Virus record (IMG/VR): IMGVR_UViG_3300036859_000134
Span: 1-60,001 of that record
Source: a virus
DNA: 60,001 nt
Direction: 5' to 3' (one strand)
Of the stretch, positions 1 to 60,001 are shown in pieces. Position numbers and translations under genes: made by a program. The notes under the pieces were generated by a model, which had not been told where the DNA came from, made no database searches, and worked only from the letters and a program-made list of their open reading frames with translations. Every line of letters starts with the position of its first letter. The first letter of the stretch is position 1.

Positions 1-1397
1 CGGAGCTGGCGATCCGCATCGAGCTGTTCGACGACGAGGTCGACACGCTGCAGCTGTTCGATCCGCTGACCGGCCGCATCCGCCAGAAGATTCCGCGCTT
101 CACTGTCTATCCGTCGAGCCACTACGTGACGCCGCGCGAGCGCGTTCTGGCGGCCATCGACACCATCAAGGCCGAGCTGCGCGAGCGCCTGGCCGAGCTG
201 GTGGCCGCCGGCAAGCTGGTCGAGGCGCAGCGGCTGGAGCAGCGCACGCGCTTCGACCTCGAGATGCTGCAGGAGGTGGGCCACTGCAAGGGCATCGAGA
301 ACTACACGCGGCACCTGTCGGGCGCGGAGCCCGGCGATCCGCCGCCGGTGCTGGTGGACTACCTGCCGAAGGACGCGTTGATGTTCCTCGACGAGAGCCA
401 CGTGCTGATCGGCCAGCTCGGAGGCATGTTCAACGGTGACCGTGCGCGCAAGACGGTGCTGGTGGAGTACGGTTTCCGCCTGCCGTCGGCGCTCGACAAC
501 CGGCCGCTGAAGTTCGAGGAGTTCGAGGGCAAGATGCGCCAGGCGGTGTTCGTCTCGGCGACGCCGGCGGCCTTCGAGCAGCAGCACGCGGGGCAGGTGG
601 TCGAGCAGCTGGTGCGGCCCACGGGCCTGGTCGATCCCGAGGTCGAGGTGCGGCCGGCCGGGCACCAGGTCGACGACGTGCTGCAGGAGATCCGCGATCG
701 CGTGACGAAGAACGAGCGCGTGCTGATCACCACGCTGACCAAGCGCATGGCCGAGCAGCTCACCGACTACCTCGCCGACAACGGCGTCAAGGTACGCTAC
801 CTGCACTCCGACATCGACACGGTCGAGCGCGTGGAGATCCTTCGCGACCTGCGACTCGGGACCTTCGACGTGCTCGTGGGCATCAACCTGCTGCGCGAGG
901 GACTGGACATCCCCGAGGTGTCGCTGGTGGCCATCCTCGACGCCGACAAGGAAGGCTTTCTGCGTGCCGAGCGCTCGCTGATCCAGACCATCGGCCGCGC
1001 CGCACGCAACGTCAATGGCAAGGCCATCCTCTACGCCGACCGGGTGACCGACTCGATGCGCAAGGCGATCGACGAGACCGAGCGCCGGCGCAACAAGCAG
1101 ATCGCCTTCAACGCGGAGCAAGGCATCACGCCGCGCAGCGTGAAGAAGCAGATCAAGGACTTGATCGATGGCGTGTATTCGGAGAAGTCCGCCAAGGACG
1201 ATCTGAAGCGCGCCCACGATGCCGCCGAGGTCGAGGTGATGAGCGAGAAGGATCTTGGCAAGCGCATCAAGCTGCTCGAGAAGCAGATGCTCGACCACGC
1301 ACGCAACCTCGAGTTCGAGAAGGCGGCGCGGGTGCGCGACCAGCTGGCGCTGCTGCGCGAGCAGGCCTTTGGTGCTTCGCCGCACGACGCGCCATGA
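1..1397 (+). CDS. uvrB: UvrB, excinuclease ABC subunit B (5' end missing)
   Basis: UvrB is the DNA-damage-verifying helicase-like subunit of nucleotide excision repair; it works with UvrA and UvrC in the cytoplasm. The frame is open from base 3 and ends at TGA 1395-1397, giving about 464 residues of a protein usually near 670-700, so the N-terminal ATPase part lies outside the window. Visible are the C-terminal helicase half (SATPAAFE, then [37 protein letters not shown], and motif [11 protein letters not shown]) and the C-terminal UVR coiled coil ([25 protein letters not shown]) that binds UvrC. It is a host gene and sets the left chromosomal flank of the prophage. Its stop overlaps the start of the next gene (ATGA). 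Confidence 0.97.
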
Positions 1398-1543
1398 GCA
1401 AGCGCAAGCCTTACCGCGTGCTGATGGTCTGCATGGGCAGCAGACATCGCGCCCGGCGTGTTCACGAATTGTTCACTTCGTGCACACATCAAGCGTTTCC
1501 CGTGGAACGAACAGGGCCTATTTCGCGCCGATGCGGACCCTGA
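1394..1543 (+). pseudogene. Low-molecular-weight protein-tyrosine phosphatase, 5' fragment cut by prophage
   Basis: The frame starts at ATG 1394, overlapping the uvrB stop. It reads [15 protein letters not shown], the N-terminus of LMW tyrosine phosphatases up to the catalytic P-loop, which normally continues as NICRSP. Here it continues as SRHRARR and runs 49 residues to TGA 1541-1543 inside phage DNA. The catalytic Cys and the first Gly remain, but the loop Arg-Ser and the rest of the enzyme are gone. The simplest reading is that a phage integrated within the first 45 bases of the gene and the remainder lies beyond the right prophage end. The gene is expected to be inactive in this lysogen. 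Confidence 0.8.
1427..1440. other. Probable left attachment site (attL core region)
   Basis: Host-like phosphatase sequence stops matching the family at about base 1438, right after the codons for VCMG, and phage sequence follows with the integrase gene reading toward it. The crossover core should lie in or just before this stretch. Just inside the phage, TGTTCAC occurs twice (1459-1465 and 1470-1476, spaced 11 bases), the second next to a short CACGAA/TTCGTG dyad; these are candidate integrase arm sites. The core cannot be fixed without attR. Confidence 0.5.
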
Positions 1544-2548
1544 TTGGCTCAATGCCGCGCGGGTCGGCGTAGATGTCGGCCGCCTGCTCGGTGGTATGGC
1601 CGAGCAGTGCCTTCGTGTCGACGTTGCCCTGGGCATCGTAGAGCCGCTTGGACAGGCTGCGGATCTCGTGGAACGTGGGCGCGCCTTCGTCCGGTATCTC
1701 GGCCAGCTTGCGCGCCTCGGTGAAGGCGTGGCTGATGCGGTCGGGGTGCACCTTGCTGCCCGCTGGCGCGTTGCCCCAGGGGCCACCAGCTCGGCCAGCG
1801 ACAGGCCAATGGCGTCCAGGCGCAGGGCCAGCGGGATCGCCACCGGCTGGTTCGTCTTGCGCGTCTTGGTGCGCCAGGTGGTCAGGTAGCCGTCGGCGGC
1901 GTGCGCGCGCTCCATAGCGGCCACGGTGCTGCGATCCTGGCCGCTCACCAGCGCCAGCAGCATGGCGTGCTCCAGCCATTCGGCGGCCTCGGGCGCCTTG
2001 GCGCGGATGGCCTGGAATGCCTCCAGCGTCAACCGCCCTCGCTTCACCTCGACCTCGGGCTCGCCGGTCACCTCGGCCGGGTTCGAGTCCATCCAGCCGA
2101 GCTGCATGCCGCGCTGGCAGACGGCGATCAGCCGGGAGCGGATGGCTTGTGCCCACCGCGCCTTGCCCGCCTTTGCGATCGGCTCGATCACGCCGGCGCA
2201 GTCGGCCACCGTCAGCGCACAGCAGGCGAGGGTGCCGATCGCGGCCTTGATCAGCTTGTCCTGGCTGCGCCACGTCTTGGCCGTGTTCGTCGTCTTGGCC
2301 GCTGGCATCTTGAGCAGCAGGTCGGCGACGGTGTGCTCGGCTCCCGTCAGCTTGGCGACCAGCCCGGGCTTCGTGTCGGCGACGTGCTGGTTCGCGGCGA
2401 TCGCTTCGTTGCGTGCGGTGGCGAGCGGCACGCGGCCGATCACCAGGGTGCGCCCGTCTGGGTGGCGCCACACGAAATAGCCGGTCCGCAGCTCGTACAG
2501 GCCGCGCGGCCAATCCTGCTTCCGGCGCGATCGGCGTGCCGGGCTCAT
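1518..2548 (-). pseudogene. Tyrosine-family phage integrase, interrupted by a one-base frameshift
   Basis: Site-specific recombinase of the lambda integrase family that would insert and excise the phage. The N-terminal part reads from ATG 2548 (MSPARRSRRKQDWPRGLYELRTGY) through the core-binding domain and the box I region around VSGQDRSTVAAM. After LAELVAPG the protein continues only in another frame: SKVHPDRISHAF, then the catalytic FHEIRSLSKRLY (HxxR), LLGHTTE, and the tyrosine in ADIYADPRG, ending at 1518. The break is near 1775-1785 in a run of four C and four G; one missing base there explains it. It could be a true inactivating mutation or a sequencing error. It overlaps the excisionase stop by four bases (ATGA). 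Confidence 0.85.
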
Positions 2549-2760
2549 GCGGCGGCCCGCAGCCGGTCGACCAGGGACTCGCGCGGCATGTCGCCCGTGA
2601 TCCGGCGAGCAGTCTGTTCCACGTAGTAGGCCTTTCCGACGAGCTCTGGCGCAGGGTGAATCTGGCCCTCACGGACCCATTTGCGCAGCACCCATGCGCT
2701 GGGAGGGGGATCGTAGCGGGTCTCGGCCCAGGCGGTGAGGGTGATCTTCTTGGATGTCAC
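2545..2760 (-). CDS. Excisionase-like DNA-binding protein
   Basis: A 71-residue protein expected to bend DNA at the attachment site and direct the integrase to excision. The start is GTG 2760, preceded by AGGAGG eight bases upstream. The sequence TAWAETRYDPPPSAWVLRKWVREGQIHPAPELVGKAYYV has the winged-helix excisionase layout, a helix-turn-helix followed by a G-(R/K)-x-Y strand. Its stop overlaps the integrase start (ATGA), so the two are co-translated. Confidence 0.75.
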   Translation of the reverse strand: MTSKKITLTAWAETRYDPPPSAWVLRKWVREGQIHPAPELVGKAYYVEQTARRITGDMPRESLVDRLRAAA

Positions 2761-3551
2761 TCTGGCGCCTCCTGCGCTGTGATGGCGCAAAGCGCATCCG
2801 CTGCGGCTTCCTCTGGCGTATCACCCTGCCCGCGAGCAATGACCTTGCGGCTCTTGGCGTACTCGGCTGTGCCGGGCTCTCCCTTTGCCGGCTTGTCGGT
2901 GATCCATGCCATCCAGCCTGTGGACCGCGTGTAGGCCAACTCGAAGTAGCAGTAGGGGTTTCCTTCCAGCAGCTTCGCGTGCTCGGCAAGCAGGCCCGCC
3001 AGCGCCTGCCATGCTGTGGCAGAGGGCTGCGCGGGTGAGTTGAGCAGTTCGCAGATGCGATTCGCCGTAGTCTCGCATTCCTCTCCGCTGCATTCGGCCA
3101 CCGTAATTCCACGGTCTACCGTACACACGTCCGCCTTGATGACATCCGAGTTACTGCCTCGCCTTGTCAGGCTGACCCAGTATCTTTCATAGGTTATGGC
3201 TTGTGCGCGCGGGTCGTCGAACTCCACCGTTGGCTGCGCTGCTGGTGATGCATCGCTTGCGGCGAGGCGGTCGATGGCGACGAACGCAGCTCTCTCAGCC
3301 GCTACGCCAGCGCTTGGCGGGTAGACGCCGGGCGCCCCGATCTTGTCGCAGGCATCGCGTACGAGCCGCTTGCAGTCCTCCGCCAGCGCTACGCGGTCTG
3401 CTGGTGCTGGGGTCTGGGTGCGTGCGGCTTGCCATGCCGACCACATCGCATCGACGTGTGCAGATTCGTACTTGCCGCTGTCGTTTCGTTCCGTGAACGT
3501 CTCGCGCCCGAGCCACTGCTCAAACAGCGCCCGCTCGTTGTCTTGGGTCAT
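2757..3551 (-). CDS. Hypothetical phage protein, 264 aa
   Basis: No family is recognised with certainty. The N-terminal half (LFEQWLGRET, then SAHVDAMWSAWQAAR) resembles the FExW...W.AWQAA start seen in many phage early proteins of unknown function. The C-terminal half (LAYTRSTGWMAWITDK, then ARGQGDTPEEAAADALCA) looks like a separate small domain. It overlaps the genes on both sides by four bases, so it belongs to the leftward operon. Confidence 0.7.
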   Translation of the reverse strand: MTQDNERALFEQWLGRETFTERNDSGKYESAHVDAMWSAWQAARTQTPAPADRVALAEDCKRLVRDACDKIGAPGVYPPSAGVAAERAAFVAIDRLAASDASPAAQPTVEFDDPRAQAITYERYWVSLTRRGSNSDVIKADVCTVDRGITVAECSGEECETTANRICELLNSPAQPSATAWQALAGLLAEHAKLLEGNPYCYFELAYTRSTGWMAWITDKPAKGEPGTAEYAKSRKVIARGQGDTPEEAAADALCAITAQEAPE

Positions 3552-4054
3552 GCCTTACCTCCAAACGGTTGTGGCGTGCACGAGTAGGGCAGCATCAGCG
3601 GATGCCGCGGGATGCCGTCAGCCGTGAGCGCCAGCGCCATCGGCCTGGCGCCGGCGCCGCGCACCAACTTCATCACCTCGGCTGGTCGCGATAGCCCGCG
3701 TGCCTCAGCGCCCCACGCGCACACGAACACCTGCGCCAGGTGCGCGACGATGCCGATCGCCGAATCGTTCTGGTCGCTCACCGGATAACCGGCTGCCTTC
3801 AGGTCCTTCGGGTCGGTGGCGATCCAGTCGTACAGGTTCGAGGTGATGTAGCTGCCGCAGCCAAGGCGCTCAGCGAAGCCGCGGAACTTGCGCGATGACT
3901 GGTCCTCGCGATCGGCGGCGGCCTTGCTCGGGTTGAGGCAGCACAGGCCCAGCGTCGGCAGGCTGGCATCCCAGCAGCGCCACAGTAGATGGCGGAAGCG
4001 GCCGCAGGGCGAAAACACGGCACCGGCGGGCTCCCTGAAGTCGGGGCGGATCAT
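3548..4054 (-). CDS. DUF1643-family protein
   Basis: 168 residues with the DUF1643 pattern: FSPCGRFRHLLWRCWD, then the hallmark GLCCLNPSKA followed by D..S.R.....LGCGSYITSNLYDW, and a C-terminal HP stretch. The family is common in phages and mobile elements; its biochemical function is unknown. It overlaps both neighbours in the operon. Confidence 0.8.
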   Translation of the reverse strand: MIRPDFREPAGAVFSPCGRFRHLLWRCWDASLPTLGLCCLNPSKAAADREDQSSRKFRGFAERLGCGSYITSNLYDWIATDPKDLKAAGYPVSDQNDSAIGIVAHLAQVFVCAWGAEARGLSRPAEVMKLVRGAGARPMALALTADGIPRHPLMLPYSCTPQPFGGKA

Positions 4055-4299
4055 GCGGACGGCTCCGTCAGTTCAACGGCCGCCGCCAGGATCTGCACCA
4101 CGTCGAAGCCTTCGTAGCCCTTGGCGGTGTCGATCGCGGCGTCGACCACGCTGCAGCCCTTGCGCTCGGCGAGCTTCGTCAGCGCCGCGCCGAGGTCTTG
4201 CATGCGCTTCTGGTACTTGTCGCCGAGCAGCGAGCGCGCCGCGTCGCGGCACTCGTAGAGCTTGGTGGCCATGCGGACCTGTTGTTCGGTGGCGGTCAT
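4051..4299 (-). CDS. Small hypothetical protein, 82 aa
   Basis: The start ATG 4299 (MTATEQQVRMATKLYECRDAARSLLGDKY) is preferred over a longer frame because it overlaps the stop of the upstream gene (ATGA). It appears mostly helical and charged. No family is recognised. Confidence 0.65.
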   Translation of the reverse strand: MTATEQQVRMATKLYECRDAARSLLGDKYQKRMQDLGAALTKLAERKGCSVVDAAIDTAKGYEGFDVVQILAAAVELTEPSA

Positions 4300-4946
4300 G
4301 GCGTCACCCGCTTGAACTCGACCACCCAGACCCACGGGTTCGTGGTCCAGCTGTCGGGGCCGTTGATCTGTTCCCAGACTGCCCGGTAGCCCAGCTTGAA
4401 GGTCCCGGCCTTCGAGTGGGCAGGAAACAGCACCTCGCGCCCAGTCGCCTCATCGACACACGGCGCGCCATCGGCCTTCGCATCGGCCTCGCTGATATCC
4501 TGGAGCCGCTCCACGCGCACGCCGGTGATCTCCAGGGTGATGCGGCTGGCACAGCGGGGCATGTGGATGGAAGGTCTCGGCTTCGTCCAGTCGCCGCCAA
4601 TCGGATCGCCGTCCGCCCAATAGCAGATGCGCGAGCCGCTGCCCCATTTCGATGGCGGCACAGCGGCGCATCCATCCGACGCTTCCATGCAATGCGGGCC
4701 GCTGAAGGCCTCGCGCACCCACAGTCGATCGCCGATGCTGCCGTAAGGGCAGCGCATTTCGGAGACGTGGCCCCACCACTGGCTGCGCGGGTCATGGATG
4801 TCGCCGGTCTCCTCGCCGCGCAGCGCTCCACTCACGTACCACTCAAGGCCGCGCGGCATCTTCCAGGCGCGGCGCGTCTGCGTCTTCGTGCCGGAGAGGA
4901 TCGCGCGGACCATGGGCGCGCTGAAGAGGATCGGGCGTTCTTTCAC
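4296..4946 (-). CDS. ASCH-like phage protein, 216 aa
   Basis: The sequence begins MKERPILFSAPMVRAILSGTKTQTRR, the typical opening of a widespread phage family with an ASCH/PUA-like fold, followed by GDRLWVREAF and the late RITLEITGVRVERLQDISEADAKADG. ASCH domains are thought to bind RNA or modified bases; the role in phages is not established. It is part of the leftward operon and overlaps the gene on each side. Confidence 0.8.
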   Translation of the reverse strand: MKERPILFSAPMVRAILSGTKTQTRRAWKMPRGLEWYVSGALRGEETGDIHDPRSQWWGHVSEMRCPYGSIGDRLWVREAFSGPHCMEASDGCAAVPPSKWGSGSRICYWADGDPIGGDWTKPRPSIHMPRCASRITLEITGVRVERLQDISEADAKADGAPCVDEATGREVLFPAHSKAGTFKLGYRAVWEQINGPDSWTTNPWVWVVEFKRVTP

Positions 4947-5272
4947 GGATACCTCCCCTCAGCCGCCGCCCGCACCTTCGCCGGCCACGCATCACGGTCC
5001 TCGCCGTACAGCGCCACGCCAGCCGCGGTGATCGCCTCGTTGTGCTCTTCGTCCGTGCAGGGCTCTTCGTCGTGCTCGGCGCACAGGTCGGGGATCATGC
5101 GCAGCATGGCGGCGAGGCACAGCCGGAGCGCGCCGGGCGTGCAGCTACAGGTCACGACCTGGCCGGTGCACGAATGCTGGTCACCGTTCAGCGCGCACAG
5201 ATCGTCGTCGCAGTCGTCGGCGTGCTCGAAGCGCTCGCCGGCGCCGTTGCAGAGGTCGCAGGGGTCGGCCAT
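4943..5272 (-). CDS. Cysteine-rich small protein, possible zinc binder
   Basis: 109 residues. The first 50 hold CDLCNGAG, then DDCDDDLC and CTCSCTP-like pairs, suggesting metal-binding knuckles similar to DnaJ-type CxxCxG motifs; the C-terminal half is acidic. Partner and role are unknown. Its start codon shares a base with the stop of the next-listed gene's frame. Confidence 0.6.
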   Translation of the reverse strand: MADPCDLCNGAGERFEHADDCDDDLCALNGDQHSCTGQVVTCSCTPGALRLCLAAMLRMIPDLCAEHDEEPCTDEEHNEAITAAGVALYGEDRDAWPAKVRAAAEGRYP

Positions 5273-5499
5273 CAGTAGCTTCCGTAGTCGTCGCCCTGGC
5301 GCTCCTGCCAGGACGCTTCGACGGCCGCGCCGCGGCGTTCCTCGCGAACATCGCGTTCGTTCTCTCGGATGTCCCGCCGCAATTGGGCGACCTGACGCTG
5401 CAGGCGTTCGATCTCCTCAGCCGCCTCGCGGATCAGCAGCACGCTCGGCACTGGATGTCGTTGAGCGGCGCGCAAGCGCTGGAGCAGCGTGTCAGTCAT
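5272..5499 (-). CDS. Small coiled-coil protein, 75 aa
   Basis: The start ATG 5499 gives MTDTLLQRLRAAQRHP followed by a charged heptad-like helix (EEIERLQRQVAQLRRDIREN), a likely coiled coil. It overlaps the end of the gene upstream by eight bases. Function is unknown. Confidence 0.6.
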   Translation of the reverse strand: MTDTLLQRLRAAQRHPVPSVLLIREAAEEIERLQRQVAQLRRDIRENERDVREERRGAAVEASWQERQGDDYGSY

Positions 5500-5749
5500 T
5501 GCCCACCTCTTCATTGCGCAGCGCGCGCTCCACCAGCGGCACCAAGCCGATCCACTCTCGGCCGGTGCGGTCGATCGCCTCAGCCAGCGTGTAGCCAATG
5601 CTCTGGAGCCAGTCCGCTCGGTTGAGCACGAGCGCGACGGCGACCTTCTCGCCGGTGGACTGCACAGTCCAGGCATCGCGGCCGCCGCGCTTGGCGTCGC
5701 TGGCCTTGCGCAGCAGGTGGTTGAACTCGGCATTGCGGTTGTCGGCCAT
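5492..5749 (-). CDS. Small hypothetical protein, 85 aa
   Basis: The start ATG 5749 (MADNRNAEFNHLLRKASDAKRGGRDAW) is supported by its position right after the upstream gene. The residues VAVALVLNRADWLQSIGYTLAEAIDR suggest a compact alpha/beta fold. No family is recognised. Confidence 0.6.
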   Translation of the reverse strand: MADNRNAEFNHLLRKASDAKRGGRDAWTVQSTGEKVAVALVLNRADWLQSIGYTLAEAIDRTGREWIGLVPLVERALRNEEVGND

Positions 5750-5751
5750 GC

Positions 5752-5940
5752 TCACCCCGCGAAGTGCTTGTCGAACAACCGCTCGACCACGTCGATCTGC
5801 TTCTCCGTGAGCGACGACGTGTTCTCTCCCTCGCCGGTCTGCTCGACGATCGACTGGATGAACTCGTCTTCCCACTCGTTCACGTCGCGCGTGCCGGCGA
5901 GGCCGGCGATGCGCTTGACCTTGGTGTTGAGGGTGGTCAT
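5752..5940 (-). CDS. Small hypothetical protein, 62 aa
   Basis: MTTLNTKVKRIAGLAGTRDV followed by an acidic helix (EWEDEFIQSIVEQTG) and LTEKQIDVVERLFDKHF, a layout frequent in phage early operons next to single-strand-binding and recombination genes. Function is unknown. Confidence 0.6.
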   Translation of the reverse strand: MTTLNTKVKRIAGLAGTRDVNEWEDEFIQSIVEQTGEGENTSSLTEKQIDVVERLFDKHFAG

Positions 5941-5945
5941 GGTTG

Positions 5946-6317
5946 TCACGCGGCGGCTTCTTCGAACTTCGTCTCGCTGAGGTAGAGCCGCAGCACCTCG
6001 TCGTTCGTTGACGCGTTGGGCGCGTTCTTTACGCCAGCATTGGCGGCGCGGATCAACTCCATGACGCCGGCGAGCGCCGCCTGCCCGATCCCGATGCTGG
6101 AGCGCCCCTGCTCGCGCTGCCACGCGAGCATTGCGGCCACGCTTTCGCGCGCCTCCTGCACCTTGGCAGGGTCTTCGCCGTCGAGCTCGCGCAGCGTGGC
6201 CCACAGCCACACCAGCGTAGGGGCGTGCTTGTCGCGGCCGAGCAGCACGAACAGTGGTTCGTCAGGCTGCGCGTTGGCATAGCAGTCGTAGGCTCCGGGG
6301 TCGTTCTTCGTTCCCAT
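5946..6317 (-). CDS. Conserved phage protein, 123 aa
   Basis: The opening KNDPGAYDCYANAQPDEPLFVLLGRDKHAPTLV matches a pattern seen in many phage small proteins of unknown role. The start ATG 6317 overlaps the stop of the reverse transcriptase (TGATG), so it is translated from the same message as the DGR, directly downstream of it. Confidence 0.7.
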   Translation of the reverse strand: MGTKNDPGAYDCYANAQPDEPLFVLLGRDKHAPTLVWLWATLRELDGEDPAKVQEARESVAAMLAWQREQGRSSIGIGQAALAGVMELIRAANAGVKNAPNASTNDEVLRLYLSETKFEEAAA

Positions 6318-7681
6318 CAGGAAGCTCCTTTGCGATAGGTCTTGGTGAGGTCCGACTTGACGCTGTGCCCGCGCTGCCGAATGGCATTCGCGAGCCGCGC
6401 CAGGTCGGCGTGGCCATGGGATGCCTGTCGAAACAGGCCCATGTAGCTGTTGGCCGACGCGAACACCTCGTCGGCCGGCATGTGCTCGATGCGATGCAGC
6501 GCCGAGCGCACCGTGCGCGGCCGCGTCACACGGCGCCTCGGCTTGATGACCTGGCCGACGAAGTCGATGCCACGGTCGGCCGCCTGCAGGACGGTCTTGC
6601 TCGGATTCAGGCGCGCGTGCAGGCGCTCGGGCAGGAACGACGAGACATCGCTCAGCGCCGCGTTGAGCCACTGTGCGCTCGGGTGCAGCAGCACGAAGTC
6701 ATCGACGTAGCGCACGTAGTGCGGCGCACGCAGCTTGTGCTTGACGTGCTGGTCGAGGTCGTTGAGAAGCACGTTCGCGAAGAACTGCGACGACAGGTTG
6801 CCGATCGGCAGCCCGGTGTCGTCGGGCGCGTTGAACAGGCTCTTGTGCGGCGGTACCAGCTTCAGTAACTCGCGCTCGCCGCGGACCACGACATCACCAC
6901 GCGGGTCGTGGAAGAGGATCGTCTCGGCCAGAGCCAGCCACCACGGCTCGTGCACCTTGCGCGCCAGCTGCGCGCGCAAGACGTGCTTGTCGATCGCGAC
7001 GAAGAAGTTCGCGAGGTCGCACTTCAGGTAGAACGCGCGCCGGCTCCAGTTCTCCGTGACGCTGCGCACTTGGCGTTCGAGGCGCTTCGCCGCGTACAGC
7101 GTGCCGCGCCCTGGGATGCATGCGCACGAGTCGGCCACGAACGATGCGTGGAAGCGCGGGGCGATGTGGTTGTAGAGCAGATGGTGGACCACGCGATCGC
7201 GGAAGTCCGCGGCCCACACCTCGCGCGGCTTCGGCCGGGTGATGACAAAGCAGATCGATCGGCCGGGGCCGTAGGCGCCACTGACCAGATCGTCGTGCAA
7301 GTCGAACAGGTTCTGCTCGACATTGGCCTCGAAAGCCAGCGCGCTTGCGCTGTTGCGCTTGGTGCGCCTGCAATCGAGGTAGGCCTGCACCAGCAGGGCG
7401 AACAGGCAGGAATCTGCGGACGGCTCGGGCGCAACCTTCGTAGCTCTTGTGGTTGTTGTTCTGGTTGCCGTTGTTGAAGTTGCAATTCCAGGCGTAGGAG
7501 GCGCACCTATCGCGCTATGTGGGCCGCCATCCCGAAGGCCTTGGCCGATCAGGACGGAAGCTGCACCGGACGCGGCCCGCGCGGGGGCGGCGGTATCCGT
7601 GGTGTGCATGGCGGTGGCCTTGTGGGCCAGCGGCGCGACCAGATTCACTTGGCGCACGGGCATGAGGGCCTTGACCGTCAT
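6317..7681 (-). CDS. DGR-type reverse transcriptase
   Basis: Copies the template-repeat RNA into mutagenised cDNA. Motifs in order: LKCDLANFFVAIDK (first catalytic Asp), GLPIGNLSSQFFANVLL (the DGR-type IGxLSSQ motif in place of the retroviral/intron QG), HYVRYVDDFVLL (YVDD about residues 325-328), ARLNPSKTVL and DFVGQVIKP. The family-like region starts near residue 92 (SCLFALLVQAYLDCRR). The frame opens at ATG 7681, which overlaps the avd stop (ATGA), so translational coupling supports that start. If it is used, the first 90 residues are an unusual Ala/Thr-rich extension encoded partly by the template repeat. A GTG at 7390 is an alternative start, giving 357 residues. Confidence 0.95.
   Translation of the reverse strand: MTVKALMPVRQVNLVAPLAHKATAMHTTDTAAPARAASGAASVLIGQGLRDGGPHSAIGAPPTPGIATSTTATRTTTTRATKVAPEPSADSCLFALLVQAYLDCRRTKRNSASALAFEANVEQNLFDLHDDLVSGAYGPGRSICFVITRPKPREVWAADFRDRVVHHLLYNHIAPRFHASFVADSCACIPGRGTLYAAKRLERQVRSVTENWSRRAFYLKCDLANFFVAIDKHVLRAQLARKVHEPWWLALAETILFHDPRGDVVVRGERELLKLVPPHKSLFNAPDDTGLPIGNLSSQFFANVLLNDLDQHVKHKLRAPHYVRYVDDFVLLHPSAQWLNAALSDVSSFLPERLHARLNPSKTVLQAADRGIDFVGQVIKPRRRVTRPRTVRSALHRIEHMPADEVFASANSYMGLFRQASHGHADLARLANAIRQRGHSVKSDLTKTYRKGAS
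7413..7504 (-). repeat. DGR template repeat (TR)
   Basis: A 92-base sequence whose coding strand has the A-rich AAC-type codons typical of DGR templates. In the target frame it reads YAWNCNFNNGNQNNNHK then SYEGCARAVR. It matches VR1 (8091-8176) and VR2 (8597-8685) except at adenines. The 3' part, from the SYEGCARAVR codons, is invariant and would serve as the initiation-of-homology segment. It lies between avd and the recognisable reverse transcriptase domain, inside the open frame of the latter but in a different reading frame from the targets. Confidence 0.95.
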
Positions 7682-8040
7682 GCTGCAGGCGCCCTGTTCG
7701 CTGTCTTGAGCCAGCCGCCGGCTTGCTTGCCGATGCTACCTAGAAGCTCGATGGACTCGGCCCACAGCTTGGGAGCGAGGTATCGGCTGTCATGGCTGAC
7801 GCGCAGCAGGACCGTGACGGCTCGCTGCTTGGTCAGCAGCTCCTGGATGTGGCCCGCGCGCAGGTCGCGCTGCGTGGCGTTGGCCAGGGCCATCAGATCC
7901 AGCATGTCCACGCAGTGCTGGGTGATCTTCTCGCCCAGGATGCGCTTCATGCTGCGCGGCATCTGCTCCTGCACCTTCACAGCGAGCGAGAGCAGCCGGA
8001 CGCCGGTCCTGTAGATGGGCAGATCGGTGTGCAATGCCAT
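7678..8040 (-). CDS. avd: Avd, DGR accessory variability protein (four-helix bundle)
   Basis: 120 residues, basic and helical (LLSLAVKVQEQMPRSMKRILGEKI, then ALANATQRDLRAGHIQELLTK, then KLWAESIELLGSIGKQAGGWLK), matching the size and pattern of DGR Avd proteins. Avd forms a pentameric four-helix bundle that binds the reverse transcriptase and the template RNA and is needed for mutagenic cDNA synthesis. It sits between target 1 and the template, as expected, and its stop overlaps the reverse transcriptase ATG. Confidence 0.9.
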   Translation of the reverse strand: MALHTDLPIYRTGVRLLSLAVKVQEQMPRSMKRILGEKITQHCVDMLDLMALANATQRDLRAGHIQELLTKQRAVTVLLRVSHDSRYLAPKLWAESIELLGSIGKQAGGWLKTANRAPAA

Positions 8041-8084
8041 GGTGGTGGCGGGCTCAGTTTCAAAGGATCAAAGGACCGAAGGAA

Positions 8085-8543
8085 TCAAGCTCTGCGGACG
8101 GCTCGGGCGCAACCTTCGTAGCTCTTGGGGTTGATGTTCTGGTTGCCGTAGCCGAAGTAGCAATGCCAGGCGTAGGCGGCGTCGCTCTCGTATTCCTGGC
8201 TTGACCAGTGCCACGCCGGTTCCAGGTGAGGCTTGCAGTTCGCGAAGAGCAGCGCTTGCTCCTGACGGTTGGGCAGCGCGCCGCCAACGCTCTCGGCCCA
8301 CGCCTTCGCGTCGTTCCAGTTGAGCTTCGAGGCCGGCGTCTCGGCCATCAACACCAGGTGGTGCCGCACGTTGCCGTCGGCATCCAGCACGGTGCCGGCG
8401 TAGTGCTCACCGGCGCGCAGTTCGATGCTCGCCTCGGGAATGGTGAGCAGCGTGATCTCTTCGGCCTGTGCTTGCAGCTTCTCGATCATTGCGGCCAGTT
8501 CGGCCTGCTTGGCCTTCACGGCCTCCATCGTGATCGCGGTCAT
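8085..8543 (-). CDS. DGR target protein 1, DUF1566/C-type-lectin-like, variable C-terminus
   Basis: 152 residues starting at ATG 8543 with AAGGAG four bases upstream. An N-terminal coiled coil (EAVKAKQAELAAMIEKLQAQAEEI) is followed by a small beta domain and the DUF1566 pattern LNWNDAKAWAESVGGALPNRQEQALLFAN and AWHWSSQEYES. The last 30 residues are the variable repeat, YAWHCYFGYGNQNINPKSYE then GCARAVRRA. In this fold the varied residues line a ligand-binding surface. No signal peptide or membrane segment is seen, so it is probably cytoplasmic or carried in the particle. Its partner is unknown. Confidence 0.9.
   Translation of the reverse strand: MTAITMEAVKAKQAELAAMIEKLQAQAEEITLLTIPEASIELRAGEHYAGTVLDADGNVRHHLVLMAETPASKLNWNDAKAWAESVGGALPNRQEQALLFANCKPHLEPAWHWSSQEYESDAAYAWHCYFGYGNQNINPKSYEGCARAVRRA
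8091..8176 (-). repeat. DGR variable repeat 1 (VR1)
   Basis: Aligned to template positions 7413-7498 with no gaps. Seven differences, at template positions 7450, 7456, 7472, 7474, 7475, 7481 and 7487, all where the template coding strand has A. The 37 bases at the 3' side are identical. They change Asn/His codons to His, Tyr, Gly, Tyr, Ile and Pro. Confidence 0.95.
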
Positions 8544-8575
8544 GGTGCTCCTTGCGGTATGAAAGGATTGAAGGA

Positions 8576-8986
8576 TCAAGCGGCCAGGTGAATCAAGCGG
8601 ACGGCTCGGGCGCAACCTTCGTAGCTCTTGTGGCGGTAGCTCTGGGCGCCGTTGCGGAAGTGGCAAAGCCAGGCGTAGGAGGCGCCGTACTCTTCGTTGG
8701 TCCAGTGCCAGTCGGGCTCGAACTGGGCCTTGGCGTTGGCATAGAGCAGGGCCGCTACAGGGCGCGACGGCAACTGCCCGCCGACCTCGTCGGCCCATGC
8801 CATGGACTGCTGCCAGGTCATGCGCTCCTGCGCCTTGTTGGGCAGCAGGATCACGGCGGCGTGCTGGCCGGTGGGCAGCGTCGTGACGCCGGCAAAGATG
8901 CCGCCTTCGAGCTCGGCGCCAAGCGCTGGGAGAGAGGCGAACGAGAGGGTCGCGGTTGCGGTGGATTCTTGAGCGATGGCTTCCAT
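8576..8986 (-). CDS. DGR target protein 2, DUF1566/C-type-lectin-like, variable C-terminus
   Basis: 136 residues, paralogous to target 1 in its second half (MTWQQSMAWADEVGGQLPSR, then PVAALLYANAKAQFEPDWHW, then EYGASYAWLCHFRNGAQ). The C-terminus carries VR2 and ends ARAVRLIHLAA. The N-terminal 45 residues are a beta-rich segment (ELEGGIFAGVTTLPTGQHAA) instead of the coiled coil of target 1. Neither target has an export signal. The ribosome site before ATG 8986 is weak. It lies first in the DGR cassette, downstream of the DUF2303 gene. Confidence 0.9.
   Translation of the reverse strand: MEAIAQESTATATLSFASLPALGAELEGGIFAGVTTLPTGQHAAVILLPNKAQERMTWQQSMAWADEVGGQLPSRPVAALLYANAKAQFEPDWHWTNEEYGASYAWLCHFRNGAQSYRHKSYEGCARAVRLIHLAA
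8597..8685 (-). repeat. DGR variable repeat 2 (VR2)
   Basis: Aligned to template positions 7416-7504 with no gaps. Eleven differences, all at template adenines (7453, 7454, 7457, 7459, 7465, 7466, 7474, 7475, 7481, 7486, 7487). The match extends six bases further on the 5' coding side than VR1. A nine-base direct repeat (ATCAAGCGG at 8575-8583 and 8592-8600) flanks its 3' end. Confidence 0.95.
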
Positions 8987-9077
8987 GGATTGCTTTCGTG
9001 GTGGGTGGGTTGATCAGGCGCCGCGGGCCACGCGGCCGCATGTGCCATGCGTAGCGCTCGCGGCGGCCATGCAGTCG

Positions 9078-9923
9078 TCAGGCGCAGGCGCCCATCAGCA
9101 GAGGCACGGCGCCGATGCCTTGGCGGATGATTTCGATCAGTTCCTTGGCCGCGCCTTCGTGCACGCGGTCTGGGCGCACCAGCTCGTAGAAGAAGCTCAC
9201 CTTGCCCTGCGAGAGGCGGTACTTGAGGCGCGCGGTGATGCTCCAAGCCGAGCCGGCATGGAACACCGGGATGCCGATCGCGAAGCGCTCGAACATCTGC
9301 ATCGTCTCGGTGGTACCGGCGTCCGGGTCGGCGATGTAAGTCAGCCGCACGCCGCCGCTCTGCAGCTTCACCGTCGACTTCAGCACGCGCTCCTCGTTGG
9401 CCACGAACTCGGTGGCCATCGCATGCATTTGCAGGCTCGTGGGCAGGCCAATGGCCGTCGACGTGATGTCGTCCTCGTGCTCCTGAATCCACTCGGCGAA
9501 GTTCACCTGCGGCATCGACTGCGCGTTCTTGCCGACCCACGCCTTCCATTCAGCGCTCATCTCCGGCGAGAACACGGCCTGGTGGCCACGCCAGCCGGCG
9601 AGGCCCTTCGCGTGCTCGTCGATCACCGCGGTGAACGTCAGCGCGAAGGTCTGCGGGTCGAACCGGCACCAGGTCACCGTGCCGTCTTCGGCGTGACGCT
9701 TCACGTACTCGATGAAGCTGGCCGCGTCGCTGAACGAGGCCTTGGCCTTCGTGCGGCGCGGGTTCGGCAGCAAACCTTCGGTGTCGATCTGCTTGAGCTC
9801 GTAGCCCTTGGGGACGGCAATCTGCAGGATGGCGTCGCCCTCGGCGCGCTGCTGCGTGTGCACGATCGCGGCCTTGGGCAGCACGTCGGCCAGCGTCTCG
9901 GCGATGTTCTTCTGGTTTTCCAT
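9078..9923 (-). CDS. DUF2303 (YfdQ-like) phage protein
   Basis: 281 residues from ATG 9923 (MENQKNIAETLADVLPKAAI). The pattern PKGYELKQIDTEGLLPNPRR and FIEYVKRHAEDGTVTWCRFD fits the DUF2303/YfdQ family found in early operons of many temperate phages next to recombination genes; the function is unknown. The 91-base gap to target 2 holds a GC-rich dyad and an 18-codon open frame too short to judge. Confidence 0.85.
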   Translation of the reverse strand: MENQKNIAETLADVLPKAAIVHTQQRAEGDAILQIAVPKGYELKQIDTEGLLPNPRRTKAKASFSDAASFIEYVKRHAEDGTVTWCRFDPQTFALTFTAVIDEHAKGLAGWRGHQAVFSPEMSAEWKAWVGKNAQSMPQVNFAEWIQEHEDDITSTAIGLPTSLQMHAMATEFVANEERVLKSTVKLQSGGVRLTYIADPDAGTTETMQMFERFAIGIPVFHAGSAWSITARLKYRLSQGKVSFFYELVRPDRVHEGAAKELIEIIRQGIGAVPLLMGACA

Positions 9924-9952
9924 GGTGGGTGGTGGTCCTCGTGGTGGAGTGG

Positions 9953-10312
9953 TCAGGCCGTACGGATTTCGCCGGTGGCTGGATCGACGGAGCGAACTTC
10001 CGCGGGCTTGCTGGACTCGACCGTGCGCAGGTCCAGGCTGCGCTGGTTCGGGTTGTTGAGCGACAGGTTGCCCTCGACGGTCGGCCACAGCAGATCGCCA
10101 TCGGGCTTGAGCTCCGGCGTCTTGTTCGTGACCTTCGCGAGGATCTCGATCGCGCCGCTGGACTTCTTCAGGTCGAGGGTGATGGTCAGCTTGCCGGCCT
10201 TGCCGGTCTCGTCGACACCCTTGACGAGCTCGGCCAGCTGCTCGCTGCACTGGTCGAGGAACAGGCCGCCCTGCAGCAGGCGCAGCGTGTCGGTGATGGG
10301 TCGGATGCTCAT
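9953..10312 (-). CDS. Hypothetical phage protein accompanying DUF2303, 119 aa
   Basis: MSIRPITDTLRLLQGGLFLDQCSEQLAELV followed by a beta-rich part (GKLTITLDLKK, then AIEILAKVTNKTPELKPDG). Proteins of this layout commonly lie beside DUF2303 genes. No biochemical role is known. Confidence 0.7.
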   Translation of the reverse strand: MSIRPITDTLRLLQGGLFLDQCSEQLAELVKGVDETGKAGKLTITLDLKKSSGAIEILAKVTNKTPELKPDGDLLWPTVEGNLSLNNPNQRSLDLRTVESSKPAEVRSVDPATGEIRTA

Positions 10313-10347
10313 GTCGTCCTTTCTGGTGGTGGCTGAGCGGGTGGCGA

Positions 10348-10596
10348 TCAGGCCTGCGCGGCCTGGGCTTCGTCGTCGAGCACCACGGCGTGCTCGAACT
10401 TGCCGCGGATGGCGGCGCCGAAGTACTTGCCGACGCTCTCGGCCTTGGCCAAGCCTTCGGCGACCTCGGGCGGCACGTCGCGGTACTGGTAGACCTTGTC
10501 GCCGCCACTGTTGAAGCGGATGGCCAGCACGCGGTTCACGGCGTCGTAGCCGTGCGCGGCGATCTGGCTGGACTTGACGGGGGTGAGCGGGATCAC
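10348..10596 (-). CDS. KTSC-domain protein
   Basis: 82 residues; GTG start at 10596 behind AAAGGACCTCC. The body SSQIAAHGYDAVNRVLAIRF followed by YQYRDVPPEVAEGLAKAESV and GKYFGAAIRGKFEH is the KTSC domain, a short fold found alone or fused to lysyl-tRNA synthetase and common in phages. Function is unknown. Confidence 0.85.
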   Translation of the reverse strand: MIPLTPVKSSQIAAHGYDAVNRVLAIRFNSGGDKVYQYRDVPPEVAEGLAKAESVGKYFGAAIRGKFEHAVVLDDEAQAAQA

Positions 10597-10618
10597 GGAG
10601 GTCCTTTCTTGGTGGTGG

Positions 10619-11152
10619 TCAGGCGGCGGGGCGCCAGGTGAAAACGCTTGCGTTGCTGGCGTGCTCGCGCCAAGCCTTGTTCTTGGCGATGCGGTCGATC
10701 AGCGAGTGATGCACATCGAACTCGGCTGCGAGCTTCAGCAGCGACTCGCCGGCGGCGCGGCGACGGCGGATCTCGCGCGCCTTGTCCATGTCCAACTTGG
10801 CCTGAGAAGCGCGCTTCAGCCGCTGCTGGTGAGCGACGCGGTCGATGCTCCTGGCGAGCAGCCCGCGCTGGCTTGCGAAGGCCATCTGCTGCCTCTTGGT
10901 CACCGGCAGCATGTGCTCCAGGTTCAGGCACAGCGGATTGCCGCAGCCCTTCGGCCCGTACATCGTCACGTTCCGGTTCTCGCACAGCGGGCCCTTGAAG
11001 TACTCCCAGACCCATCGACGCAGGCGCACTGTGTAGTTGGGAGGGCCATCGCTGGCGCAGGGTCCGCCGTCGCCTGACCGTCCGCCTGTCCAGACGAGGC
11101 ACCCGCCGTCCTCGATGCAGCGCGCGTAGATGGATTCGGGGGTCAAAGCCAT
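10619..11152 (-). CDS. HNH-type endonuclease-like protein with C-terminal helix-turn-helix
   Basis: 177 residues from ATG 11152. The N-terminal half has the zinc and HNH layout of phage homing-type nucleases: CLVWTGG, RRWVWEYFKGPL, GCGNPLCLNLEHMLPVT (Cys70, Cys75, His80). The C-terminal half, DMDKAREIRRRRAAGESLLK then LAAEFDVHHSLIDRIAKNKAW, resembles a resolvase-type helix-turn-helix. It may be a solitary homing endonuclease. Its start overlaps the stop of the gene upstream. Confidence 0.75.
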   Translation of the reverse strand: MALTPESIYARCIEDGGCLVWTGGRSGDGGPCASDGPPNYTVRLRRWVWEYFKGPLCENRNVTMYGPKGCGNPLCLNLEHMLPVTKRQQMAFASQRGLLARSIDRVAHQQRLKRASQAKLDMDKAREIRRRRAAGESLLKLAAEFDVHHSLIDRIAKNKAWREHASNASVFTWRPAA

Positions 11153-11346
11153 CACCGTGCACCCTGGGCCGGGAAGGGCCACGCGGCGCGCGGATTCAGC
11201 ACGCCACCACCACGCAGCGGCATCGCGTCTTCGTCGTCGATGTCGCCTTCGTCGTCCTCCTGGTCGAGCAAGTCGTCCTCCAGCGGATCGGAGTGCTTGC
11301 GCTGGACGGCGGCCAGCCGGGCCGCGCGGATCTGGCGGCGGCTCAT
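11152..11346 (-). CDS. Small acidic protein, 64 aa
   Basis: A basic N-terminus (MSRRQIRAARLAAVQRK) followed by a strongly acidic middle (DDLLDQEDDEGDIDDED). It overlaps neighbours at both ends, which supports translation. No family is recognised. Confidence 0.55.
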   Translation of the reverse strand: MSRRQIRAARLAAVQRKHSDPLEDDLLDQEDDEGDIDDEDAMPLRGGGVLNPRAAWPFPAQGAR

Positions 11347-12257
11347 GCTGCGGCTCGCAGAGACTTCTTCTCGAACACGCGAACGCCCGGGAGCTTCGTG
11401 TTCGCACCGAGGCCGCGCACGTAGGCGCGCAGCTTCACCTCGTCGGCGCGAACAAGGCTCACCAACTCGGGATGCGCGGCGATGTGCTTGACCAGATCGG
11501 CGAGGTTCTCGACCTCGAAATCGAAGGACTTGGCCGTGCTGATGCCGGTGGCCCTCACAGGAACCGCGGTCACCACTGGCGCGACGATGACCTGGGCTGT
11601 CTGCTGGATTGCGGCGACTTCGAGCGCGGCGTTCTGCGCGACGGTCTCGGCCTGTCGGGTAGCAGCCGCTGCGGCCGCGGCATCTGCCTCGCGCTGACGG
11701 GCGGCGGCGGCTTCGGCCTCTGCCGCTGCGGCAGCGTCTCCCGCAGCCTTCGCCGCGGCGGCTTCGGCGGCCAGGCGGTCATGCTCGGCCTTGGCCGCAG
11801 CGGCGCGCGCGGCTTCCTCACGGGCCAGACGCTCACGCTCGGCCGCGGCGGCCTGCTCGCGCGCCCGCGCTTCCGCCTCGAGCCGAGCTCGCTCCGCCGC
11901 GGCGGCTTCCTCGGCCTTGCGGCGGGCCTCGGCAGCGATGCGCTCCTGCTCTTGCTGGTAGCCCAGCATCTTGGCCTTGATCGTGTCCTCGGCCGATTTC
12001 AGGAACGAGGCGGGGCCGCGGAACAGGTCATTGATCGCTCGCAGCGCCTGGTTGATCGGGCCGGTGATCGACGTGCGCTGCTCTTCGATGCTGTTCGCCT
12101 TGGTCTTGATGGCCTTGAGCTCGTCGGCGGCCAGCGAGTAGGTTTCCGGGGAGTCGATCACCATCGACTCGACCATGCGCAATGCAGCCTGCGCGCGCTG
12201 GGTCATCTGCGCCTCGTCGGGGGTCTGAAGGGAGGCAAGGGCGGCGAGGGGATTCAC
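11343..12257 (-). CDS. Coiled-coil phage protein, 304 aa
   Basis: The start is GTG 12257, overlapping the exonuclease stop (GTGA) and preceded by AAGGAAC. An N-terminal helical domain (SPETYSLAADELKAIKTKAN, then GPINQALRAINDLFRG) is followed by about 130 residues of Ala/Glu/Arg-rich coiled coil and a C-terminal globular part (DLVKHIAAHPELVSLVRADE). The layout is that of a phage early protein often found with Bet and the exonuclease. A direct role in recombination is inferred from position only. Confidence 0.75.
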   Translation of the reverse strand: MNPLAALASLQTPDEAQMTQRAQAALRMVESMVIDSPETYSLAADELKAIKTKANSIEEQRTSITGPINQALRAINDLFRGPASFLKSAEDTIKAKMLGYQQEQERIAAEARRKAEEAAAAERARLEAEARAREQAAAAERERLAREEAARAAAAKAEHDRLAAEAAAAKAAGDAAAAAEAEAAAARQREADAAAAAAATRQAETVAQNAALEVAAIQQTAQVIVAPVVTAVPVRATGISTAKSFDFEVENLADLVKHIAAHPELVSLVRADEVKLRAYVRGLGANTKLPGVRVFEKKSLRAAA

Positions 12258-12844
12258 TTGAGGTTCCTTTCGTTCCAGCGGTAAGAGGTGAGCTTCGCGA
12301 GGAACACCGGCCAGTCGTTCGGCTCGGCGAACTCGTGGAGCTTGTAGGTGCCGTCGTTCTTGAGTTGCAGCGCGGCGCGCTTGTAGGGCCCGTCGTAGCC
12401 GAGCCACCCCTTGGGCAGCGCGTTGACGTAGGCCGCCGTCTGCAGCCCGACAGCGGGGTTGATCGACAGGGGCGTCTTCCAGTCCACGAGCCAGCGCGCG
12501 CCGTCGAACTCGGTGATCAGGTCGAGCTTCCCGGCGTATCGGTGCAGCGGGTGATGCACGATCTGCTCGGTGGCGACGACGTGCGTGCACTTGTGCTGCT
12601 TGAACAGCCGGTACGCGTCGAGGTAGGGGCGGACCTGCGCGTGCACCGACTCCTCGACGAGGTCGCCCGCATCGTCCAGTTCGCAGGCGAGGTGCACCGC
12701 CGTGCCAAGCTCGGCTTTCGCCTGCAGCACGTCGGGCGCCACGCGCGAGAAGTCGTAGCAGTCCTTCAGGACCTGGGTGACGGATGGCACGCGCACGCCG
12801 TCGATGGCGTATTCGTGCTTTTCGGGCTCGAAGGTGACCATCAC
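12254..12844 (-). CDS. PD-(D/E)XK-family exonuclease
   Basis: 196 residues. The nuclease core is visible as GTAVHLACELDD (conserved helix), then the catalytic Asp in YAGKLDLITEF and the DWK of RWLVDWKTPLSI, followed by LQTAAYVNAL, the QxxxY motif of RecB/Cas4-like nucleases. In a phage, next to Bet, it most likely resects double-stranded ends to give 3' tails for annealing. It overlaps Bet (ATGA) and the coiled-coil gene. Confidence 0.85.
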   Translation of the reverse strand: MMVTFEPEKHEYAIDGVRVPSVTQVLKDCYDFSRVAPDVLQAKAELGTAVHLACELDDAGDLVEESVHAQVRPYLDAYRLFKQHKCTHVVATEQIVHHPLHRYAGKLDLITEFDGARWLVDWKTPLSINPAVGLQTAAYVNALPKGWLGYDGPYKRAALQLKNDGTYKLHEFAEPNDWPVFLAKLTSYRWNERNLK

Positions 12845-13797
12845 GCCATCGCCAGCAGTTCAGCCTTCAGGGCGTCGAACTTGTCGACGGTGATGGTCGT
12901 GTCGAGGGCGGCGATGCCATGCCGGGACAGCAGTTGCTTGACGGCCTCGGCATCGAGGTCGATCGACGCGATCTTGTTCTCCAGGTACTTGACCTGGCCG
13001 GCGTTGATGCATGCCGCCTGCGTCGCCGCTGGCGCATTCGGCTTGTCTTTGAAGGCCACGTCCTGCGCCTCGCCATTGGTACTCATCGGCGGCGACGAGT
13101 CGGTCGCGCTCTTGCGCTGAGGCATCAGCGGCGCGCCGCGCACCACACCGGTGTCCGCGTCGATCTGGTCGGCATCCAAACTCTTGCCCTCCATCTCGTC
13201 GGCGGTCGGCGCGGAGCCGACGGCGTCGGGGAAGCCCTTGCGCAGCGCCTGCGCCTCGGCGCACTTCGCCAACTGCCCATAGGGGCGCTTCTTCCACATC
13301 GCGTTCGGCGCGCTGCTCTTGCGGCTCTTGGTGGCGTAGTTCTCCTTCCAGCGCTCGATCGCGCTGTAGGCCACAGGCGCCGAGAGACCAGGCAGCAGGC
13401 GGTAGACGGTGACCCGGCACCATGCCGGGAAAGTGATCTGCACGCCATCGAGCGCCTCGACGACGTCGGGGCCGAACTCGGGCTCGCTCTGGCCGGCGTA
13501 CTGGCCCGTGCGTTGCGCCTTGGTGCGGTACAGGCCGATCCCCGGCATCACCACGTCGCGTGACTCGGTGATGTCCCAGCCATCGCTGTCCTTGCGGCCG
13601 GTGGGGACCTGCATCGGCACGATGTGCACCGGCTTGTCCATCGGATCCAGGTCAGCGGCCTTGCAGTAGCCAAGGACGGCAGCGACGCTCTCAATCTTGG
13701 CGCCGGGGTAGTGGCTGTCGCGCAGCGTCGCGATCAGTTCATCGCGGGAGATCGGCGCGGCAAGCGCGCCTTCCGCCTTCGGGACGATGTTGGACAC
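12841..13797 (-). CDS. bet: Bet-family single-strand annealing recombinase
   Basis: 318 residues, GTG start at 13797 behind AAGGAAC. The RecT/Bet-type layout is clear: AAVLGYCKAADLDPMDKPVHIVPM, then MPGIGLYRTKAQRTGQYAGQ, WCRVTVYRL, and KKRPYGQLAKCAEAQALRKGF. It anneals complementary single strands during phage recombination and works with the exonuclease encoded next. The C-terminal 100 residues are a linker plus a helical tail, likely an SSB or partner contact region. Confidence 0.9.
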   Translation of the reverse strand: MSNIVPKAEGALAAPISRDELIATLRDSHYPGAKIESVAAVLGYCKAADLDPMDKPVHIVPMQVPTGRKDSDGWDITESRDVVMPGIGLYRTKAQRTGQYAGQSEPEFGPDVVEALDGVQITFPAWCRVTVYRLLPGLSAPVAYSAIERWKENYATKSRKSSAPNAMWKKRPYGQLAKCAEAQALRKGFPDAVGSAPTADEMEGKSLDADQIDADTGVVRGAPLMPQRKSATDSSPPMSTNGEAQDVAFKDKPNAPAATQAACINAGQVKYLENKIASIDLDAEAVKQLLSRHGIAALDTTITVDKFDALKAELLAMA

Positions 13798-13828
13798 GAG
13801 CGAGTTCCTTGTTGGTGTGGGACAGGGA

Positions 13829-13948
13829 TCAGAAAGCGCGAGGGCCAGTGACGTAGCGCCACAGCGCGCGCAGCGTGCGTGCGATCCGACGGGCCGCCGG
13901 CTCGCGGTGGTGCTCGATGGCGCCGGGCGCGAAGGGGTGGCGGCTCAT
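13829..13948 (-). CDS. Small basic protein, 39 aa
   Basis: MSRHPFAPGAIEHHREPAAR followed by RIARTLRALWRYVTGPRAF. Its ATG (13946-13948) shares a base with the stop codon of the upstream mini-gene. Composition fits a DNA- or membrane-associated helix. Existence rests on the overlap pattern only. Confidence 0.45.
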   Translation of the reverse strand: MSRHPFAPGAIEHHREPAARRIARTLRALWRYVTGPRAF

Positions 13949-14028
13949 CACAGACCTCGCGACGCGATGAGGATGGCCGCCGCGATCGCGCCGAGCACGA
14001 TGGCGCCGAAGAAGTGCAGAGCCTTCAC
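13948..14028 (-). CDS. Single-span membrane peptide, 26 aa
   Basis: GTG 14028 overlaps the upstream stop (GTGA). The product MKALHFFGAIVLGAIAAAILIASRGL is one hydrophobic helix with a basic end. It would insert in the inner membrane; function is unknown. Confidence 0.5.
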   Translation of the reverse strand: MKALHFFGAIVLGAIAAAILIASRGL

Positions 14029-14315
14029 GCCAGCACCCCCGGAAGGCGATAGCCCGCGGGCGCGTGCTGGTTCCAGAGCGCGCCGCTCGGGTCGACCTCG
14101 CGCTGCAGGATCCGCAGCTGCGCGCGCTCGTCGGCGCCGCGCATCCACACCTTGTGGTCGTCGCTGAACTCGTAGGCGAACTCGTGCGACTGCAGCAGCC
14201 GGATGTAGGCCTCGCGCTGCACGCGGCGCGCGATCACTGTGGACGACTCGATGTCGTCGAGGATGCCCGCGAAGATCGGGTGCAGGTCGCGGGCGATGAC
14301 GGCGGCGTCACTCAC
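14025..14315 (-). CDS. Hypothetical phage protein, 96 aa
   Basis: GTG start at 14315. The sequence MSDAAVIARDLHPIFAGILD followed by AYIRLLQSHEFAYEFSDDHKVW and LREV-type charged residues shows a small alpha/beta protein. It is framed by overlaps with two mini membrane-peptide genes. No family is recognised. Confidence 0.6.
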   Translation of the reverse strand: MSDAAVIARDLHPIFAGILDDIESSTVIARRVQREAYIRLLQSHEFAYEFSDDHKVWMRGADERAQLRILQREVDPSGALWNQHAPAGYRLPGVLA

Positions 14316-14400
14316 GGCGACTTCCCTTCGGGTCCCACAGGACCATGCCGAAGACGATGGCCATCACGAGCAGCGGCCAGAGTGCGATGAGGGGGCTCAC
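14308..14400 (-). CDS. Single-span membrane peptide, 30 aa
   Basis: GTG 14400 overlaps the stop of the first operon gene (GTGA). The product, MSPLIALWPLLVMAIVFGMV then LWDPKGSRRE, is one hydrophobic span followed by a basic tail. It overlaps the next gene by eight bases. Confidence 0.5.
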   Translation of the reverse strand: MSPLIALWPLLVMAIVFGMVLWDPKGSRRE

Positions 14401-14774
14401 GCTTCACCCCCGATGGCGACGATCAGAGGAGCCTGTTCGTTGGCGTAGGCGGACGCGATGGTTTCGCGCAGCGTGACGACGTCGGGGCAGTGGCTGAAGC
14501 GCAGCACGCTCAGCAGCGCCTTGCCGACCACGTCCAGATGCATGGCTTCGGCGACGGCTTCGCCGATCGGGCAGGGCTTGACTACATCGCCAGACACGCG
14601 GTGCTCGACATGCGGCACGGTGTTGCGCTCGCCGCGCAGCGCGTTGAGCATCGCGGCGCGAAGCGATTGGCGCGCGTGCTCGATCAGTGCGAGGCTATCG
14701 CGGTGCGGCGCGACGGCGTGGGCGGCTTCGTAGCCGACGTGAATCTCGGGACGGTATTCGTGCTGCAAGCCCAT
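14397..14774 (-). CDS. First gene of the leftward early operon, 125 aa hypothetical
   Basis: ATG 14774 follows GGGAG by a suitable spacing and lies 36 bases from the -10 box of the leftward promoter. Sequence: MGLQHEYRPEIHVGYEAAHA, then LALIEHARQSLRAAMLNALR and VGKALLSVLRFSHCPDVVTLRETI. It appears mostly helical. No family is recognised. Being first, it may act right after induction, as N-like or anti-host proteins do, but nothing in the sequence shows that. Confidence 0.65.
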   Translation of the reverse strand: MGLQHEYRPEIHVGYEAAHAVAPHRDSLALIEHARQSLRAAMLNALRGERNTVPHVEHRVSGDVVKPCPIGEAVAEAMHLDVVGKALLSVLRFSHCPDVVTLRETIASAYANEQAPLIVAIGGEA

Positions 14775-14809
14775 CGCGTTCTCCCATTGGTTGGTGGTGC
14801 GATGGGAGC

Positions 14810-14850
14810 AGTCTAGGCACAGATGCCTTAGACGTCAAGGCATATGTGCC
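14810..14850 (-). promoter_or_regulatory. Leftward early promoter with two repressor operators (OL1, OL2)
   Basis: On the minus strand a -35 box TTGACG (14838-14833) and a -10 box TAGACT (14815-14810) are separated by 17 bases. Two operator dyads of the form GGCA-N4-TGCC overlap them: 14816-14827 in the spacer next to the -10 box and 14839-14850 touching the -35 box. Repressor bound here would block the whole leftward operon, including the DGR. Confidence 0.85.
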
Positions 14851-15059
14851 TTACGATGCCGACGGGTCTGCCAATTCAGTTACCTAATGCATTACGTAGT
14901 TTGGCTGCGACTGTTCCGGCATTCGCGCCCACAGGCTCACGCAGTGAGCTACCGTCGAGGAATAGTCGGTGTAACCGAGTGCTTTTCGGCCAATCGAGCC
15001 TAGCGAGCATCGGCGTAGATTGTCGAAGTGACCTGGATGTTGTTGGGGGGCAAGAAAGA

Positions 15060-15551
15060 ATGAACGATCCCTGGTTGTGCCTGACGGCACGCCGCGATGG
15101 CGAAGTCTTGGTTGTTGCGGCAGAGGGGACGCTCACGCTCCCCGGCATGCGCCAGGTCGCTGCCGAGACGGCGCGCGAGCTTCAATTGGAAGATGCGAGG
15201 GCGGTGCTACTTGATCTGCGGCGACCCATCCATTGCCTGACCGAGGCTGACTGGCAGCAGCTCTACGTGGATGCGCGGGGGCTTCGGGAGAGCATCAGCC
15301 CGCCAGTCATGCTCGTGGTCCCTAGAGCTTGCCGGGAGCCGGCGGACAAGCACTGCAGGAAGATGGCCAGGGACGGCGCCGTCAGGCTCGTGGCCAGCGA
15401 CTTCAGGGTTGCGCTTTCCTGGTGCGCTGACTGGCGCGTGCACTGGCCTTGGCCGCCGATGGCGCAAGCTCCTTCTTCGGCTCGTCGCGCGCCGGCCCCT
15501 GCATCACATCGAGCAGCGCCTGCATCGCTGCGTCGACAGCTGCTCTCCTAG
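15060..15551 (+). CDS. STAS-like hypothetical protein in the immunity region, 163 aa
   Basis: ATG 15060 (MNDPWLCLTARRDGEVLVVA) lies behind a G-rich, purine-rich leader. The strand-helix pattern EGTLTLPGMRQVAAETAREL, then ARAVLLDLRRPIH and SPPVMLVVP resembles a STAS-type alpha/beta fold, but this is only pattern-level. The last 50 codons run antisense over the 3' end of the repressor gene, and that tail is Ala/Pro/Arg-rich, so the true functional part may end near residue 125. Placed between the repressor and OL, where temperate phages often carry lysogenic genes. Confidence 0.55.
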   Translation: MNDPWLCLTARRDGEVLVVAAEGTLTLPGMRQVAAETARELQLEDARAVLLDLRRPIHCLTEADWQQLYVDARGLRESISPPVMLVVPRACREPADKHCRKMARDGAVRLVASDFRVALSWCADWRVHWPWPPMAQAPSSARRAPAPASHRAAPASLRRQLLS

Positions 15552-15960
15552 CCTCGGGTGAAGAGAACGCGTCGAGCCTTCGCTCGAGGTCGGCGACGTC
15601 AGGGGCAACGTTGGGTGCGTCGAGACCCCGTGACAGGGCCTCAAGGCGCTTGAGTTCGCGTTCCTTGGCGACCGGGGTCAGGAACCGGAAGCAGGTGACA
15701 AGTGCCCCTTCGGGGCCGCTCAGTTCGTCCATTGTGATCCCCCGCCGTCCGAGGTTCGGGGCGATCATCTGCCATGGCTGCAAACCGAATTGTTCGGCCA
15801 GGGCTTCGATCTTCTCGAGCGTCGGACTATTCTTTCCCTTCTGCATCCGCCAGACCGTCTTCTGATCGATCTTTCCTTCCTTGGCGGCCGAGCCTGTGCC
15901 CCGCTCCCCGAGCAGTTGGGTCAGGTTCTCCGAAAGGTACTCGCGCGCTCTTTTGATCAC
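15403..15960 (-). CDS. Phage repressor, HTH_XRE type without protease domain
   Basis: 185 residues from GTG 15960. The N-terminal helix-turn-helix is LTQLLGERGTGSAAKEGKID followed by QKTVWRMQKGKNSPTLEKIEALAEQFGLQPW, the XRE pattern. After it there is a helical region and a basic Ala/Ser tail; there is no LexA/CI-type Ser-Lys autoprotease, so induction would not use classical RecA cleavage. It is divergent from the Cro-like gene, with operators between. No ribosome site precedes GTG, and operator OR3 ends three bases upstream, so the message may be leaderless like lambda cI. Confidence 0.8.
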   Translation of the reverse strand: MIKRAREYLSENLTQLLGERGTGSAAKEGKIDQKTVWRMQKGKNSPTLEKIEALAEQFGLQPWQMIAPNLGRRGITMDELSGPEGALVTCFRFLTPVAKERELKRLEALSRGLDAPNVAPDVADLERRLDAFSSPEARRAAVDAAMQALLDVMQGPARDEPKKELAPSAAKASARASQRTRKAQP

Positions 15961-15962
15961 TA

Positions 15963-16038
15963 GGCAAGTTTGCCAAGCCTCAAAGGAGCCAGAGCAAGGC
16001 AAATGTGCCTTGACTGGTAAGGCAAGTGTGCCTAGGAT
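15963..16038 (+). promoter_or_regulatory. Rightward early promoter and operators OR3, OR2, OR1
   Basis: -35 TTGACT (16010-16015) and -10 TAGGAT (16033-16038) with a 17-base spacer drive the Cro-like gene and rightward early genes. Three dyads GGCA-N4-TGCC lie at 15963-15974, 15998-16009 and 16021-16032; the last two cover the -35 box edge and the spacer, the first abuts the repressor start. They share the half-site with the two operators at 14816-14850. Confidence 0.85.
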
Positions 16039-16044
16039 GGAGGG

Positions 16045-16272
16045 GTGGATCATCAGACCGACCTCCTAGACCGCGTCGTAGCCGAGCTTGCTAACCGCAA
16101 GGGCGACCTGCTCAAGGTGTCCCGCGAGAGCGGTGTCGCCTACGACACGGTGCTTCGCATCAAGAACCGCGAGAACGACCCGGGCTATTCCAAGGTTCGG
16201 GCGTTGGCCGTCTATTTCGGCTTCCTCCCTGCGGACGCGCACGACCCGGCCCTCGTCAGGGCTGCGGCTTAG
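16045..16272 (+). CDS. Cro-like helix-turn-helix protein, 75 aa
   Basis: A small DNA-binding protein: DLLDRVVAELANRKGDLLKV then SRESGVAYDTVLRIKNREND and VRALAVYFGFLP, a helix-turn-helix of Cro/YdaS type. The GTG start 16045 lies only seven bases after the -10 box, so the transcript would begin at or next to the start codon and be leaderless; no other start is seen in frame. It should compete with the repressor for the shared operators and favour lytic growth. Confidence 0.75.
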   Translation: MDHQTDLLDRVVAELANRKGDLLKVSRESGVAYDTVLRIKNRENDPGYSKVRALAVYFGFLPADAHDPALVRAAA

Positions 16273-16313
16273 CGCCGAACTGCCGTGCAAGCAACGTCAT
16301 CTCCGTCGACGCC

Positions 16314-16628
16314 ATGAGCAACGCGCGAACCAAAGAAGCACGCACCGCACGAGAGGCCCACGCATTGACGCTCTCGGCCCGGCCGACATCGTCAGCCCTG
16401 GCCGGCAAGTGCACGGTGCCGGTGAAGACCTTGGTCACCGACGAGGTGGACGACGACCTGCGGCGCTTTGCCGCTCGCCACGGGTACCCCTCGGTGTCTG
16501 ACTGTTTGCGCGAGCTCATTGTTGTTGCCCTCTATGGCAGTGACTACATCGCGAGTCTCCACAAGAACCGGATCAAGGCGCTGGCACAGAACATGGCCGG
16601 AATCGGGACGGAGGGCGGCGCGGAATGA
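16314..16628 (+). CDS. Ribbon-helix-helix-like hypothetical protein, 104 aa
   Basis: The middle holds TLVTDEVDDDLRRFAARHGYPSVSDCLREL, a strand followed by two helices like Arc/MetJ ribbon-helix-helix repressors. This suggests DNA binding. It is an early gene directly after the Cro-like gene and overlaps the next start (ATGA). Confidence 0.55.
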   Translation: MSNARTKEARTAREAHALTLSARPTSSALAGKCTVPVKTLVTDEVDDDLRRFAARHGYPSVSDCLRELIVVALYGSDYIASLHKNRIKALAQNMAGIGTEGGAE

Positions 16629-16936
16629 ACCGCCGCAAGCTCGTGGAACAGCTGGCCCCCAGTGCACCTGCTTGTTTTCCGACCCGGCTCGGCTGGATCG
16701 AGTACCTCGGCGCCGCAGCTGAGGCCCAGCGCGGCAAGGGCGGGCAGGGCGGCGACGGCGAGCCCGGCCCGCTGATCCTGGAGGCCGGCAAGCCCGTGCG
16801 CTTCAACTGGCGTTTCGATTACTGCGCCGACTGCGCCTTCACGCAGCTGGAGCGCATGGACCTCGCGCAGATCGGTGTCTGCCAGCCGGACCACCTGCGC
16901 CGGCGCGAACCCAAGACGGAGGCCGCCAATGCATGA
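16625..16936 (+). CDS. Hypothetical phage protein, 103 aa
   Basis: MNRRKLVEQLAPSAPACFPT then PVRFNWRFDYCADCAFTQLERM, with a CADC pair that could bind metal. Small proteins with this NWRFDYCADC-like core occur in early regions of related phages. Function is unknown. Confidence 0.6.
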   Translation: MNRRKLVEQLAPSAPACFPTRLGWIEYLGAAAEAQRGKGGQGGDGEPGPLILEAGKPVRFNWRFDYCADCAFTQLERMDLAQIGVCQPDHLRRREPKTEAANA

Positions 16937-17291
16937 GCAGTTGGACCTTCTGTCGGGCGTGCCGCTGCGGCCGCCGATGTCCATCGCGCGCGCGGCGGGT
17001 GAAGAGGCTGCGGAGCGCTGCCTTGCGAAGGCCAAGCGCGTGAGCGATTTCGACGCCGACGGCGCCGGCAAGTTCATCTGCAGCTGGCTCGATCGCCATG
17101 GGCAGATGAGCGGCGAGGACCTCGTCGAAGCAGCGAAGGCCCACGGCTTCCGCGGGCACGACGACCGCTGCTTCGGCGGTGTGTTCCAGCGCCTCGTGAA
17201 CCACAACCAGATCCGCGTGATTCGCTCCGACCTCCCGCGCAAGCGCGGCAACGGTACGAGCGGCGGAAAGCTCTACGGGAGGGTTCGATGA
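16929..17291 (+). CDS. Hypothetical phage protein with winged-helix-like core, 120 aa
   Basis: ATG 16929 overlaps the stop of the previous gene by eight bases. SWLDRHGQMSGEDLVEAAKAHGF then FGGVFQRLVNHNQIRVIRSD has the layout of a winged helix, as in phage replication accessory proteins. The C-terminus is basic. Confidence 0.6.
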   Translation: MHEQLDLLSGVPLRPPMSIARAAGEEAAERCLAKAKRVSDFDADGAGKFICSWLDRHGQMSGEDLVEAAKAHGFRGHDDRCFGGVFQRLVNHNQIRVIRSDLPRKRGNGTSGGKLYGRVR

Positions 17292-17938
17292 GCACAGAGT
17301 ACAAGCCCCGTCCTGGATCGACCGCTGACCTCGCGCTGCAGCAGCTGCGCATCCATGGCCCGATGTCGCGCGACGCGCTTGCGCTCGCGATCGACAAGCC
17401 CGGCGATGAGATCCGCGCCCTGATGGGCTACGCGGTCAACCTCGGCCTTATTGCCGTCGAGCAGCGCCCCGATGGCTCGTGGTTCAGTCTTGGCGACGGC
17501 AAGCCGAAGGCCGAAGCGCCGACGCCCGCCGCTCAGCAGCAAGAGAACGCCCCCAAAGGGCCCCTAACCGCGGTGCAAACGCGGGTGCAAGCCGAAGCGA
17601 CGGAGGCGTGCTCAGGCGCCGGCGCTGGAACGCCTGAGCGCACGGGGCCCGCTTCCATTCCCCAGGATTCAACCCAGCCTGACGGCGCAAACGGGTTGAG
17701 TGGTGACGGCGGCGGCTTCGGCCGTCGCCCGAGCCGTTCGACAACGCGCGCAGCTTCCATGAAGAGCGACAAGCAACTCCCCCCACCGGGGGACCTGCCC
17801 ATCGCACTGTGGAGCGACGGCACGCTGCAGATCCAGCGTGACGCTGATGACCTGGTGCTCTTCACGCGTGACGAGGCGCGGCAGCTCGTTGCCTACCTCG
17901 ATTCGATCGCGCTCGACTCAGTGCGAGAGGCTGCATGA
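17288..17938 (+). CDS. Hypothetical phage protein with winged-helix N-terminus, 216 aa
   Basis: Residues 10-65 (GSTADLALQQLRIHGPMSRD, ALALAIDKPGDEIRALMGYAV) look like a winged helix for DNA binding. A low-complexity linker rich in Pro, Gly and Ser follows. A C-terminal domain (LPIALWSDGTLQIQRDADDL, VLFTRDEARQLVAYLDSI) is an independent small fold found at the end of several phage early proteins. It overlaps both neighbours (ATGA). Confidence 0.65.
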   Translation: MSTEYKPRPGSTADLALQQLRIHGPMSRDALALAIDKPGDEIRALMGYAVNLGLIAVEQRPDGSWFSLGDGKPKAEAPTPAAQQQENAPKGPLTAVQTRVQAEATEACSGAGAGTPERTGPASIPQDSTQPDGANGLSGDGGGFGRRPSRSTTRAASMKSDKQLPPPGDLPIALWSDGTLQIQRDADDLVLFTRDEARQLVAYLDSIALDSVREAA

Positions 17939-18123
17939 ACAAGCACCCGATCAGCAACCACTTGCCGCCGATGGTGCGCGATGCGCTGGTGTCCGCGGGG
18001 CAGGCGCGTGACTACGACCTCATCGACGAAATCACAGACAAGGCCGCGAAGACCTATCCAGAGCTCGTGCACGAGCGCAGGGTCTGCCGACCCGAATTCG
18101 CGCCGCTGCCCCGCGTTCGCTGA
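17935..18123 (+). CDS. Small hypothetical protein, 62 aa
   Basis: MNKHPISNHLPPMVRDALVS then QARDYDLIDEITDKAAKTYP; mostly helical. It is coupled to the upstream gene by ATGA. No family is recognised. Confidence 0.55.
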   Translation: MNKHPISNHLPPMVRDALVSAGQARDYDLIDEITDKAAKTYPELVHERRVCRPEFAPLPRVR

Positions 18124-18134
18124 ACCACAACAAA

Positions 18135-18147
18135 GCGCTTTAAGCGC
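18135..18147. promoter_or_regulatory. Palindrome upstream of the cytosine methyltransferase
   Basis: GCGCTT-T-AAGCGC is a perfect dyad lying between the stop at 18123 and the methyltransferase start. It may be an operator, possibly for self-regulation of the methyltransferase, or a weak hairpin. Confidence 0.35.
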
Positions 18148-18162
18148 ATAGGAGAACTCGCT

Positions 18163-19785
18163 TTGCTCACCGGACAGTACATCCTGCCCATCGCTCACGA
18201 ACTGATTGTTGACCTGTTCGCCGGTGGCGGCGGCGCCAGCACTGGCATCGAGCGCGCCACCGGCCGCCACGTCGACATCGCGATCAACCACGATCCCGAG
18301 GCGGTCAGCCTGCACCAGGCGAACCACCCGCAAACGCAGCACTTCGTCTCGGACGTGTTCGAGGTCGACCCGGTCGCAGTGTGCGGCGACCGGCCGGTGG
18401 GCCTGCTGTGGGCGTCACCCGACTGCAAGCACTTCAGCAAAGCCAAGGGCGGAAAGCCCCGTAGCAAGAAGATCCGCGCGCTGGCCGACGTCATTGTGCT
18501 GTGGGCGGAGAAGGTGCGCCCGCGCGTCATCTGCATGGAGAACGTCGAGGAGTTCAAGACCTGGGGCGAACTCGACGACGACGGGTATCCGATTCCCGAG
18601 CGCGCGGGCGAGCTGTTCAAGGAATGGCGCCGCAAGATCGAGGCGCAAGGCTACGTCGGTGAGTTTCGCGAGCTTCGCGCCTGCGACTACAACACGCCGA
18701 CGATCCGCAAGCGACTGTTCGGGATCTTCCGCTGCGACGGCGAGCCGATCGTATGGCCGGAGCCCACGCACGGGCCGGGGCGCAAGCCGTACCGCACGGC
18801 GGCCGAGTGCATCGACTGGTCGCTGCCGTGCCCGAGCATCTTTGAGCGCGACAGGCCGCTGGCCGAGGCCACGATTCGACGCATCGCGCACGGCATCAAG
18901 CGCTACGTGCTCGACACGGCGAAGCCGTTCATCGTGCCGGTGACCCATCCAACCGACGCGCGCGTGCACTCGATCGACGAGCCGCTGCGCACGATCACCG
19001 GCGCGAATCGCGGCGAGCTCGCGCTGGCGTCGCCGACGTTGATCCAGACGGGCTACGGCGAACGCCCCGGCCAAGCGCCGCGCGTGCCTGGGCTCGACAA
19101 GCCGCTCGGCACTGCGGTCGATGGACAGAAACACGCGCTCGTCGCGGCCTTCCTCGCGAAGCACTACGGCGGGAACGAGACGCCCGGCTGGCCACTCGAC
19201 AAGCCGATCAGCACGGTGACGACGCAGGACCACCACCACCTAGTCAGCGCGCAGCTGGTGGGTTGTGGTGGCCGCGCCGGCCAGAGCCGCCCGCGCGAGG
19301 CCGCCGAGCCGGTGCAGACGATCACGGCCAAGGGCGACACTTGCCTGGTCACCTCGCACCTCGCGAAGCTGCGCGGCACCAGCTCGAGCGCGGCCACCGA
19401 TGAACCGCTGCACACGGTCAGCGCCGGCGGCACGCATCACGCCGAGGTCCGCGCGCTGCTGCTGAAGTACTACGGCACTGACCAGGATCCGAACCTGCGC
19501 GAGCCGCTGCACACCGTCACCACCAAGGATCGCTTCGGCCTGGTGACCGTGAAGGGCGAGGACTACTTCATCGCCGACATCGGTATGCGCATGCTGCAGC
19601 CGCGTGAGCTGTACCGCGCGCAGGGCTTCCCCGAGAGCTACATCATCGACCGCGGCGCCGACGGACGGGTGCTGTCGAAGGCGGCGCAGGTCCGCATGTG
19701 CGGCAACAGCGTCTGCCCGCCGCTGGCGAGCGCGATCGTCGCGGCGAACTACAGCGAGCAGCAGGCGCTGCGGAGGGCCGCGTAA
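18163..19785 (+). CDS. DNA (cytosine-5)-methyltransferase
   Basis: Transfers a methyl group from S-adenosylmethionine to C5 of cytosine in DNA, probably to hide phage DNA from host restriction. TTG start at 18163 behind AGGAGAA. Motif I is IVDLFAGGGGAS; the catalytic Cys88 sits in WASPDCKHFS, an SPDC form where most family members have PPC; ENV is in ICMENVEEF; LRACDYNTPTIRKRLFGIF corresponds to motif VIII; the C-terminal GNSVCPPLA is motif X. Between residues 270 and 450 the target-recognition region has five or six repeats of about 45 residues built on EPLxTIT...LVxxxLxKxYG. 540 residues. No partner restriction enzyme is nearby. Confidence 0.93.
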   Translation: MLTGQYILPIAHELIVDLFAGGGGASTGIERATGRHVDIAINHDPEAVSLHQANHPQTQHFVSDVFEVDPVAVCGDRPVGLLWASPDCKHFSKAKGGKPRSKKIRALADVIVLWAEKVRPRVICMENVEEFKTWGELDDDGYPIPERAGELFKEWRRKIEAQGYVGEFRELRACDYNTPTIRKRLFGIFRCDGEPIVWPEPTHGPGRKPYRTAAECIDWSLPCPSIFERDRPLAEATIRRIAHGIKRYVLDTAKPFIVPVTHPTDARVHSIDEPLRTITGANRGELALASPTLIQTGYGERPGQAPRVPGLDKPLGTAVDGQKHALVAAFLAKHYGGNETPGWPLDKPISTVTTQDHHHLVSAQLVGCGGRAGQSRPREAAEPVQTITAKGDTCLVTSHLAKLRGTSSSAATDEPLHTVSAGGTHHAEVRALLLKYYGTDQDPNLREPLHTVTTKDRFGLVTVKGEDYFIADIGMRMLQPRELYRAQGFPESYIIDRGADGRVLSKAAQVRMCGNSVCPPLASAIVAANYSEQQALRRAA

Positions 19786-19790
19786 TGCCG

Positions 19791-19997
19791 TCAGCCCTCC
19801 AACTCATCCACCCGCGCCCGCGCCGCGCCGGTACCCAGGCGCCACGCAGTCTCCTCGTCGGGCAGCAGCCGCGGGCTCTTGCCAAACACATCGTCGTCGA
19901 TGGCGTAGGCCCAGCGCCAGGCGTGCTCGCGCTCCTGCGTAACGGTCACCCTGATCCGGTGCCGACGGTGCGTCTCGGTGCGTTCGAGTTCCTTCAT
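19791..19997 (-). CDS. Small hypothetical protein, opposite strand, 68 aa
   Basis: MKELERTETHRRHRIRVTVT then EREHAWRWAYAIDDDVFGKS. It is convergent with the methyltransferase, ending five bases from its stop. It pairs with the next minus-strand gene to form a small island against the rightward operon. No family is recognised. Confidence 0.55.
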   Translation of the reverse strand: MKELERTETHRRHRIRVTVTQEREHAWRWAYAIDDDVFGKSPRLLPDEETAWRLGTGAARARVDELEG

Positions 19998-20005
19998 GGG
20001 CAAGC

Positions 20006-20368
20006 CTATTCCAACGCCAAGCGCACTACTGTGCGCAGGTACGGCCAGCCGCTGCCGACCAGGGCAACAGCTGCGAAGATAGCGGCCCACTTGGCCCACC
20101 TCGCTGAGGCGCCGGCGTGCCTGGCAGCCTCACTTGCGGCGTCTGCTGACTTTTCTGCGGCCTCAGTGGATCGTCTCATGAGGTCGCGTTGTTCGGCCTC
20201 GCGCGCGGCCTTCAGGGCTCCATCTCGCCGCTCTGCCCATGCTGCCAGGAGCATTCTCTGGCGAACGTCCAAGCGCCCAGGCTCGTTCAGGCTGTCCAGG
20301 GCCTTCACGCCGTTCCGCGCTACCCATGCGTCCACTTCGCTGATCGACTTCACGTCGAACGGTTCCAT
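20006..20368 (-). CDS. Tail-anchored membrane protein, 120 aa
   Basis: The N-terminal 85 residues are a charged helix (KALDSLNEPGRLDVRQRMLL, DGALKAAREAEQRDLMRRST, likely coiled coil). A C-terminal hydrophobic span WAAIFAAVALVGSGWPYL would anchor it in the inner membrane with the helix in the cytoplasm. On the minus strand between two methyltransferase genes, this could be an accessory gene expressed in the lysogen, such as a superinfection-exclusion factor; that is inference. Confidence 0.65.
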   Translation of the reverse strand: MEPFDVKSISEVDAWVARNGVKALDSLNEPGRLDVRQRMLLAAWAERRDGALKAAREAEQRDLMRRSTEAAEKSADAASEAARHAGASARWAKWAAIFAAVALVGSGWPYLRTVVRLALE

Positions 20369-20401
20369 GCGGCCCTCCAGTCTCGATCATGGGGGAATGG
20401 T

Positions 20402-21256
20402 ATGCCGGTGACGCGCCCAGCGCTGCGCTACCACGGCGGCAAGTTCAGGCTCGCGCCGTGGCTTATGCAGTTCTTCCCGCCACATGGCTGCTACGTCGAG
20501 CCATTCGGTGGCGCTGCCGGCGTGCTGCTGCAGAAGCCGCGCGTCTACGCCGAGATCTACAACGACCTGGATGGGGAGATCGTCAACTTCTTTCGGGTCG
20601 TGCGGGATCCTGCGCTGCGCGCGGACCTCATCGAGGCGTGCCGCCTCACGCCTTATGCGCGCGAGGAGTTCGACCAGAGCTACGAGCCGACCGACGATCC
20701 ACTCGAGCGAGCGCGCCGCACTTGCATTCGAGCAGCCATGGGCTTCGGGTCCGCCGGCGCCACGAAGGCCACCACGGGCTTCCGCACTGATACGCGGCGC
20801 AAGTACGGCACGGCGCAGCACAACTGGGCCGAATACCCCGCGGCGCTGGGTCCCATAGGCGAGCGCTTCGCCGGCGTGCTCATCGAAAACCGAGACGCGA
20901 TCGAAGTGATCCAGTCGCACGATGGGCCGGACACGCTGCACTTCGTCGACCCGCCATACGTGCACGAGACGCGTCACATGCGCAACAAGGGCGGCTACCG
21001 GCACGAGCTCGATGATGCGGGCCACGAGCGATTGCTGCAGGCGCTTGCCGTCGTCGACGGCATGGTGGTCCTGTGCGGCTATGCCACCGAGCTCTACGAC
21101 GCGGCGCTGAGGGGATGGCAACGCCATGAGACGCGCGCCCGCATCAGTGGCGGCCGTGGCACCTCGATTCGCACCGAGGTCGTCTGGCTCAACCCTGTGT
21201 GCAGCGAAGCGCTCCAGCGCTCGAGCGGCGGCCTGTTCGCGGGGGTGGCTGCATGA
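20402..21256 (+). CDS. DNA (adenine-N6)-methyltransferase, Dam/D12 class
   Basis: Methylates adenine N6 in DNA. The AdoMet motif is YVEPFGGAAGVLL (residues 31-43), preceded by the family opening PALRYHGGKFRLAPWL; the catalytic motif is DPPY at 183-186 (LHFVDPPYVHE). 284 residues, normal for the class. The start ATG 20402 follows GGGGGAATGGT; longer upstream reading is unlikely because a minus-strand gene ends the space. The stop overlaps the next start (ATGA), linking it to a possible DNA-modification protein. Confidence 0.93.
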   Translation: MPVTRPALRYHGGKFRLAPWLMQFFPPHGCYVEPFGGAAGVLLQKPRVYAEIYNDLDGEIVNFFRVVRDPALRADLIEACRLTPYAREEFDQSYEPTDDPLERARRTCIRAAMGFGSAGATKATTGFRTDTRRKYGTAQHNWAEYPAALGPIGERFAGVLIENRDAIEVIQSHDGPDTLHFVDPPYVHETRHMRNKGGYRHELDDAGHERLLQALAVVDGMVVLCGYATELYDAALRGWQRHETRARISGGRGTSIRTEVVWLNPVCSEALQRSSGGLFAGVAA

Positions 21257-21747
21257 GGTGGCACGTCAGCTTCCGCTGCGACCCTGTTGGGCGAGTCCTG
21301 GCGGATCGCCACTACAACCGCCAGTCGGTCGGATCGCCGCAGTTCGTGCCGCCCGGCGAGTGCGTCGTGCTGCATAGCGTGTGCGGCCGCGCCGTTTGGG
21401 TCACGCTCTCGCAGCAGGCCCAGTACGTGAAGCACGACTGGCCTAACGCATGGATCAACAGCCTGTTCCGCAATGAGGGCGCTGGGCTGTCGTCCGAGCT
21501 GATCCGCAAGGCCATCGCCGCCACGCTCGCGCGGTGGCCGGTGCCGGCGCCGCGCGGCATGGTGACCTTTGTCGATCCAAAGAAGGTGCGTCACAAGCGC
21601 GATCCGGGCCGCTGCTACATCAGGGCGGGCTTCCGGCGCGTTGGCCTCACGAAGGGCGGGCTCGTAGTGCTGCAGATGCAGCCTCAGGACATGCCCGAGC
21701 CATGCGCGGCCATCGGTGCGCAACACGCCATGGAGTACGCCGCTTGA
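21253..21747 (+). CDS. Phage protein with GNAT/Mom-like pattern, 164 aa
   Basis: The order of elements suggests a GNAT-type fold: ADRHYNRQSVG near the N-terminus, a hydrophobic strand GRAVWVTL, the conserved INSLFRNEGAGLSSELIRKA, then GMVTFVDPKKVR and GRCYIRAGFRRVG, similar in layout to the Mu Mom protein (strand ending in a D-P turn followed by a Y..A.W/F segment). Mom adds a carbamoylmethyl group to adenine and depends on Dam for its expression. The tight coupling to a Dam-type gene fits, but this is pattern-level inference; it may be another acyltransferase-like protein. Confidence 0.5.
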   Translation: MRWHVSFRCDPVGRVLADRHYNRQSVGSPQFVPPGECVVLHSVCGRAVWVTLSQQAQYVKHDWPNAWINSLFRNEGAGLSSELIRKAIAATLARWPVPAPRGMVTFVDPKKVRHKRDPGRCYIRAGFRRVGLTKGGLVVLQMQPQDMPEPCAAIGAQHAMEYAA

Positions 21748-22640
21748 GCACAGCCATCATGGGACTCTGCTGGCCGCTCCAGGTGCCGCCCACGCCGAAG
21801 GCGGTGCTGATGTCGCTCGCCGACCAGGCGAACGATCAGGGCGTGTGCTGGCCGGCAATTGGCAGCATCGTCAAGCGCACCTGCCTGTCCGAGCGAGCGG
21901 TACAGAACGCGATCAGCTGGCTGCAGCAGTCCGGCGTGCTCGTGCTCAAGCGAGAGCAGGGTAGGGCCACGACGTACCAAATCATCCCCGATGGGCTCGG
22001 CACGCAAGACTTATTCACAGCCCCCGCACGACATGCACCCCCGCAGCAGGTGCACCCCCGCACCACCGACACCACCCCACCGCAGCAGGTGCACCCCACC
22101 CCCGCAGGAGATGCACCCCACCCCCGCACGACGTGCACCCAGAATCGTAATAGAACCATCAAGGAACCCAAACAGAACCGTAAGTCACCCGGCGCCTTCG
22201 ACGCCGAGTCGATGGTCCTGCCGGCATGGCTCGATCCGAGCGACTGGTCCCGATGGGTCAAGGACCGCAAGGACCGCAAGAAGCCGCTCACCGAGGAGGC
22301 GGCAAAGCTCAGCATCGCGATGCTCGACAAGCACCGCGCGGACGGCTTCACGCCGCAGCAAGTCATCGACAACGCGATCGCGGCTGGCTGGCAAGGGCTC
22401 TACCCACCGATCGGCAACAAGCGCTCCAGCACGCCGGCGGTCGACATGGCGCACTGGTGGCGCACCGACGCCGGCGTCGATGCCAAGGGCGCCGAACTCG
22501 GCATCGAGCGTGGCAACGCCCCAGGCACCTTCGAAGCTCGCGTGTGGGTCGCCGCGGGTGATGGGCCATGGTGGGATGACACCAAGGCAACGACGTACCG
22601 CATCGCCAAGAAGCTGCGTGAGGAGGGTGTACTGGCATGA
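21744..22640 (+). CDS. Phage replication protein with helix-turn-helix N-terminus
   Basis: TTG 21744 overlaps the previous stop (TTGA); ATG 21759 is an alternative. Residues 5-95 (PTPKAVLMSLADQANDQGVC, SIVKRTCLSERAVQNAISWL, GVLVLKREQGRATTYQII) are the helix-turn-helix domain of phage replication initiators. A His/Pro/Gln-rich linker follows, in which a repeated unit APPQQVHP/TTCTQ encodes short reiterated peptides. The C-terminal domain (KPLTEEAAKLSIAMLDKHRA, VIDNAIAAGWQGLYPP) matches the end of lambda O-like or DnaD-like phage proteins that recruit helicase. No separate helicase gene is seen. Confidence 0.8.
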   Translation: MSTAIMGLCWPLQVPPTPKAVLMSLADQANDQGVCWPAIGSIVKRTCLSERAVQNAISWLQQSGVLVLKREQGRATTYQIIPDGLGTQDLFTAPARHAPPQQVHPRTTDTTPPQQVHPTPAGDAPHPRTTCTQNRNRTIKEPKQNRKSPGAFDAESMVLPAWLDPSDWSRWVKDRKDRKKPLTEEAAKLSIAMLDKHRADGFTPQQVIDNAIAAGWQGLYPPIGNKRSSTPAVDMAHWWRTDAGVDAKGAELGIERGNAPGTFEARVWVAAGDGPWWDDTKATTYRIAKKLREEGVLA

Positions 22641-22858
22641 CCTACTCCAGCGCCAAGCGCCAGATCCACCGCCAGCAGATCGCGCGCCGCGCCGCCGCGT
22701 TGTCGGCAGAGCTGAAGAACCGCGCCCGGCCGGATCCGAAGGCCTGGGCATGGGCGCTCAGGGCCCGCGAGGAAGCCGGCGAGCGCCTGAACGAGCACGA
22801 GCGGCGCATGTGGCGCGAAGCGCTGCAGTGGGAACTGGAGGCCGGCTGTGAGCAGTGA
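22637..22858 (+). CDS. Small basic helical protein, 73 aa
   Basis: MTYSSAKRQIHRQQIARRAA then LSAELKNRARPDPKAWAWALRA, highly basic and helical, in the place where related phages keep replication accessory genes. It overlaps both neighbours. Function is unknown. Confidence 0.6.
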   Translation: MTYSSAKRQIHRQQIARRAAALSAELKNRARPDPKAWAWALRAREEAGERLNEHERRMWREALQWELEAGCEQ

Positions 22859-23300
22859 GGTCCTCGAGCGCATCGTCACCACGCGCGAGGACGCGCACCG
22901 CGCGGCGACGCTCTGCTACCAGCATGCGCAGGCGCTGATCGCGAATGGCGTGCGCGTGCGCATCACCGCGGAAGAGCAGGAAGACGACCGCACTCTGCAG
23001 CAGAACAGGTTCTATTGGGGCCCGTGCCTGAGCGAGATCAGCGAGCAGGCCACGATCAACAGCCAGCGGTACACGATCGACGCGTGGCACGAGTTGTTCA
23101 AGCGCCAGTTCCTCGGCTACGAGGTGCTGCGCGTGCACGTCGCCGGCCGCAAGCGGCCGACCATCATCCGCCGCCTCCGCAGCACCACGAAGCTCAAGGT
23201 CAAGGCAATGAGCAAGTACCTCGACGAGGTGCAGGCGTTCGCCGCGACCGAGCTGGGCGTGCGGTTCAGCGTGCGCAATTGGCAGGAGTACACGGGGTGA
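22848..23300 (+). CDS. ninB: NinB-like recombination protein
   Basis: 150 residues, GTG start. The NinB/Orf pattern is clear: LQQNRFYWGPCLSEISEQAT, YTIDAWHELFKRQFLGYEV, and a C-terminal STTKLKVKAMSKYLDEVQAF then ATELGVRF. Lambda NinB (Orf) binds single-stranded DNA and SSB and helps Red recombination in place of RecFOR. It complements the Bet/exonuclease pair of the leftward operon. Confidence 0.88.
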   Translation: MSSEVLERIVTTREDAHRAATLCYQHAQALIANGVRVRITAEEQEDDRTLQQNRFYWGPCLSEISEQATINSQRYTIDAWHELFKRQFLGYEVLRVHVAGRKRPTIIRRLRSTTKLKVKAMSKYLDEVQAFAATELGVRFSVRNWQEYTG

Positions 23301-23524
23301 GCCAAGACAACGAACTGATGTTGACCATCGTCAGCCAGGCGAACCAGATCAGGCACCTGGGCGAGCAGCTGGGCGTCGTGTCGCAGGCGATGCAGACCCA
23401 GCAGCAACAGCACGCCGAGGCTATCAAGGCCAAGGATGCCGAGATCGCCAGACTGCGCGCCACCAGCCCGCCGTTGCCGGCGCCGCCGGGCCCGATCGAC
23501 ACCGAAGGCGGAGCGCCCGACTGA
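23297..23524 (+). CDS. Small coiled-coil protein, 75 aa
   Basis: GTG 23297 overlaps the ninB stop (GTGA). The product is mainly a Gln-rich coiled coil (LMLTIVSQANQIRHLGEQLG, VSQAMQTQQQQHAEAIKAKD) with a Pro-rich tail. Function is unknown. Confidence 0.6.
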   Translation: MSQDNELMLTIVSQANQIRHLGEQLGVVSQAMQTQQQQHAEAIKAKDAEIARLRATSPPLPAPPGPIDTEGGAPD

Positions 23525-23907
23525 TGGCCGAGGCCGGCTTTCGCTGCTACCTGAAGGGCTACAAGGGCCCCGGTGCGGTGCCGCCGGCGAAGCGCCGCGT
23601 GCCGAAGGACCCGCCGCCGACCAAGGCCGAGGCCGAGCACATGGGCCGCGTGAAGCGCCTGCGCTGCGTGCTGTGTGTCCGGCTCGGGCTGGTGCAGGAG
23701 AGCGTCACCGACGTCCACCATCTGCGCGAAGAGCAGGGCGGTGCACAGCGGGCATCGAACTGGCTCACCGCTGCGCTGTGCCACGAGCGCTGCCACCAGG
23801 GTGCGAACGGCATCCACGGCGACCGCGCGCTGCTGCGGCAGGCCAACTGCACTGAGCTCGACCTGCTCGCCTGGACCCTGGAGGATCTCGCAGCATGCCG
23901 TGCCTGA
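23524..23907 (+). CDS. Ref-like HNH nuclease
   Basis: 127 residues. A zinc-binding CVLC pair, then VTDVHHLREEQGGAQRASNW and CHERCHQGANGIHGD, which carries the HNH core as in P1 Ref and related phage recombination-enhancement nucleases. P1 Ref is a RecA-dependent DNA endonuclease. It lies beside ninB and probably acts in phage DNA recombination. Confidence 0.82.
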   Translation: MAEAGFRCYLKGYKGPGAVPPAKRRVPKDPPPTKAEAEHMGRVKRLRCVLCVRLGLVQESVTDVHHLREEQGGAQRASNWLTAALCHERCHQGANGIHGDRALLRQANCTELDLLAWTLEDLAACRA

Positions 23908-24572
23908 CCTGCGCCAAGGCCGCGATGCGCGACACCGCCGACCAGGAGCGCGACAAGCTGTTGCGCCGCATGGCCGCGCTCGGCGCGATCAATTGCACGC
24001 TGAGCCCGTTCCGCGCCACGTTCTTTGCGCTCGACGCCACCTGTACACGCTACGTCGAGGCAGACCCCGACACCGTCGCCAAGCGTCAAGCCTGGGCGGC
24101 GAAGAACCAAGCAACCCGAAAGGACCCCCGCATGACCTGCATTGCCTGGGATGGGACGACGCTGGCCTCCGACAAGCGCGCCAGCAGCAGCGGCTTCCCG
24201 ATAACCGTGACCAAGATATTCCGCACCGCGTACGGTCTCGTCGGGCTCGCCGGCAGCGGGCCGGTGGCTCGCGCGCTGCTCGCCTGGGTGAACGACGGCA
24301 TGGACCCCGCGAAGTGGCCGGCGTGCGCCGAAGAATCGGACGCCGAGATCATGGTGATCACGCCCGACGGCAAGTGCACGAGCTACGGCGCACGGCCGTA
24401 CCCGCTGGTCATCGAAGACGGCTACGCCGCGGTCGGCTGCGGCCGTGACTTCGCGCTCGCGGCGATGTACCTGGGCAAGAGCGCCGAGGAGGCCGTCGAG
24501 GTCGCATGCGCGCTGGACATCCACTGCGGCAACGGCATCGACGCGCTCACGCTGCAAGAACCGCAGCCGTGA
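23895..24572 (+). CDS. Proteasome-fold (Ntn-hydrolase-like) phage protein with N-terminal extension
   Basis: The second part, from Met80 (codon 24132), reads MTCIAWDGTTLASDKRAS then ITVTKIFRTAYGLVGLAGSG and AVGCGRDFALAAMYLGKSAE, the pattern of HslV/proteasome beta-type proteins seen in many phages; a Thr follows the internal Met, as expected of an N-terminal nucleophile. The first 79 residues (MPCLTCAKAAMRDTADQERD, a separate Cys-containing domain) are in the same frame. A ribosome site AAAGGA lies eight bases before the internal ATG, so either a fusion or two products from one frame are possible. The biochemical role in phages is not known. Confidence 0.75.
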   Translation: MPCLTCAKAAMRDTADQERDKLLRRMAALGAINCTLSPFRATFFALDATCTRYVEADPDTVAKRQAWAAKNQATRKDPRMTCIAWDGTTLASDKRASSSGFPITVTKIFRTAYGLVGLAGSGPVARALLAWVNDGMDPAKWPACAEESDAEIMVITPDGKCTSYGARPYPLVIEDGYAAVGCGRDFALAAMYLGKSAEEAVEVACALDIHCGNGIDALTLQEPQP

Positions 24573-24769
24573 AATCCATCGAGCACCACCTCATCGCCTA
24601 CGCCAAGAAGGTGCTCGGCGGACTCGGCGCAGAAGCCGGCATGGACCGCCAGCGCATGCGCGAGCACCTACACGCGTGCATCGACCGCTGGCGCGCCGCC
24701 TACGGCGACCAGGTGGCCGACCTCGTCTACACCGAAATCAAGGGCGCCTGGAAGGCGCAGAGCACGTAG
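24569..24769 (+). CDS. Small hypothetical protein, 66 aa
   Basis: GTG 24569 overlaps the previous stop (GTGA). MKSIEHHLIAYAKKVLGGLG then RQRMREHLHACIDRWRAAYG, helical. It may be a DNA- or protein-binding accessory factor; no family is recognised. Confidence 0.55.
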   Translation: MKSIEHHLIAYAKKVLGGLGAEAGMDRQRMREHLHACIDRWRAAYGDQVADLVYTEIKGAWKAQST

Positions 24770-24794
24770 TATCTCGACAACTCAACGGAGGCCA

Positions 24795-25109
24795 ATGATG
24801 GTCCAATGGAAATCCCTTGAAGACGCGCTCGCCGATCCGATCTTCAACCAGTGCAGATCCATCGTCGGAGCGAAAACGGAGTCGCAGTCTGAGGCTCTGA
24901 TGCGCGCCCTGCTGCACTTTGGGTCGTTCGCCATCAACGAGAGATCGGCCGGCGGCGTTCGCTGGGAGGCGCCGACCCCTATGGCCGCGGTCGTCTCGCT
25001 CGGCGATGTCACTGTCGAGATGAGGCGCAAAGAGACAGTGATTCTCAAACTCGCCATCCCTCAGATGCTTGTCCACCGCATCGATGTCGAAGGGGCGCCG
25101 CTAACATGA
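24795..25109 (+). CDS. Hypothetical phage protein, 104 aa
   Basis: ATG 24795 (or the second ATG 24798) lies behind ACGGAGG. Helical N-terminus (SLEDALADPIFNQCRSIVGA) and beta-rich C-terminus (AAVVSLGDVTVEMRRKETVI). Its codon third positions are less GC-rich than those of its neighbours, suggesting a recent arrival. No family is recognised. Confidence 0.6.
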   Translation: MMVQWKSLEDALADPIFNQCRSIVGAKTESQSEALMRALLHFGSFAINERSAGGVRWEAPTPMAAVVSLGDVTVEMRRKETVILKLAIPQMLVHRIDVEGAPLT

Positions 25110-25489
25110 AGCACAAGGTATCCGAGCTGGAAGGCGCGCAGCTGGCGCGTGCTGTTGCCATGGCCTGCGGCTATCGCGTTGAGCATGAGGTCGAATGGGA
25201 CGTATGGCTGCCACCGGAGGCCACGCCGGACGCTTCGCCATGCCACTCGTTCGGCGAACACGGCTGGCGCCCGGACAAGAACTGGGCGCACGGCGGCCCG
25301 ATCATCGAGCGCGAGCGGATCACGGTGAGCAGTCTGCTTGATCGATCCTTCCAAGCCTCTTGGCATCCATGGGAGACCGAATACGACCCATCGGACATGG
25401 GGGTGGAGCAAACCGGGCCAACCTATCTGATCGCCGCCATGCGCGCCTACGTCGCCAGCAAGCTGGGCGAGGAGGTCGACCTGCCATGA
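25106..25489 (+). CDS. DUF2591-like phage protein, 127 aa
   Basis: VSELEGAQLARAVAMACGYR at the N-terminus and the middle WRPDKNWAHGGPIIERERIT fit the DUF2591 layout (KVSELTG..LD.AVA...G, then PS..W...GPIIE). This is a frequent small protein of temperate phages with unknown function. It overlaps neighbours on both sides by four bases. Confidence 0.75.
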   Translation: MKHKVSELEGAQLARAVAMACGYRVEHEVEWDVWLPPEATPDASPCHSFGEHGWRPDKNWAHGGPIIERERITVSSLLDRSFQASWHPWETEYDPSDMGVEQTGPTYLIAAMRAYVASKLGEEVDLP

Positions 25490-25659
25490 GTCTCCTGATG
25501 CTTGGCCCCTGGCTGGCCATCGCTGCGGTGCTCGTCTATCGCTGGTGGCTGCTACGGCAGATCGCGAAGCGGCAAGCGGTGACCACGCGCGCATACACCG
25601 ACGCGGCCGCGCGCGTGATCGAGTGGGAGCGCGCCGAGTACGAGGCGCGCCGGCCATGA
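25486..25659 (+). CDS. Small membrane protein, 57 aa
   Basis: ATG 25486 overlaps the previous stop. One N-terminal membrane span (MSLLMLGPWLAIAAVLVYRW) and a charged helical cytoplasmic tail (AAARVIEWERAEYEARRP). Function is unknown. Confidence 0.6.
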   Translation: MSLLMLGPWLAIAAVLVYRWWLLRQIAKRQAVTTRAYTDAAARVIEWERAEYEARRP

Positions 25660-25886
25660 TGTACCTCTGCCTCGACCTGTGCCCACGCCCTGGCACCGAC
25701 ATGCTCACCTTCGACACGGTGGCCGAGGTCCTGGCCAACCCATCCGTGCAGACCGACGCATGGCTGCGCAACTGGCAGGTCTTCACCGATGCAGAGGCTG
25801 CGCAGCGCTACGCCGACGCCAGCCCGACCATCGTGGTGATGCCGCTGGTGCTGCAGGATGGACCGGTTCCGGGCTTTGCTCGGTAG
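25656..25886 (+). CDS. Last gene of the rightward early operon, 76 aa hypothetical
   Basis: ATG 25656 overlaps the previous stop. MMYLCLDLCPRPGTDMLTFD then VLANPSVQTDAWLRNWQVFT, a small alpha/beta protein. A terminator follows about 90 bases downstream. Confidence 0.6.
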   Translation: MMYLCLDLCPRPGTDMLTFDTVAEVLANPSVQTDAWLRNWQVFTDAEAAQRYADASPTIVVMPLVLQDGPVPGFAR

Positions 25887-25977
25887 CCTCGCTCCGCCGT
25901 TGCATTCCAGAAATCCCATGTGATCGTCAGCCTCGTCGCGAAAGCGGCAGAGCGAGTCTCCTGATCAAGGAGTTGTC

Positions 25978-26003
25978 CCGGGGCCCAGCGCCCCGGTCTT
26001 TTC
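25978..26003 (+). terminator. Rho-independent terminator between early and late genes
   Basis: The stem CCGGGGC / GCCCCGG (7 bp) with loop CCAGC is followed by TCTTTT. It separates the early operon from the late genes; late expression then needs its own promoter or antitermination. No convincing late promoter was seen in 25887-26042. Confidence 0.85.
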
Positions 26004-26042
26004 GGTGGATCGCTCGCCGCGCAATTCAACGAGGCACGATCC

Positions 26043-26981
26043 ATGTCCCAGTCGCGCAGGAGCAGCGGCAAGCCGGCCGGCAAGGCGCCGGCGAAGAAGA
26101 CACCGAAGCGGGGTAGCTCAACGGCAGAGCAGCGGGTTCATACCCCGAAGGCAGCTGGATCGACACCAGCCCCCGCTACCACCCCCAAGCCCACCGCCAA
26201 ACGCGCCCCCGCCAAGAAGGCGGCACCCCCGAAGCCTGCGCGCAAGAAGGCGCAGCCAACCGAGCCGGCGCAGCCGTCGGCCGCAGGCACCGCCCAGCGC
26301 CTGCTCGCAGCAGAGCCGGCACCAGACCCCGAGACGGGGCTGCACCCGCGCGTGCGCGCCTTCGCCGACGAGTACCTGCGCGACTTGAACGGGACGGCCG
26401 CCTATCTGCGCGTGCACCCGGACGCCAAGGTGAGCACCGCTGCGACCGAGTCGTGCCGCATCCTCAGAAACCCCAAGGTCCGGGAATATGTCGCAGCGCG
26501 CCGCGAGCAGATGGCGTTGGCGGTCGACTTCAGCAAAGAGGACGTGATCCGCGAGCTCGTGGCGCTTGTCCGGGCGGATCCCAACGAGCTCACGCAGATG
26601 CGGCAGATCTCGTGCGACGAGTGCTGGCCGCCGGAGAAGGACGAGGGCGGGGAAAAGCGGTTGCCCATGTGGACCGAGCCGAACCCTGAGTGCCCGCACT
26701 GCAACGGCAACGGCATCCCGCGGCCGTGGTTCGCCGACACCCGCAAGCTCTCGCCGGCCGCGCGCCGGCTGTTCAGCTCGGTGCACGTCACGCGCGACGG
26801 CATGCGCATCAACCTGCGTGACCAGGATGGCGCGCTGGACAAGCTCGCGAAAGTGTTCGGCGCCTACGAGGAAGACAACAAGCAGAAGCAGGGCACACTT
26901 GCCGAGGCCCTCAGCGAGTTGTTCGGCCAGCTGCACAGCGCCGGCGGATCCCGGCTGCCGATCGCGGGGCGCGGTAAATGA
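26043..26981 (+). CDS. Terminase small subunit, with a tRNA gene in its 5' part
   Basis: Recognises phage DNA and recruits the large subunit for packaging. The family region begins near residue 100: VRAFADEYLRDLNGTAAYLR, then STAATESCRILRNPKVREYV, and VIRELVALVRADP, the small-terminase helix-turn-helix type; a CDEC...CPHC metal-knuckle-like segment follows at about 200-225. The frame opens at ATG 26043, but residues 22-46 are encoded by a tRNA gene (26107-26181); on both sides lies a Lys/Ala/Pro-rich linker. Either the tRNA inserted in frame in a flexible linker or translation starts later, for example GTG at about 26352. Its stop overlaps the large-subunit start (ATGA). Confidence 0.85.
   Translation: MSQSRRSSGKPAGKAPAKKTPKRGSSTAEQRVHTPKAAGSTPAPATTPKPTAKRAPAKKAAPPKPARKKAQPTEPAQPSAAGTAQRLLAAEPAPDPETGLHPRVRAFADEYLRDLNGTAAYLRVHPDAKVSTAATESCRILRNPKVREYVAARREQMALAVDFSKEDVIRELVALVRADPNELTQMRQISCDECWPPEKDEGGEKRLPMWTEPNPECPHCNGNGIPRPWFADTRKLSPAARRLFSSVHVTRDGMRINLRDQDGALDKLAKVFGAYEEDNKQKQGTLAEALSELFGQLHSAGGSRLPIAGRGK
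26107..26181 (+). tRNA. tRNA-Met (anticodon CAT)
   Basis: A full cloverleaf of 75 nt with encoded CCA: acceptor AGCGGGG/CCCCGCT (7 bp), TA at 8-9, D-stem GCTC/GAGC, anticodon loop TTCATAC with a 5-bp stem whose first pair is G-A mismatched, variable loop of five, T-stem GCTGG/CCAGC with loop ATCGACA, discriminator A. A phage-borne elongator-type Met tRNA (a CAT anticodon may also be modified to read Ile AUA). The atypical U54 position (A) and the mismatch leave some doubt about function. Confidence 0.85.
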
Positions 26982-28519
26982 CCGAGGTCGCGGACATCGA
27001 GTCGGTCCTGGCCACGCTGGGCCCGCAGTTCAGCGACCCGCTCTGGCGCCTCGACAACCTGTATTGGATCGTCGACAAGGACGGCCGCACGGTCAAGTTC
27101 AAGCTCAACGACGAGCAGCGCGCGTTCGTCACGAACCTGTGGACGCGCAACCTGATCCTCAAGGCGCGGCAGCTCGGGTTCAGCACGCTGATGATGGTCC
27201 TCGAGCTCGACCAGGCGCTGTTCAACGAGAACTACAACGGCGTGGTGATCGCCGACACGCTGCCCAACGCCGGCAAGCTGTTCGCCAAGATCGAGTTCGC
27301 CTACAACCACCTGCCCGATGCGGTGAAGCAGGCGCTGCCCATCACCAGCATGGCCAGCCAGTCGAGCATCCGCTTCGCGCACGGCAGCACCATCGGCGTG
27401 GGCGTCAGCGCCCGCGGCGGCACGGTGAACCTGCTGCACGTCAGTGAGCTCGGCAAGATCGCGGCCAAGTTCCCGCAGCGCTCCAAGGAGATCATCACCG
27501 GCTCCTTCGAGGCCGTGGCCACCGACAGCGTGATCGTCGTCGAGTCGACGGCCGAGGGTGCCGCCGGCGACTTCTTCGACCTGTGCATGGCCGCGTTGCG
27601 CCGCCTGAAAGAAGGCGCGCCCGAGACGCCGCTCGACTTCCGCCTGCACTTCTTCCCGTGGTTCCGCTGCCGCGACTATCGGCTGAGCGCCGAGGACGCC
27701 GCAGTCACGCCGATCAGCGTCGACGAGCACAGGTACTTCGACAAGCTGCAGGTCGAGCTCGGCATCACCATCGACGCAGGCCAGCGCGCGTGGTACGTGA
27801 AGAAGAAGGAGGTGCTCAAGCGCGAGATGAAGCGCGAGTACCCCTCGACGCCGGAGGAGGCCTTCGAGGTCGCCACCGAGGGCGCGGTGTACGGCCTCGA
27901 GATGACGTACCTGCGCGAGAAAGGCCGCGTCACCAGCGTGCAGCTCGACCCGGCGCACAAGGTCAACACCTTCTGGGACCTGGGCAAGCGCGACAAGACC
28001 GCCATCTGGCTGCACCAGTACATCGGCGTGCAGCACCGGTGGATCAAGTACTTCGAGGACAGCAACCGCGACCTGCGCTACTACTGGACGGAGCTGGAAG
28101 CGTTTCGCGTGGAACACGGCTTCATGTGGGGCAAGCACTTCCTGCCGCACGACGCCGCGACCGAGATCCTCGGCGAGTCGATCACCACGCACGAGCAGAC
28201 CCTGATCAAGCTCGGCATGCGCAACACCGTGATCGTGCCGCGAGTGTCCGACCTGTCAGTGGGCATCGACAAGACCCGCGAGGTCCTGGTGGGCAACCAC
28301 TGGTTCGACCGCATCGCGTGCGCGCAGGGCATCAAGTGCCTCGACGGCTACCAGTACCAGTGGAACGACAAGCTCGGCGTGTGGAGCAGCGATCCGCTGC
28401 ACAACTGGGCGTCGCACGGCGCTGACGCCTGGCGGCAGTTCGCGCAGGGCTGGCGCGAAGCCACCAACGACGAGTCGTTCGAGAAGTTCAAGAGGAGAGA
28501 TCGATCATGGAGACGCTGA
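26978..28519 (+). CDS. Terminase large subunit
   Basis: 513 residues; the ATPase and nuclease that packages DNA into the prohead. The Walker-A-type loop is LKARQLGFST (61-70), Walker B NLLHVSE ending in Glu157, then ESTAEGAAGDFFD. The C-terminal RNase H-like nuclease shows NTFWDLGKRDKTAIWLHQY and the final DAW of SHGADAWRQFAQG. It is coupled to the small subunit and followed by the portal region, the usual order. Confidence 0.95.
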   Translation: MTEVADIESVLATLGPQFSDPLWRLDNLYWIVDKDGRTVKFKLNDEQRAFVTNLWTRNLILKARQLGFSTLMMVLELDQALFNENYNGVVIADTLPNAGKLFAKIEFAYNHLPDAVKQALPITSMASQSSIRFAHGSTIGVGVSARGGTVNLLHVSELGKIAAKFPQRSKEIITGSFEAVATDSVIVVESTAEGAAGDFFDLCMAALRRLKEGAPETPLDFRLHFFPWFRCRDYRLSAEDAAVTPISVDEHRYFDKLQVELGITIDAGQRAWYVKKKEVLKREMKREYPSTPEEAFEVATEGAVYGLEMTYLREKGRVTSVQLDPAHKVNTFWDLGKRDKTAIWLHQYIGVQHRWIKYFEDSNRDLRYYWTELEAFRVEHGFMWGKHFLPHDAATEILGESITTHEQTLIKLGMRNTVIVPRVSDLSVGIDKTREVLVGNHWFDRIACAQGIKCLDGYQYQWNDKLGVWSSDPLHNWASHGADAWRQFAQGWREATNDESFEKFKRRDRSWRR

Positions 28520-28581
28520 TTTGGGGTGTCGTGTGCTTCGCGTGCGCCTTCGTGGGCGCCTATCTCGGGAGCCGTGCCTGA
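28507..28581 (+). CDS. Tiny membrane peptide, 24 aa
   Basis: METLIWGVVCFACAFVGAYL followed by GSRA; preceded by AGAGGAGAG at a good spacing and overlapping the terminase end. One hydrophobic span. Its stop overlaps the next ATG (TGATG). Confidence 0.5.
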   Translation: METLIWGVVCFACAFVGAYLGSRA

Positions 28582-29054
28582 TGGAACACCTACCCATCCT
28601 CGGCCCGAGCGGCGAAGCAACGTTCCGCTTCGGCGGCAAGCGCGCCTGGAAGCAGTTCACCTACAAGGACTACATCGTCAGCCTGGAGTGGTTCGGGCCC
28701 GACGGGCGCCACGTCGATGCGTGCATGGTCATCTGGAATGCCAGGCCGAACACCAACGACGCCGGCGCGCTGATCGTCGGCCGCCGGCAGATCACGAAGT
28801 ACTGCGACGAGCACATGAAGCCGACGCCGTACGCCTTCGGTGAGGTGGCGCAGGCGCTGCCGGTGCTCGGCCGTGCGCCGCTCAACTTCGAGGTGCACGC
28901 GCTGATCGACACGATCCTGCACCACATCGACGACCTCATCCACATGCCCATCGCGCCGCTCGCGGTGCGCCGCGAGCTCTCGGGCGACGCCATGTTCGAG
29001 GTCACCCACAAGGAGAAGGACAGCGGCAAGGTCCTTCACGAAGCCGCCATCTGA
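28581..29054 (+). CDS. Hypothetical phage protein before the portal gene, 157 aa
   Basis: ATG 28581 overlaps the previous stop. MEHLPILGPSGEATFRFGGK, then KDYIVSLEWFGPDGRHVDAC and HIDDLIHMPIAPLAVRRELS. A small protein between terminase and portal is usual in Bcep22-like phages; the function is unknown. Confidence 0.65.
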   Translation: MEHLPILGPSGEATFRFGGKRAWKQFTYKDYIVSLEWFGPDGRHVDACMVIWNARPNTNDAGALIVGRRQITKYCDEHMKPTPYAFGEVAQALPVLGRAPLNFEVHALIDTILHHIDDLIHMPIAPLAVRRELSGDAMFEVTHKEKDSGKVLHEAAI

Positions 29055-29062
29055 GGACCGCC

Positions 29063-31219
29063 ATGCCCGACATCATCGTCCCCAAGCGCACCGACCAGCT
29101 GGACGCCACGGAGCGGCACGACAGGCGCATCGGATGGTTCGTGGCCGAGGCGTCGCGCCAGGCGTCCACGCGCGCCGTCATGGCGAAGTGCGAGCGCTAC
29201 TACGACAGCGAGCAGCACGACCCGCAGGAGGCGCAGGACATCCGCGAGCGCGGGCAGAACCCGGTGACGATCAACGAGATCGCCCCGTCGATCGACTGGC
29301 TGATCGGTACCGAGCGCCGGACCCGGGTGGACTTCAAGGTGCAGCCGCGCGAGTCGCTGGATCCGGACTCGACGAAGGACGCCGAGAACAAGACCAAGCT
29401 GCTGAAGTGGCTCGACGACACCAACGGCGGCGGCTTCGAGCGCAGCAACGCGTGGGACGACGCGGTGAAGGCGGGACTGGGCTGGATCGAGGTCGGCGTG
29501 CGGGGTGATCTGTCCGACGAGCCGATCTACAAGCGCTCCGAAAGCTGGCGTGCCATGCTCCACGACAGCATGGGCACGCGCAAGGACACGCGCGACTGGC
29601 GCTACACCTTCCGGCTGAAGATGGTCGACCTCGACATCGCGCTGGCCTACTTCCCGAGCAAGGAGAAGGAACTGCTCAAGGTCCGCCAGCGCGGCAACGA
29701 CCTGCAGACCTTCTCGACCTGGTGGATGGGCGCCGGCAACCTGATGGACCTGGGCCTGCTCGAGGCGGCCAGCGCGCTCGACCAGAACGCCATGCCGCTG
29801 GACCTGTTCAACCCGCGCGACCGCGTGCTGCTGGTCGAGTGCTGGAACTATGACCCGTTCACCGTGAAACAGCGGCCGAACTCGTCGCTCTACGACCGCG
29901 TGCAGCTGCGCATGCGCATGTCGATCATGACGGAGTTCGACACCCTCATCGAGGACTGGAGCCCGTACAAGCACAACCGATTCCACTTCATCCCGCTCTG
30001 GGGCTACCGCAACAAGACCACGGGCATGCCCTATAGCCCGATCAAGCGGATGCTCGACAAGCAGGACGCGGTCAACCACGCCTACACCAAGGCACTGTTC
30101 GAGATCAGCGTCAACCAGATCATCATGGAGGCCGACGCGATCGACAACGAGGCGATGACGATCGAGGAGGTGCAGGAAGAGATCTCCGACCCGGCCGGCG
30201 TCGCGGTGCTCGCCAAGGGCGCACTGACGAACAAGAAGTTCCAGACGCGCCGCGGCATCGAGAACGCGCAGGCGCAGCTGCAGCTGGCCGATCGGATGAT
30301 CACCGCCATGCAGGGCGAAAGCTCTGTCACCGGCGAGAACCGCGGCCTGGACACCAACGCCATCAGCGGCAAGGCCATCGGCCTGAAGCAGGACCAGGGC
30401 GGCGTGCTGTCGGCCGAGCTGTTCGACAACGCGCTGCTCGCCCGCAAGCAGGAAGGCGAGATCGAACTGTCGCTGGTCGAGCAGTACCTCGTGAAGCCCA
30501 TGGCGGTGCCCATCGCGGGCGAGCGCGGGCAGTACGAGATGCTCGAGCTCAACCAGATGCTCGACGACGGCACGGTGCTGAACGACATCACGGCCCGCTC
30601 GGCGCGCTTCGTTGTCGACGAGCAGCCGTGGCGCGCGACGCTCGGCCAGGCGATGTTCGAGTCGCTCATCGAACTGATGGGCAAGCTGGCACCGGTGGCG
30701 CCGCAGGTGGTGACCGCGATCCTCGACCTCGTGTTCGAGTACGCGGACATGCCGAACAAGCAGAGCATGCTGCAGCGCATCCGCGCCGTGACCGGCCAGC
30801 CGGGCCCGGACAACGAGATGACGCCCGAGCAGAAGCAGGCGCAGGACCAGGCCAACGCGGTCAAGGAAGCGCAGTTCCGGGCGCAGATGGCCAAGCTGGC
30901 GGCCGACATTCACGAGGCATCGGCGCGCGGCGACAAGCTGGACGCCGAGTCGGTAGCCAAGCGGCTGGAGGCGCTCTACATGGCCGCCCAGGGCGCCCAG
31001 GTGATCGCGATGAATCCGACGATCGCCCCGATGGTGGACGAGCTCGCCAAGTCGGCCGGCTTCCAGGACCAGAACGCGGCGCCCATCGCGCCGGAGCCCG
31101 GAGCCGTGCAGCCGGGCGCAGCCATCCCGCCGGCGCAGCAGGCCGACGGCGCACTCGTCGGTCACGAGACCGGCATTCGCACCCCAGGCGCCGACGGCGT
31201 CATCAACCCCCAGGAGTGA
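29063..31219 (+). CDS. Portal protein, 718 aa
   Basis: Forms the dodecameric vertex through which DNA enters and leaves the head. P22-type size and layout: RGQNPVTINEIAPSIDWLIG, then a stem region and crown; QWWMG-like motifs, HFIPLWGYRNKTTGMPYSPI, and GENRGLDTNAISGKAIGLKQ DQGG are typical of large podoviral portals. The C-terminal part is helical and Ala/Gln-rich, as in P22 barrel regions. It follows terminase and precedes scaffold and capsid genes. Confidence 0.9.
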   Translation: MPDIIVPKRTDQLDATERHDRRIGWFVAEASRQASTRAVMAKCERYYDSEQHDPQEAQDIRERGQNPVTINEIAPSIDWLIGTERRTRVDFKVQPRESLDPDSTKDAENKTKLLKWLDDTNGGGFERSNAWDDAVKAGLGWIEVGVRGDLSDEPIYKRSESWRAMLHDSMGTRKDTRDWRYTFRLKMVDLDIALAYFPSKEKELLKVRQRGNDLQTFSTWWMGAGNLMDLGLLEAASALDQNAMPLDLFNPRDRVLLVECWNYDPFTVKQRPNSSLYDRVQLRMRMSIMTEFDTLIEDWSPYKHNRFHFIPLWGYRNKTTGMPYSPIKRMLDKQDAVNHAYTKALFEISVNQIIMEADAIDNEAMTIEEVQEEISDPAGVAVLAKGALTNKKFQTRRGIENAQAQLQLADRMITAMQGESSVTGENRGLDTNAISGKAIGLKQDQGGVLSAELFDNALLARKQEGEIELSLVEQYLVKPMAVPIAGERGQYEMLELNQMLDDGTVLNDITARSARFVVDEQPWRATLGQAMFESLIELMGKLAPVAPQVVTAILDLVFEYADMPNKQSMLQRIRAVTGQPGPDNEMTPEQKQAQDQANAVKEAQFRAQMAKLAADIHEASARGDKLDAESVAKRLEALYMAAQGAQVIAMNPTIAPMVDELAKSAGFQDQNAAPIAPEPGAVQPGAAIPPAQQADGALVGHETGIRTPGADGVINPQE

Positions 31220-31222
31220 TCC

Positions 31223-31696
31223 ATGGAAGAGCAGACGAACGAGCAAGGCGCCGTCGGCGACACCGAGACCAAGGCCTACGAGGACGGCACGACCGCGACC
31301 GGCCCGGGCCCGCTGCCCGACGAGTCGCCGACGATCGGGGGTGCGCACATGCTGGATCAGGCGCCCGAGGCTGTGACCATCGCGCCGTCCGATGTCGGTG
31401 ACCTTGCGCAAGTGCTTTCGGCCCAGCTGGCGCCCGACGTTTCGCAGCCACCGGCGCCGCCCCCGAGCCCCGAGGCCTTGCGGGAACTGCTGGCTGAAGC
31501 AGTGCCAGTGCCGCGGCTGCTTCGCCTCGAAGCGGCCCGCGCGCTGCCGGAAGCGGTGGAGGGCGACGATGTGCTCGGCGCGTACACGAAGCCAGATGAC
31601 GAGTGCATCGAGTCGTTCGTCGACACCGACGACCGCGTGATGCGCGTCGTCGTCACGCCGGCCGGATTGGCGAAGGTGGAGCTGCATCATGGCTAA
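31223..31696 (+). CDS. Hypothetical phage protein, 157 aa
   Basis: The N-terminal 90 residues are low complexity (Asp/Glu/Pro/Thr). The C-terminal part, ALPEAVEGDDVLGAYTKPDD then FVDTDDRVMRVVVTPAGLAK, is a small fold. It lies between portal and scaffold. Function is unknown. Confidence 0.6.
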   Translation: MEEQTNEQGAVGDTETKAYEDGTTATGPGPLPDESPTIGGAHMLDQAPEAVTIAPSDVGDLAQVLSAQLAPDVSQPPAPPPSPEALRELLAEAVPVPRLLRLEAARALPEAVEGDDVLGAYTKPDDECIESFVDTDDRVMRVVVTPAGLAKVELHHG

Positions 31697-31886
31697 GACC
31701 AAGGCAGCAAACGCCGCGATCGGCGGCCCGAGCATGGCCGACCAGCAGAAGTGGCAGGCCGAGGACGACCTGCGCACGCTGACCCGGGCCAACGAGATCC
31801 GGAAGGACGCGCCGCGCTACAAGCGCGCGCTGGCCCTCGCGCAGGAGCAACTCGCGACGATCAAGTCAGTCGCCGAGTCGAAGTAA
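31689..31886 (+). CDS. Small helical protein, 65 aa
   Basis: MAKTKAANAAIGGPSMADQQ then EDDLRTLTRANEIRKDAPRY. Such small proteins often precede scaffold genes. Overlap with the previous gene supports translation. Confidence 0.6.
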   Translation: MAKTKAANAAIGGPSMADQQKWQAEDDLRTLTRANEIRKDAPRYKRALALAQEQLATIKSVAESK

Positions 31887-31914
31887 ACCCACCACATCGC
31901 AGGAGCGATACCCC

Positions 31915-32985
31915 ATGGCAAAGATCATCGAAGACGCGGCGCTCAAGTTCATGACGCCAGAGGAACAGAAGATCGCGCGCGACCTGCTCGCCGCGGAAGA
32001 AGCTGGCCAGGACGCGCTGGGCGACGGCACCACGCCCGAGCCAGCTGCCGCAGCAGCCGAAGGCGAGGCCACCGATCCGCCGGCGACGGACGCGAACGCC
32101 GAGGGCGATGAGCCTGCCGGCGATGCGGCCACCGTCGAAGCTGGCGACCAGCCCGCCGACGGCGGCGATGGCCAGGCGGCAGCCGCGACCGAGGGCGAGG
32201 GCGACAAGCCGAACGCCGACGCGCTCGAAGAACTGCTGCACGGCGACGCGCCTTTCGTGCCCAAGCTCGACGGCAAGGGCCCGGAGAACTACGACCAGCA
32301 GCGCAAGGACCTGCGCGAGCAGAAGTCCGCCGCGCGCGCCACGAAGCACAAGACCGTGAGCGATGCGCGCAAGAAGTGGAGCGATGGTCTGATCGAAGAC
32401 GAGGCATTCGATGCTGCCGAGCGCGCAGCCGAGGACGCCTACGAGGCCGTCGCCGACGAGGTGGACGAGAAGCTGCAGGGCCTGCTCATCCAGCGCACGA
32501 AGGCCGAGGCGCTCAAGGAGGCCGGGCAGCAGATCGCGCAACAGTCCGAGCAGGGTTACCTGTCGAAGCTCGCCGCGCGCGCCAAGAAGGACGGCACGCT
32601 GGATTATTCCGACGCCAAGGTGGCCGGGCAGTTCGACCGCACGCTGACCGTGATCGAAGCCGATCCAGAATGGGCCGCCAAGTCCTTCGAGGAGCGCGCT
32701 GACGAAGCGCACCGCGTGGTGATGGCGCTCAACGGCAAGGTTGCTGCTGCGCCTGCGCCGGCAGCAGCGGCGCCTGCAGCCGCACCCGCGGCGCAGAAGC
32801 CCGCCGCGCGCACCACGCCGCCGGCGCCTCCCGTCACGCTGCGCGACCTGCCGGCCGCCGCGGTTGCCAACGCAGCTGGCACGGTCAAGGAGCAATGGCA
32901 GGCGCTGTCCGGTGTCGCAGCCGAGCGCTTCTTCGCGTCGCTGTCGCCGGCGAAGCAGGCCGAACTGCTCGGTGAGGCTGCCTGA
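31915..32985 (+). CDS. Scaffolding protein
   Basis: 356 residues. Acidic, Ala-rich N-terminus followed by long helical segments (YDQQRKDLREQKSAARATKH, DEKLQGLLIQRTKAEALKEA) and an Ala/Pro linker, with a C-terminal helical patch (EQWQALSGVAAERFFASLSP). This composition and the place directly before the capsid gene fit a scaffold that templates prohead assembly and is removed later. No protease gene is adjacent. Confidence 0.8.
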   Translation: MAKIIEDAALKFMTPEEQKIARDLLAAEEAGQDALGDGTTPEPAAAAAEGEATDPPATDANAEGDEPAGDAATVEAGDQPADGGDGQAAAATEGEGDKPNADALEELLHGDAPFVPKLDGKGPENYDQQRKDLREQKSAARATKHKTVSDARKKWSDGLIEDEAFDAAERAAEDAYEAVADEVDEKLQGLLIQRTKAEALKEAGQQIAQQSEQGYLSKLAARAKKDGTLDYSDAKVAGQFDRTLTVIEADPEWAAKSFEERADEAHRVVMALNGKVAAAPAPAAAAPAAAPAAQKPAARTTPPAPPVTLRDLPAAAVANAAGTVKEQWQALSGVAAERFFASLSPAKQAELLGEAA

Positions 32986-32987
32986 CC

Positions 32988-33185
32988 ATGGCGCAGCGCG
33001 GCGTATCGATGGACGTGCGGGTCGGCGAGGTGCTGGAGATCGTCCCGCCCGCTGGCGCCGTTGACAACCGAAAAATCACCGTGACACTCGAACACAAGGA
33101 CGGGCGCAGGGCCCGTCTCAGGATCACGGCGAGCGAGGATGTTCGCATCGAGCGCCAGGATCGACGGCTGGTAACGCAGCCGTAG
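32988..33185 (+). CDS. CsrA-like RNA-binding protein
   Basis: 65 residues. VSMDVRVGEVLEIVPPAGAV then RKITVTLEHKDGRRARLRIT and ASEDVRIERQDR follow the CsrA strand order: RVGE.L.I, then IT(V)T(L), KxG.RARL.I.A...V.I.R. The alternative start is Met at 33009. CsrA proteins bind GGA motifs in hairpin loops near ribosome sites and block translation. Such a hairpin lies just downstream (33207-33224) before the capsid gene, so control of capsid translation is a reasonable inference. Confidence 0.65.
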   Translation: MAQRGVSMDVRVGEVLEIVPPAGAVDNRKITVTLEHKDGRRARLRITASEDVRIERQDRRLVTQP

Positions 33186-33188
33186 GTG

Positions 33189-33224
33189 CCCCGCAAGGGG
33201 TTGTTGGACGCGCAGGAGTGCGTC
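33189..33224 (+). promoter_or_regulatory. Capsid mRNA leader with two hairpins, one displaying a GGA loop
   Basis: The first hairpin is CCCC-GCAA-GGGG (33189-33200), a GNRA-type loop. The second is GACGCGC-AGGA-GTGCGTC (33207-33224), a 7-bp stem with one G-T pair and AGGA in the loop, the typical CsrA target form. The capsid ribosome site (CGGAGG, also with GGA) and ATG follow at 33237-33247. This is the leader of the most highly expressed virion protein. Confidence 0.6.
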
Positions 33225-33246
33225 GTGTGCCCTCAACGGAGGTCTC

Positions 33247-34392
33247 ATGGCACGCACTTCTGTCCTGCCCACCGATCCGCAAACGCGGAAGGCCTGGGCC
33301 GTCAAGGTCGCCAACGACAGCATCAAGGACCAGTACTACGCCCGCCTGATCGGGCCGGAGGGTTCGCGGTCGGTCGTGATCCGCAAGACGGACCTCGAGT
33401 CCGGTGCAGGCGACGAAGTCACCACCACGCTGGTCGCCAAGCTGCGCGGCGCGCCGGTCACTGCCGGCCAGAAGCTCGAGGGCCGCGAAATGCGCCTCGA
33501 CTTCGCGACGCACAAGATGCGCATCGACGTCGTCCGCCAGGGCGTCAACGTCGGCACGAAGATGGACCAGAAGCGCGTCGACGCGAACCTGAAGCAGCAG
33601 GGTCGTGCGCGCCTGACGGACTACATCAAGGAACTGTACGAGGAGTACATCGCTGCGGCGGCCGCCGGTGCCCGTGGCGTGGGCGACGAGTTCCAGCACC
33701 TGGACACCAGCTACGCGGGCTACCCCAACGCGTTCCGCGCGCCGGACTCGGCGCACCTGTACGTCGGCACCGCCGGCGACAAGGCGAAGGCCACGCTGGC
33801 CACCACCGACAAGCTGGCGCTGTCGACGCTGAACAAGCTCAGCGTCAAGGCCCGCAAGATGCTGGGCGGCGTGCAGGACGGTAAGTCCGTGAAGATGACC
33901 AAGACGGTCATCGGCGGCAAGGAGTGCTGGGTGCTGGTGACCATGCCAGAGGGCATGCAGGACATCCGCGACGACTCCGGCACCACGGGCTGGTTCGAAG
34001 CGCAGAAGGCGCTGATCCAGAACATCGGCAAGGAAGCCGAACTGTTCAAGGGCGGCGCAGGCCTCTTCAACGGCGTGCTGGCCGACGAGTGCGAGACCGG
34101 CGTCAAGTTCAACGACTACGGCGCTGGCGGCACCACCCTTGCGATGCGCTCGCTGTTCTGCGGCGCCAACGCCATCAGCGTGGCCCACGGCACGAAGGGC
34201 ATGGCCGATGGTCTGTCGCTCGAGCTCGACGAGGACAGCGACGACCGCGGCTTCGAAGACGTGATCACGTTCCTCATGATCTTCGGCGCCGACAAGACGC
34301 AGTACAGCCCGGTCAACGGCCAGACGGCCCGCGACTACGGCGTGATCAGCGTCGACCACGCGTACACGCTGGCGCCCGGCGCCACGATGTAA
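33247..34392 (+). CDS. Major capsid protein, N4-gp56 type
   Basis: 381 residues with the N4-gp56 (HK97-fold) pattern: LEGREMRLDFATHKMRIDVV, then KMDQKRVDANLKQQGRARLT, KYKNAF-like AGYPNAFRAPDSAHLYVG, and the late FNDYGAGGTTLAMRSLFCG with DDRGFEDVITFLMIFGADKT. It builds the icosahedral shell. It is preceded by scaffold and CsrA-like genes and a structured leader. No signal for proteolytic maturation is evident. Confidence 0.92.
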   Translation: MARTSVLPTDPQTRKAWAVKVANDSIKDQYYARLIGPEGSRSVVIRKTDLESGAGDEVTTTLVAKLRGAPVTAGQKLEGREMRLDFATHKMRIDVVRQGVNVGTKMDQKRVDANLKQQGRARLTDYIKELYEEYIAAAAAGARGVGDEFQHLDTSYAGYPNAFRAPDSAHLYVGTAGDKAKATLATTDKLALSTLNKLSVKARKMLGGVQDGKSVKMTKTVIGGKECWVLVTMPEGMQDIRDDSGTTGWFEAQKALIQNIGKEAELFKGGAGLFNGVLADECETGVKFNDYGAGGTTLAMRSLFCGANAISVAHGTKGMADGLSLELDEDSDDRGFEDVITFLMIFGADKTQYSPVNGQTARDYGVISVDHAYTLAPGATM

Positions 34393-34422
34393 GGCCCACC
34401 TCTCGACTGAAAGGACGCAACC

Positions 34423-34905
34423 ATGGCCTTCTTCCAAGCCAAGCAGGTGGTCGCCAACAAGGCGCTGCCGTCGCCCATCGGCGCCGACGACACCACGACC
34501 ATCGTGGGCGAGTTCGTGGTGCCTACTGGCCTCGCCAACGGCGACATCATCGAAATGGCCGGCCTACCGGTCTACGCCATCCCCGTGGACCTCACGGTGT
34601 GCGGCGACCAGGTGGACTCGAACGGCACGCCCACCGTGTCGCTCGACTGCGGCTACCTCTCGGGCAACTACGGCGCGAATGACTCCAGCCGCACCATCGG
34701 CAACGAGTTCTTCGCGGCGGACACCAGCTTCCGCAACGCCGCCGGCGGTTTCGTGCGGTCTGCCAAGAAGAACGGCTTCATGGTCACCCCGGCCACCACC
34801 GAAAAGGGTATCGGCCTGAAGCTGGCGGCCGGCGCGGCGACCCTGGTGGTCGGCGCGAAGATCCGCCTGATGGTCGCTGTGGTGGCTGCGCCGCTGGCGA
34901 TGTAA
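34423..34905 (+). CDS. Probable capsid-decoration or minor head protein, 160 aa
   Basis: Beta-rich (TIVGEFVVPTGLANGDIIEM, PVYAIPVDLTVCGDQVDSNG, GAATLVVGAKIRLMVAVVAA) with a good ribosome site. The place directly after the capsid gene and the all-beta pattern suggest a decoration protein. No close family is recognised. Confidence 0.65.
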   Translation: MAFFQAKQVVANKALPSPIGADDTTTIVGEFVVPTGLANGDIIEMAGLPVYAIPVDLTVCGDQVDSNGTPTVSLDCGYLSGNYGANDSSRTIGNEFFAADTSFRNAAGGFVRSAKKNGFMVTPATTEKGIGLKLAAGAATLVVGAKIRLMVAVVAAPLAM

Positions 34906-34909
34906 GGCG

Positions 34910-35203
34910 ATGCCGCGCAAGAAGGGCGTCAACCACGGTACGCAGCCCACCGCGGCTGCGGGCCGTGCGCCGCGCGCGCTCAAAGCCGAGGCCGTCGCAG
35001 TGTCGGACGGCCTCGCGCACACGGCCGATGAACGCGCCAAACTCAGCGCGGCCGACCGCGAGAACCCGAAGCGGCTCGCCGGCCAGGCGCTCAAGGACCT
35101 CGCTCACCAGTGGGGCATCGCGCGCAGCGAGTCCGCCGTGATGAGCGACGAGAAGCTGCGCCAGCAGCTGAACATCATCGCCCATCGCCGCTACGAGGGG
35201 TGA
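34910..35203 (+). CDS. Small head protein, 97 aa
   Basis: Basic N-terminus (MPRKKGVNHGTQPTAAAGRA) and helical body (RLAGQALKDLAHQWGIARSE, SDEKLRQQLNIIAHRRYEG). The C-terminal part resembles a Rho-N/SAP-like helix pair. Function is unknown. Confidence 0.6.
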   Translation: MPRKKGVNHGTQPTAAAGRAPRALKAEAVAVSDGLAHTADERAKLSAADRENPKRLAGQALKDLAHQWGIARSESAVMSDEKLRQQLNIIAHRRYEG

Positions 35204-35206
35204 TCC

Positions 35207-35998
35207 ATGGCCGCAACCATCCTGGTCAAGGATGCGCTGGCCAGGGTTAGTGGCCTGCTCAACGACCTGAGCCCGCAGTACGCGCGCTGGTCCGAGGCGG
35301 AACTGGTGCGCTGGCTCAACGATGCCCAGGCGGCCGTCGCGAAGTACCTGCCGTCGGCCTCGACGCGCATCGACACGATCAAGCTTCAGCCCGGCACGCG
35401 CCAGAGCATCGCGGTCATCGCGGCTGCCGATTGCAAGCCCGGTGACGGCTCGACGCCGCAGGCGCCGATCCACGGCATCCAGCTGCTCGGCGTGGTGCGC
35501 AACATGGGCGACGACGGAGTCACGCCGGGCCGAGCTATTCGGTTCACGGACCGCGACGTGATCGATGCCGTAAACCCGCTGTGGCACACGAAGAGCGACG
35601 CGACGGTGCGCAGCGCGAGCTTCAAGCCGACGTCGCCGAAGACCTTCTACGTGTCGCCCGGCGTGGCGGGCGAGGTGTGGGCCGAGGTCGAGTACCTGGC
35701 CATGCCGCTGCTCATCCCTGCCGGCGGCGCGCCAGGCTTGGAGATCTATGCGGTCGGCGGCACCAACAACAGCACCGAAAAGCTGACGATCGACGACGAG
35801 AACATCGACGAGGTCGTGTACTACACCGTCGCCCGCGCGCACATGACCGATGCGAAGTGGGCTGATCGCGGTGTGGCGCAGGCCTACACGGGGATGTTCA
35901 CGGCGTCCATCAACGCACGCGTCGCCGTGCTCACCGGCACGAACCCGAACCTGACGCGGCTCCCGTTCGCGCCACAACCCGTGGGAGCGGCGCAGTGA
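35207..35998 (+). CDS. DUF6682-like head-tail adaptor protein
   Basis: 263 residues: LVKDALARVSGLLNDLSPQY then RWSEAELVRWLNDAQAAVAK, the opening of the DUF6682 adaptor family, and ENIDEVVYYTVARAHMTDAK near the end. In podoviruses such a protein forms the ring between portal and tail. It overlaps the next gene by four bases. Confidence 0.75.
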   Translation: MAATILVKDALARVSGLLNDLSPQYARWSEAELVRWLNDAQAAVAKYLPSASTRIDTIKLQPGTRQSIAVIAAADCKPGDGSTPQAPIHGIQLLGVVRNMGDDGVTPGRAIRFTDRDVIDAVNPLWHTKSDATVRSASFKPTSPKTFYVSPGVAGEVWAEVEYLAMPLLIPAGGAPGLEIYAVGGTNNSTEKLTIDDENIDEVVYYTVARAHMTDAKWADRGVAQAYTGMFTASINARVAVLTGTNPNLTRLPFAPQPVGAAQ

Positions 35999-36603
35999 CC
36001 TACGACGACTTCCTTCCCTACGTGTTGCTCGGGGTTCCTGGGTGCCCGGACGAGCTGGCGATCCAGCACATCCGGCTCGCGGCGATCGAGTTCTGCGCGC
36101 GCACGCTTGTGTGGACCGATGAGACGGATCCGCTGCCGTCGGTCGCCGATGTGTCGTCGTATGCGATCAAGCCGCCGGACGACGCGGAGATCGCGAAGCT
36201 GCTCACCGTGTGGGTGGGGACGAGCGAGTTCGAGGTGATCACGCCCAGCACCGCGCGCACGCTTATCCGCCGCGGCTCGGCGCGCGAGTTCGCCTACAGC
36301 GACCGCTCGAACGTGATCCTCTCGGCCGCGCCGGCAACGGTGGGCACGCCGATCGTGTGCGAGGCCGCCTTCAAGCCAACGATCGAGTCGTTCGAAGTCC
36401 CCGACATGCTGGTCCCGTACACCAGCGACATCGCCTGGGGTGCGATGTCCTCGCTCAAGCGCATGAGCAAGAGGGACTGGAGCGACGTGGCCTCCGCTGC
36501 GCTGGACCGCGGCACCTTCGACGCGCGCATCGCGACGATCGCCATCCAGGTCGCCAAGGGTTTCAGCACCGCCCGGCAGAAGACGCGGGCCCGCTTCTAC
36601 TGA
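35995..36603 (+). CDS. Head-tail connector or tail adaptor, 202 aa
   Basis: GTG start overlapping the upstream stop. DDFLPYVLLGVPGCPDELAI then AAIEFCARTLVWTDETDPLP, an N-terminal helix pair typical of adaptor proteins, followed by KRDWSDVASAALDRGTFDAR. The position between adaptor and tail protein supports the role; the exact partner is unknown. Confidence 0.65.
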   Translation: MTYDDFLPYVLLGVPGCPDELAIQHIRLAAIEFCARTLVWTDETDPLPSVADVSSYAIKPPDDAEIAKLLTVWVGTSEFEVITPSTARTLIRRGSAREFAYSDRSNVILSAAPATVGTPIVCEAAFKPTIESFEVPDMLVPYTSDIAWGAMSSLKRMSKRDWSDVASAALDRGTFDARIATIAIQVAKGFSTARQKTRARFY

Positions 36604-36613
36604 GGGCGGACCC

Positions 36614-38221
36614 ATGCGCATCGCGATCACCGGATTCAGGGGCGCGAACAAGGCACTGCACGCGAAGCTGCTGCCTGACACCGGTGTGGGCGCCGAGTCG
36701 CTCAACCAGAAGCCGGGCCGCGGCGACCTGCGGCCGTGGAACGTGCCCCTGCAGGTGGCCACCGTGCCCAACCTCGTCCAGCGCAAGACGATCTACCGCA
36801 TGGGCCGCGACGTGCCGAACGACGCCAGCTACTGGCTGTCGTGGACCACGCCGGTGCACGCGATGCGCGGCTTCAACGCGACGGACACCACCGAGAAGAC
36901 CTACTACACAGGCGACGGGCCGCCGAAGTGGACGGACAACACCAAGGCGCTGGCCAGCGCGCCGTACCCGACGGCGTGGCGGCTGCTCGGCGTGCCCGCC
37001 CCGACGACCCAGTGCGTGCTGGCGATCAACACGAACGGCACCGGCACCGACGAAACGCGGTTCTACGTGCACACTTTCGTGACGGACGAGGGCGAGGAAT
37101 CGGCGCCGAGCCCGGTGAGCGCATCGCTCACCTGCAAGCCGGGCGCGATCATCGACATCACCAACCTGCCCGATGCTCCGGCCGGCAGCTACGGCATCAA
37201 CCGCCGGCGCATCTACCGCACACAGGTCGGAAAGACATCGACCGAGTTCTACTTCCTGCGCGAGGTGGCGATTGGCGTCACCAGCACGCAGGACGACGCG
37301 CGGGCGCTGGGTGAGGTGCCGCCGACAGCTACGTGGGCGATCCCACCTGTCGACGGCCACGGCCTCATCCCGCTGTGGAACGGCATGGCATCGATGGTGT
37401 CCGGCAAGTCGATCCGCTACTGCGTGCCCAACACGCTGTACGCATGGCCGCTCGACTACGAGCTGCTCACCAACGACACCATCGTCGGCCAGGCCGCTTA
37501 CGGCCAGACGCAGGTGGTGCTGACGACCGGCTCGGCCTACACGGTGACAGGACAGGAGCCGTCGAGCATGAGCCAGATGGATCTCGACGGTGGGTTCGCG
37601 TGCGTGTCGGAAGCATCGATCGTGTCGGTCAAGCACGGCATCGTGTGGGCGTCGCCGGATGGCCTGGCCTACACCGGCACGGCCGGGCCGACCCGGCTGC
37701 TCACGTCGGGCCTGCTGATGCCGGAGGACTGGCGCGCGCTGGCGCCGACCACCATCGTCGGCTGCCAGTTCGCCGGCCTGTACTTCGGCTTCTACAACGA
37801 CGGATCGGGGCTGAAGGGCTTCATCATCGACCCGATCGACCCGCAGGGCATCTACTTCCTCTCGACGGGCTACAACGCCGCGTTCTTCGACACGATCACG
37901 AACGCGCTGTACGTGCTCGATGGCGGGAACATCAAGAAGTGGGACGCCGATACGTCGCTGATGGTGGCGTCGTTCAAGTCGAAGGTGCACCGCGCGCCGA
38001 ACCCGACGAACTTCGCGGTAGCCCAGGTGGTTGCCGACGCGTTTCCGGTGACGGTGAAGCTCTATGCAGACGGTGCGCTGAAGATCACGAAGACCGTGGC
38101 CGATGGTTCCCCATGGAACCTGCCCAAGGACTTCCTCGCCGACGACTGGCAGGTCGAGGTCAGCTGCGCCGGCGCGGTGCAGGGCGTGATGCTCGGCGAG
38201 ACGGTGGATGACCTCGAATGA
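36614..38221 (+). CDS. Tail (tubular/nozzle) protein, 535 aa
   Basis: Beta-rich: DLRPWNVPLQVATVPNLVQR near the start, YVHTFVTDEGEESAPSPVSA, and propeller-like repeated strands (VSEASIVSVKHGIVWASPDG, CQFAGLYFGFYNDGSGLKGF, LYVLDGGNIKKWDADTSLMV). Such beta-propeller nozzles follow the adaptor in podoviruses. It overlaps the tail-fibre gene (ATGA). Confidence 0.75.
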   Translation: MRIAITGFRGANKALHAKLLPDTGVGAESLNQKPGRGDLRPWNVPLQVATVPNLVQRKTIYRMGRDVPNDASYWLSWTTPVHAMRGFNATDTTEKTYYTGDGPPKWTDNTKALASAPYPTAWRLLGVPAPTTQCVLAINTNGTGTDETRFYVHTFVTDEGEESAPSPVSASLTCKPGAIIDITNLPDAPAGSYGINRRRIYRTQVGKTSTEFYFLREVAIGVTSTQDDARALGEVPPTATWAIPPVDGHGLIPLWNGMASMVSGKSIRYCVPNTLYAWPLDYELLTNDTIVGQAAYGQTQVVLTTGSAYTVTGQEPSSMSQMDLDGGFACVSEASIVSVKHGIVWASPDGLAYTGTAGPTRLLTSGLLMPEDWRALAPTTIVGCQFAGLYFGFYNDGSGLKGFIIDPIDPQGIYFLSTGYNAAFFDTITNALYVLDGGNIKKWDADTSLMVASFKSKVHRAPNPTNFAVAQVVADAFPVTVKLYADGALKITKTVADGSPWNLPKDFLADDWQVEVSCAGAVQGVMLGETVDDLE

Positions 38222-40839
38222 GCGTCAAGGACCTGCCGGCGCTCGTCGGGCCTGACAACATCTCGCTGTTCCTGCAGCGCCTGGAGGCGATGCGCGAGCG
38301 CGTTCAGGTGCTGGGCGGGCACCGCGGCGATCAACTCGACCATGCCATCACCTGGCGCGACGCGATCGCGAGCGGGCTCGCTACTGTGGAATTCAAGCCG
38401 GGGGGGTCTGGTGCGCCAGGCCCCGCGGGCACGCCAGGCCCTGCGGGTCCGCCGGGAACCGGGCCGACACCGGACCTGACGCCGCCGCCGACGCCGACAG
38501 GTCTTCAGACCACGGCCACCTTCTCGAACATCATCATCGAGTGGGACCCCGCGACCTACACCCAGGGCCACGGCCACGGGCAGACGAACATCTACGGCGC
38601 GACCTGGAACGGCACCGGCACACCCCCGACGTTCGCCGATGCGGTGATGATCGGCTCGGCGCCCGGGGCGCTGACGATCTACGCGCACCCGACAGCGCTC
38701 GGCGTCAACTGGCACATCTGGATCAAGTGGCAGACCAAGGACGGTGTCGAGTCGACGTCACCCGCCGGCGGCACGAATGGCTCCGAGGCCACGACGGGGA
38801 AGATCGGTACCGCCGACCTCGGGTCGCTGATCGTTCAGGCGACGAACCTCGCGAACGGTTCCGTGACAGCGGCCAAGATCGCGGCGGCCGCGGTAGACAA
38901 GACGAAGTTCGCCTCCGGCATCACGCCGGTGGAGATCCTCGACGTGTTGCCCACCATCGGCAACTTCCGGGGCCGCACTGCTCTGCTGACGACCGACAAC
39001 AAGCTCTACCGGTTCAACGGCACGGCATGGACGAAGGCGGTGGACGGTGCCGATCTCGTGGTCAATTCCGTGACCACGGGATCGATCGCCGCGGGGGCGA
39101 TCAAGGCGCAGCAGATCGATGTCGGCGCGATCATCGCTTCCAAGCTGGTGGTCCAGAACAGAGACGCTGCTGACCCGGACCCAGCCTTCTATGACGTGTC
39201 GTTCTGGACAAACGGCGGCGCGGCGTATCCGCCGGGGGTCGGGGTCGGCGAAAACGTTGGCTGGCCCGTGAAGCGCACGCTGGTGTTTGCCAGCACCGGC
39301 GGCAACTTCGACTTCACGACCCAGTTTTTCCCCATGGAACTGGGCGCGACCTATCGTTTCAAGGTCACGATGTTCGTGGCGTCTGCGGTCGGTGGGGAGT
39401 TCTCGGCGTACGCCCATTTCCCGCAGCAGGTGTGGTTCCCGCTGGGGGCCACGTCCGGTACCAGCGCTGTCACCGGGCTCCCGAAGTTCAACCTCTCGAC
39501 GCGAGACGTCTGGTACACCTTCACCGGCACATACACCAACAGCGCCACGCTGCTGAGCACGGTAAATCCGAACAACAGGACGCAGTTCCGGTTCGCCGGC
39601 AACCTGACTGGCGGCAATCTCCACATCGCCATCGAGATGGTCCGCGTCGCCGACGCGGATCTGATTGTTGACGGCGCCGTCATCGCCAGCAAGATCGCTG
39701 CAGGCGCCATCGCTGTCGGCTCCGCGGCCATCGAGAACGGCGCGATCCGCAACGCGCTGATCGCGAACCTCGCGGTCGACGACGCCAAGATCGCGAGCAT
39801 GAGCGTGGCCAAGCTCATCGCAGGGTCAATCTCGGTCGGCGCGTACATCCAGAGCACGAACTACGTCAGCGGATCAGCAGGCTGGCGCATCGACGGCGCA
39901 GGTGGTGCCGAGTTCTCGTTCGGCATGATCCGCGGCACGCTGCTCGCATCGCAGGTCTCGGCGAACCTGATCACCGCCACGATGATCGACAGCCGCAACC
40001 TGACGATCAAGGACGGCAGCGGGAACATCATCTTCGGTGCCAGCCAGAACCTGGATTGGGGGCGCATCGCAGGAGCGGCCAAGCCCCAGGGCTGGCGGGT
40101 TGTCTCCCAAGGGCTGGGCGCAACAGGTGTTCCTGCCGGGGCGGGGCTCTACAACGCAGACACGGGCGCACAGGTGTTTGGGGCCGTTCGCTCCTACATG
40201 CTGGCGCAATGGCGCCGCAGTGACGGTGCGCTCGATTTCGCGCAGACCTATGACGTGTACAACAGCGGGGAGGTAACGGCGGGCCGTGGCGCAGCGCAGC
40301 TGGCGGCCCAGATGAACCTCATCGCCTCCGACCACATCTTTGCGCTGTACACCTTTGACGAGCCGGCAAATCTTCGTCTCACTGGGGGCTTGCCTGCCGC
40401 GATCTATCGCTGCGGTGGCACGCCGGGGAAGTTCGAGAGCACCGGATTCGCGGGCCGGGGCGCCTACCTGCTGATCGGCATCGGTGGCTGCGGACCCGGC
40501 AATGCCTTCTATGAGGGCTACGCAGGAAGCGGTGCGGACACCGGCGGCGACGGCCCGGACAACGCTTGGCTCGATGTCACCTTCTACATCGCCAACGGCA
40601 ACCCGATCGTCAGCGGCGCGGGGCTCGGCGGGTTCCAGATCAACGGCAGCAACATCAGCACCTACATCGCGTCGGCTGCGATCAGTGCGGCGTACATCTC
40701 TAGCCTCAGCGTCGGCCTGCTCTCGACGGCCATCAACGGTGGCGCAAGCAGTGGCGCACGGATCGAGATGGCCTCGAACGTGATCAAGGTCTTCGACTCC
40801 AGCAACGTTGTTCGCGTGAAGCTGGGCAACCTCGCGTGA
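38218..40839 (+). CDS. Tail fibre or tip protein with collagen-like segment, 873 aa
   Basis: The N-terminal virion-attachment part (LVGPDNISLFLQRLEAMRER) is followed by a short collagen-like run (GAPGPAGTPGPAGPPG, about residues 64-80) and a fibronectin-like segment. The middle has repeated helical/beta units VTAAKIAAAAVDKTKF, IAAGAIKAQQIDVGAIIASK and SKIAAGAIAVGSAAIENGAI, typical of trimeric tip proteins (phage host-specificity repeats). The C-terminal part is beta-rich with Gly/Ser. It likely contacts the host surface. It is the largest fibre gene of the window but carries no DGR variable repeat. Confidence 0.8.
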   Translation: MSVKDLPALVGPDNISLFLQRLEAMRERVQVLGGHRGDQLDHAITWRDAIASGLATVEFKPGGSGAPGPAGTPGPAGPPGTGPTPDLTPPPTPTGLQTTATFSNIIIEWDPATYTQGHGHGQTNIYGATWNGTGTPPTFADAVMIGSAPGALTIYAHPTALGVNWHIWIKWQTKDGVESTSPAGGTNGSEATTGKIGTADLGSLIVQATNLANGSVTAAKIAAAAVDKTKFASGITPVEILDVLPTIGNFRGRTALLTTDNKLYRFNGTAWTKAVDGADLVVNSVTTGSIAAGAIKAQQIDVGAIIASKLVVQNRDAADPDPAFYDVSFWTNGGAAYPPGVGVGENVGWPVKRTLVFASTGGNFDFTTQFFPMELGATYRFKVTMFVASAVGGEFSAYAHFPQQVWFPLGATSGTSAVTGLPKFNLSTRDVWYTFTGTYTNSATLLSTVNPNNRTQFRFAGNLTGGNLHIAIEMVRVADADLIVDGAVIASKIAAGAIAVGSAAIENGAIRNALIANLAVDDAKIASMSVAKLIAGSISVGAYIQSTNYVSGSAGWRIDGAGGAEFSFGMIRGTLLASQVSANLITATMIDSRNLTIKDGSGNIIFGASQNLDWGRIAGAAKPQGWRVVSQGLGATGVPAGAGLYNADTGAQVFGAVRSYMLAQWRRSDGALDFAQTYDVYNSGEVTAGRGAAQLAAQMNLIASDHIFALYTFDEPANLRLTGGLPAAIYRCGGTPGKFESTGFAGRGAYLLIGIGGCGPGNAFYEGYAGSGADTGGDGPDNAWLDVTFYIANGNPIVSGAGLGGFQINGSNISTYIASAAISAAYISSLSVGLLSTAINGGASSGARIEMASNVIKVFDSSNVVRVKLGNLA

Positions 40840-40840
40840 C

Positions 40841-41107
40841 ATGGCATTCGGGCTGCAGATCCTCGGACCCTCTGGACAGGTCTGGTTCGACTCGAACGAC
40901 GCCACGGGAGGCGTGCCCGTCGGGCTGCACGCCGGCTCGAGCTCGTTCACCAACACGTACCCCTCACTGGCGGGCCGCACGCTCGAAGTGCTGGCAATGT
41001 CCCTCGGTGGCACGGATGGCGTGACGGTGGACCACTCCCTGGGTTATCCGCGGATGACCGTCTCGGTGGGCGATGCGTCGCGCGTCTGGCTGGCGGTGGT
41101 GCGCTGA
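40841..41107 (+). CDS. Small tail-associated beta protein, 88 aa
   Basis: MAFGLQILGPSGQVWFDSND then VLAMSLGGTDGVTVDHSLGY. Shares its first six residues (MAFGLQ) with the next gene, and both follow the fibre gene, suggesting a common attachment segment. Its stop overlaps the next ATG by one base. Confidence 0.65.
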   Translation: MAFGLQILGPSGQVWFDSNDATGGVPVGLHAGSSSFTNTYPSLAGRTLEVLAMSLGGTDGVTVDHSLGYPRMTVSVGDASRVWLAVVR

Positions 41108-41850
41108 TGGCGTTCGGTCTTCAGGTCGAGAACCCGCTAGGCAACCTGGTGGTGAGCACCGAGGGCTTCGGCGCCAACTACATCGGCAAGGCTTCGTATC
41201 TCTCCGACGTGCAAGCCTTCACGCCTGTCGGCGGAGCCGGAACGTACACCAACCACAAGAAGTACCGCATCACCACCACCACCTCGGCCATCGCGGTATT
41301 CCTCAAGCTGACCAGCAACAAGTGCGGGGTCACCGAGATCGTGCACAGCGGCGACAACTGGGACATCACGGTCTTCAACGAGGGGGCAGGAGGTGGGACC
41401 TACGGCTTCGGCACCCAAGCCGCGGCGGACGTGTACTGCTTTGCGCGGCCGACATCGACGTCGGCCTATGGCCTGGCCTTGTACGACGGCGCCGGCAATC
41501 TCGCGTACGACATCGGCGGCCCGCAGCCACCGCTGTTCTTCAAGCACCGCCTCGCGATGGCTGCAAACGTCAACAGCGCGGCGATGCCCTCGGGCTATAC
41601 GACGCCAGCATTCCTCATCTGCTCGGCCGGGTTCAACGATCCCGCGCAGGTGTTGATCGATGCCGGCCTGGGTCGCTATCGCGCCGACGCCTACGTGTAC
41701 GGCGTGGCGCTCAGCGGCGGAAACATCGTTCGCCAGAGCGCGAAGGTGCGCTACGGCGAGGTGGCCGACTACGGCGCTGAGTCGCCACCCACCGGAGACG
41801 AGCCGGCCGCCGTCTCCCTGTACCTCATCGAGGCCGGCGGACTCACCTGA
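41107..41850 (+). CDS. Tail-associated beta protein, 247 aa
   Basis: Starts MAFGLQVENPLGNLVVSTEG, like its neighbour, then beta-rich with YRITTTTSAIAVFLKLTSNK and AFLICSAGFNDPAQVLIDAG. A receptor-contact or tail-tip role is inferred from position. It ends at TGA 41848-41850. Confidence 0.65.
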   Translation: MAFGLQVENPLGNLVVSTEGFGANYIGKASYLSDVQAFTPVGGAGTYTNHKKYRITTTTSAIAVFLKLTSNKCGVTEIVHSGDNWDITVFNEGAGGGTYGFGTQAAADVYCFARPTSTSAYGLALYDGAGNLAYDIGGPQPPLFFKHRLAMAANVNSAAMPSGYTTPAFLICSAGFNDPAQVLIDAGLGRYRADAYVYGVALSGGNIVRQSAKVRYGEVADYGAESPPTGDEPAAVSLYLIEAGGLT

Positions 41851-41957
41851 TGGCCATGTTCTGGGCCTGTATCGGTCCTCCGAAACGGGATGGCCACCGG
41901 CAGACTGCTTCGCGCCCGATCAATGACAACTCCAGGAGCCGCCATGACTCTGCGTAG
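41850..41957 (+). CDS. Very small basic ORF, 35 aa (uncertain)
   Basis: ATG 41850 overlaps the previous stop (TGATG), giving MAMFWACIGPPKRDGHRQTA then SRPINDNSRSRHDSA. Its end overlaps the lipoprotein start in another frame. Translational coupling is its only support. Confidence 0.3.
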   Translation: MAMFWACIGPPKRDGHRQTASRPINDNSRSRHDSA

Positions 41958-42108
41958 CCTCATTCTCGTCACTGTGTTTTGCCTCACCGCCTGCGGTGGT
42001 GGCGGCAGTGACAACCAGATCGAAGCCAGCAAGGCCTGCAAGGCCGGCCCCAAGCAGGACTTGGTGGCGACGCCGTCAGACGGCGACCAGCTGCCGCCCT
42101 GCATTTGA
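41944..42108 (+). CDS. Small lipoprotein, 54 aa
   Basis: MTLRSLILVTVFCLTACGGG: hydrophobic signal followed by the lipobox LTAC, then a Gly-rich stretch and a short polar domain with two Cys. Ribosome site AGGAG lies before ATG 41944. It would be lipid-anchored in the membrane; an o-spanin or exclusion factor is possible, unproved. Confidence 0.7.
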   Translation: MTLRSLILVTVFCLTACGGGGSDNQIEASKACKAGPKQDLVATPSDGDQLPPCI

Positions 42109-42189
42109 CGGCCGCGCATCCGCCGTTGAAATCAGCGGGACGGCGGATAGCGTAGGGGCGAGCCCGGCACCGGGCGTCAAGGCCCGCCC

Positions 42190-42789
42190 GTGATCGACCT
42201 GCACCTGTTCCGCCGCGCTGCTGCTGCCCACCTGGGGCAGATGCTGACACCCGAGGTGGCGGCGCAGATCGAGATGGCCTGCCGCATCGTGCGCGCGCCC
42301 GTCGACCTCGAAGCGCTCGGCAGCGAAACGCACGGGGACTACGTGCTGCGCGCCGAGCGGATGGCCGACATCCTCGACGAACTGCACCCGCTGCACGTCG
42401 CGCACTGGCAGGAGACCGAGAAGCACCGCCACGGCCTGCCGCTTGAGCCGGACTACGACTACATGCTCGGGCGCGAGCGCGACGGGACCATGGTGCAGTT
42501 CACGCTGCGCCGCGGTGGTGTTCTCGTCGGCAACCTCCGCATGTACCTGGGCCTGTCGCGCCACAGCGGCACTCGGTTTGCGCAGGAGGACACGTTCTAC
42601 GTCATGCCGGAGCACCGCAAGGGCCTGCTGGCCATCCGCTTCTGGCAGTTCATGGAGCGGGCGGTCCGAGCGCTCGGTGCGGTCGAGATCCGCACCGACT
42701 CGAAGTTGATCAACAGGGTGAACAGGCTCAACGAGTACCTCGGGTACACGCCGGTCGCCACGAAATTCGTCAAGGTCTTTCAGGAGTAG
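42190..42789 (+). CDS. GNAT-fold acetyltransferase-like protein
   Basis: 199 residues, GTG start. VQFTLRRGGVLVGNLRMYLG then DTFYVMPEHRKGLLAIRFWQ FME, the strand plus acetyl-CoA loop of GNAT enzymes (R/Q-x-x-G-x-G/A replaced by RKGLL), and the final EYLGYTPVATKFVKVF. Such proteins lie among internal virion genes of Bcep22-, N4- and T7-like phages; substrate unknown. Confidence 0.8.
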   Translation: MIDLHLFRRAAAAHLGQMLTPEVAAQIEMACRIVRAPVDLEALGSETHGDYVLRAERMADILDELHPLHVAHWQETEKHRHGLPLEPDYDYMLGRERDGTMVQFTLRRGGVLVGNLRMYLGLSRHSGTRFAQEDTFYVMPEHRKGLLAIRFWQFMERAVRALGAVEIRTDSKLINRVNRLNEYLGYTPVATKFVKVFQE

Positions 42790-42793
42790 GCCC

Positions 42794-43870
42794 ATGTGCT
42801 CGGACGCCCCGGACACCAGCGGAATAAACGCCGCGGCCCAAGCGAACGCAGCGATCGCCAAGGAAGCGCTCGACTGGTACAAGCAGGAGTACGCGAGGAC
42901 CGCGCCTCAGCGAGACGAGGCAGCCGTGAAGGCAGGCGAGGTCACCGACGCGCAGATCGCGTCGATGAAGCAGCAGAGCGAGCTCGCCCAAGACTACGCC
43001 GACTACAACAAGTCCACCTTCAGACCGCTCGAGCAGGGCATCGTCACGGACGCCCAGAGCTACGACACCGATGCGCGCCGCGAGGCGGCTGCGGCCAGCG
43101 CGACGGCCGACGTGCGCACCGCGATGTCGAACGCGCAGGGCGCCACGACTCGCGCGCTCAATCGCATGAACGTGAACCCGGCTGCTGGCCGGGCCGTGTC
43201 AATGCAGAACGCGCTCGCGCTGGAGGGCGCCAAGGCCGAGGCCGGTGCCGCGACGAACGCGCGCCAGACGGTGGAAGCCACCGGCCGCGCGATGAAGATG
43301 GACGCGGCGAGCCTCGGGCGCAATCTGCCGTCGGCGCAGGCCACTGCCATCCAGACCGGCACGAATGCAGGCAACAGCGCTGTCGGCGCGTCGAACGCCA
43401 GCCTCGCAGCGTCGCAATCCGGCGCGGCAATGATGGGCCAGGGCTTCAACACCGCCATCGGCGCCAACCAGAGCGCTGGCAGCCTGTACGGCACGGCCGG
43501 GTCGCTGACGAATCAGGCGCGCGGCCAGGACCTGGAGTTCATGAGCAGCGTCTTCGGCTCGGCGATGAAGAGCGACCGCAGGGTCAAGACGGGCACCGGC
43601 AAGCGCAAGAGTGGCGCGTCGATGCTCAAGGCCATCGAGGACACGCCGGTGCACGAGGGCTGGCGCTACGACACGGCCAAGGGAGGCCCCGACGACGGCG
43701 GCCAGCCACACGACGGGCCTATGGCCCAGGACGTGAAGAAGACGATGGGCGAGGAGGCCGCACCGGGCGGCACGGACATCGATCCGATCACCGTGCAGGG
43801 CAACCTCATCGGCGCCGTGCAGGAACTCAGCAAGCGGGTCGGCCGCATGCAGAAAGCAATGGGGCGCTGA
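42794..43870 (+). CDS. Internal virion protein with S74-like C-terminal domain
   Basis: 358 residues. Helical Ala/Gln-rich N-terminal part (INAAAQANAAIAKEALDWYK, then QGATTRALNRMNVNPAAGRA). From about residue 258, SDRRVKTGTGKRKSGASMLK and GPMAQDVKKTMGEEAAPGGT DID with VQGNLIGAVQELSKRVGRMQ match the intramolecular-chaperone (peptidase S74) domain, which usually trimerises tail fibres and then cleaves itself. Its presence on an internal-type protein is common in this phage group. Confidence 0.8.
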   Translation: MCSDAPDTSGINAAAQANAAIAKEALDWYKQEYARTAPQRDEAAVKAGEVTDAQIASMKQQSELAQDYADYNKSTFRPLEQGIVTDAQSYDTDARREAAAASATADVRTAMSNAQGATTRALNRMNVNPAAGRAVSMQNALALEGAKAEAGAATNARQTVEATGRAMKMDAASLGRNLPSAQATAIQTGTNAGNSAVGASNASLAASQSGAAMMGQGFNTAIGANQSAGSLYGTAGSLTNQARGQDLEFMSSVFGSAMKSDRRVKTGTGKRKSGASMLKAIEDTPVHEGWRYDTAKGGPDDGGQPHDGPMAQDVKKTMGEEAAPGGTDIDPITVQGNLIGAVQELSKRVGRMQKAMGR

Positions 43871-43871
43871 C

Positions 43872-45431
43872 ATGCCACTTCCGATGCTCCTCGCGCTGGG
43901 CCTGATGGGCGCCGGCGGCTACCAAAAGTACCAGCAGAACCAGCAGGACCTCGCGGACGCGCAGGCCGATCGCGAGTTCAAGGCGAAGGAACGCCAGCGC
44001 ATGACGGACCTGTGGGCGCGCGACGACAAGCTGCGCTCCGACATCGCCGCCGCCGGCAAGCCGGCCGCTGTGCAGAACGGTGCGACCGTGGCCGGCATCG
44101 CGTCGGCTCCCGCGACCTACGACGACGCCGACGTGGCGGCGAGCGACGCGCGCCAGGTGCGTCAGGCTGCACTGGCCACCGGTACCGACGCGCCCGCCGT
44201 GTCGGTCACGCCGACCGCGGTGGTCAACGGCCAGGCCTACGGCGACACGGCGGCGGCCAAGACCGCGGCCGACGCCTACAACAAGCCCGGGGCTCGGGCT
44301 CAACGCACGTACGACGCCCTGGTGGCCAACGGCCAGATCAACCAGGCGGAGGACCTGCGCGCGAAGACGACGCAGGGCGACCTCGCCGGTCTCCAGCTCG
44401 ATGCCGCCAAGCAGGCGCGCCTCGACGACGCCTACAACCGCGACCTCATGGCCAAGGTGCCGCTCAACGACTGGGGCGCGCTGGAGAAGTTCGTCAACGA
44501 CACCAAGGGTGACGGCCGGGGCGGCGGCCTGAAGGTGAAGCTCGTGAAGTCCGACGACGGCAAGACCGTCACGGTGCACAAGGTCGGCGACGATGGCAGT
44601 ACCTCGCCGATGGCGCAGGTCGCCAACACCCCGGAAGGTTTCGCGGGGCTCGTTCGTGGCGCGGTGATGCAGCTGTCGCCCGAGTCGAAGCTGCAGCACG
44701 TCATCGACACGGCCAAGACGACGGAGGACCGCCGCCGCTGGGAAGCCGAGTTCGGCGTAAAGCAGACCGAGAGCCAGGCGCGCATCACCGCGGAGAACCG
44801 CCGCGCGTCGGCCGAGGAGCGGCGGGCCACCGCGGACGAGCGCCGCGCGAACCTCGCGGAGAAGGCGCTGGACGTGAAGAAGAGCGGCATCGTCGATCGC
44901 ATGTCCGAGGTCGACAAGGTGCAGTTCGGCAACCTCGCCAAGCAGGCAGAGACCATCAACTCCGCCATTGCAAAGTCGCAGGCCGAGGGCATGTGGAACC
45001 CGGATTCCCCGGGCTCGAAGCAGCTCATGGAACGGCAGGCGACGATCAGCGGGATGATGGCGAAGCTCGTGAGCCAGTACGACGACAGCGCGAGCGATGC
45101 GGACCCGCTGGGCATCATGGGCAAGGGCTCGGCACCGGCCAAGCCTCCGGCGAAGGCAAAGGAGCCGCCGCCCGTCGTCCCCGCGCGCGCGAGCATGGCC
45201 GCCGCAGCGCCGCTCGTCGCGGCTGCTGCGCCTGCTGCCCCCGACCCGGCGACTATTCGCCAGCAGCGCATCCAGGAGATCACCCGCCAGCTGGCCACCG
45301 ACGACACCATCAAGTCAGGTGGCCTGGGCGGCATGGGCATGCGCGCCGTCCAGGCGGGGGCTCTGCCGCTGGGCATCGGCGGCCGGCGCGCGCTTGAAGA
45401 AGAGCTCGCGAACCTGCAGACGGGGAAATAG
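43872..45431 (+). CDS. Internal virion protein, 519 aa
   Basis: N-terminal hydrophobic patch (MPLPMLLALGLMGAGGYQKY), then helical Ala/Lys/Asp-rich body, a strong coiled coil (RASAEERRATADERRANLAE), and a Pro/Ala linker. The layout and place between two other internal virion genes suggest an ejected protein that helps DNA cross the cell envelope. No enzyme motif is seen. Confidence 0.7.
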   Translation: MPLPMLLALGLMGAGGYQKYQQNQQDLADAQADREFKAKERQRMTDLWARDDKLRSDIAAAGKPAAVQNGATVAGIASAPATYDDADVAASDARQVRQAALATGTDAPAVSVTPTAVVNGQAYGDTAAAKTAADAYNKPGARAQRTYDALVANGQINQAEDLRAKTTQGDLAGLQLDAAKQARLDDAYNRDLMAKVPLNDWGALEKFVNDTKGDGRGGGLKVKLVKSDDGKTVTVHKVGDDGSTSPMAQVANTPEGFAGLVRGAVMQLSPESKLQHVIDTAKTTEDRRRWEAEFGVKQTESQARITAENRRASAEERRATADERRANLAEKALDVKKSGIVDRMSEVDKVQFGNLAKQAETINSAIAKSQAEGMWNPDSPGSKQLMERQATISGMMAKLVSQYDDSASDADPLGIMGKGSAPAKPPAKAKEPPPVVPARASMAAAAPLVAAAAPAAPDPATIRQQRIQEITRQLATDDTIKSGGLGGMGMRAVQAGALPLGIGGRRALEEELANLQTGK

Positions 45432-45433
45432 GC

Positions 45434-48400
45434 ATGCCGAGCATCGCCGACCTGCGCAAGAAGCTCCCATACCTCGACGGACTCGACGATCAGCAGGCCG
45501 TCAACGTCATCCAGCAGGTGTACTACCCGAGCGTGTCGCGCGACGTGCTCGCGCAGCGCCTGGGCGTCCAAGCACCGGAAGCACCGCCGCCGAGCGACGG
45601 CATCGTGCGGCGCATGGGTGACGTCGGCCTGTCGCTGGCCAAGGGCGTCATCGAGGTGCCCGAGGCAGCCGTCGGCCTGGCCGACCTCGCCACGGGCGGA
45701 CGCGTCGGCAAGATGGCCGAGGCCATGGGCTACCGGCCGAAGGAGGCCCGCGAGTTCCTCGACCAGTACTACAGCGACTCGGCGAAGGCGGCGCAGCAGA
45801 AGGTGAACGATGCGAAGGGCATCGTGGACACCACGGTCGCGGCGCTGCAGAACCCATCGGTGATCGTGAACTCGGCGGCCGAGTCGCTGCCGTCGATGGG
45901 GCTCGGTGGCGTGATCGGCCGCGGTGCCGTCGCGATCGCGCCGCGCATGTCGCCGGTCATTGCCGGCGCGATCGGCGAGGGCGCGGTGTCGGCCGGCCAG
46001 AACGCGGAGCAGGTGCGCGAGGAGGGCCCGAACGGCACGCTCACCGGCAAGCAGTCGGCGATCCTGGCCGCATCCGGCGCGCTCACCGGCGGGCTGAGTC
46101 TGCTCGGTGGCAAGGTGGCGCAGAAGCTGGGCATCCACGACGTGGACACCATGCTGGCCACCGCCGGCAAGAGCGATGCCGCGCGCAAGGGCATCGTGCG
46201 CAGCACCATCGAAGGTGCGCTCTCCGAGGGCATCCTCGAAGAGATGCCGCAGTCCGTGCAGGAGCAGGTCGCGCAGAACCTCGCGCAAGGCAAGCCGCTG
46301 GACGATGGTGTCGATCAGCAGGCCGTGCTCGGCGCGCTCACCGGCGGCCTCATGGGCGGCGGAGCGAACGCCCTGCACGGCGCCCAAGCTGCGCCGCAGA
46401 AGCTGCCCGAGACCGGCCCGATGTCGCGCGCGGTGAATGCGGGCATCGACAGCGGTGCAGTGGCGTTCCAGCCGGTCCCGGTACCGGCGGCCAAGCCCGC
46501 GGAGCCGGCCATCGCCGAACCGTCGTCGGACAGCATTCCTTTCGAGGCCGATCCGCGCTTCGCGCAGGCGCCGGCGGCGGACATCGCCATCGGTGAGGGT
46601 GGCCTGCTCGGCACGCACGAGGCCGTCGAGTCGCAGCCTGGTGCCTTCGAGGTGCGGCCGATCGGTACGAGCGCCGGCATGGTCGCGCCCGGCGTCTACG
46701 AGGCCGCGCCGACGCCGGCCGCTCCGCAGCGCCAACTCGAGCGTCCGGCGCCGGTGGAGGCGTCGCCGCCTGCAGCCGCGAACCCTGCGCCGGAGACGTT
46801 GGCGCCAGGGCCTGCTGCTGCTGCGCCGCAGACGAAGGGGCCTTTCTCGTCCGTGCAAGAGGCCGAGGGCTACATCTCGCAGCAGCGGCGCGCCGCGAGC
46901 GCGAACCTGCCCGTTGCACTTCCCATCGAGCACGCCGACGGCAGCGTCGGTGTGGCCACCTCCGGCTCTCCGGATTTCGAGACGGCGAAGCAGCAGGACG
47001 TGACGCGCCAGCGCGCCGCCGCCGGCATCCTCGACGGCGACGTGATGAACGCGAGTGGCAGCCCGTTCAAGAACCAGGGCGCCGCGCGACGCGCGCTCAA
47101 GGCGAACCCCGGGACGGTGATCGCGGAGGTCAAGGGCGGTTGGGTGCTGCGGAAAGGACCTGCCGATGTCAGCGTGGATGTGGCCGCTGGACGAGGCGCT
47201 GGAGACAGCGGTGATGGCGGGCGCTCTGAGCCTGCTGGAGGCGAACAAGCTGCAGGACGAGCACCTGTTGAACCCGTACCTGCCGTACCCGCTGGAGCTG
47301 ATGCCGGCGGTGCTGAAGTGGCGCCTGTTCGCGATGGACAGCAACGAGATGACGCGGCAGTAGTCGATGCCGCGGCTCATGAGGCTGCGACCTCGCCGAC
47401 GAACGACTTGCCGCAGCCCACCGAGGCGCAGCGCGAGGCGGGCAACTTCAAGATGGGCCACGCCAAGGTGTCCGGCCTTGACGTGACCGTCGAGTACCCG
47501 AAGGGTTCGGAGCGCACCGGCACCAGTGCTTCAGGCGAGCAATGGCGCCGGCCGATGAATGCCCACTATGGCTACATCAAACGCACCGAGGGCGCCGACG
47601 GCGAGAACGTCGATGTCTACGTGGGCCCGTCGCCTGACGCGCCGAAAGCCTACGTGGTCGACCAGACCAAGGCCGACGGCTCGTTCGATGAGCACAAGGT
47701 CATGCTCGGCTACAGGTCGATGGGCGCGGCCCGCAAGGCCTACCTGTCGCACTACCCCAAGGGGTGGAAGGTCGGCGCGATCACCGAAGCGCCGGTCGAG
47801 GATTTCAAGGCCTGGCTGAGGGATGGCGACGCGACCAAGCCATTCGCCTCGAGTACCGCGCCGAAGGGCGCACAGGAAACGGCCGCCCCTGAACCTCAAA
47901 GCGCGGCCGAGCACCCAGGAGAGAACCATGGCGAAGAAGGGCAAGGGCGGCGGCAAGAAGTGCTGACGCCGGGGGCGCCGGAGGCTGGTGCGCCGGCGCC
48001 CACCCCAGACCGCAAGCCACGCAAGACAAAGCGCGAGCCTGAGACCGTCGAGGATCGCACTCCGCCGGTGATCGCCGACGCCGGCGAGAAGATCGGCGGC
48101 GCTCGCAAGGACCGCTGGAAGGAGCGCGGCCTCAGCGTGGCCGACCTCGACGCCATGAGCGAGTCGGAGGGCGCCGAGCTCGCGACGAAGGCGAACGTGT
48201 GGAAGCCGGACTACGCGGCGATGGTGGCCGGCGGCACGCCGCCCAAGCATGCAGCGCTCGTCAAGGTGGTGTACGACCGGCTGGCCGCTCAGCCGGCGCG
48301 TAACACACCAGAAGGCCGGCGCGCCTACGTGCAGATGATGCAGGCCGTACGCGCCGCGTTCGGCTCTCTCGACGGGACGCAGGACCCGCGCCGCGCGATG

Positions 48401-51400
48401 ACCGAGGCGCGAGACAACATGCTGAAGGCCATCGGCATGCACAGCCGCGACACCGCGGAAGTGCAGAAGGCCAAGCAGCTGCTGTTCTCCGTCTACAAGG
48501 GCCGCAGCGAGCCGTTCCAGGTCTTCTACGACGAGGAGCGGCGCGCCGACAAGATGGTGCGCGACGGCTTCCCGGGCAAGGTCGAGCCGTGGACGCGTCG
48601 CTTCGTGCTGCGCGACGCCGGCGGCGCCGGTACCACGGACGCGGGCGTCGGCATTTACCGGGAGGCCTCCGAGAAGCTCGGCACGCCGCTGGCCGACGAG
48701 CAGATCAAGGCGGGGTTCTTTCAGGTGCGGTCGAAGGCCGGGCAGACAGTTGCCATGCTGCCGACCAAGGCCGATGCCGAGGTGGCTGCGAAGCGCCTGT
48801 ACGAGGCCACGCTGGCGAAGGAATCGACCGAGGAGCCCGAGCGGCCGCACCTCGACAAGCTGTCTCGCGAGGGTCTGCCGAAGAGCGTCGATCGCGACGT
48901 GACGGCCGATGACTTCCTCAAGCACTTCGGCTTCCGCGGCGTGGAGTTCGGCAACTGGTCGGCGCAGGACGAGCGGCAGAAGCTGCTCAACCTCTCATAC
49001 GACGGCTTGACCGACCTCGCCTCGATCCTGAACGTGCCGCCCAAGGCGCTGAGCCTGAACGGCACGCTGGGCATGGCGTTCGGTGCGCGCGGCGGCGGCC
49101 GCTTCGCCGCGCACTACGAGCCGGGCAAGCTCGTCATCAACATGACGAAGATCCGCGGCGGCGGGTCGCTGGCGCACGAATGGGCGCATGCGCTCGATCA
49201 CTACCTGGGCGAGCTCGCCAAGGACGACGCCTACAAGACCAGCGCGCGCGGTGCGTCGGGCTGGATGCAGCGCATGGTCTACGACCGCGGGCAGCAGAAG
49301 AAGCTCGCCTACGAGCCAGGCACGCGCAAGATGATCAGCGTCGCGACACCGCGCCTGACGAACCTGCGCACCGAGTTGGCCGAGTCCATCGACAACGTCA
49401 TGCAGACGATGTTCGGCGCAGACAGGCAGCCGACCAGCTATGCCCGCGAGGCGCAGAAGCTGTCGGGCAAGTCCGAGGACGGGTACTGGATCCGGCCGAC
49501 GGAGATGTGGGCCAGGGCCTTCGAGTCCTACGTGTTCGATCGCCTGCTGGCGATGGGCGCGAAGTCCGAATACCTGGTGCACGGCGTCGAGCCCGATCGC
49601 TTCGCTGCAGCCGACCGGTACAAGGGCAACCCGTACCCCGTGGGCGCGGAGCGTGCGGAGATCAACAAGGCGTTCGACAGGTTCGTCGGCGAGCTCAAGT
49701 CGCGCGACACCGACAACGGCGTGGCGCTGTACAGCCGCGGTGCCGGCCGAGGCCTGTCCGCCGACGCCGTCGAGAAGCACATCCGCCCGATCGTCGACTC
49801 GTGGGCCAACGGTCCGAAGGGCGGCGTGGAGGTCGTGAAGAAGGCCGGCGAGCTGCCGGCCAACGTGCTGAAGGCGGTGAAGGCTGCCAATGCCGACGGC
49901 GTGGCCAAAGCGTTCTTCGTGCCCGGCACCGAGAAGGTCTACCTGATCGCCAGCAACCTCGAGTCCACGGCCGACGCCGAGTTCGCGCTGTTCCATGAGG
50001 TCTACGGGCACTACGGCATGCGGTCGATCCTCGGCGACGACTATGCCCAGGCGATGACGCGGCTGCGCCGGCAGAACCAGAACCTCGCGATGCAGGCCTC
50101 GATGTGGATGTCGCGCTACGGCGCCGACGAGGTCAAGGCGCGCGTCAAGTCGGGCATGGACAAGCTCGCCGCCGAGCGCGAGGTGCGCCTGCTGTCGACC
50201 GAGGAGGCGCTGGCCGATGCCGCGGCCGCGGTGCCGGAGTTGAAGGGCTGGAAGTACGTCGCTGCGCGCGTGCAGGCCTTCCTGCGCAAGATCGGCCTGC
50301 ACTCCATCGCCGACTGGATGGAGACGCGCACCGAGGCCGAGACGCTGCAGTTCCTCGTGCGCGCGCGCCGCGGGGTCCAGGGCGGCATGGCTGGGCTGCC
50401 CACCGGCGAGCAGGCGCTGTTCTCGCGCGACGACGAGCGCCATGCGCTGCAGGCGCTGTCGCAGAACGATGACCTGTTCGCGCTGCCGAAGTCCGACAAG
50501 ACGACGGTGGAGGGAATCGCCGCGGACGTGGACCCCGAGATCAAAGTCAAGAAGCGCTCGAACATCCCGGGCGAGACGCGCTACGACCTGACCATGCCGG
50601 ACGGCAAGACAGCGCGCCTGATGGTGCGCGAGCCGAACCCCTACGGGCAGAGCACGTACGGCTTCGACTACGTCGACGGCGAGATGTCCAGCGTCTACAA
50701 CGAGCGGCCCGGCGAGAACCCCGAGGACGTGCCGCCCAAGGGCGATGTTTGGATCGACGTGTCGCTGCTGGAGAGCGGCGGAGGCGGCACGCAGGTTTAC
50801 GCCATCGCTGCCAACTACGCGCACAACACGGACCGCATCTTCATCGGGGATCCTGCCGGACTGTCCGACGAGGCGATGATGCGCCGGCCGGAGCAAATGC
50901 TGTCCAGTGCGCTGAAGTTCGGCACGACAGAGCACCTCGCGCCGCACCCGCGACAGGTGGCAGGCGATGAGAAGCTGGGCGTGCCGCCGCTGCGCTGGGT
51001 CTACGGTGACGACCCGGGCAACATCCGCAGGCTCGTTGACCTCAACCTGAAGACGCTTGAGAATGCAGGCCTTTCCGACGCAATCACTTTCGACCCCACC
51101 AGTGGACAGTTCCTCGACTCAGAAGGCCAACCCATCGACAGAGCGGGCATCGACGCTGTCGCCGTGGAGGCGCGTCTCGGCGAGCGAGCGCGCGCAGGCG
51201 GCCGAACGCTTGCGCGCAGCGCTGTCCTGCGTGCCCTTCTACGCGAGGAAGGCGGCGGAGCACAAGGAGCGGACCGGGGACGAGATGGGCTACTGGCTCG
51301 ACTTGCAAGGCTCGGAGATGACACTCCGGAGGCCACCCGTCGCCTCTTCTACAGCCGCGGTACCGGATACCTCGACACCCTGAGGTCGGCGGGCACGGCC

Positions 51401-53995
51401 CGCGCGTTCGGCGAGGCGTTCCACGACCTCAGCAAGACGCAGCGCGGCTTCAACTGGTGGCACCGCAGTGTCGGCACCCAGTACCACAAGGCCCAGGCGA
51501 ACGAAGGCTTCAAGCGCGTGTACGAGCGCGCGCAGGACTACCTGCACGACACGTCGGCTTTCGCCAACGACGCCGCAGAGTACGCGAAGGACCTGCTGCC
51601 GCAGCTCAAGAGCCTGCGTGACCTGGGCCGGCGCATCGCGCTGCCGGAGAAGGATCGCGAAGCCATCGCTGCGCCGATCTACGACGGCACGCTGCGCTAC
51701 ACGCGCGACGCCGACGGCAACCTGCAGGAGGCCGGCGAGGGCGACCACGCTGGCGTGGTGTTCACCGACAACGAGCTGCGCGAGCGCTTCGGCCTCGACG
51801 ACCGGCAGATCGGCCTGTACCACCAGTACCGCGCCGCGATCGACCGGTCGCTCGACATCATGACCGCGTCCGACGTGGCGCGGCTGATGGGCGAGGCCTT
51901 GCCGAAGGACATGCGGCAGATGGTCTCGGAGGGCGACACCGGCCGCTTCAAGGGCCTGGTGACCGCGCTGCTCGCCGACCGCATCGAGAAGGCCGGTGGC
52001 CCGCAGGAGAAGTCCTCGCTCGAGGAGATGCGCAAGCTCGTCACCGAGAAGTACGACCGCATCGACCAGCTCAAGAACGAAGGCTATGCGCCGCTGATGC
52101 GCTTCGGCCGGTACACGGTCGACGTCACCCGGCCCGGCAACGACGGCTCGGACCGCGTGTTCTTCGGCATGTACGAGAGCCAGCGCGAGGCGAACGCGGC
52201 CGCGCGCCAGTTCGCCAAGGACGACGGCGTGCAGGTCACGCAAGGCGTCATGTCCAAGGAGGACTACAAGCTCTTTGCGGGCATGAGCCCGGAGACGCTG
52301 GCGCTGTTCGCCGACCTCGCGGGCGTCGAGAAGAACGACGCCTTCCAGAAGTACCTGCAGCTGGCCAAGGCCAACCGGTCGGCGATGAAGCGCCTGATCC
52401 ACCGCAAGGGCGTGGCCGGCTTCTCCGAGGACGTGACCCGCTCGCTGGCGCAATTCATCACCAGCAACGCGCGGGCGTCGTCGGGCAACCTGCACATGGG
52501 CGAGATGGAGAACGCCGTGGCGGCCATTCCGCGCGAGCAGGGCGACGTGCGCGACGAGGCGATGCGGCTGAAGGAGTACGTGCAGAACCCGCAGGAGGAG
52601 GCGCAGCAGATCCGCGGCCTCCTGTTCGCGCAGTACCTCGGCGGCTCGGTGGCGTCGGCGATGGTCAACATGACGCAACCGCTGACGATGACCCTGCCGT
52701 ACTTGAGCCAGTTTGGCGGCGCCGGCCAGGCGATGACCCGGCTCGTGTCGGCCATGAAGCAGGCGGCTGGCAAGGTGGATGCGAAGTCCGAGCTCGGTCA
52801 GGCGCTCGCCAAGGCCGAGAAAGAGGGCATCGTCAGCCCGCAGGAGATCCACCAGCTGCAGGCGGAGTCGTCGCGCAGCATGGGCAACCATCCGTGGGTG
52901 CGCAAAACGCTGTTCCTGTGGGGCAGCCTGTTCCAGCTCGCCGAGCAGTTCAACCGGCGCTCGAGCTTCATCGCGGCGTACGACATCGCGAAGGCGCAGG
53001 GCATGGCGGACCCGTTCGCCTTTGCCGCCAAGGCGGTCGACGAGACGCAGGGTGTCTACAACAAGGGCAACCGGCCGAACTGGGCACGGGGTGCACTGGG
53101 CTCGACGCTGTTCACGTTCAAGCAGTTCTCGATCGGCTACCTCGAGTTCCTCGCGCGGCTGCCGATGAAGGAACGCGCGCTGGCGCTCGCCGTTCTGCTG
53201 CTCGCGGCGGGGGCCCAGGGCCTGCCGTTCGCCGACGACGTGGACGACCTCGCCGATGCGCTGGCGCAGCGCATGGGCTACGACTTCAACAGCAAGCGGC
53301 GCAAGGAACGATTCCTGGCCAGCGTGCTGGGGCAGGGCGGGGCAGACTTCGTGCTCCATGGCTTCTCCGCGCTTCCTGGAATGCCGCTCGACGTGTCAGC
53401 CCGCATGGGCGTGGGCAACCTCATCCCCGGGACCGGCATGCTGCTGAAGTCGGAGAAGGATGCGTCGAAGGATTTCGCCGAGATCGCGGGCCCGGCCGGC
53501 AATCTGGTCACCGGAGCACGAGACCTCGCGGTGAACGGCAACGCCAGGGCATTGATGCCGACGGCCATCGCGAACCTGTCGAAGGCGCTGGAGATGTACC
53601 AGACGGGCCAGTACCGCGACACGCGAGGCCGCAAGGTGATGGATGTCGGAGCCGGCGACGCCGTGACGAAAGCCCTGGGCTTCCAGCCGCAGCAGGTGGC
53701 CAGCGATTCACGGAAACGCCAGGTGCAGGCGCAGCAGAACAACCTCGCGAAGCAGGTGCAGGCCGAGATCGTGCAGCAGTGGGCGGCTGGCATCGTCGAC
53801 GGCGAGCCCGACCAGGTGAAAGCCGCGCGTGACCGCGTGGCGAAGTGGAATCGCGACAACCCGGAGAGCCGCATCGCGGTGTCGCCGGCTGCCGTGGCCG
53901 GGCGCGCGCGCGAGATGCGCCGCGATGCCGACGAACGCGCCGTGCGCGGCGCACCCAAGACGATGCGCGCCGACGCGCGAGCGGTGCTGCAGTGA
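45434..53995 (+). CDS. Giant polyvalent virion protein, 2853 aa
   Basis: A multidomain protein of the large polyvalent type carried in the particle and injected with DNA. Domains in order: helical Gly-rich membrane-like N-part (about 110-320), linkers, an inorganic-pyrophosphatase-like polyvalent domain (about 670-795: NFKMGHAKVSGLDVTVEYPK ... VDVYVGPSPDAPKAYVVDQT), a domain with zinc-protease motif HEWAH (H1248-E1249...H1252, in GGGSLAHEWAHALDHYLGEL), a domain with HEVYGH (1521-1526), a PLxRFG domain (APLMRFGRYTV, about 2215), and C-terminal amphipathic helices with two hydrophobic spans. Linker 570-660 is overprinted by another gene. The N-part may form a membrane channel; peptidase and phosphohydrolase activities are inferred from motifs only. 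Confidence 0.9.
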   Translation: MPSIADLRKKLPYLDGLDDQQAVNVIQQVYYPSVSRDVLAQRLGVQAPEAPPPSDGIVRRMGDVGLSLAKGVIEVPEAAVGLADLATGGRVGKMAEAMGYRPKEAREFLDQYYSDSAKAAQQKVNDAKGIVDTTVAALQNPSVIVNSAAESLPSMGLGGVIGRGAVAIAPRMSPVIAGAIGEGAVSAGQNAEQVREEGPNGTLTGKQSAILAASGALTGGLSLLGGKVAQKLGIHDVDTMLATAGKSDAARKGIVRSTIEGALSEGILEEMPQSVQEQVAQNLAQGKPLDDGVDQQAVLGALTGGLMGGGANALHGAQAAPQKLPETGPMSRAVNAGIDSGAVAFQPVPVPAAKPAEPAIAEPSSDSIPFEADPRFAQAPAADIAIGEGGLLGTHEAVESQPGAFEVRPIGTSAGMVAPGVYEAAPTPAAPQRQLERPAPVEASPPAAANPAPETLAPGPAAAAPQTKGPFSSVQEAEGYISQQRRAASANLPVALPIEHADGSVGVATSGSPDFETAKQQDVTRQRAAAGILDGDVMNASGSPFKNQGAARRALKANPGTVIAEVKGGWVLRKGPADVSVDVAAGRGAGDSGDGGRSEPAGGEQAAGRAPVEPVPAVPAGADAGGAEVAPVRDGQQRDDAAVVDAAAHEAATSPTNDLPQPTEAQREAGNFKMGHAKVSGLDVTVEYPKGSERTGTSASGEQWRRPMNAHYGYIKRTEGADGENVDVYVGPSPDAPKAYVVDQTKADGSFDEHKVMLGYRSMGAARKAYLSHYPKGWKVGAITEAPVEDFKAWLRDGDATKPFASSTAPKGAQETAAPEPQSAAEHPGENHGEEGQGRRQEVLTPGAPEAGAPAPTPDRKPRKTKREPETVEDRTPPVIADAGEKIGGARKDRWKERGLSVADLDAMSESEGAELATKANVWKPDYAAMVAGGTPPKHAALVKVVYDRLAAQPARNTPEGRRAYVQMMQAVRAAFGSLDGTQDPRRAMTEARDNMLKAIGMHSRDTAEVQKAKQLLFSVYKGRSEPFQVFYDEERRADKMVRDGFPGKVEPWTRRFVLRDAGGAGTTDAGVGIYREASEKLGTPLADEQIKAGFFQVRSKAGQTVAMLPTKADAEVAAKRLYEATLAKESTEEPERPHLDKLSREGLPKSVDRDVTADDFLKHFGFRGVEFGNWSAQDERQKLLNLSYDGLTDLASILNVPPKALSLNGTLGMAFGARGGGRFAAHYEPGKLVINMTKIRGGGSLAHEWAHALDHYLGELAKDDAYKTSARGASGWMQRMVYDRGQQKKLAYEPGTRKMISVATPRLTNLRTELAESIDNVMQTMFGADRQPTSYAREAQKLSGKSEDGYWIRPTEMWARAFESYVFDRLLAMGAKSEYLVHGVEPDRFAAADRYKGNPYPVGAERAEINKAFDRFVGELKSRDTDNGVALYSRGAGRGLSADAVEKHIRPIVDSWANGPKGGVEVVKKAGELPANVLKAVKAANADGVAKAFFVPGTEKVYLIASNLESTADAEFALFHEVYGHYGMRSILGDDYAQAMTRLRRQNQNLAMQASMWMSRYGADEVKARVKSGMDKLAAEREVRLLSTEEALADAAAAVPELKGWKYVAARVQAFLRKIGLHSIADWMETRTEAETLQFLVRARRGVQGGMAGLPTGEQALFSRDDERHALQALSQNDDLFALPKSDKTTVEGIAADVDPEIKVKKRSNIPGETRYDLTMPDGKTARLMVREPNPYGQSTYGFDYVDGEMSSVYNERPGENPEDVPPKGDVWIDVSLLESGGGGTQVYAIAANYAHNTDRIFIGDPAGLSDEAMMRRPEQMLSSALKFGTTEHLAPHPRQVAGDEKLGVPPLRWVYGDDPGNIRRLVDLNLKTLENAGLSDAITFDPTSGQFLDSEGQPIDRAGIDAVAVEARLGERARAGGRTLARSAVLRALLREEGGGAQGADRGRDGLLARLARLGDDTPEATRRLFYSRGTGYLDTLRSAGTARAFGEAFHDLSKTQRGFNWWHRSVGTQYHKAQANEGFKRVYERAQDYLHDTSAFANDAAEYAKDLLPQLKSLRDLGRRIALPEKDREAIAAPIYDGTLRYTRDADGNLQEAGEGDHAGVVFTDNELRERFGLDDRQIGLYHQYRAAIDRSLDIMTASDVARLMGEALPKDMRQMVSEGDTGRFKGLVTALLADRIEKAGGPQEKSSLEEMRKLVTEKYDRIDQLKNEGYAPLMRFGRYTVDVTRPGNDGSDRVFFGMYESQREANAAARQFAKDDGVQVTQGVMSKEDYKLFAGMSPETLALFADLAGVEKNDAFQKYLQLAKANRSAMKRLIHRKGVAGFSEDVTRSLAQFITSNARASSGNLHMGEMENAVAAIPREQGDVRDEAMRLKEYVQNPQEEAQQIRGLLFAQYLGGSVASAMVNMTQPLTMTLPYLSQFGGAGQAMTRLVSAMKQAAGKVDAKSELGQALAKAEKEGIVSPQEIHQLQAESSRSMGNHPWVRKTLFLWGSLFQLAEQFNRRSSFIAAYDIAKAQGMADPFAFAAKAVDETQGVYNKGNRPNWARGALGSTLFTFKQFSIGYLEFLARLPMKERALALAVLLLAAGAQGLPFADDVDDLADALAQRMGYDFNSKRRKERFLASVLGQGGADFVLHGFSALPGMPLDVSARMGVGNLIPGTGMLLKSEKDASKDFAEIAGPAGNLVTGARDLAVNGNARALMPTAIANLSKALEMYQTGQYRDTRGRKVMDVGAGDAVTKALGFQPQQVASDSRKRQVQAQQNNLAKQVQAEIVQQWAAGIVDGEPDQVKAARDRVAKWNRDNPESRIAVSPAAVAGRAREMRRDADERAVRGAPKTMRADARAVLQ
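47166..47363 (+). CDS. Overprinted small gene inside the giant virion gene, 65 aa
   Basis: ATG 47166 follows AAAGGA seven bases upstream; stop TAG 47361-47363. The protein MSAWMWPLDEALETAVMAGA, then LSLLEANKLQDEHLLNPYLP, and LKWRLFAMDSNEMTRQ is a well-formed helical sequence. Its third codon positions are 62 of 65 G/C, whereas the giant-protein frame over the same bases has 24 of 65, and that stretch of the giant protein is low-complexity Gly/Ala/Asp. The small frame is thus the selected one. Function is unknown. Confidence 0.7.
   Translation: MSAWMWPLDEALETAVMAGALSLLEANKLQDEHLLNPYLPYPLELMPAVLKWRLFAMDSNEMTRQ
47928..47966 (+). CDS. Mini ORF inside the giant virion gene, 12 aa (uncertain)
   Basis: MAKKGKGGGKKC, ATG behind AGGAGAG at good spacing, in a frame different from the giant protein. 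Lys/Gly-rich. Too short to prove; it may be a remnant of an old intergenic region. Confidence 0.25.
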   Translation: MAKKGKGGGKKC

Positions 53996-54111
53996 TCGCC
54001 GTCGTCGCCATCGCGGGCGGGTACGCGGCGCTCATCTGGCAGTTCGGCTGGTGGGGCGTGGCGGCCGCTGCCGTGCACCTGATCGTGATGGGGGCCGCAA
54101 CCCGCCGTTGA
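53992..54111 (+). CDS. Small membrane protein, 39 aa
   Basis: GTG 53992 overlaps the giant gene's stop (GTGA). MIAVVAIAGGYAALIWQFGW then GVAAAAVHLIVMGAATRR: one or two hydrophobic spans and a basic end. It may act with the holin-like proteins downstream. Confidence 0.55.
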   Translation: MIAVVAIAGGYAALIWQFGWWGVAAAAVHLIVMGAATRR

Positions 54112-54133
54112 TTTCCGGGAATTGGGTCTTGCA

Positions 54134-54160
54134 ATGACGCAACCACAGCGCTTGCGTCAT
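54134..54160 (+). promoter_or_regulatory. Hairpin covering the holin-like start codon
   Basis: ATGACGCAA (54134-54142) pairs perfectly with TTGCGTCAT (54152-54160) across a nine-base loop. The downstream arm includes the first two bases of ATG 54159-54161, and no ribosome site is seen outside it. It could hold back translation of a lysis gene until late. Confidence 0.6.
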
Positions 54161-54560
54161 GAAAGATCCAGCCACCGCCGCCACCACGCTCGCCGCAGCG
54201 AGTGCAGGCGCATCGATCATGACCGGCGAACTGCTCGGCATGCCGATCGGTGCATTGGTCGGTGGCCTCGCCGGTGGGCTGGTCGCGATCCTCGCGCTAC
54301 GGCCTCCTGAGCAGGAGAAGCCGCAACCGGGGGGCCTCGGTCTCGCGCTGGCGCTCGCCGCCACGCTCGTCGTCTCTGTCCTCACCGCAGGGATGCTGGG
54401 CCCGCTCACCGCCGGCCTGCTGCACGTCGACAAGGTTGCTGCAGCCGTCGAATTGCACGCGTACTCGTTCCTCTGGGGCGCCGGCGCACAGGCGGGGCTC
54501 CTGGTCGCAGCCATCAACGCGCTGCGCAACCGCATCAACCAGGTCGGAGGTGGAGCGTGA
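54159..54560 (+). CDS. Holin-like membrane protein, 133 aa
   Basis: Three hydrophobic spans: MTGELLGMPIGALVGGLAGG LVAILAL, LGLALALAATLVVSVLTAGM, and FLWGAGAQAGLLVAAINAL. Small multi-span proteins coupled to another membrane protein (overlap GTGA at 54557) near the end of the virion genes are typical holins or antiholins. The start is enclosed in a hairpin. No lysozyme is adjacent. Confidence 0.6.
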   Translation: MKDPATAATTLAAASAGASIMTGELLGMPIGALVGGLAGGLVAILALRPPEQEKPQPGGLGLALALAATLVVSVLTAGMLGPLTAGLLHVDKVAAAVELHAYSFLWGAGAQAGLLVAAINALRNRINQVGGGA

Positions 54561-55084
54561 TCAACCTGCTGCTCATCGTGATGGGCTCAGCCGCCGCATG
54601 GGCGGTGGCCATGGCGGCGATCTTCGTCCTGTACCACATCCCGCTGCGCACCGCAGGGTGGCCGACGGCGTTTGGCTGGCTCGGCACCGCCTTCGCGGCG
54701 ATCGTGCTGGGCAGCATGCCGGCGTATCACCGGCAGCAACTCGACCCGACCGTGCTGATGCTGGTGTGCACTCTGGCCATGGTGTGCTGGCTGCACATCG
54801 AAGCGCTCGTCGCGCACGCCACGCGACCGGTGAAGAAGCGCCGCGCGTGGCCATGGCTCGTCGGCTTGGGTCTGCTTGCCGGCGGTACAGCCAACGCCCC
54901 AGCGATGGACGTCGCGCGAACCGAAGGCGCCGTGCACCTGATCCTCGACACGCAGGAAATGGCGGCTTGCAACGCAGGAGGTGGCTGCACGCTCGTCCCG
55001 AAGAGCGACCTGCAGAAGGCCCTGCTCGGTGCCTACGAGGCCGGCGCGAAAGACCAGAAGGCGCGGTGCTCGCGCGAGATCTGA
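54557..55084 (+). CDS. Membrane protein of the lysis region, 175 aa
   Basis: GTG 54557. Three spans (INLLLIVMGSAAAWAVAMAA, WLGTAFAAIVLGSMP, LMLVCTLAMVCWLHIEALV), a further hydrophobic segment (WPWLVGLGLLAGGTANAPAM) and a C-terminal domain with three Cys residues that could face the periplasm. Role in lysis is inferred from position only. Confidence 0.6.
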   Translation: MINLLLIVMGSAAAWAVAMAAIFVLYHIPLRTAGWPTAFGWLGTAFAAIVLGSMPAYHRQQLDPTVLMLVCTLAMVCWLHIEALVAHATRPVKKRRAWPWLVGLGLLAGGTANAPAMDVARTEGAVHLILDTQEMAACNAGGGCTLVPKSDLQKALLGAYEAGAKDQKARCSREI

Positions 55085-55107
55085 CTCGACCCACAAAGGA
55101 CTGACCC

Positions 55108-55989
55108 ATGGGCATGTTCACCGACTTCCTGCAGAACCTCCTGGTCGACGGCCTGCGCCGCGGCGGCGCGCTCACGACCGCGGGGGCTGCGGGCTCATCG
55201 GCAGTGGTGAAGGGCATCTGGACGGCCTCGACGGCTTATTCGGTCGGCGACATCGTGGTGCCGCACGCCAACATGACCGGCGCCGGCGGCAAGTTCTTGC
55301 GGTGCACGACCGCCGGCACGAGCGGCACCACCAACACGCTGGCCGTGCCGAACCCCGGCAGCACGCTCGTCGACAACACCGTGACGTGGACGGCGGTGTC
55401 CGGCGTCCCCGTTCCGGTGACCACGTACTTCGGCCTGCTGAAGTGCACGAAGGGCGCGCGCGCGAACAGCACGGCGTATTCGCTCAACGACACGATCGCG
55501 GTACTGGCGAACGACAGCAAGTTCCACCTCTACAAGTGCACGACGGCCGGCACCACCGCCGCGAGCCAGAGCACGCTCTATCCCGGCGCGGCCGGCGAGG
55601 CCATCACCGACGGCACTGCGGTTTTCACCGAACAGAACGCCGCGCTCGATGCCAACAGCGGCATCAACGAGGTCACCGGCGGCAGCTACGGCCGAGCCTC
55701 GGTCGCGGCCACGCTCGCGAACTGGGCGGGCACTCAATCGTCCGGCAGCACGTCCGCCAGCACCGGCTCGGGCGGCCAGAGCAGCAACAACGGCACGATC
55801 GCCTTCCCGACGCCGACCGCCGACTGGGTGTCCGGCACCGAGAAGATCTGGGGGTGGGCTGAATTCGACAGCCTCACCGGCGGGAACCTGCTGAACTGGG
55901 GGCCGATGACGACGCTGCAGAGCGTGCTCAACGGCCAGGCGGCGCCGACGTATGCCGCCGGCTCTCTCATCGTCACGGTGGGCAATTGA
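55108..55989 (+). CDS. Adhesin-like tail or capsid-fibre protein, 293 aa
   Basis: After an amphipathic N-terminus (MGMFTDFLQNLLVDGLRRGG), two repeats of a carbohydrate-binding-like unit: WTASTAYSVGDIVVPHANMT then FLRCTTAGTSGTT, and STAYSLNDTIAVLANDSKFH LYKCTTAGTTAA. Such Y-x-x-GD modules are found in phage fibres and chitin-binding domains. The C-terminal part is beta-rich. It probably binds a host surface glycan. Confidence 0.7.
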   Translation: MGMFTDFLQNLLVDGLRRGGALTTAGAAGSSAVVKGIWTASTAYSVGDIVVPHANMTGAGGKFLRCTTAGTSGTTNTLAVPNPGSTLVDNTVTWTAVSGVPVPVTTYFGLLKCTKGARANSTAYSLNDTIAVLANDSKFHLYKCTTAGTTAASQSTLYPGAAGEAITDGTAVFTEQNAALDANSGINEVTGGSYGRASVAATLANWAGTQSSGSTSASTGSGGQSSNNGTIAFPTPTADWVSGTEKIWGWAEFDSLTGGNLLNWGPMTTLQSVLNGQAAPTYAAGSLIVTVGN

Positions 55990-55991
55990 CG

Positions 55992-56333
55992 ATGATCGCG
56001 CAAGCTGATCCGGTGCTGTCGATCACATCACGCGTGCCCGACTGGACCGGTGTCGTGATGGTCGAGCGTCCGGACATGACGCGCGCGTCGCATGTGCCGT
56101 TCGCGCACGGCCCGATGTGCCCGGTGCGCAGCGCGCGCAGCGCTGCCTACAACGGTCGACGGGCCATCGTGTGCCAACTGCCGTACCAAATGCTGGCGCA
56201 GTTCTTCACTTCCGCCGATGAGGACCACGTCTTCGTCTGGGCCGAGCTTCATGGCGAGCACCTCGAACTGAGGGAGCGGGCGTCACTGAAGGAGTGGGCA
56301 GAAACCGCACACATCGGGGCGCCCGTCCATTAA
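55992..56333 (+). CDS. Hypothetical protein, 113 aa
   Basis: Short alpha/beta protein: VLSITSRVPDWTGVVMVERP, then AIVCQLPYQMLAQFFTSADE DHVF. TTG 55986 is a possible earlier start overlapping the upstream stop. It lies between fibre-like genes; no family is recognised. Confidence 0.6.
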   Translation: MIAQADPVLSITSRVPDWTGVVMVERPDMTRASHVPFAHGPMCPVRSARSAAYNGRRAIVCQLPYQMLAQFFTSADEDHVFVWAELHGEHLELRERASLKEWAETAHIGAPVH

Positions 56334-56349
56334 CCCGTAGGAGAGAAAC

Positions 56350-56814
56350 ATGATCCCGTACAACGTGCGCATCCCCCAAGCCACCTTGGGCGCCACCACC
56401 GCCGCGATCGGCACGATCATCGCTGCAGCCGCGCGGTCGCTGCTCATCACCGAGTTCGACTTCGAGGGCATGGGCAACGCCTCAGCCTCCAACGAAATCG
56501 GCTTGTACCGCGTGGGCACGGCCGGCGTCACCGGCTCCGGTGCACTGACCTTCACGCCGGTCGTTGCGCCGTCGACGGCGCCGACGTTCCAGGGTACCGG
56601 CTTCGCGTCGTACTCCACGCAGCCGATCGCCGGCGCGCTGATCCAGAACATGCCGCTGAATGCCAACGGCCAGCGGTACTACTGGAAGTGCAACCCGAAC
56701 TTGAACAACGCGATCAGCGTGCCCGGCGGCAACAACGCCGCGGCGTCGGTGGCGCTGTTCCCGATCTCGGGCTCGTCGTCGGTCGCTGGCCGCATTCAGC
56801 TCAACGAGCTGTAA
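56350..56814 (+). CDS. Beta-rich fibre-associated protein, 154 aa
   Basis: Ribosome site GTAGGAG lies before ATG 56350. MIPYNVRIPQATLGATTAAI then a Ser/Gly/Ala beta pattern (GLYRVGTAGVTGSGALTFTP, IAGALIQNMPLNANGQRYYW). A virion-surface protein is likely from context. Confidence 0.6.
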   Translation: MIPYNVRIPQATLGATTAAIGTIIAAAARSLLITEFDFEGMGNASASNEIGLYRVGTAGVTGSGALTFTPVVAPSTAPTFQGTGFASYSTQPIAGALIQNMPLNANGQRYYWKCNPNLNNAISVPGGNNAAASVALFPISGSSSVAGRIQLNEL

Positions 56815-56834
56815 GCCGCTTGCGATGTTTTCCC

Positions 56835-56852
56835 GCCGCGGTGCGCCGCGGC
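56835..56852. terminator. GC-rich hairpin between fibre genes
   Basis: GCCGCGG-TGCG-CCGCGGC, a perfect 7-bp stem, lies in the 59-base gap before the next gene. There is no T-run directly after it on the plus strand; TTTT precedes it, so termination would fit the minus strand better. It could also set mRNA stability between the two genes. Confidence 0.35.
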
Positions 56853-56873
56853 ATTTGCGCTTGAGGAGAACGC

Positions 56874-57554
56874 ATGGCCAACAGGCAAATGGTGGGCACC
56901 AAGGTCACGACGGCCGCCACCACGCACGTCGCCAACGTGGCCGCCACGCTGGCCGGCAGTCTGCTGGTGCTGTTCGCGTACAACAGCGGCTCATTCGACA
57001 TCAGCGGCGTCACGGACAACCAGGGGAACACCTGGCAGCGGGCATACACGCCGGGGCTGATCTATTTTCAGATCTGGTACGCGCCCAACGCGGCCGCCGG
57101 CGTCACGCAGGTGACGATCACCTACGCTGGCTCTGCGAAGTCCAAGTCGATCTTCCTCGAGCGGGACGATGCAACCCCGAGTCCGCTCGACCAGATGAAG
57201 GTCGAGACGAGCCAGGGCGGTGTCACGTCTTTCTCCACCGGCAACGCGCCCGCAACGACCCAGGCTCGCACCGTGGGCATCGGCTGCCACAGCACGTTCA
57301 CCAACGACACGTCGACCTTCAGCCCGAGCGGCGGGTGGGTCGCGGTGAGCGGCTCTGGCATCACCAACGGTTCGGTGGCCGATGCAGGCGAGATGATCTA
57401 CATGCAGACGCAGGACTTCTCGTCGACTGGCGCCTACGCTTCGACGGGCACGTCGGACACCTCGGACAACATCAAGTCCTCGCTGCTGCTGTTCGATCTC
57501 GCCGCTGCGGCTGCGCCGCCGTCGTACCCGATGCGCAGCGACAACTGGTTCTAG
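56874..57554 (+). CDS. Beta-sandwich virion surface protein, 226 aa
   Basis: Ribosome site GAGGAG. Alternating strands: LLVLFAYNSGSFDISGVTDN, AAGVTQVTITYAGSAKSKSI, ARTVGIGCHSTFTNDTSTFS, IKSSLLLFDLAAAAAPPSYP. The pattern fits a concanavalin-like or immunoglobulin-like sandwich seen in phage decoration or adhesion proteins. Confidence 0.6.
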   Translation: MANRQMVGTKVTTAATTHVANVAATLAGSLLVLFAYNSGSFDISGVTDNQGNTWQRAYTPGLIYFQIWYAPNAAAGVTQVTITYAGSAKSKSIFLERDDATPSPLDQMKVETSQGGVTSFSTGNAPATTQARTVGIGCHSTFTNDTSTFSPSGGWVAVSGSGITNGSVADAGEMIYMQTQDFSSTGAYASTGTSDTSDNIKSSLLLFDLAAAAAPPSYPMRSDNWF

Positions 57555-57557
57555 GTC

Positions 57558-58499
57558 ATGGAGTGGCACCAGACGTTCAGGACCGGGCCGCGGCTGATCG
57601 CGCCGCCCCCGCCGCCCCCGGCCCCCGCGCCGGGGCCGGCTCCGCTTTCGGCGATCCTGCTGCCGGCTGGCCTGCAAGTTGGCAAGAGCGACGGCACGTC
57701 GCAGTTCACGGGCGCCTACAACGGCGCGACGCTGACTGACCCGACCGACGGTTTGGTGCGCCTTGGGCCGGTGCTGGATCCGGGGGGCAGCGGGCAGACC
57801 GTCTACATCCACCGAGTGCTGAACGGCGACACCATCATTTCCGGTGGCGTGCGCTCCGAAGAGCTCTTCGAACAGTCCTACTCTGGGATGCGCGGCACCA
57901 TCGTGCCCGGCACGCGGTGCTGCTTCGGGTTCGCGGTGCGCATCAAGGGCGGCGAGATGGAAGTCGGCGCCTCATCGAATGATGCCTTCCTCTTCCAGCA
58001 GACGCACACGCCGATGCAAGGGGACACCCAGCCGCCGCTCGCCTTTCGTTTCGCTTCCAAGGAAAGCAGCTTCACGAACACGCTGACCGTCGCCAAGGCA
58101 TGGCAGTCGAATGCTCCCGTGGCCGGTGCAACGGACAATGCCGCCCCGAATGGCGGCACCGCGTTGCTCTACCGAGGCAACCTCCCGGCCGTTGACACAT
58201 GGACGAAATTCATCGTCGATGGCGTATGGAGCTGGCAGGCATCGGACAACCCGTTCATCAACATCTATGCGTCGTTCGACGGCGGCGTCTACTCGCAGAT
58301 CGTCGCCGACGCGGGCGTCAACGACTACAACCCCGGCGGGAGCTCAGCCAACTACAGCTACCTGCGCATCGGCCTCTACAAGTGGACCACCGGGGTGTGG
58401 GCCGGCACCGATCGAATCGCGGTGTACGAAACCCCGATCTACTTTGGCCAGGGCGCCGGCCTGATCGAGAGCGCCAAAGCGGCGATGGCCGCGCTTTGA
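57558..58499 (+). CDS. Polysaccharide-lyase-like or lectin-like protein, 313 aa
   Basis: A Pro-rich N-terminal linker (residues 15-30) is followed by SGQTVYIHRVLNGDTIISGG, GMRGTIVPGTRCCFGFAVRI, KFIVDGVWSWQASDNPFINI, YLRIGLYKWTTGVWAGTDRI. These last elements (W-x-x-F, G-Y/W-K-W) are typical of heparin-lyase I/PL20-type jelly rolls. It could cleave or bind an acidic capsule. No signal peptide is seen, which fits a tail depolymerase. Confidence 0.6.
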   Translation: MEWHQTFRTGPRLIAPPPPPPAPAPGPAPLSAILLPAGLQVGKSDGTSQFTGAYNGATLTDPTDGLVRLGPVLDPGGSGQTVYIHRVLNGDTIISGGVRSEELFEQSYSGMRGTIVPGTRCCFGFAVRIKGGEMEVGASSNDAFLFQQTHTPMQGDTQPPLAFRFASKESSFTNTLTVAKAWQSNAPVAGATDNAAPNGGTALLYRGNLPAVDTWTKFIVDGVWSWQASDNPFINIYASFDGGVYSQIVADAGVNDYNPGGSSANYSYLRIGLYKWTTGVWAGTDRIAVYETPIYFGQGAGLIESAKAAMAAL

Positions 58500-58500
58500 C

Positions 58501-58716
58501 ATGGACGTTTGGGACGACTATGGCAGCGACGATGCCGCGCTCAACGAAGCGTGGCAGGACGTCGCGCTGCTCGAAGCCGTAGGTAGCGCCCCGGTGAGTG
58601 CGTTGCGCGTGATCGTGCAAGTCGCGCGCGACGCCGTGCTCTGGTTCGTCGAGCGTGCCGAGCGCATCGCTTCGTTCACCTGGGCCACGCCGCCAGCGCT
58701 GGCGCCGCCCGCCTAA
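58501..58716 (+). CDS. Small acidic helical protein, 71 aa
   Basis: MDVWDDYGSDDAALNEAWQD then VSALRVIVQVARDAVLWFVE. It is directly after the lyase-like gene with one base between. Function is unknown. Confidence 0.55.
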   Translation: MDVWDDYGSDDAALNEAWQDVALLEAVGSAPVSALRVIVQVARDAVLWFVERAERIASFTWATPPALAPPA

Positions 58717-58719
58717 GCC

Positions 58720-60001
58720 ATGAGCGCGCCAGTCGACCTGCCGCAGACCATTGAGTGGCCGTCCTGGGACGAAGGCCACGAACAGACGTGCGTACCGGTC
58801 GACTACCAGCAGTCGGACTTCCCGCAGCCCCTGCCGCCGTTCGGCGACCCGGTCGACCGCGTCAACGACGACGAGCTCGAGGACTGGTTCCCTGGGAACT
58901 TCGTAGGCGCGGACTACGACAACACGAACCCCGATCCGCCCGTGGAGGACGGGTGGCCGTGGATGTTCATCGACGACGGGTTCGATCCCGTCGGGCCGTT
59001 CCCTGATTCTTACCTGCAGGCCGATGCGCCTGCGATGGCGCGCTACGACGAGTTGGTCGAGGACGATGGCTTCGACACGACGTGCATCCCCGATGACTAT
59101 CAGCAGTCGGACAACCCGAGCAGCGTCCCCGCGCTGGCGCGATCCGACGAGCCGACGTTCGACGACGGCTTCGATCAGAGCATGGTGCCCGACAGCTATC
59201 AGCAGTCGGATACGCCAAGCCAGCGGCAGACGTTCAGCGATGACGCCGAGTTAGCGCAGGAGTACGTTACGGAGTGGTTCGCGGACCACTTCACCAACGA
59301 GGATCCGGACCCGCCGGTGCAGGACGGTTGGCCGTGGGACAGTGGTGATCACGGCTTCGACCAGGTGCCGGTGCCGGATAGCTACCAGCAGGCGAACATC
59401 TCCGTCAGCCTCGCCGGTATCGGATCTGCCGACGCGCAAGGCGTCGCGACGCTTCTGACCGGCGGCAGCCAACTCTCGGGCTCGGGTCTGGCGTCCGCCT
59501 TCGGCATCGGCACTCTGAGCGGCAACGGCGTGCAGCTCACTGGCACTGGCGTCGCGTTCGCGTCTGGCTCGGCCGCGCTCACGACGGTGAGCTCGCTGGC
59601 CGGCGCAGGCTCTGCGCAAGCCTTCGGTACCGGTTCGCTGAGCGGCAACGCTGCCGTGCTGATTGGCTCCGGCTCGGCGCTGTCCTATGGCGTCGGCACA
59701 CTGTCGACGTCCGTTGCTCTGGCTGGTACGGGCGCAGCGCCGGTGAACGGCGCCGGTGCGCTGACTGTTCGCGCGTCACTGTCCGGCACGGGCGTGGCTC
59801 TTGCCTCGGGCAGCGCCACGCTCTTGCAGGCTGGCGCGGTGCTGTCGGGAACCGGCTTCATGCGGGCCAACGGCGCGGCCGCGCTCACGACGCGTGCTTC
59901 CTTCGTCGGCAAGGGCGACATGCAGGCGTTCTCGTTCGGCATGCTGCGCACCGCCGCCGCGCTGTCGTCTGAGGCTTCGGTTCAAGCCTATGGCATCGGC
60001 C
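58720..60001 (+). CDS. Repeat-rich surface protein, 3' end outside window
   Basis: The frame is open from ATG 58720 to the window end (427 codons). The first part has five imperfect repeats of an acidic unit DDGFDxxxVPDSYQQSDxPS with two copies of PDPPVEDGWPW-type segments. The second part (from about residue 230) consists of about ten 20-21-residue repeats with the pattern LxGxGxAxAxGxGxLxxxxx (LTGTGVAFASGSAALTTVSS, LAGTGAAPVNGAGALTVRAS), like a beta-solenoid or adhesin stalk. It probably forms a fibre or coat on the particle. No match to a named family is recognised. Confidence 0.75.
   Translation, partial: MSAPVDLPQTIEWPSWDEGHEQTCVPVDYQQSDFPQPLPPFGDPVDRVNDDELEDWFPGNFVGADYDNTNPDPPVEDGWPWMFIDDGFDPVGPFPDSYLQADAPAMARYDELVEDDGFDTTCIPDDYQQSDNPSSVPALARSDEPTFDDGFDQSMVPDSYQQSDTPSQRQTFSDDAELAQEYVTEWFADHFTNEDPDPPVQDGWPWDSGDHGFDQVPVPDSYQQANISVSLAGIGSADAQGVATLLTGGSQLSGSGLASAFGIGTLSGNGVQLTGTGVAFASGSAALTTVSSLAGAGSAQAFGTGSLSGNAAVLIGSGSALSYGVGTLSTSVALAGTGAAPVNGAGALTVRASLSGTGVALASGSATLLQAGAVLSGTGFMRANGAAALTTRASFVGKGDMQAFSFGMLRTAAALSSEASVQAYGIG

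Follow-up and report, generated by a model that had tools for sequence, protein, structure and literature searches.

Organization of the DGR locus

The window analyzed here is a stretch of 60,001 nucleotides (positions 1 to 60,001 of IMG/VR virus record IMGVR_UViG_3300036859_000134). Its minus strand carries a diversity-generating retroelement (DGR), with the parts in the order target gene 1, target gene 2, avd, template repeat (TR) and reverse transcriptase (RT). The preliminary description had called this a complete DGR with two targets, and Avd, one TR, a DGR-type RT and two further repeat copies, the variable repeats (VRs), could indeed all be identified. Its claim of a canonical order holds for the succession of the parts, but an unusual RNA architecture was overlooked. 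The features are as follows:

8576–8986 (−): target gene 1, 136 aa, lectin-like C-terminal domain
8597–8685 (−): VR in target gene 1 (aligned copy from 8594), 11 adenine-site changes
8085–8543 (−): target gene 2, 152 aa, C-type-lectin fold (AlphaFold pLDDT 95.8)
8091–8181 (−): VR in target gene 2, 7 adenine-site changes
7678–8040 (−): avd, accessory protein (Pfam bAvd; PHROG "Avd protein of DGR")
7503–7694 (−): RT-15 structured RNA (Rfam RF03018), 192 nt, covariance-model match, between avd and TR
7640–7646 (−): 5' strand of a long-range helix, GAATCTG, inside RT-15
about 7413–7504 (−): TR, from the repeat alignment, within the RT reading frame
7410–7416 (−): partner (3') strand of that helix, CAGATTC, at the TR 3' junction
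6317–7681 (−): RT open reading frame, 454 aa (Pfam RVT_1; PHROG 1423)

The repeats form a single family of three copies, and a repeat search of the 60 kb record found no fourth. According to the fold search, the best solved match of the RT is 8ub7, the reverse transcriptase of the BPP-1 DGR RNP, and the protein is closer by far to DGR RTs than to retron RTs. Target 2 is predicted with confidence to adopt a C-type-lectin-like fold, and its nearest structural match is the C-terminal domain of Legionella Lcl. The Lcl_C matches of both targets fall under the Pfam curated cut-off. Identity as a DGR is thereby supported by every sequence-level test applied: the type of RT, the presence of Avd, a TR/VR pair, differences between the two at template adenines, and a lectin-fold target with its VR at the C-terminus.

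A P22-like portal and a GP4-type fibre identify the virus as a podovirus. Both targets are found in the recombination/early region near RecT, on the strand opposite the virion genes, and lack tail domains; a function in receptor binding, as for Mtd, should therefore not be taken for granted. The integrase (1031–2672, −) is apparently split between two frames near 1790, either by a real frameshift or by an assembly error. It adjoins the 3' part of uvrB (126–1397, +), and the left edge of the record is therefore probably bacterial flank. Other features of the prophage are a tRNA-Met (26107–26181, +), a C-5 cytosine DNA methylase (18163–19785, +; such a gene also lies near the DGR in the phages Haboob and QDWS), and a polyvalent protein of 2853 residues with LPD37, inorganic-pyrophosphatase and LPD1 domains (45434–53995, +). 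Two 40-nt inverted arms (14813–14852 and 15996–16035) with repeated AAGGCA..TGTGCCTT units flank a repressor-sized ORF and are operator-like.

Related loci

RT homologs were gathered from annotated phages, IMG/VR and prokaryote genomes, the last mostly of beta- and gammaproteobacteria. About 150 relatives were compared; these loci share kinship, and counts over them are not independent. The structure run was made without two rows from annotated records. Most loci have two VRs, and sometimes three or four, so two targets are the rule in the clade.

Among the annotated relatives are Burkholderia phage Magia, Pseudomonas phages Cruim01, Haboob and LPPA56, and Shewanella phage vB_Sb_QDWS, with RTs 62–67% identical to that of the window. 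All five resemble the window in having Avd, RT-15, two or three small targets, and a TR whose 3' end lies in the RT frame; the start of the RT varies among them. Lectin-fold DGR targets had already been noted by the annotators of Magia, and the GenBank record of Cruim01 lists RT-15 beside the RT. None of the five records annotates the helix.

The 60 nt after each VR (loci L004–L170 and the window) contained perfect stems of at least 7 bp in 52 of 311 flanks, against 3 of 311 when shuffled, which recalls the hairpin/cruciform of BPP-1. A crude signal-peptide rule flagged 15 of the 311 targets.

Adenine-specific change

In the aligned core, all 18 substitutions fall at template adenines, 11 in the copy at 8594 and 7 in the copy at 8091, as had been described previously, and a recount also gave 18 adenines between the first and last variable codon. 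Having every mismatch at an adenine has a probability of about 2e-4 in one alignment and 6e-8 in the other, in agreement with the earlier judgment that chance is a very unlikely explanation. The 8091 copy has one extra mismatch, T>G, at its 5' edge and beyond the variable window of the preliminary description.

Comparing the VRs of relatives had been proposed as a check. Pseudomonas phages Haboob and phPA-G have the same TR and almost all flanking sequence in common, and their VRs differ at 13 and 12 sites (25), every one an adenine. Likewise, L073 and L074 have identical RTs over the compared 1 kb, and one matched VR differs at 14 adenines and nowhere else. Across 291 distinct TR/VR pairs, adenines differ at ∼13–73% per 5-base bin over most of the repeat, with the least change toward its 3' end, and non-adenine bases at about 1%; since the pairs were preselected with an adenine filter, these totals (A>G 1862, A>T 1165, A>C 584) carry a selection bias. 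Together, the comparisons show adenine-specific transfer from TR to VR in this clade, as read from the sequences.

The adenine-only VR divergence between close relatives is also the most direct support for the statement that the element has been active. The apparently split integrase would fit a defective prophage in which the DGR has decayed and no longer works, but RT, Avd, TR, VRs, RT-15 and the helix are all intact and both VRs differ from the TR at adenines only within the core, and we consider decay unlikely.

RT-15 as the probable leader of the DGR RNA

A full-length match to RT-15 (RF03018) spans 7694–7503 with 162.3 bits, well above the gathering score of 82, and ends at the TR start. 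RT-15 was found directly 5' of the TR in the window and in 30 of the 31 relatives scanned; the sole relative with no match, L031, is on a contig cut just before the RT. This constant position makes it very probable that RT-15 serves as leader of the DGR RNA. The name of the Rfam family makes no mention of DGRs; the family model stops where the TR starts and has the pairing segment GAAUCUGG as single-stranded. RNAalifold lists pairs of the first RT-15 hairpin.

The window lacks the structured spacer RNA 3' of the TR that marks BPP-1-type DGR RNAs: no match to Rfam Phage_DGR (RF03022) was obtained between positions 6000 and 9200 at E-values up to 1. The RT coding sequence was also scanned for reduced synonymous change as a sign of a further, concealed RNA element. 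The dip was only slight and limited to the first 40 codons, too little to claim such an element, and the scan of the coding sequence gave no clear synonymous constraint at the RT start.

A long-range helix between leader and TR junction

In the Rfam model, the conserved RT-15 segment UGAAUCUGG has no pairing partner. It shows complementarity to CAGAUUCA, the 3' junction of the TR. The pairing in the window is 7646–7640 with 7416–7410. Over 76 loci, 88.0% of helix cells are paired, compared with 22–45% when the strands are slid against each other. Covariation is 0.261 in this set (0.095 ± 0.010 shuffled) and 0.265 in a wider set of 124 distinct rows (0.100 ± 0.008). One helix position displays all four Watson-Crick types among the 76 loci (33 G-C, 27 U-A, 11 C-G and 2 A-U), and one pair has changed between Watson-Crick states at least nine times on the RT tree. 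RNAalifold recovers the helix unprompted, and it is present in both the MFE and the centroid fold of the window RNA folded alone, although the total energy of that RNA is no more stable than that of its shuffles (z −0.73). As far as sequence comparison reaches, these data show a covarying helix that joins the RT-15 leader to the TR 3' junction.

The same complementarity might instead serve pairing with the target, as a guide-like step at the VR 3' flank, or be a by-product of TR/VR homology. The VR 3' flanks have a CAGATT core in common with the TR junction, and in some loci the flank pairs better than the TR. As a negative control, leader–flank pairing was higher than expected, at 65% of cells, and a test of discordant sites was therefore run. 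At sites that distinguish TR junction from VR flank, the leader agrees with the TR alone in 684 cells and with the VR alone in 189; at pairs 6–8 the numbers are 425 and 46. The leader–flank excess over shuffles is also much smaller than the leader–junction excess. Helix position 5 is an exception to the leader following the TR, as relatives' TR junctions often have an A·C mismatch here while the VR flanks keep a pairing T. Pairing with the target, or a by-product of TR/VR homology, is thus a rather improbable explanation of the complementarity, and a helix within the template RNA itself is preferred.

The template lies within the RT reading frame

The RT open reading frame begins with ATG 7681, which overlaps the avd stop codon; from there it continues through RT-15 and the TR. 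The RT-frame ATGs (7681, 7663 and 7609) are all upstream of the TR, which places the TR inside the RT ORF. The length of the short spacer between TR and RT is divisible by 3 in 141 of 148 loci (76/78 in a first set, with 12 of 13 distinct lengths, and 65/70 in a second set), and the RT tree has 44 changes of spacer length and 3 of frame. From the avd stop to the TR end, the RT frame is free of stops in 64 of 82 loci, compared with 0 and 5 for the other frames, and in 47 of 73 loci of the second set, compared with 1 and 5. In the second set, roughly one locus in three carries RT-frame stops within the leader.

Three arrangements could be distinguished. The frame is open from the leader through the TR in 107 loci including the window (A); it is closed upstream in 35 loci, 32 of which have an ATG within the TR (B); or the RT has a separate start downstream of the TR and the frame is no longer kept (C, 13 loci). 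An in-frame ATG at one homologous TR codon occurs in 32/105 loci of A, 32/35 of B and 0/13 of C. It is supplied by an AAT or GAT codon before GG, and the choice between AAT and AAC is nearly free for the target protein because both encode the same residue in the target frame. Comparison of the loci shows that in most relatives the RT frame is either kept open through RT-15 and TR or restarted by an in-frame ATG inside the TR.

The amino acids encoded in the RT-15 leader are under hardly any constraint: pN/pS is 0.82, against about 1.0 in the other frames; inside the TR it is 0.37 in the target-protein frame and 1.09 in the RT frame; and in the RT frame it is 0.44 for the spacer and 0.25 for the RT core. 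In the AlphaFold model, RT residues 1–87, encoded by RT-15 and TR, are predicted to be disordered, and the confident RT fold begins at residue 88, at about 7420. The RT seems to put up with its N-terminal extension more than to require it, and in the leader/TR region constraint appears to act mainly on the RNA. We infer translation of the leader from frame conservation only.

The weak constraint on leader amino acids and the disordered residues 1–87 are what one would see if the locus were a BPP-1-like DGR with a non-coding TR, the RT starting just after it at GTG 7390 and RT-15 being merely a regulatory 5' RNA. The GTG is present and in frame in the window, and a minority of relatives do start the RT after the TR. 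Yet a start after the TR would not demand that a widely varying spacer remain a multiple of 3 in 141 of 148 loci, and the loci with a separate start lose the frame. Initiation at 7390 would furthermore cut the first RT helix (residues 93–107), and the leader pairs with the TR junction. The non-coding reading accordingly has little probability in our view. The data instead suggest that the template and its structured leader double as the beginning of the RT gene, and that the conserved RNA helix keeps the two together.

Proposed mechanism

We estimate at roughly 80% the probability of our main reading, in which the DGR of a temperate podovirus diversifies two small C-type-lectin proteins and falls within a clade, made up of proteobacterial phages and prophages, that has an RNA architecture of its own. 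A single transcript might be both the RT mRNA and the template RNA. RT-15 would recruit RT and Avd, and the leader–junction helix would position the RT at the TR 3' end, setting the 3' limit of the template and the start of mutagenic cDNA. Ribosomes crossing RT-15 and TR and an RT copying them should be mutually exclusive, so that translation and templating would compete for one RNA. The two target proteins may act as variable binding modules.

A broader reading is a second, inverted class of DGR RNA, in which RT-15 binds RT and Avd 5' of the template and is clamped by the helix to the template 3' end, in a retron-like layout that may supply the primer. Because the same RNA encodes the RT N-terminus, templating and translation would compete and may regulate each other. 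We offer this tentatively, as somewhat less probable than an even chance.

Comparison with known systems

The DGR of BPP-1 (mtd/avd/TR/brt) is like that of the window in its RT fold, Avd, a TR upstream of the RT, adenine mutagenesis and a C-terminal VR in a C-type-lectin target. Its Mtd has a lectin fold. The BPP-1 target is a tail protein, whereas the window encodes two small free-standing proteins at a distance from its tail genes. No leader separates avd from the adjoining TR in BPP-1, and the spacer RNA (Rfam Phage_DGR, RF03022) follows 3' of the TR, before brt; an Rfam scan of BPP-1 found Phage_DGR at this place and no RT-15. Recruitment and priming have been placed in this 3' spacer (PMC12875486), for which no counterpart was found in the window. 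Here the structured RNA is instead 5' of the TR, on the opposite side of the template, and the TR is inside the RT ORF.

TRs overlapping RT ORF ends were noted for structural group 3 of the DiGReF survey, which inferred that the arrangement is irrelevant to mechanism; the section of the survey concerned does not examine frame, start codon or RNA pairing (PMC3521204). In the papers covered, an incomplete set with few subscription titles, neither the helix nor the conservation of frame turned up, and a search for RT-15 by name gave no match.

Retrons (msr-msd-RT) are alike in topology alone, with a structured RNA 5' of the template and the RT gene 3' of it; the window differs from them by its DGR-type RT, Avd, adenine mutagenesis and target genes.

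Most of what is understood about the mechanism of DGRs comes from a single system, BPP-1, where the functional RNA is 3' of the template. The Rfam family RT-15 gains a likely role from the present comparison, with the long-range helix as a probable mark of the template end. As the template would also be coding sequence, it raises the question of how translation and mutagenesis are kept apart. Compared with BPP-1, this clade of proteobacterial phages appears to have moved the functional RNA to the other side of the template.
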